From NCBI GenBank assembly GCA_023212695.1, contig JALCCG010000295.1, forward strand, positions 1 to 25,715: a stretch of DNA of 25,715 bases, read 5' to 3'. Positions 1 through 25,715 of this stretch are shown piece by piece. Position 1 is the first letter of the stretch. Every line of letters begins with the position of its first letter. Both the position numbers and the translations under genes were made by a program. Below the pieces are notes generated by a model that had not been told where the DNA came from, made no database searches, and saw only the letters and a list, made by a program, of their open reading frames with translations. This stretch comes from Sporisorium sorghi (Eukaryota; Basidiomycota; Ustilaginomycetes; Ustilaginales; Ustilaginaceae).

Positions 1-278
1 TCCTTTCATCGTCTTCTTTCTTTTTTTTTTTTTATTTTTCGGCAGAAAATCTTTTTAAAATTTTTTTTTTTTTTTTTTTTTTTATTTTTTTTTTTTTTTG
101 ATTTTTTTTTTTTTCTGTGGAGGCGATTTTTTGCTTCTGAACCAATTGCCGGTCTAACATTCTCGCCAAAAAAAAACCCATTTACGCGACACGCGCGCGC
201 GCGTCTGTTTTTGTTACGACCAACACCATCGAAACCCTTCCTTCTTGACGTCGACCAACCAAACCACCTCTTACAACA
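1..278. other. T-rich leader upstream of the RNase H2A gene
   Basis: This stretch is dominated by T runs, including 23 T at 61-83 and 15 T at 85-99, followed by mixed sequence and a short CG-alternating segment around 190-202. I see no credible gene. A minus-strand open frame across it encodes mostly poly-lysine, which is simply the T runs read backwards. It probably contains the promoter and 5' leader of the gene starting at 279. Confidence 0.6.
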
Positions 279-1760
279 ATGCCGCCAAGGAAGAGCAAGA
301 AGCCGACCAAACCCGCATCCCGCATCGACGAGGACGATGACGACCACACTCTGTTCCAGCACGACGACACCGAGTCGCCACTTTCAGCCGCACCACCGCC
401 ACCCATCCCATCCGAGCCGCACACACCGATCACGCAGTCGTACACGTACGCGTCTCCCATCCCGTCTGCATGCAGCCTCTCCGACCCTGCCAACCCGTCC
501 GTCCGCGTCCCCTGCATGCTGGGCGTAGACGAAGCGGGCCGGGGTCCTGTCCTCGGCCCCCTCGTCTACGGCATCGCGTACTGCCCGCTCTCCTACCAAC
601 CTGCCCTCTCATCCATCGGGTTCGCAGACAGCAAAGCCCTCACCGCCGAACGGCGGGACACGCTCCTCTCTTCCCTCATCTCCTCCACCTCCCTCGGCTG
701 GGCAGTGCGCGTCATGTCGCCGCAGGACATCTCCGCAGGAATGCTGCGTCGGCGGCCGGTCAACCTGAACGCCCAGTCGTGTGCTGCGACGGTGGGGCTG
801 ATCGCGGGCGTGCTCGAGCAAGGCGTCGACGTCACCGAGATCTATGTGGACACTGTGGGCGATCCGAAAAGTTACGAGAGGTTGCTCAAGTCGCATTTCC
901 CGAGACATCCGCATGTGAAATGGACAGTGACGAGCAAAGCCGATGCGCTGTATCCCGTGGTAGGGGCTGCGAGTATCGCGGCTAAGGTGACGCGGGATCG
1001 GTGTGTTGACGGGTGGAGGTATGCTGAGCAGTCCGAAGGGAAGGAGGGGAGGGTGTTGGGGGATACGACGAATGTGCCGCACGAGGGCAGGAAGCGCAAG
1101 GCGCACGACGATAGCGACGTGTGGAACAACATGGGTGCACTGGGGAGCGGATACCCCGGGGATCCGAATACCGTGGCGTATCTCAAACGCACGCTCGATC
1201 CGGTGTTTGGCTGGCCAGGTATCGTGCGGTTCAGCTGGGCTACAGCGAAGACTATGCTCGAGGAGAAGGTCAAGCCGAGCACTAGCAGCGTCGTTACATC
1301 GACGAAGCTCGGAGCGAAGCGTCTCACGCGCTCGCTGTCTCGCACCGAGTCCTTCACCGAACCCACCACCGATGCAGCCTCGTCAGCAACACCCGAAGAC
1401 TCGACAGCGACAGCACGCCCAACCAGCCTATACGGGACGCTGCTCCCACAACCGTCTATCCCAGGTGGCACAGCTCCAAGGGGTTATAAGGTGAAGTGGA
1501 TCGACGAGCCCGTATCCATCTCCAAGTTCTTCGGCGCCAAAAAGCCTGATGCGGCGAACGGTGCCAAAGTGCAATCTGCGTCGGAAGGTGGCGATGCACA
1601 AGACGCCTTCGCAGTCCCGCCGTTGCAGCTCGCGATCAACGAGTGGCTGAAGGCGGAATCCCAACCCAAACCTGCCCTGGCAGATCAGATCCAGCTCAAC
1701 GTTGCCAAACTCACCAAGGATCTCGGTTTGACCTGCGCCAGTGCCTCGTTCACCCTCTAA
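279..1760 (+). CDS. RNH201: Ribonuclease H2 catalytic subunit A (RNase HII family)
   Basis: This 493-aa protein is the catalytic subunit of RNase H2, the nuclear enzyme that removes ribonucleotides from DNA and degrades RNA-DNA hybrids. The family signature VDEAGRGPVLGP is at residues 83-94, DSKALT at 117-122, YVDTVGD at 189-195 and KADALYP with AASIAAKVTRD at about 220-240. By comparison with the human enzyme the four acidic metal ligands are D84, E85, D191 and D222. The conserved GSGYP and VRFSW region lies near 289-325. The protein is longer than the usual ~300 aa: it has an acidic/proline-rich N-terminal tail of about 80 residues, a basic insertion (GRKRKAHDD) before GSGYP, and a ~150-residue C-terminal extension carrying a PIP-box-like PVSISKFF at 411-418. 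No intron is needed. ATG 279 is the first ATG of the frame and sits in an ACAATG context. Confidence 0.95.
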   Translation: MPPRKSKKPTKPASRIDEDDDDHTLFQHDDTESPLSAAPPPPIPSEPHTPITQSYTYASPIPSACSLSDPANPSVRVPCMLGVDEAGRGPVLGPLVYGIAYCPLSYQPALSSIGFADSKALTAERRDTLLSSLISSTSLGWAVRVMSPQDISAGMLRRRPVNLNAQSCAATVGLIAGVLEQGVDVTEIYVDTVGDPKSYERLLKSHFPRHPHVKWTVTSKADALYPVVGAASIAAKVTRDRCVDGWRYAEQSEGKEGRVLGDTTNVPHEGRKRKAHDDSDVWNNMGALGSGYPGDPNTVAYLKRTLDPVFGWPGIVRFSWATAKTMLEEKVKPSTSSVVTSTKLGAKRLTRSLSRTESFTEPTTDAASSATPEDSTATARPTSLYGTLLPQPSIPGGTAPRGYKVKWIDEPVSISKFFGAKKPDAANGAKVQSASEGGDAQDAFAVPPLQLAINEWLKAESQPKPALADQIQLNVAKLTKDLGLTCASASFTL

Positions 1761-1841
1761 CCCCCCTCTCTCCGTACCACACACACGCACAATGCACAAC
1801 CATATCAACCATATCTTCAGCAATTGCCATCGTGTAATTGC

Positions 1842-3521
1842 TTAGATGAGCCCCTGCCGCTTCAACAAATCATACGTCTTCTTCGTATACGCATTGCCAT
1901 GTTCGTCCTCGACCTCCTGCGCATCCACCCCTGCCTGGCTCTGCTGCACTTTACCCTGCCTCCTTAGCTTCTCCGCCAGCGCCAGCGCATCTGCGATACT
2001 CGTCACATCTCTAAACTGCACCGTATTCGGCAGTCCAAGCGCACGCATGCCAAACGCGTGCCTCGACTCCGTGAAATGCTTCTCGAAATTCTTCCTGCCG
2101 TGGTAGACGTGGTCCGAACAGATCTCGCACCGGAACTCGTTGCGCAGGCCGTGCAGCTTGTACAGCCAGAACGGGATCGGGCGGCCGTCCCACCCGAGCG
2201 GCAGTTTGAGCGGGTTGTACACGCGTGCTGTCTCGTCGTCCTCTTCATCCAGTTCGCCGGAATCGCCAGCGGTGGCGGTGTCGTCGAGCCCAGAGGTGGG
2301 GTGCAGCGCAGACATGCGGTTGAGCTCCGCCTCGGCTGCTTCCGCCTCCGCTTGCCGCTCGCGGTCCGTCAGCGCCGCTTTGCGTTCGACGTTGGATTTC
2401 GTGTCGCTGCGAATCGAGGAGAGCTGGGCGGCAAGGGCAGCGATGACGGCCTCGTCGCGCGCGATGGCTTTGGAACGTACGCGGGTTTTGATGCGTTCCG
2501 TTTCGGTTTGGTCGTTGTTTTTAGGAGAGGTGTCTCGGTTCTGGGCGAGGCGTGCAGCAGCTTTGTGATGTTTGGGCGACTTGAGGTGTGCGTCGTATAC
2601 GGTTTGTTTCGCGTAGGATCTGCGACAGGCTGCACACCAGATGCCCTCCCCTCCAGCTGCGTCGACCGCGGTAGCCTTGCCCTTACCCTGCGCGTTACTC
2701 GGACCAAACACCTCGGCGCCCTGCTCCTCCCACCCCTGCACGCGGTGCTGCTCCCACGCCTCGTCAAACTCGCTCACCGCTTGCGAAGTTATCACGTCGA
2801 TATTTGCCAACGGTTGCGTCTTGCGCAGGAACCCATCGAGATATCTCCGCAGCTCGACGAGGTAGGCGCGATAGGCGTCCGTCTTCTTCGTGTGGTTGGG
2901 GATGGGCGACGATGGCCCCGCGAGCTTGTCAAACTCGTCGATGTACGCAAGATACGAGAGCCGCTTAGCACCCTTGAGGTTGAGGTACGTCTCGTGTTGA
3001 AGGTAAAGATCCAGGAACCTCCCCGCCATTTCCTCGCCGGAGAACATGCGGTCGATGAAATCCAGCCCTGCTGCGTCCGTATACTCCGCCGCTGCCGACG
3101 CCGCCGCCGATCCCACCCCTTCCGCAGATGCAACAGCCGACGCCCCGGCTCCAGATTCTAGTGATGAGAAGTCCACAGCAAAGTTGTCCGGCAACGCACC
3201 GGGATACCGTTCGTGGTACTCGCGGATCCTTCCCAGTCGCTCGTAAAACTCGCCGAACGCATCGCCGTCATCGCGATTTGAAGACAGCGCCTCGAGTTCA
3301 CGCTGCCGGTCGCCGTGCTCATCCGCATAGAATCGGTCGAGATACTGGTAGCGCGAGGTGACGCGGTCGAGCAGGTCTGATGCCTTGTGTGCTCGTTTCA
3401 GCTTGTCCTTGTGTGTGAGCCCGGTGGAGGAGTGGAGTAAGAGGTCGACGAGGGCTTGCTGGTATCGTTCTGCCTCTTCGTGGGTTTGGCGTGCCACTTC
3501 GATGAGCGATGTGTCTGCCAT
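1842..3521 (-). CDS. PRP9: Splicing factor 3a subunit 3 (SF3a60 / Prp9)
   Basis: This 559-aa protein is the SF3a60/Prp9 component of the U2 snRNP, needed for prespliceosome formation. The N-terminal part carries the family's helical SF3a60 region (RYQYLDRFY near residue 60, then a DFIDRMFSGEEMAGRFLDLY segment). A U1/matrin-type C2H2 zinc finger uses C296, C299, H312 and H318. The C-terminal Prp9-type finger uses C465, C468, H482 and H488, followed by the conserved RALGLPNT stretch, and the protein ends in KRQGLI, close to the family's typical C-terminus. I place the start at the ATG of MADTSLIEVA (3521) because homologues begin there. The frame is open further upstream through a poly-proline run made by a G tract in the promoter, with an in-frame ATG at 3662. 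The gene is divergent from the Fal1-like helicase gene. Confidence 0.93.
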   Translation of the reverse strand: MADTSLIEVARQTHEEAERYQQALVDLLLHSSTGLTHKDKLKRAHKASDLLDRVTSRYQYLDRFYADEHGDRQRELEALSSNRDDGDAFGEFYERLGRIREYHERYPGALPDNFAVDFSSLESGAGASAVASAEGVGSAAASAAAEYTDAAGLDFIDRMFSGEEMAGRFLDLYLQHETYLNLKGAKRLSYLAYIDEFDKLAGPSSPIPNHTKKTDAYRAYLVELRRYLDGFLRKTQPLANIDVITSQAVSEFDEAWEQHRVQGWEEQGAEVFGPSNAQGKGKATAVDAAGGEGIWCAACRRSYAKQTVYDAHLKSPKHHKAAARLAQNRDTSPKNNDQTETERIKTRVRSKAIARDEAVIAALAAQLSSIRSDTKSNVERKAALTDRERQAEAEAAEAELNRMSALHPTSGLDDTATAGDSGELDEEDDETARVYNPLKLPLGWDGRPIPFWLYKLHGLRNEFRCEICSDHVYHGRKNFEKHFTESRHAFGMRALGLPNTVQFRDVTSIADALALAEKLRRQGKVQQSQAGVDAQEVEDEHGNAYTKKTYDLLKRQGLI

Positions 3522-3811
3522 CGTGGCTAGCTGTGCTGTAGAGGTGATCTGCAGCAAGATTGGTGGGGGGGGGGGGGGGGGGGGGGGGGGGGCGGGGGGT
3601 GCGAGGAGGAGAAAGAAGGAGGAAGAGAGGCACGACACATTCGCATTCTCTCCAAAAAGCATTTCCACCAAATCCCGCAATCCGAGCTTTTTCTCTCAGT
3701 CACGTGCGACACATTTTATTTATTTATTTATTTATTTTTGCTGCGCATTCTCCACAATCTTCTTCCTTCTCTTCTTCCACCACCTCATCCTCACCCATAC
3801 ACATCGCAACC
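3522..3811. promoter_or_regulatory. Shared promoter between SF3a60/Prp9 and Fal1/eIF4A3 genes
   Basis: The 290 bp between the two divergent start codons must hold both promoters and leaders. It contains 28 consecutive G at 3565-3592 followed by C and six more G, an E-box-like CACGTG at 3701-3706, and five copies of TTTA at 3715-3734. No TATA box is obvious in a useful position. The shared control of a spliceosome gene and an exon-junction helicase gene is inferred from the arrangement. Confidence 0.7.
3565..3592 (+). repeat. G28 homopolymer tract
   Basis: There are 28 uninterrupted G followed by C and GGGGGG to 3599. The tract lies in the leader of the minus-strand Prp9 gene, about 45 bp upstream of its start codon. 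Such runs can form G-quadruplexes and are prone to length change and sequencing error. Confidence 0.9.
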
Positions 3812-5008
3812 ATGTCCTCCGGCGGCGTCAACGCAGGCGACAGCAAATTCGTCTTCGAGAGCTCCGAACACGTCAAGGTCGCCACCACCTTCGACGCCAT
3901 GGGTCTCAAAGAAGACCTGCTTCGTGGCATCTACGCATACAACTTCGAGAAACCCTCTGCAATCCAGCAGCGTGCGATCCTGCCCATCATTCGGGGTCGC
4001 GATGTGATTGCGCAAGCACAGTCGGGGACGGGCAAGACGGCGACGTTCAGTATTTCGATGCTGCAGTCGATCGATACGACTTTGCGAGAAACGCAGGCGT
4101 TGGTGCTGAGTCCGACGCGCGAGTTGGCGATCCAGATCCAATCGGTGGTGCTTGCGTTGGGGGATTACTTGAATGTGCAGTGCCATGCGTGTATCGGCGG
4201 GACGAGTGTCGGGGAGGATATCAGGAAGCTGGACTATGGCCAGCATATCGTTTCCGGGACGCCGGGGCGGGTGTACGATATGATCCGACGCAGGCATCTG
4301 CGCACGAAGAACATCAAGATGCTCATCCTGGACGAGTCGGACGAGCTGCTCAACATGGGGTTCAAGGATCAGATCTACGACGTGTACCGCTACCTGCCGC
4401 CTTCGACGCAGGTGGTGTTGCTGTCGGCGACGCTGCCGCACGACGTGCTCGAGATGACGTCCAAGTTCATGACCGATCCCGTGCGCATCCTGGTCAAGCG
4501 CGACGAGCTCACTCTCGAGGGCATCAAGCAGTTCTTCGTAGCCGTCGAAAAAGAGGAGTGGAAGTTCGACACGCTCTGCGATCTCTACGACACACTCACC
4601 ATCACGCAGGCGGTCATCTTCTGCAACGCTCGCCGCAAAGTCGATTGGTTGAGTGGCAAGATGAAGGAGAACAACTTCCAGGTCAGCAGCATGCACGGCG
4701 AGATGCAGCAGAAGGAGCGCGACCAAGTCATGGCCGAGTTCCGCCAGGGCAGCTCGCGCGTCCTCATCACCACAGACGTCTGGGCCAGAGGCATCGACAT
4801 TGCCAACATCTCGCTCGTCATCAACTACGATCTGCCCACGAACAGGGAGAATTACATCCATAGGATCGGCAGGAGTGGCCGGTTTGGCAGGAAGGGCGTC
4901 GCGATCAACTTTGTCACCGTCGAGGATGTCAGGACGCTGCGCGATATCGAGCAGTTTTACTCGACTCAGATCGACGAGATGCCCGTCAAGTTGGAGGATG
5001 TGCTGTGA
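3812..5008 (+). CDS. FAL1: eIF4A3-like DEAD-box RNA helicase (Fal1)
   Basis: This 398-aa ATP-dependent RNA helicase is closest to eIF4A3/Fal1, the exon-junction-complex and pre-rRNA-processing member of the eIF4A family. The usual length is about 400 aa. Motifs in order are: Q motif region (FEKPSAIQQ, 45-53), Walker A AQSGTGKT (69-76), PTREL (101-105), GG (129-130), TPGR (150-153), DESD in place of DEAD (174-177), SAT (205-207), ARGID (325-329) and HRIGRSGR (350-357). The string [14 protein letters not shown] and the C-terminal STQIDEMP are characteristic of eIF4A3 rather than of eIF4A1. ATG 3812 is chosen from the family's N-terminus; the frame is open upstream only through a poly-Gly run encoded by the G tract. 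No introns are seen. Confidence 0.94.
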
Positions 5009-5600
5009 TTGCTGGTTTTGGTTGTCTATTTTGCATTGCTTTGTACTTTTAGTCTTTTGGTCAAGTCGATTGACGCTTTTATTCCGTGATGGTGTGAGTG
5101 TTGGATCGGGTCCAAGCAGTGCTTGAATGGGCTTTGCTTTGCACCGTCAAGCTCCGCGAGCATCTGACGTCGATTGTCTTGACTCCACGGTGTAGTCATG
5201 CAGTAGCCGCGATTGTCGTTGTCATCACGCGTGTACAAAGACTTGAGCTCTTTTTGCGTGGCAACAGATCTTGCTCCTGCGGAATCCAGCACTGCATCGG
5301 CATCAAAGCCTGTGAGCGTGTTGAGTTGCCGCACGGATGTCACACCTGAGCAGGGTCGCCCATCTTCGACTACCTGGCTCGCTTTCGATGTTCGGCACGC
5401 CATTCAGTACAGCATCTCTGCAGCTCGTTTACCATTGCCTTGGCACATCCAAACGTTCGCTACACCGACTCTTGACTCGCACCGCTCACACAATGAGAGA
5501 ATCAGGGCATCGATAAGCGAATGTGATCTGTTAAAAGAAAAGCTAGATACGGAAAAAGGAATGTGTGTATGTGGTCCCAAAGCACTCGACCGCCCATCAC
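5009..5600. other. Convergent intergenic region, no convincing gene
   Basis: About 590 bp separate the stop codons of the convergent Fal1-like gene and the 1312-aa gene, so both 3' UTRs lie here. A minus-strand ATG frame of 125 codons (5026-5403) is present but matches nothing I recognise, and the other strand is equally open. I treat the region as noncoding with low certainty. Confidence 0.5.
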
Positions 5601-8600
5601 TCAAGAGCGCACACCCTGAACGTGGTGCACCGCCACATGATAGCGCGCACTCTCCGACGCCACCGTCGCAGCCGTGATCGTCTGTGCCGTCCTCGGTCGG
5701 CTGTTGGGTCGCGGCGGAGCAGGAAGCGGCTTGATCCCCTCCTCGCCCTTCCTCCTGTCACCACCACTGCCGCTCGAATGATACGATCCGAACGAAGCGC
5801 CCCGCTCCATCATTGACGGTCGCCCTTGCTCTCGTTGCTGCTGCTGACTCAACGCTCGCATCTGTTGTTCCGGCGTCGGGTACTGCGACTCGCCCCAAGC
5901 ATCCGCCGTGAACGGTCGCAGTCGTCGTCCGTCCTCGTTGGTCTTGCTGCGTCGACGTCGACGTTCTCCATCTGCAAACGACGATGGAGTGAGGATGGCT
6001 CCTCCAAACGACTTCTGGTGTCGCAGTCCTTGAGCTTGAGGCTGCTGCTCGAGCGTCGTGGGCGATGCGGTGAATGTAATCGGCGAAGAATGCTCGGAAG
6101 CAGTTCGTGCCAGATACTCGAGCTTGATCGTCTCAGATGCCGTAGGTGGTCTGCTGCCGGATCCGGGCGCTGCAGCTCCCGTACGAGGCTGGCTAGACAG
6201 CAAACACTTGATGCCATTCGTCGTCGAGCTGTTCGATGCCACACGTCGCTGGTGACTTTGTTCGGAAGAGCTAGCAGACGACGTCATCGACGTGCTCCTC
6301 TGCCTCTCTGCCATCCTAGCAACAGAAACAGCAGCGCCACTGGCCGAGCCAGCAACCACATTGGCTTGCAGCAGCGCAGGGTCGATGCGACTCTTTCGTG
6401 CCAGCCCAGCAGGCAGACTGATCGGTATCAGCTTGCGTCCGTTGATCACCATCGGCTTGGCCAGCTGTACACTGCCCGAGCTGATCGACGAGACGCTGAG
6501 CGACGCCATCGACGCCTTTTCCTGCAGCTTGTTGCTGCTTGCACCACTCTCCACCGCCACCTGCTGCTGCCCGAGATCCAGTTGAAGCGCAGGGGCAACA
6601 CCAGCTCCGGCACTGGCAAAAGATCGAAGCTGGCGGTGCGCCGAACCGGGCTGTCCGAAATGCGCCGAGACGGGCGAGGCTTGGAGCAGCTGCATCCTGG
6701 TCACCGAGCCATCTGGATGGGCCGTGTCTCTGCCAGGGGTAGTAGGCTGAGAACAGAAGCTCGATTCGGCCGAAGTGATGCTCGTCGCCGAGGCGATAGT
6801 GCGGCTGGCTTGTCGCAGGGGACTGCTGTAGGCGCTGCTACTTCCTGCACTAGCCATCACGTTGTTGCGTCTGACGGGCGAGCTCGGATCAGCGGTGAGC
6901 CGTCGGCTCGAGAGACGCGACGAAGCAGGCGAAGCCGTCGCCGTAGCTTGAGCCTCGTCGTGCACATACGAGGCGGATCGTGGCGAGTCAAGGGTCTCCC
7001 CACTCGTCACGGCCTTGGACGCTAGCGTCGGGCCCATCTGCTTCTTGACAAGGTTGAGAAGGCGAGACTTTCTCGCACGCTCGGGGTTGAGCAAGGTGGC
7101 CGAACAGGACAAGCGGAGCGGCACCAGTCGTCGTCTGCCCGCAGGTCCACCATCGGTCTCGACGCGGTAGGCAAACTTCCACGCCAGCCTTCCCTTGCGT
7201 TCGTAGCCCGACACTTGATGGCTGCCCAATGTCGTGAGCGAAAGGGACGCCTGGCGCGTCAACAGGTCCGCCTTGGTATCCTCGCCCACGGTGAGATGCT
7301 TGAGCAGCGCGGTGACTTCCGCCTTGCGGCCCATTTCAAAGGTGAAGCCGTCGACAAGTCGCATGTCTTCGCCCGGCCCAAACTCGAGCGTACCAGACTG
7401 CTCGGCTTCCTGATCCTTGTCGCCACGCGACTTGGGCCGTTTGGGCGTCAGGACACGAGCAGCCTCGGTACCTTCGACGAGCTGTTCGGGCCTTCCGAAA
7501 GGATCATAGGCGAGATAGCTCATGTTGACCTGGTAGGCGCGACCGTGATCGCCTTCGAGGTGCAGCGTGAGACCGGATTGAAGGTACGATGCCCAACCGG
7601 CACCTCCTGCTTTCGACGCCGAACCGTTGCCGCGGCTCTTTGGACGAGGAAAGGCGGTTGCTGTACGTGGCGTCACGGGAAGAGAGCTGTTGGCGGTGGC
7701 GGGAGAGCTTGCCGAGCAGATCGACGAACCCGGTGTCGGTTGCAAGGGACAGAGAGGCGAGTGAAGCTCGGAGCTGGTCGCCGACACCTGGCTTGGATGA
7801 CGCTGGGAGAGCATCGAATTCGAGGCTGCTCCAGACGACAAGCTGGAAAGAATGAGAGGTCGTTGAGGCGACACTACAGCCGGAGCTAGAGCTCGCGAGG
7901 CAGCGTTGCCCGTAGCCGTCTGCACGTTGGCCGCTTCAGCGCGATCCGACTCGCCCAAGGTACGCGAACGGAAACGACGGCCAAAGAATGGAGCCCGTCC
8001 GTCCGTTTGCGCTGTAGAAGGACGACGGTCGGCCGCAATGTTGAACCTTCCCGGCACAGGCGGCACTGGATGCTGAATGTGAAGCGCCTGCTCTGCTCCG
8101 AGCAGAGGGGGGCTTGCATCGGTTCGCAGCTTGGGCGTCGAGGCGACCCGCGCGCGCAACAGCCTCGACGTGGCGGATCTGCTGTTGCTCGCATCGACCG
8201 AGGTGGTGTTGGCGCTGACGGCTTTGGTCGCGGGAGAAGGTGCAGGCGCCATGTTGTACGAATGCACTTGGTATCGCACAGGATCGGTAGGCGAGTGCAG
8301 CGGCGACAAGGATGGTGGTGGCAAGTTGGTGGACACGGTGTGCGGCGGCGACACGCGGGATGCTTGGCTGTAGACGTCTGCTGTACTGGGACGGCGTCGC
8401 ACGTCTTGGACGTTGTTAGCTTGAGTTGCAGTCAGCGTCGAGTTGAAGCTTGGAAGAGAAGGAAGAGAAGGGATGCCGAGTGTGTCGCTCTTATAGGCTG
8501 AAGATGGGCTGCGCCTGTCGTACGGGGTCGAAGCGGGAGTGAGATGGGCCTCGGGCCTCGAAGTGTGCTCGGCGGCAACAATGACAGGGCCCCAAGCGCT

Positions 8601-9539
8601 CGATCGTGAAAGGGACTCTTCGGCACTCCAAGCGGAGGCTGAATCGGAAGAACTGGCGCGCGTCGAGGACTGAGAGCGCGAACACGACGGCAAAGAGCCT
8701 TCATGCGAAAGATCACTTCCAACCAGAGAAGGGCGGTCACGGCGCTGATCGTCGCTGAAAGCACGAACGTCGGCAGGCGAAGAGCTGGCCATCGTGCTCG
8801 AGGTGGGCGACGGCTGCACGGCGTATTCTTTATCGAAAAAGCGATAGGCACGACGGTAAAGTTCCGAAGGGGCCTGAGCGGGGCTGTGCTCGCGAGGTTG
8901 CGCTACGGTGTGCGCATCTTGCATGGACGAGGGCCGTGACGAGTCGCTTGCCGATGCGTCCGAAACGCCAGCAGAAGACTCGCGAGGGACCGAGAGCCGA
9001 GCGCCAAAGGTTCCTTGGGACGTCGAGTGGGGCAAGCGCGGCTCGTCGATGGTGTCCTCGGAGAAGCGCGAGGAGAGCACCCTGTGCTGAGCGCCGAGGC
9101 TAGGTGGCTGGTAAGGAATGTGCGAGATGGGTGAGGAAGAGTGCATGGGCGTGTCTTCGTCAATGGTGCCGATGTTGAAGGAGGGGACTCGGCTGGGAGA
9201 GCTGCCGGAGCTAGATGCCGAGGCAGAAGAAGCACGGGGAGGAGTGAGACGAATGCTGTCGGGCCTGCGAGGGTATTCGTCGGGAATGTCGATGCTGAGT
9301 CTGCCAAAGTCCATCGAGAGCTGGCTGGATCGTGCAGAGTGTCGTGAGATGGATCCGGCGATCGAATGGTTTCGCGTTGGATAGAGGTCAAAGGTATCGG
9401 AAGAGGGTTGAACACGGGGATCTAGACAGAGCGGCACTTCTGCCGAGCTCCATAGTGTCGAGATGCTGCCTGCTCTGGAGGCAGCCCTGGACATGCCAGC
9501 GTCCATAGCATGGCTTTCGGCGATGGAAGCTCTCGACAT
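5601..9539 (-). CDS. Large Ser-rich protein of unknown function with a conserved-looking core
   Basis: This 1312-aa protein is not recognised. Most of it is low-complexity Ser/Pro/Ala/Arg sequence expected to be disordered and rich in potential phosphorylation sites (many RxxS motifs). Two segments look folded or constrained. One is at residues ~645-840, starting near GWASYLQSGLTLHLEGDHG and ending near LNLVKKQMGP, with alternating hydrophobic positions suggesting beta structure. The other is at ~1026-1056, KPMVINGRKLIPISLPAG. No signal peptide, membrane segment or catalytic motif is visible. The first ATG of the frame is at 9539; the frame is open six codons further but only from a TTG. A small Gln-rich patch lies near the C-terminus. 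A regulatory or scaffold role would be guesswork. A single exon of this length and normal coding composition make it a real gene. Confidence 0.85.
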   Translation of the reverse strand: MSRASIAESHAMDAGMSRAASRAGSISTLWSSAEVPLCLDPRVQPSSDTFDLYPTRNHSIAGSISRHSARSSQLSMDFGRLSIDIPDEYPRRPDSIRLTPPRASSASASSSGSSPSRVPSFNIGTIDEDTPMHSSSPISHIPYQPPSLGAQHRVLSSRFSEDTIDEPRLPHSTSQGTFGARLSVPRESSAGVSDASASDSSRPSSMQDAHTVAQPREHSPAQAPSELYRRAYRFFDKEYAVQPSPTSSTMASSSPADVRAFSDDQRRDRPSLVGSDLSHEGSLPSCSRSQSSTRASSSDSASAWSAEESLSRSSAWGPVIVAAEHTSRPEAHLTPASTPYDRRSPSSAYKSDTLGIPSLPSLPSFNSTLTATQANNVQDVRRRPSTADVYSQASRVSPPHTVSTNLPPPSLSPLHSPTDPVRYQVHSYNMAPAPSPATKAVSANTTSVDASNSRSATSRLLRARVASTPKLRTDASPPLLGAEQALHIQHPVPPVPGRFNIAADRRPSTAQTDGRAPFFGRRFRSRTLGESDRAEAANVQTATGNAASRALAPAVVSPQRPLILSSLSSGAASNSMLSQRHPSQVSATSSELHSPLCPLQPTPGSSICSASSPATANSSLPVTPRTATAFPRPKSRGNGSASKAGGAGWASYLQSGLTLHLEGDHGRAYQVNMSYLAYDPFGRPEQLVEGTEAARVLTPKRPKSRGDKDQEAEQSGTLEFGPGEDMRLVDGFTFEMGRKAEVTALLKHLTVGEDTKADLLTRQASLSLTTLGSHQVSGYERKGRLAWKFAYRVETDGGPAGRRRLVPLRLSCSATLLNPERARKSRLLNLVKKQMGPTLASKAVTSGETLDSPRSASYVHDEAQATATASPASSRLSSRRLTADPSSPVRRNNVMASAGSSSAYSSPLRQASRTIASATSITSAESSFCSQPTTPGRDTAHPDGSVTRMQLLQASPVSAHFGQPGSAHRQLRSFASAGAGVAPALQLDLGQQQVAVESGASSNKLQEKASMASLSVSSISSGSVQLAKPMVINGRKLIPISLPAGLARKSRIDPALLQANVVAGSASGAAVSVARMAERQRSTSMTSSASSSEQSHQRRVASNSSTTNGIKCLLSSQPRTGAAAPGSGSRPPTASETIKLEYLARTASEHSSPITFTASPTTLEQQPQAQGLRHQKSFGGAILTPSSFADGERRRRRSKTNEDGRRLRPFTADAWGESQYPTPEQQMRALSQQQQREQGRPSMMERGASFGSYHSSGSGGDRRKGEEGIKPLPAPPRPNSRPRTAQTITAATVASESARYHVAVHHVQGVRS

Positions 9540-10189
9540 GGACTTGATAGAGTGCAAAGAGAAGGAGCGTGATGAATGATGCTGTTTGAGACCAAGAGAT
9601 GTGCGGCTTGCTGAGTTTAGTTGGGGGGAAAAGATCGAGCGTCTATTAAAGAGACGAGGGGAGGGAGCTTGTTATTCAAGAATGGTGAGCCCACATTCCT
9701 GGTGTTTTGTGATGTGATGAGCCGTCTCTAGATGAGTGGGAGTTTGTCCAAGTCCAAGCGCGGGTCAATGGAGTGGTGCTCGGGTGAAGCGGTCGAGGCT
9801 CTCGTTGGGCTAGGCTGGGTACTGGATCAAGTGAGCCGTGACAATGTAGATGACAGGAGTGCCGAGACAATGTCGGTGGGGCAAGTGAAAGGTGGGGCCC
9901 TGAATGCAGGGTGTTGTCGAACGTGCGGTGGGTATATTAGAAATGGCGGTTCGCTACTGGTAGTCGAGCTTGCTAGAGGAGCATTAGAGCTGCTGCAGGG
10001 TTAGGCTTGGTTGACAATGTGCGATCTTGTGACGCGGTGGGGAGATGGTGGTACCAGACAGGGTGGTAAGAGGTGGTGATCAAGAGCCAAAAGAGGGTGG
10101 GACCGAGTAAAAGAGTGGAAGAGAGAAAACGAAGGTGACTAGAAGAGATGGAGCAACGTGGGACGAGAAGAAGCAGCAGCAGCAGCAGC

Positions 10190-10243
10190 GATGGCGATGG
10201 CGATGGCGATGGCGATGGCGATGGCGATGGCGATGGCGATGGC
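10190..10243 (+). repeat. Hexanucleotide repeat (GATGGC)9
   Basis: Nine perfect copies of GATGGC follow a short CAG run and sit about 650 bp upstream of the start codon of the 1312-aa gene. The unit keeps every frame open on both strands, giving dipeptide-repeat reading frames that I regard as noncoding. Confidence 0.95.
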
Positions 10244-10494
10244 GAGGTCGGTGGGCCAGAGAGATGTGGACGGAGCGTGGGACCGACAACGATCAAAGTC
10301 ATTGACGGAGCAAGAACAAGGGAGGGAGGCGATGCGTGGCAAATGCTGCAGAGATGGAAGCAAGGAGCGTGGGCATTTCGATACTTGACTAGCAAGCTCA
10401 GGTACGCAAGGAACAGCATTGCATTGGATGGCAATCATGTGCTGGCTTTTGCTTGTCGTGATGGCCAAAGAGGAATGGATGGTTCCTGTCCCGT

Positions 10495-10496
<2 letters not shown>

Positions 10497-10536
<40 letters not shown>
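10497..10536 (+). repeat. Tetranucleotide repeat (GCTT)10
   Basis: Ten perfect GCTT copies are followed by GCTC. A four-base unit in noncoding DNA; no associated gene feature is visible. Confidence 0.95.
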
Positions 10537-10539
<3 letters not shown>

Positions 10540-11654
10540 CGAGCTCAGCAGCAGCAGCAAGAAAGAGTGGCGGCGATTCGATTGGCGTCGAGGAATGTTG
10601 CCATTTCCACAAGTTGCTCAGCAGCAGCAGCTTAGCCACATTCGCAGTGTGATGACTGTGGAGAAATCGGCGTAACTTTGCGGCAGTTGAGCACACGTCA
10701 GAAAAAGTAACACACTCTCTCTCTTCTTCAAAGCGAGCAGCAAGGGGCGTGTCCCAATTGCACTTCCTTGAGAATGCAAGGCAGTCGAGATAAGCTCAGC
10801 CAGCTCGTCGTCACACGCTAATCAAGGCGGTTTGTGTGTGTATGCGTGTGTTTGTCTTCAAGGGGCTTCTGCCAGATCTTCTGTCGGAACAACCGTTCGC
10901 GCAAGGCAGCAGCAGTCCAGCGAGAGGGAGTGAGGCAGGAGCGGAGCCAAATGTCAAATTCGGCTAGGTTCCGATGCCTCCTTTTTATTTTTTTATTTTT
11001 TTTTTCGCAGTCCTTTTTCTAACAAGTCGGCCCTCGAAGCCAAGCGAGCGAGCGAGCGAGCGAGAGCTTACTGCAAGACTATGCAACCCTAAGCTGATGC
11101 CGTTCTATACACTTCGCTTGACTGTTGAATGCTTGAGGCTGCTGCTGCTCTTTGGAACCGGTCTGGAAGGATTTCTTCTACGGAACTCGAAAGCCACTGA
11201 GACGGGATTTTCTATCTCGCTCTCTCGCAGCAGCAGCAGCAGCAGAAGCAGCAGCTGTGCGTCCAGTGTTCCGCTCAAGCGAGATGCTGCCGCACTTTCC
11301 TGGTCGAAAGCTCGTAAGCTCGTTTCCTCACACTTTGATCCGCGTGGTAAGTTAGTCTGTGTATTGAATCTTGTTTCTGGATCTCAACGCTGCTCTGCTG
11401 TCAAGGCTGAACGACAACAGGCGCAGAGAGAGCAGCAACTCTTCGAAACAGTCAAAGCGGGACAAAGCGAGTGCATCGCCAGCTGCAAGGGGATGCGACG
11501 TGAGGAATTGGACAGGCAGATTGCTGTCTCTTTTCCGAAAAATTGAATTCCAACAAAAGCCTTCCTTGCTGCTGAAGCCTTGCTGCTGCAGCCGCTGGCT
11601 GGGCTTCGCTAAGATGCGCCTCCTGGCGTCGATCTGTTTCTGCCTCTGATCCTT

Positions 11655-11684
<30 letters not shown>
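11655..11684 (+). repeat. Trinucleotide repeat (GCA)10
   Basis: Ten GCA copies, with shorter CAG/GCA clusters at about 11228-11253 and around 10546-10560 and 10620-10632. The set makes this intergenic region unusually rich in CAG-type repeats. Confidence 0.93.
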
Positions 11685-11688
<4 letters not shown>

Positions 11689-12588
11689 GGGTCGCGCGGT
11701 CCTTCACACGCTACTGCACTTGGTCTCCCTCGCTCCTGCTTTGCTTCTCCGCACATCTGTCGCGGGTTTTGGACGTGGTTGAGACCGGAACCAGCTCTTT
11801 GGTTCTGCCATATGGCGGGTAGGCTGCCGCTTGGTTGGCGCGTTGCGTACAGTAGCGCGTGTAGACTAGCACGTCGCTGCCACTTGGCTTCAGCATGATC
11901 GCTATGATTGAGCGCGTTCAACAGTTAAGCCGCTACTACTTCGCATTCTCCTGAGACACACTAAACTCTGAGCATGTCTTGGCGGCTTATCTTCAACCTG
12001 CAACGGGTCGTCGGAGGCCGTTCCGAGTCGTGAGATCTCGAACAGTCTCTTGCTCACAATCTTGTCGGAGACGGCCGAGCCGAAGTTCGAGCATGGCCGT
12101 CCTGTCAAGAGCCAGAGACTGAGCTTCGACATCCGACGTTGCATTCAGACTAGCTTCGATAGTCAGTCGACGCTCGATTCAACAGACGCTGGTATCGGGG
12201 CATCGAGTCCCGATGCGAGGATGGTCCCTTCGGTGCTCGCGAAACCAAGATGCTTCATCGAAGAAAGCTTCTCTTAGCACAACGCTCTTCGCATCTTGCT
12301 CTTCTCCCTCAACGTCAGCTCCTGCGATCCGCCAATCTGTCAAACAGCTCCTTATGCTCCACCTGCATTGTAAACCATGCTCCGAACAGCGTCCTTGTGC
12401 CAATCGTCTTCGCAGACCGTCACACGCCAAAGTGCTTTCAGATTTGCATTGTGCTGAGTAGAGTCGAAGTGTGTATGATCGACAAGTGACCGACCGACCG
12501 CAATCTCAGCAACGACCTTTTGCGACAAGATCAGTGCAGGGTTGGGGCCGTGTAGAAAGGGTCGAGTTTGTTGAAGCGAAGCGGTCGT

Positions 12589-13579
12589 TTACTCGGAGTC
12601 CTCGAGGTACTGTTGGGCACAAGAAGGGAGACAAAGTATGTCAGAAGATGTAACGCTTGATCGAGTGAGAATAGAGTGTAGGAAAACGTACCTTTCCTCG
12701 GATGTCCTTCCACTGCTTCTGTTGGTGATGGAAAGCACGGTGTGTTCGCAAGTCGGAGACGAAGCAGATTGTGGTCAGTGATCAGCGAGTCCAGATGCGG
12801 ATAGTGCTCTTTCGGCAAGACAGGGAGCAGCAAGAGCGGCATCGCATGGTCATCGAGTGGTGTTGAAACAGTAGCAGGCGCCCTCTTGACGGAAAAGGCG
12901 AGACCGACATCAGATCCAAGATGCGCTGCATCGGTATCAGTCGACCATGGACGGACTGCTGACCCGCCATTGAGCAAGTGGTGGACCGATTTAAAATCTG
13001 CGGCCCCAATGCTATCCAAGGTAGGAAGACATGCGAGCAATCCATTCGAGCGCACCTAGCGCTGTTCTATTTGGTCGAAATGATGCCAGTCGTATGAAGA
13101 TGCCGTGCCGTTCGTTTGTAGATGCTCCGTGCTGCTCCACTGCCCTGCCTTATGCAAAGTAAGAGGCTCGTGTAGAAGCATCCAAGTTGAAAACTTACGC
13201 CCTTGTTATGCGCGTCCCACCATGCTGTGGTGGCAAGGTCGAAGCCGATACCGAAGGCAAAGGCACCAAAGAAGATGGTGCCGACGCTGATCGAAGCGAT
13301 TGGTGGGGAAAGAAAAGCAACATGTCAGCAAGAAAAGCTCTGCACCGGGTGTGGAGGTGCAGCTGCCAGATGAGCAGTCCTATGGCCGCGAGATGTGCGA
13401 TTGTGTCGTTGCCACTTCGATGGGCCAAGGGCGGTCGCCTTCGGGTAGAATGCACTGCGGAAGCGCAACTGTGGGTTGGATCTGGCAGCTGCTGTATCGA
13501 TCGATCGACTCGAGTTGGAAACATACTAAACCGAGTTACGCTTGAAGATGGTGTTGTAGACGGATTTGGCCAGCGACAT
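12589..13579 (-). CDS. QCR9: Cytochrome bc1 complex (complex III) subunit 9, four exons
   Basis: Joining minus-strand exons 13579-13527, 13286-13199, 12718-12692 and 12609-12589 gives a 62-aa protein. Subunit 9 is a small single-span protein of the mitochondrial inner-membrane cytochrome bc1 complex. Exon 1 encodes MSLAKSVYNTIFKRNSV, matching the family's conserved FKRN stretch. Exon 2 encodes the membrane helix (VGTIFFGAFAFGIGFD) followed by WWDAHNKG. Exon 3 (27 nt) encodes KQWKDIRGK and exon 4 (21 nt) YLEDSE plus stop. Introns are 240, 480 and 82 nt, with donors GTATGT, GTAAGT and GTACGT. All three have a CTGAC branch-site sequence before the acceptor. The length matches the family (about 60-66 aa). 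The 480-nt second intron is large for so small a gene. It is divergent from the BAR-like gene. Confidence 0.9.
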
Positions 13580-14921
13580 TGCGAATGAGTGCAGAGTGAT
13601 TGACTAGGTGACGATGCAAGTGGTGGAGGGGAAGGCAGAATAAGTCGACGAGATCAACGAGATGACATTGAGCACCGATACGCGTGCAATTCTTCTAGAG
13701 CACAGCACAACACGGCTCGGATTTGAAATCACTCTCGCTCTCTTGCCGTGCTGCCGGAACTTGGCGGATGCGTCGAAAAATTCGGAGCCGATGTTGATTT
13801 TGAAGTAAGCTTTTGTTGCTTAGCAAGATCTCACACTCCATCGACATTCTCTTTCTCGTACGAACGGTTGGCTCGACTCGACTTGATGCAGGGTTCTTCA
13901 AAAAAAAAAAAAAAAAATAGGAAATTTTTGAAAAAGCCTCGTGTCAGAGGTCGAGAGAGCCCCTGAGTCTCGCTTCTCTCGCTTCTTCTTTTGCCCCTCT
14001 CTTGACGCGGCAGGAAAAAAAAAAAAAAAAAAAAAAAAGAGGGGCTCGCTGCATGAAGCGCGTGTCTGGTCAACCCACGCGTTGCCCTGAGAGTGTCGCT
14101 GTGCTTTCTGCTCTGCAGAGACCAACAAACACACTTCGCTTGACGCACTCAACTGAGATGAAGCACGAAAGTCGATGATGGTGAGTGAGGCAGCATGTGG
14201 TCGCTCTGCTCAACATCATCATCTATCTTCGGCGTTCACACTCTGCACTCATCGTCATCATCATCATCATCGCATTGACTTGGGCGTTCAGTCTTGGCTT
14301 CAAGCTGCAGTCTGTGAAGCTTTCCTTCAGAAGCATGGGTTCGGTAACCTAACCCCTGTCCGTTGACGAGCCATCCTCACCTAAGTGAGCACCACTGATA
14401 GCATTGTGATTGTCTCTTCTTATCATCACGTCGGGCTGTGCTGAACGTATCGGACGAGCCGATGCCGAGAAAGCCTCGCTGAGAACCCCTGAGGAGGACG
14501 AGGCAAGAGTGCGTTCAGGAAAGAGCCTCGGATGCTCCATCCGAACACGGTCGGTGAAATGCAAAAGTGGGGTGACTGAGAAAAGTGCGGCCTTTCCGCT
14601 GCAGCCTCAACCAGCTGCAGAGAGCTGCATGTCGCCTGTCTGTCTGTCTCTCGCTCAACAAGGCTCGCCATCATCCTTCCACACCATCACTTCGTTCCTA
14701 TCCTCCAGCCTTCGTCATTGCTACGTCCTCGCCATCCCACACAAATCCTTTCAGGGAACTTCATCGTTCGCGCATCATCTCTACCATCTCTACGGCGCTC
14801 GACCACGATACATACCTTATCCACCTGGAACTATCGCAAGGCTGGAATCCTTTCGGACCATCATCGCTGCATTCATCTTCGTCGGCAATCCTCGACTGCC
14901 CTCATCAACACCGCCACCAGG
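13580..14921. promoter_or_regulatory. Divergent intergenic region between QCR9 and BAR-like gene
   Basis: This 1.3-kb region holds the promoters and leaders of both flanking genes. It contains A18 at 13900-13917, A24 at 14015-14038 and a (TCA)-type run near 14250-14270. From about 14640 to the start codon it becomes pyrimidine-rich, consistent with a TC-rich fungal leader. I find no gene in it. Confidence 0.6.
13993..14045. repeat. Inverted repeat enclosing an A24 tract
   Basis: The 8-base arm GCCCCTCT (13993-14000) is perfectly complementary to AGAGGGGC (14038-14045). The A tract 14015-14038 lies mainly in the loop. It could form a small hairpin in DNA or RNA; its role is unknown. Confidence 0.6.
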
Positions 14922-17900
14922 ATGAAAAAGGTGCAGCGCTTCATCGGCGTCGGCGACTCCAAGCCCGCCTCGGTGCCCTTGAGCACCAGCCCAGGCAACT
15001 CGTACCTCAGCGCTGCCATGGCCTCGAGTCCGTACGCATCCGCACCTACTACTCCTGGTGCTGCTGGTGTTTCAAGCAGCTACGATTCCAGCGCCAGCCG
15101 CCTCTTGCCGCCATCCCAGTCCACGCCAGCTCAGCAACCATCACAGCAGACCCGCTTCGGCTCCAAGCAGGTCTCGCCTCAATCTTCCCAGGTCTTTGCG
15201 ACGCCCCAACCCACAAGCGCATCCGCTCAGCAGCAATATTTTGACCTCCCCACCAGAGCCGTCTCGCCAACCCCACGCTCCGTCTCGCCCATGGCGGTGC
15301 CCACGCTCAGCCACTCTGCCTCCTCCTCCTCGGCGCTCAACCCTGGCGTCTCTCCCGCCGATGTCCACCTCGTCGAACGCCCCGACCTGCACAAGTCGCT
15401 CAAGGCGCTCGAGTCTCTGCTCGTCAACCTCGACGAGTATCGAGATCTCTCGGCTCGCTTGGCCAAAGTCGAAAAGAAGCTCGCCAAGAGCACCTCGGAG
15501 CTTGAGCGTACCAAGGTCGTCCTCGACACTCCCTCCCAAACGCTCCAGCTCACCTCGACCATGTTCGAGGGCCTCGCCGACGTCTCTTCTCGACATGCAA
15601 AGCACATCCAGAAAGAGTACGAGGCAGTCAACGATGCGTGCGCCAAGTACTTCAAAAAGGTGGCCAAGGAGGAGCGGGCCCACGACGAGCTCGTCCAGAC
15701 GCTCGATGCAAAGATCAAAAAGGCCAATGCTGCTCACGAAAAGAACGTCAAGAAGGCCACAGCAAACAAGGCACTCGAGTCGCACGACAAGTACATCGCC
15801 ACCGTCCAGGCGCTCACCAACGACATCAGCCGCGCCAAGAACGCACACGCTCTCTCGATGGCCGCCAAGAGTCACGCCTCATCGCTGCTCGTCGCCAGCA
15901 CTGTTGGCGGTTTGGCCGACGTCGAGTTCAAACGTCGCTGCGAGTCGGTGCGTCGTGTTGGCGCACACATCGGCCGCCTCAATCAGCTGCTGTGCTTCAC
16001 CTCGTCCGAGTTCATGCCTGCTCTCCAGGCCGCCGAGTTCCAAGATGTGGAGCAAGGTCAAGCCGAGTATCTCGCTGGGCTCGCCGCACAGGTCGAGGCG
16101 TCAGTGGCTGCTCAAGCCCAGATCAACGCCAAGATCAACGAAGACACACAGACCATCCTGCGTGCACAGGAGATGGGCTGGCGTCCGCCTTCGCCCCTGG
16201 CGCCGCCTGCTGCCAACTTTGCCAACCTCGGTCGCAGCAATAGCATCAACAGCAACGCCAGTCGAGCCACCGACTCAGCTGGGGCAAGTCGCGCGCCACT
16301 ACAGCAATCCGAGTCGAAGAGCAACCTCGCCGATAACAGCAGCGCCTCTGCCTCGTCCACGGCTGCCGCGCCTCGATCCACCTCGTTGCAGCTGCAGCCT
16401 GAGCAGGATACCACTGCCCGTTCACGTTCCAACTCGTCGTCTCGGGTTGAATCTCAATCCTCTTCCGTCCCCGTCCAGAGCGATGCCGCGTCAGTCCACA
16501 GCATTGCCACCGACCAGACTCCGCGTGCTGCGACGACTGCGACGAACGGCACCGCGTCACAGGCGCCACCATCATCCACGCAATCGAGCACCATGCTGAG
16601 CACGCCCAAGCCCAGTGCCAGTCTCATCCGTGCACTGTCGGGCTCGACGATCAAGTCGATGGCTGCCCAACCTCAGAGCTGGGACGGTGGTTCGGCCTCG
16701 TCCAGCTCCTCGGCGGTCGGTGCACGTGTGACGGCCGACACCGCATCGCTAGCACACGATCGCGGCGGCACCGATTCTTCGGCGCAAGAAGGTAGCATCG
16801 TCGACAAGCTGACGGTGCCACGCGAGGACTCGGATGCTCATCCTCCCAGCTTGAGTGCCACCAACAGCGCACAGGGCTCCGACGACGGCAATCGCATTCC
16901 TCGCACGCCTGACGAGAGCGAGCCCATGCCTTTGATGTCGCCGGCGCACAAGGCTTCCTTCCAGCAGCAGCAGCAGCAGCAGCAGTACGCCAAAGTGCGA
17001 CCTGCTGAGCGCGCACTCGAGCAATACCGAGAGCAAACGACAAGGGCCGAAACGTCGCCCATCGCGTCCAGGTTCGATCGCGGCAGCAATGCCGTGAACA
17101 ACGGCGCATCCAGGGCAGACGGCTCTGACGGCTCGTACGGCGGCAGCGCGGACCAAGCCAATGCGCGCAAGATCAGCCTCTGGGAACGCGAGCGCGAGCG
17201 CATGAGGCAGCTCGAGAGGGAAGAGGAATTGGCAGCCGCGCGCGCACCCGTCGCTGCCAACTACCAACGCCCTTCATCGGCGCTGTACTCGAGCAACACC
17301 GCTTCGTCGGCGTACAACGACAATGGCGGCTGGTCGCGGTCCAAGCTCAGCGATGGAGACGTCCACGACAAAGGCGTGGGCTCACAGTTGGGTCTCGGGT
17401 ATCCGCGTTCAACTGGCGCTGATGCGCATGACATGGATAGGTACGCTCCTGCGGTGGGGTCGACGCGGCTCTCCGCGGTCGGCGTGACGCGCTCGCTCAG
17501 CACCGACACCACGGCTTCGGAACGCAGCTTTGTCGCGCGCATGAAGGCTCGCTACCAGGCCGAAAAAGATCTGGAGCGTGAACAGCGCGAGCTCAACGTG
17601 CTCGAAAAGGAACGTGCTGCACGAAGGGCCACGATGGACCCGACCTTGTCGCTGCCCTCGATGAGCGGTGTTCGTGGCGGCCGCGTGCCGGAGATTGCGT
17701 CGCGGTACCAGACGGCAGCGGGCGCTGGAACGTATGCGCAGGAGGTGGGCCCCGGCGGTCGACGATACCACGACAGTCTGCCAGCCTACGCCCCCTCGGG
17801 TGGTGGGATCGGTTCACGAATGAGCGGCAAGGGCTCGGCGCTGTCAGCAGCGGCGGGCAACGGCAGCGTCGATGAGTTTGGCGGGATCGTCCGGGACAGC

Positions 17901-18335
17901 CGAATCCTTGCTTCCTCGGGAAGACGGGCTATGGAGCCACCGCATTCCGATGTGTGCGGGTGTCACCAGTGCTCGGCTCGACACTATGGCAGCGGCTCGA
18001 CCAGGGTGGACGAAGCAGGCCGCGAGGAGATCGTCTCCAGCGGTACACGCAGCAGCAACCCTCGCGAGTTTAACGTTCGCCACACATCCATGCCAGCGGT
18101 ACCGCGTCAGAGTCAGCAGGTGTATGCGAAGCAGCAGCCGCAGCAGCAGCAGGGTTCATACGCGTCGTCCCCGCCTCGTGCCACGCCTCGCGATGCGTAC
18201 GCGTACCGTGATCCGCAGCAGCATCTGGGCGCGCCGGTGGGCAGGGATGCAGCGGGACCGCGGCGCAGCTATGACGATGTCGATGGTGGGTCGAGACGCG
18301 TAGCGTTTGTACAGGAGCCTCAGACGATGCGTTGA
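14922..18335 (+). CDS. BAR-like coiled-coil protein with long disordered tail and C-terminal Cys motif
   Basis: This 1137-aa protein has a helical region at residues ~148-420 (HLVERPDLHKSLKALESLL onwards) with the charged heptad pattern and length of a BAR/F-BAR-type membrane-binding dimer, although I cannot assign the subfamily. After it come a long Ser/Ala-rich disordered part, a polyQ run near 681-688 from CAG repeats, and short highly charged helices near 751 and 870-903. A compact VCGCHQCSARHY motif near 1007-1018 could bind a metal or be lipidated. The start MKKVQRFIGVGD is chosen because it is the first ATG of the frame and lies just after a pyrimidine-rich leader; the frame extends upstream only from non-ATG codons. 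A role in membrane curvature, endocytosis or septation is plausible for a BAR protein but is inference. Confidence 0.85.
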   Translation: MKKVQRFIGVGDSKPASVPLSTSPGNSYLSAAMASSPYASAPTTPGAAGVSSSYDSSASRLLPPSQSTPAQQPSQQTRFGSKQVSPQSSQVFATPQPTSASAQQQYFDLPTRAVSPTPRSVSPMAVPTLSHSASSSSALNPGVSPADVHLVERPDLHKSLKALESLLVNLDEYRDLSARLAKVEKKLAKSTSELERTKVVLDTPSQTLQLTSTMFEGLADVSSRHAKHIQKEYEAVNDACAKYFKKVAKEERAHDELVQTLDAKIKKANAAHEKNVKKATANKALESHDKYIATVQALTNDISRAKNAHALSMAAKSHASSLLVASTVGGLADVEFKRRCESVRRVGAHIGRLNQLLCFTSSEFMPALQAAEFQDVEQGQAEYLAGLAAQVEASVAAQAQINAKINEDTQTILRAQEMGWRPPSPLAPPAANFANLGRSNSINSNASRATDSAGASRAPLQQSESKSNLADNSSASASSTAAAPRSTSLQLQPEQDTTARSRSNSSSRVESQSSSVPVQSDAASVHSIATDQTPRAATTATNGTASQAPPSSTQSSTMLSTPKPSASLIRALSGSTIKSMAAQPQSWDGGSASSSSSAVGARVTADTASLAHDRGGTDSSAQEGSIVDKLTVPREDSDAHPPSLSATNSAQGSDDGNRIPRTPDESEPMPLMSPAHKASFQQQQQQQQYAKVRPAERALEQYREQTTRAETSPIASRFDRGSNAVNNGASRADGSDGSYGGSADQANARKISLWERERERMRQLEREEELAAARAPVAANYQRPSSALYSSNTASSAYNDNGGWSRSKLSDGDVHDKGVGSQLGLGYPRSTGADAHDMDRYAPAVGSTRLSAVGVTRSLSTDTTASERSFVARMKARYQAEKDLEREQRELNVLEKERAARRATMDPTLSLPSMSGVRGGRVPEIASRYQTAAGAGTYAQEVGPGGRRYHDSLPAYAPSGGGIGSRMSGKGSALSAAAGNGSVDEFGGIVRDSRILASSGRRAMEPPHSDVCGCHQCSARHYGSGSTRVDEAGREEIVSSGTRSSNPREFNVRHTSMPAVPRQSQQVYAKQQPQQQQGSYASSPPRATPRDAYAYRDPQQHLGAPVGRDAAGPRRSYDDVDGGSRRVAFVQEPQTMR

Positions 18336-19101
18336 GAGCCGTGCGTAATAACGGATTAGGAGCACGTTATGATAGAATTGGACGCAAGGTCCACCTCGAT
18401 ACCCCTGTCTCTTAGTGTATATCCAAATGTATGGAGATAAGTTACCCATTTTTACATACGGGGTGCAGCGGATGGGTGCGTGCAACTGCGTATGGTGAGA
18501 AGTGCGAGCTGAGAGCGGCAGCTTGGGCCACCCTAAGCCCCTCCGTGTTGCAGAGGAACGCGGGCTACAAAGGGTCGCCGGTCAACCAAACCTTTGTATG
18601 CAGCTGTCATGTGCACACATGTCCATTTAGGCGGGCGTGCGGCTGGGTCGGCAATTTCTCTACTTGACCCCCCCACTCTGGACGGCGGCAATCGTGCAGG
18701 CGACGCTCCGCCTCGATGCTGTGCGTTCCCTGTGGTTGAATCAGGCCTCTGTCGGTCATCTCTTCATGTGGGGAAAGGAGGGTTTTTCGGCGATTTCTGT
18801 CGGGGTTGTGTACAACGACGAGAGGGGTTGCCTTCTCCGGCGATCAAGGAAGGGTCCTCTTTGAAGTATGCCTTTCCGCGAGCCGGCACCCAGGGTAGAC
18901 GATGTGAGTGCTTTGACCATATGCATTCCGAGAGCCGGCATTGGCGGAAGCGTTCGAGTTGTTTGCCACACTATCGCCCCCAAAAGGGGGTGCCTCTTTT
19001 GCGATCAAGTTGTGCGTTTAAGCGAAGAGCGAAAGAGTTGACCGAGCCAAAGCTTCGGCAGAGCTTCGCACTTCGCTTGCCATCGCATAGCCTTTGTTGA
19101 A

Positions 19102-19405
19102 GCGGGGATCGACAGGCATCCTGCTACGATGTGGGGTCGAGGCGGACCGAAACCTCCGTGTGTGCGGAAACATTGCCGGTCATCAGTCGCTGCGTCGACG
19201 TGCAGTTCGCAAAGACCTTCGTAAGCTCTGTGCTGCTAGTGATGCTAGTGAGTGAAGAAGGTTGTGAGTCTGAACGGATCTTGGGAAAGGCATGACGGGC
19301 TGTAGAAGCAGTGGCTCTGAAGTCGCCGGTGACGGGGTGTCAGTCCCGCCGACCGAACGTCGAGTTCGCGCGCATGATGAAAGGGTCCCCACCCCGCTTC
19401 CCCAC
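19102..19405. promoter_or_regulatory. Cluster of CreA/Mig1-type (SYGGGG) sites
   Basis: Five matches to the carbon-catabolite repressor consensus lie upstream of the GH115 start: GCGGGG 19102-19107, GTGGGG 19131-19136, and on the other strand CCCCAC 19387-19392, CCCCGC 19392-19397 and CCCCAC 19400-19405. The last three lie 50-65 bp upstream of the TATA box. The consensus is short, so binding is inference; it would fit glucose repression of a cell-wall-degrading enzyme. Confidence 0.4.
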
Positions 19406-19451
19406 ACTTTTGCTCGGGGTATGGCGGACAAGGCCATAACGAGGTACAGTG

Positions 19452-19458
19452 TATATAA
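19452..19458 (+). promoter_or_regulatory. TATA box of the GH115 gene
   Basis: TATATAA lies 94 bp upstream of the start codon at 19552, the normal distance for a regulated fungal promoter. Confidence 0.7.
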
Positions 19459-19551
19459 CGTCAGTCTCTGTTCCTTCCTATACGTCAAAGGTTCACAGCG
19501 TGACTGCTATCCAACTTGCCCTAAACGCCTGAACGCTCACTTCACTTCACA

Positions 19552-20069
19552 ATGCGCTCGTTCTGCCTCTGGACGTCGCTGGTGCTCGGGCTGACGCTCG
19601 CGTTCGCCCGAGCAGCCGACGACGATCGAGTCTGTCTCTCCACCGTACCTTTCAACACGACCCTTTCCACCACCGACGGCTACCTGCTCGCGAAAGCCGG
19701 CGAGACGACCGAGATCCTCACGTCGCGCGACGACTCGTCGGTCGTGCACCATGCCGCTGCGAGCTTTGCCGTCGATCTGATGCGCATGGTGCCCACGTCG
19801 ACCGTCGTCGTGCGCAACGTCACGTCTGCATCCGTCAAGCAGCAGAACCGCGCGAAAGAGAGGGTGGTGGTGGTGGTGGGCAGTGTGGAGGCGTGGTCTT
19901 CCGTCCGATCGGAATCGGCGCTGGTGCTGATGGGAGCGGATCGGAGGGGTGCAGCGTATGCGCTGTACACGCTGAGCGAGGAGCTGGGAGTGAGCCCTTG
20001 GAAGTGGTTCGCGGACGTGCATCCCACCGGTGGTGCGGGCTTGTACTACCATGCCGAGTAAGTTGCCAT

Positions 20070-20126
<57 letters not shown>

Positions 20127-20342
20127 CCTCGACCGTCACAGTCGCAAGTCTCACCGTAAACTGATTGGTTCTCGCCACACAGCTACGTCGGACCCCCACG
20201 CTCGTGTGAGTGGGCGCGGGGGTTTGGTTTGTCAAGCTCAGTCTTGAAATGCATGCGTATCGCTGCGTGTGTGTGTGTGAGTGATTTCCGAGACGGAATG
20301 TCCTGGTATTGCGATGTAGATCTACTCTGTGTATGGGTATAA
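19552..20342 (+). pseudogene. 5' fragment of a secreted GH115 xylan alpha-glucuronidase
   Basis: Exon 1 (19552-20057) encodes a signal peptide (MRSFCLWTSLVLGLTLAFARA) and the start of a GH115 domain. The most telling string is RRGAAYALYTLSEELGVSPWKWFADVHP (residues ~143-170, split here by ellipsis in reading: RRGAAYALYTLSEE then LGVSPWKWFADVHP), a family hallmark. An intron follows at 20058-20182, with donor GTAAGT, branch CTGAT at 20161 and acceptor CACACAG. Exon 2 resumes with the family-like D-YVGPP but then leaves homology at about 20,196 and runs to a stop at 20340-20342, giving 221 aa. GH115 enzymes, which remove (methyl)glucuronic acid from xylan, are about 950-1000 aa, so the catalytic part is missing. 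The cut joins DNA downstream of the convergent pectin-acetylesterase-like gene. The protein is almost certainly inactive; the promoter is intact. Confidence 0.75.
20071..20124 (+). repeat. C54 homopolymer tract in the GH115 intron
   Basis: Fifty-four uninterrupted C make up nearly half of the 125-nt intron, beginning 13 nt after the donor and ending about 36 nt before the branch-site sequence. The complementary strand is G54, a strong G-quadruplex former. The exact length is likely to be unreliable in any assembly. Confidence 0.9.
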
Positions 20343-20364
20343 GTCTCTCTCCTCCAGCCTCTGA

Positions 20365-21945
20365 TCAGTGCGAAGACCAACCAGGATCGTCAGTCTTCAT
20401 CTTGTTCAAAAACGTCGCCTGGGTATAGCCATCAGCGGCATTGTACTGCGTCGTATAGAGCACCTGATGCCCGCTGCCAGGAACCATAAAGTTCCTCGCG
20501 TTGCTTGTCGAATTGTTCTCCTGCGCAAACAGACGCACAAGCTCCTTGCTAAAGTCGTCAAACGACACGCCCTGGTTCGGCGGAATCGTGGTATCGTTGG
20601 ACCAGCTCATACTCGCGAACCTCGAGCCCGTATTGGCCTGCGCCAGGCCGACGATGTACGAGTCGAAGTTGTCGTCGTTGCAACCCGGGCAGCGCGACTT
20701 GCTCGGCACCTGGATGTTCTGGCTCGGATGCACCAGGATCGACTTGGGCGTCTCCCCGCTGTCCGCGATCAAGTCGACGCGCACGCCAAAGATGTCCTGT
20801 GCATTCTGGTACTGCAGGATCGCACCGAACGCTCCAGCGCTGCTGCCGCTGATCCACACCCTCTGCGTGCCCGGCAGCATCTGCTTGAGCTTGGCCATAT
20901 CCAATTTCCCATTGTTCCAGCCCTTGTGCGCCGTCGTCGTGCTCGCTCCGCTGTACTGCACAACGTTATCGCCCGCGTGGAAGTCGCCAGTGCAGTATGG
21001 GATGAACGCATAGTTCGAGGCATGCCACGGATTCCACTGGTTCTGACGTGCTTGTGGGAACCAGTACTGGAGCGTGTTGGGCTGGTTCTGCGACCAGAAC
21101 GTGGCGTTGTTGAAACCGTTGGCCATGTTGTAGGCTTTCTTTTGAACGTAGCAGGTGTTGTAGTCGTAGCACGAGCCGCCGCCCTGGTAGCCGATCACGA
21201 GGTCGGTGGCGCCAGCGTGCAGGTTGACCGCCATACCCGTCTGGCTGCCGTCGGCACACGTGGTGCCGGGCACGTCGACCCTCACCCACTGGTCGTATGC
21301 GATCGCAGTGGATGAGGAGGCGGGCGCTGAGGTCGAGGTTGAGCTGGAAGTTGACGTCGACGACGTGATGGTGGACGTGACGGTGGTGGTCGAGACGATG
21401 GTGGTGGTGGACGCCGAGGGGCAGACGGCGCAGGTCGAAGAGCCCTGCGCCTGACCAGCGTTGCTCGTAAACGTGTAGCTCGCCTTGACCGTGCCCGGAC
21501 CGTTGAACAAGCCCGTCGTGTACTTGGCATCGCTCTTGGGCGCAGTGGCGCTGTACAGGGCACAGATGACATTGCCCTCGGAGAAGTTTTCGAACTTGAT
21601 GACGTGGGCCATAGCACAGCTCGTGGTCGACTGGCACGTCGCAACACACGCATTGACGTGCTGCTGCTGCGTGGTGCTCGTCGCATCTTTGGAGACGGTC
21701 GAGCGGGTGAGGTAGGTCTTGGCGCCCTGCGTGTCGAGTGCGAGGCGGTATCCGTCGACGGCCCAGCTGTAAGTGTAGCCCGAAGGAGCGACGAATCCCT
21801 GGACGTATCGAGCTTGAAGATGGCAAGACTGGTCGGGGCGGTTGACGGAGGGAGCGCTGTGCACGCCGGCGGCAGCGAGCACGAGTGCTGCCGCTGCCGC
21901 TGCCGCCGCCGCCGCCGCCGAAACAGCGAAAGCGGAAGTCTTCAT
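20365..21945 (-). CDS. Secreted pectin-acetylesterase/Notum-like hydrolase with N-terminal PAN/Apple-like region
   Basis: This 526-aa predicted secreted carboxylic-ester hydrolase begins with a signal peptide (MKTSAF, a long poly-Ala core, cleavage near residue 31). A Cys-rich region at 41-177 resembles a PAN/Apple domain (CHLQARY, C100, C104, C110, C128). A Ser/Thr-rich linker at 178-215 is probably O-glycosylated. The catalytic domain follows, with the oxyanion-type GGGSC at 255-259, the nucleophile motif GSSAG (367-371, S369) and H493 in SGHQVL. D395 and D451 are candidate acids. These are features of the pectin-acetylesterase/Notum (CE13) family. The likely job is deacetylating plant cell-wall polysaccharide outside the cell, but substrate cannot be read from sequence. 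The domain looks complete and the gene has no introns. It is convergent with the truncated GH115 gene. Confidence 0.88.
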   Translation of the reverse strand: MKTSAFAVSAAAAAAAAAAALVLAAAGVHSAPSVNRPDQSCHLQARYVQGFVAPSGYTYSWAVDGYRLALDTQGAKTYLTRSTVSKDATSTTQQQHVNACVATCQSTTSCAMAHVIKFENFSEGNVICALYSATAPKSDAKYTTGLFNGPGTVKASYTFTSNAGQAQGSSTCAVCPSASTTTIVSTTTVTSTITSSTSTSSSTSTSAPASSSTAIAYDQWVRVDVPGTTCADGSQTGMAVNLHAGATDLVIGYQGGGSCYDYNTCYVQKKAYNMANGFNNATFWSQNQPNTLQYWFPQARQNQWNPWHASNYAFIPYCTGDFHAGDNVVQYSGASTTTAHKGWNNGKLDMAKLKQMLPGTQRVWISGSSAGAFGAILQYQNAQDIFGVRVDLIADSGETPKSILVHPSQNIQVPSKSRCPGCNDDNFDSYIVGLAQANTGSRFASMSWSNDTTIPPNQGVSFDDFSKELVRLFAQENNSTSNARNFMVPGSGHQVLYTTQYNAADGYTQATFLNKMKTDDPGWSSH

Positions 21946-22062
21946 GGTGGATGGGAAGCAGGAAGAGGTGTCTCACCGAAGCAGTGGCAAATAGAAAGAG
22001 GAATGAAGATGGAAAAGCGATCAGAGCGGGGATTCGGACCCAGACGAAAAAGTCCCGCTGGC

Positions 22063-22070
22063 TTTATATA
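22063..22070 (-). promoter_or_regulatory. TATA box of the pectin-acetylesterase-like gene
   Basis: TATATAAA on the minus strand lies about 120 bp upstream of the ATG at 21945. Confidence 0.7.
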
Positions 22071-22390
22071 GTGAACGACAAACGATGAGCTCTCAAAGGT
22101 TGGCAAGGACCATGAAACCAGGAACGGCAGAGATGCTGTAGAGCTGCGAGGACAAAGGCGATGCCTTGCAGCAACATGAGCAACGACAACAGCCACCAAC
22201 GTAAACACCAAGCAAAACAAGTTGCACAGTCCGAGAGGAAAGAGGAAGGGAAAGCAACACGAATCGATGCAAGAAGCACAAGGACGGGAAAGGCACCAGC
22301 ATGGTCGGAGAGCGAAACATGTCAACGATCAAAAAAAAAGAAAAGAAAAGAGGACGCCGAGAGCCACTCCCGAACTGCATCAATGCGAAG

Positions 22391-22420
22391 TATTGCTATT
22401 GCTATTGCTATTGCTATTGC
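22391..22420 (+). repeat. Hexanucleotide repeat (TATTGC)5
   Basis: Five perfect TATTGC copies, followed by TATTATTTTT, about 450 bp upstream of the pectin-acetylesterase-like gene. No coding role is apparent. Confidence 0.92.
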
Positions 22421-22676
22421 TATTATTTTTCTTCTTTTTTTTGGTCGTGAGTCGATCCCGAACGCTCTTTCTACATTGAGGGCGATGCAGCTCTGTGGTA
22501 GCATTAGCAGCGCCACCTTTGTCATTCTTGTCTCGCGCAGAGAGAGACAGGTACGAGAGAGCCTTGCTATCGAGCGTCTTCTGTGGTGGCAGTCTTTGAC
22601 ACGCTCGCCAAAAATTTCTTTTTGAATTTCTTTTTGAATTTCTTTTTCCCAAAATCTAGCCGAGCTTGTTTGGATG

Positions 22677-22700
22677 CTCTCTCTCTCTCTCTCTCTCTCT
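22677..22700 (+). repeat. Dinucleotide repeat (CT)12
   Basis: Twelve CT units in noncoding subtelomeric DNA. Confidence 0.9.
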
Positions 22701-24612
22701 TGCGCTCGTCGAGAACAGACGCAACAATGGCCGAGCGTGATCATGCGATCGACGCTATTGGTTTGTCCTGCACATTCGAATAGGCTCCATCTCGATGTGC
22801 ATTCCATGCATCCGGCTGCAAGTGACCGAGGGTGGCTTGAACCTTTGCTGATCGATTGCTGGTGCGACAATGAGGCTTAGCACGACTTGAAGCTAGGGCC
22901 GGAATGGCTTTTGCAGCACAGTGAGACGAGACGATGCAGAGCGAGGGATCTTTGTTCTGAACGGCAAAATGACGGCTAGCACTACTACCACCATTGTCTC
23001 TTGGACGAGCACACCATCTCGAACCAAGCGCGATGATTGGATTTTCGGCTCCCTTTTTCGAGCCTCTTTTTTTCATGCTGATTTTTTATTTTTTTTTTAT
23101 TTTTTTTTTTTGGCAGGATGAAATCGAAAGTGCCAAAAGATCGAATCGATACCGAGGATATCGGCCGATCTGTTCAAAAAAAAAAAAAAAACAAACAAGC
23201 TCTTCATCAGTAATGATGGTCTAACATGCTCAAAAATTCCCCATGCCGCTCGTTCATTCATGCGCAGCAGCAGCACATCATGCAGCCATGTCATGACGAC
23301 GCCGCCGCCGCCGGTGGTCAATCTGTCGGCATGAGGAATCAACCACGGAGCGACAAGACCGACAGCTTGCTCTGAAGCACTCGGAAAGACTCGTATCCGT
23401 AGACAATGTGACCTGCGACCAAGAGCAGAGCTTCGTTATCGAAAGCCAAACTCGAACCGCTGTGTTCTCTTTTTGTCACTCCGCCCCGCCGGCCCAAACA
23501 CACACTTTCATCCCACTTGGTGGTTCGATTCGTTCATGCTCCCGGATCTCTCATTGATGCCCCACAAAATCACATCGCAAGGTCCTCCTTGCCAAGGATC
23601 TAAGAACGCGGTCGACAGCCTAGCTTATCGAAGCGAATGCGCGCTCGCTCGCTCGCTCGCTCCTCTTTCCTCGATGACGACCGAGGACCGTTCATCTGAA
23701 TCAAAGTTGCACGACGAGTGGGCTTTTGTGTTACTGTAAGCGAGTCGCGCTAAGGAAAAAAACCCCCCACCTGTCGCAGCGGCACACGATGCTCTGTGGT
23801 TCCAGTTTGCCCTTTCAAACCTTCTTGTTGGCCGCTCATGCATTGCCTAGACCCCCCCTAATCTGTGTTTCATGCCGCTCGCTCGCTCGCCTGCATCGCC
23901 CGGTTGCTCTGCTACCCCGCAGCCTTCTTTTTGGGACAAAGGGATGCATGGGGTTGATCGGCAGGCAAAGCCGGCGCATCTCGTATCTCGACTTGCCGAG
24001 ATAACCTGGCATCGGTCGACTGCAGCTTTGTCTTTGGTTTCTTTTGCGATAGAATGCATGCTCACCTTGAGGAAGATACAAGTTCAAGGTTCTACATTCA
24101 AGCTTGCTTTCGAGGCAGAGACAGAACAAAGAGCTAGACCAAGTCGCTCATGCTCTCGCTTAGACTACTTTGTGAGCGTCTAACCTTGATGTGTGAGAGC
24201 ACAAGTTGTCCTGTGATGCCAACCTCTTCGCCTCTCGCCTAGGTCGCTGTGCATACAGTCACACGGAAAAAGCGCACGCTAAGCGAGGCGCACCAGCTCT
24301 GTTGAATCAATGCAAGACCCTGATCCGCTCCTCGCCGCCGCTCCCTCGAACCGCACCCTCCTTTGCTTGCACCGCCCCAGGATCTGTGATTGTTCAGGCC
24401 CGCTTCTATCAAGTTAAGCACTCGAGCCGTTGCGCTTGTGCCTTCGGTTCGGCGGAGGGTGCGGGTGCGACGCTTCGACCGTCTTTCTGAGCGCCCGCCC
24501 GCTAGCGTTGCGCCGGCTTTACAGTGCTTCTGGCTCCTATCCTGCGACGGCCCCGTGACCGCCGAGTGTACCGTGTGCGCAGTATACGCTAGCCATAGCC
24601 AGCGCGAGCGGA

Positions 24613-24620
24613 TATATAAA
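24613..24620 (+). promoter_or_regulatory. TATA box of the S53 protease gene, facing the telomere
   Basis: TATATAAA lies about 160 bp upstream of the ATG at 24775, followed by a pyrimidine-rich leader with a CCATCCATC repeat. It is about 1.0 kb from the first telomere repeat and directs transcription toward the chromosome end. Confidence 0.7.
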
Positions 24621-24774
24621 CTTGGCCACACTTCTACCGACTATCCCATCCATCCATCTTGCTCCCCTCCTTTCCACTTCTCCCTACTCTCTCCACCTCT
24701 CACTCTCTCGCAAGCCCTACCTATCCTGCCCACCAGCGGAGCTTTCCCTCGATTCTTTTGCCACCACCATCAGG

Positions 24775-25641
24775 ATGAAGTTGGTCACGATCAAGGCACT
24801 GGTTGCCTTTACGTCGCTCGCCTTGATGGCGGATGCGGCGGCAGTGCCTCGCAGCAAGCTTGTCGTCAAGGAATCCGTCACCGTTCCCGCTGATTGGGTT
24901 CGTCGTTCCGATGCTGCTGATCACCAGCCTGTTGCGCTCAGGTTTGCGCTCAGGCAGTCGGACGTCGCTTCGCTCGAAAAGAGGCTGCTGCAAACCTCGG
25001 ACCCGGACCACGAGCTGTACGGTCGCCACCTGTCCGCCGACGAGGTCTCGGCGTACCTTCAGCCTCAGAAGCGCACTGTTGAGGAGGTCGAGCTGTGGCT
25101 GCGCGAGGCTGGTGTGGATATCGACGAGAGCCTCGCTGCTCGCTCGCCGTCCAAGGATACGTTTACCGTGCACGTGCCTGCGTGGAAGGCGAGGGAGCTG
25201 CTCAACGCCGATTTGGGTGTGTACGAGCACAAGCGCACCGGTGCGCTTGCGATCAGGGCCGCCGAGTACAGCGTTCCGGAGCACGTCTCGGAGCTTCTGG
25301 ATTACGTGGGTCCCCTGACGCTGTTCACGGCTCCTCGTGCTCACGGCAGCAACATTGCGGGCACGCAGGTTTTGACCGAGAAGCTCGAGGACGTCTTGTC
25401 GTCCGAGCTCAACAAGGTGGGCGACCTCAGCGTCGATGGTACGCCCGCCGCTTGCAACACGAATGCCGTGACCTCGCTGTGCCTGCGCACGTTCTACAAG
25501 ACGGTCAACTACGTGCCCAAGGCAGCCTCAAAGTTCCACCTCGGTATCTCGGGCTTCTTGGAGCAGTATGCCAGCTTTAGCGACTTTACGGGCTTCCTGA
25601 CGCAGCAGCGTCCCGAGGCTGCGGCTGCGGGATACAACTTT
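24775..25641 (+). pseudogene. Sedolisin-family (S53, tripeptidyl-peptidase-like) protease truncated by the telomere
   Basis: The frame encodes 289 residues before the telomere. A signal peptide (MKLVTIKALVAFTSLALMADA) is followed by the S53 prodomain at ~30-190: VTVPADWVRR, the family-typical DPDHELYGRHLSADEV near 77-91 and VELWLREAGV at 105-114. The start of the mature enzyme follows, with TPAACNTN and C236 near 223-236, then KFHLGISGFLEQYASFSDF around 253-271 and AAAAGYNF to the end. In S53 enzymes the catalytic Glu and Asp follow shortly after this point and the Ser some 200 residues later; all are missing. Full-length fungal members are about 550-650 aa. No stop codon precedes the repeats, and the frame continues through them as alternating Gly and Leu. 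The remnant cannot be an active protease. Confidence 0.88.
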
Positions 25642-25715
25642 GGGTTAGGGTTAGGGTTAGGGTTAGGGTTAGGGTTAGGGTTAGGGTTAGGGTTAGGGTT
25701 AGGGTTAGGGTTAGG
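25642..25715 (+). repeat. Telomere (TTAGGG repeats) at the chromosome's right end
   Basis: GGG at 25642-25644 is followed by eleven perfect TTAGGG units and a partial TTAGG to the last base. The G-rich strand runs 5' to 3' toward the window end, the correct orientation for a right-hand chromosome end. The three bases before GGG are TTT rather than TTA, so the first in-register unit could be an imperfect TTTGGG shared with the gene. There is no degenerate telomere zone. Confidence 0.97.

Follow-up and report, generated by a model that had tools for sequence, protein, structure and literature searches.

Telomere repeats joined directly to an S53 protease gene fragment at a contig end of Sporisorium sorghi: a candidate healed chromosome break

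Chromosome breaks healed by a telomere are a known kind of event, best described in Pyricularia. In the available part of a study of Pyricularia/Magnaporthe oryzae, 19 of 24 rDNA-telomere truncations used a seed of 1–4 nt and five did not (PMC7367193); the accessible sections of a second study describe nested truncations and telomere junctions that are poorly conserved, together with a method that picks de novo telomeres from raw reads (PMC8381367). Among smut fungi, telomere arrays at contig ends of S. scitamineum average 76 bp, and the excerpted genome description reports 35 helicase genes at 22 ends, with three telomere-linked RecQ (PMC4466345). According to the available text of PMC10035886, the telomerase RNA template of Ustilago maydis spans 9 nt and that of other Ustilaginales 11 nt. 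No earlier smut case of de novo telomere addition was found among the matches listed in the open-licence literature.

Here, we analysed one contig (C221, JALCCG010000295.1) of an S. sorghi assembly (23.17 Mb in 469 contigs). The window, 25,715 nt long, is this whole contig, and at its right end the coding sequence of an S53 protease passes directly into telomere repeats. In our judgement, which was not computed, a healed terminal truncation inside the S53 gene is the best single explanation, with a probability of about 0.55.

The S53 gene fragment and its telomere repeats

The features at the right end of the window are as follows.

24775–25641, + strand: 5′ part of an S53 (sedolisin, tripeptidyl-peptidase I-like) gene, 289 codons (PF09286 and alignment)
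25641–25642, no strand: join of S53 coding sequence and telomere repeat (direct reading; the preceding 18 nt occur once in the contigs searched)
25642–25715, + strand: perfect (GGGTTA)12.3, G-strand outward, contig end (direct reading)

Read directly from the sequence, the S53 frame opens with the ATG at 24775 and stays open through 25641. A Pfam scan placed the activation domain (PF09286, Pro-kuma_activ) at residues 40–184 (E = 6e-36), showing that the sedolisin propeptide is present in the fragment, and residues 35–185 match tripeptidyl-peptidase 1 in the PDB. The peptidase domain was absent from the same scan, and the gene part stops at residue 289 of ~613; the activation domain is common to this gene, S53 sedolisins and tripeptidyl-peptidase I, whereas the catalytic half is absent from the gene in the window. 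An intact counterpart, for which the first-pass annotation had proposed a search of related strains, does exist in relatives: in a search for which only proteins up to ~673 aa were eligible, 20 of 24 matches were full-length (565–615 aa), including the smut proteins of S. scitamineum and S. reilianum (615 and 613 aa; 88% and 87% identity) and three distant ones at 33–35% identity. The remaining four measured 299, 343, 469 and 478 aa. The 343-aa protein (P0015) was considered as a truncated S53 gene in a relative and rejected, as by eye its end looks like an annotation frame error, not a telomere. A U. maydis gene number considered for S53 was discarded after no mention of it was found in the literature searched.

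The alignment with relatives stops at YNF, after which they read TVQS or SVES and similar; the frame in the window reads GLGLGL past 25641 and is stop-free up to the contig end. Identity to proteins P0001 and P0002 is 89–94% over residues 1–192, 67–69% over residues 193–240 and 88–90% over residues 241–289, and the codons left before the join look undecayed up to the last one, which is equally the picture of an intact gene. The telomere tract comprises 74 nt, or 12.3 perfect 6-mer copies, ends on the contig's last base (25715) and starts as GGGTTAGGG directly after TTT. A perfect repeat of 74 nt is too long to have arisen by chance. The TTT is followed by GGG, not AGGG, where relatives carry Thr or Ser as the next residue, and because codons for these residues never begin with G, the GGG at the join is unlikely to be native. 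The repeat is a native one for this genome, matching 13 other tails in unit and direction, and the DNA that it adjoins is unique and runs on unbroken in relatives.

These observations agree with the first-pass annotation in that S53 coding sequence runs straight into perfect TTAGGG at 25642, both sequence and coordinates being correct. The tract also starts on a codon boundary, as had been noted, a one-in-three event, and the argument drawn from this fails. The suggestion that the preceding TTT paired with the telomerase template as the TT of TTAGGG does not hold for the join as read, because TT would need an A next and the join has a G.

Further genes with Pfam matches in the window are listed here.

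279–1760, + strand: RNase H2 subunit A (PF01351), left marker for S53 linkage (Pfam)
1842–3521, − strand: splicing factor SF3a60/Prp9 (Pfam, scanned with one codon before the ATG; frame from the ATG)
3812–5008, + strand: DEAD-box helicase, which we take to be FAL1/eIF4A-like (Pfam, scanned with a leader from 3659; frame from the ATG)
20365–21945, − strand: pectinacetylesterase-like, PF03283 (Pfam, scanned from 21972; frame from the ATG)

Of the genes with a Pfam match, the pectinacetylesterase-like one lies closest to S53. RNase H2A and S53 occur on contigs of identical size in at least 8 of the 24 S53 matches (113489, 423018, 450856, 553710, 471450, 445580, 206618 and 410858), with identical size taken as one contig and the best 120 of 2617 RNase H2A matches compared; because the two genes share contigs of identical size, the two ends of the window are probably linked in relatives. 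Between them, a 169-aa frame from 19552 to 20061 has a signal-peptide-like start and no Pfam match, and is presumably GH115-like (by eye). A run of 54 C (20071–20124) lies just past it, and frame and run may represent another broken gene, or else a misjoin. Positions 3565–3599 hold a run of 35 nearly pure G, and no RNA family in the window reached its gathering score.

Telomere joins across the assembly

A full-length S53 relative, searched against contigs of ~10 kb and up, matched in residues 1–291 only and at this locus only, and the C-terminal 326 aa of another relative, its catalytic half, gave a single match (E = 0.07) that we took as chance. On the contigs searched, the last 100 nt before the join appeared on no other contig, and no facing flank of the S53 gene, of the kind expected on the far side of an interstitial array, was found. 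The smallest of 20 sampled contigs measured 10,033 and 10,065 bases, and contigs under ~10 kb seem absent from the set searched. Among 11 ordinary unique contig starts taken as a control, 6 recurred at a second place on another contig, counted anywhere on that contig and not only at its ends, and 5 did not; because only 6 of 11 have one, the absence of a second place is weak evidence.

Repeat tails were found at no fewer than 15 contig ends, 14 with a 63-mer and one (C188) with an 18-mer, the latter search covering about 100 of 156 places, and the count may have missed short tracts on some contigs. Exact period-6 tails are 74–77 nt long in 13 of the 15, and 55 and 65 nt long in C188 and C366, where a variant repeat unit lies further in. 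The last 77-mer of a tail recurs in another tail in 12 of 15 cases and the last 78-mer in 0 of 15, and because 77-mers recur between tails and 78-mers do not, the tail ends are merge points of a k = 77 assembly graph, which rules out 74 nt as a telomere length. Other features of the assembly include 60-mers made wholly or almost wholly of T or of A at the starts of C310, C390, C400, C440, C408 and C418; with 6 of 20 sampled contig starts of this type, homopolymers are common assembly break points. A short internal TTAGGG array, with three and a half perfect units in AT-rich surroundings, lies at C28:13534–13551.

Flank uniqueness and continuation were tested for ten of the 15 joins (C221, C373, C26, C164, C191, C304, C320, C327, C329 and C366). 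Telomerase makes outward-facing repeats only. The G-strand points outward in 9 of the ten joins (P ~ 0.011 for random orientation), a post hoc figure, as the ten were set apart from five tails beside accessory genes after the sequences had been seen; the Pfam matches for the tails came after this grouping. Without C320 and C373 the count is 8/8 (P = 0.004), and over all tails found it is 14/15, with only C320 facing the other way. Because chimeric joins should face both ways, this orientation bias speaks for C221 ending at a real chromosome end.

Two of the ten joins continue natively on a different contig, compared with 6/11 in the control (P = 0.18), as does one of nine outward joins (P = 0.07 against the same control). 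In the first case (C320:1–77 with C58:1–77), the repeat at the start of C320 faces backwards, and the DNA adjoining it shares exactly 77 nt with C58 (55 kb), which then continues natively and differently; C320 may be chimeric, or may be a break to which a telomere tip was joined. In the second, the C373 join interrupts an RSC9-like frame that goes on in C304, in a stretch with a PDB match to RSC9. The 31 nt that lead up to this join are also the end of C304 (C373:1–107 versus C304:18175–18205), an overlap below k = 77 that may reflect thin coverage. The other (left) end of C304 is an outward telomere ~18 kb on from the C373 join, and its last 8 kb carry ADIP- and Nup35-type genes. Since two of ten joins have a continuation elsewhere, joins in this assembly can be spurious or confined to a fraction of the sample; the one inward join (C320) implies that about one spurious outward join is to be expected, and C373 may be that one. 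The C373 join also sits in a strong imperfect palindrome (−13.3 over 120 nt, folding), but palindromes as a general break-site rule were rejected, as ten folded 60-nt flanks lay between −2.9 and −9.9 and the baseline is −6.7 (SD 3.1).

A further gene is broken by the C26 join, leucine-rich-looking and without a Pfam match: residues 635–714 of a 721-aa S. reilianum relative are present on C26, and its first 634 residues were not found in the contigs searched. Genes within 10 kb of the remaining joins tested encode a proteasome-type ATPase and a DEAD-box RNA-helicase-like protein (C191), a KAR9-like protein (C164), a uridine kinase and a cytochrome-b5-like protein (C327), an LSM protein (C329) and a sulfatase (C366). 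Genes in the last 10 kb of the five other tails are of the accessory kind expected at natural ends, namely a carboxylate-reductase-like enzyme (C275), a PDR transporter (C372), a glycosyltransferase (C451), a xylanase (C469) and a weak hydrolase match (C188). The 10-kb end of the window gave no BLAST match at 1e-5 to the 14 other ends, and thus lacks the sequence sharing of a subtelomere at this threshold; a subtelomere shared among the 15 ends was likewise rejected, the only match being 153 nt between C304 and C469. No RecQ-named family appeared in 34 reading frames scanned from telomeric contigs, which are part of the end frames, and the C191 helicase was dismissed as a telomere-linked RecQ, as its 60 PDB matches listed are DEAD-box or RNA-helicase entries.

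A healed break and its alternatives

If the S53 gene was truncated and healed, a chromosome of the sequenced isolate would really end where the contig stops. A double-strand break would have cut the chromosome arm inside S53, the centromere-distal piece would have been lost, and telomerase would have extended the broken 3′ end directly with TTAGGG, no seed being visible. S53 would thereby be null, with its catalytic half gone and no stop codon after, and the event would be recent, since the remaining codons look undecayed. The terminal deletion followed by new telomere addition put forward in the first-pass annotation is supported by the full-length gene in relatives, by the outward repeats and by a remainder that was not found in the contigs searched, and from these, together with the join itself, we infer a physical end, telomerase as its maker and loss of the distal arm. 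The same proposal is weakened by the two joins in ten that have native continuations and by a search set from which the contigs under ~10 kb seem absent.

These weaknesses feed the strongest competing account, in which a chimeric telomere read was the sole extension at a place of thin coverage and S53 continues on a contig of <10 kb. The C373 and C320 telomere joins coexist with native sequence, the C373/C304 overlap of 31 nt falls below k = 77, possibly through thin coverage, and the S53 remainder may sit among the small contigs. Undecayed codons fit an intact gene, and gene-breaking is also a frequent outcome of random spurious joins, C373 being exactly such a case. We nevertheless regard this account as unlikely, though one to be taken seriously, because random joins should point either way equally and 9 of 10 tested point outward, and because the remainder of S53 (~1 kb) is missing in addition to any overlap.

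Less probable still is a mosaic, in which the telomere caps broken arms in part of the sampled cells and intact arms also exist. The C373 arm looks like this, with two same-facing outward joins ~18 kb apart (C373 and the left end of C304) and the native link between them also assembled. The short C373 form, however, would lose most of the RSC9-like gene and the Nup35-like gene, and would be unlikely to be viable in a haploid; both kinds of gene are essential in yeast. For S53 itself, an intact copy was not found in the contigs searched.

It appears very improbable that a telomere was captured, or that an older natural end of a chromosome of the species happens to fall inside S53. Almost no sequence is common to the 10-kb telomeric ends compared, so this assembly has many ends that lack shared subtelomeric repeats, in line with such an origin, but the S53 coding sequence is undecayed-looking to its last codon. 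That S53 continues past an interstitial repeat is scarcely credible, as one inward flank would be expected per outward one and 14 of 15 tails are outward, even though a short internal array exists at C28:13534.

Returning to a healed truncation inside S53, the approximately nine outward telomere joins in one isolate that adjoin single-copy DNA, several of them near core genes, are possibly unusual. A bout of telomere failure, in which eight to nine arms lost DNA back into gene-rich regions and were each recapped, with at least one arm (RSC9, C373/C304) present in two lengths in one DNA sample, is a scenario that we offer only tentatively and consider doubtful.

Comparison with described chromosome ends

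If real, the S53 join shows at base resolution how telomerase healed a chromosome of a smut fungus, in an isolate that loses a secreted-type protease, and with the other joins it makes up a set of new telomeres that can be counted within a single genome. Otherwise, it cautions, with two contradicted cases here, that a telomere tail on a short-read contig is not necessarily a chromosome end.

Short telomere arrays at contig ends are common to S. scitamineum and this assembly; 22 ends of S. scitamineum carry helicase genes in the available part of its description, whereas here one helicase (C191) and no RecQ appeared in the 34 frames scanned (PMC4466345). A seed is usual at the Pyricularia truncations (19/24) and none is visible at the S53 join (PMC7367193, available part); a seedless join would be unusual and does not exclude de novo telomere addition. 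The Pyricularia ends are backed by cloning, blots and MinION reads in the accessible text, whereas the S53 end is known from assembly alone (PMC7367193, PMC8381367). In both Pyricularia/Magnaporthe oryzae and S. sorghi, as far as the available sections describe the former, TTAGGG is joined directly to single-copy or truncated DNA (PMC7367193, PMC8381367), and both have poorly conserved junctions and nested truncations of one arm, in S. sorghi apparent ones (PMC8381367).
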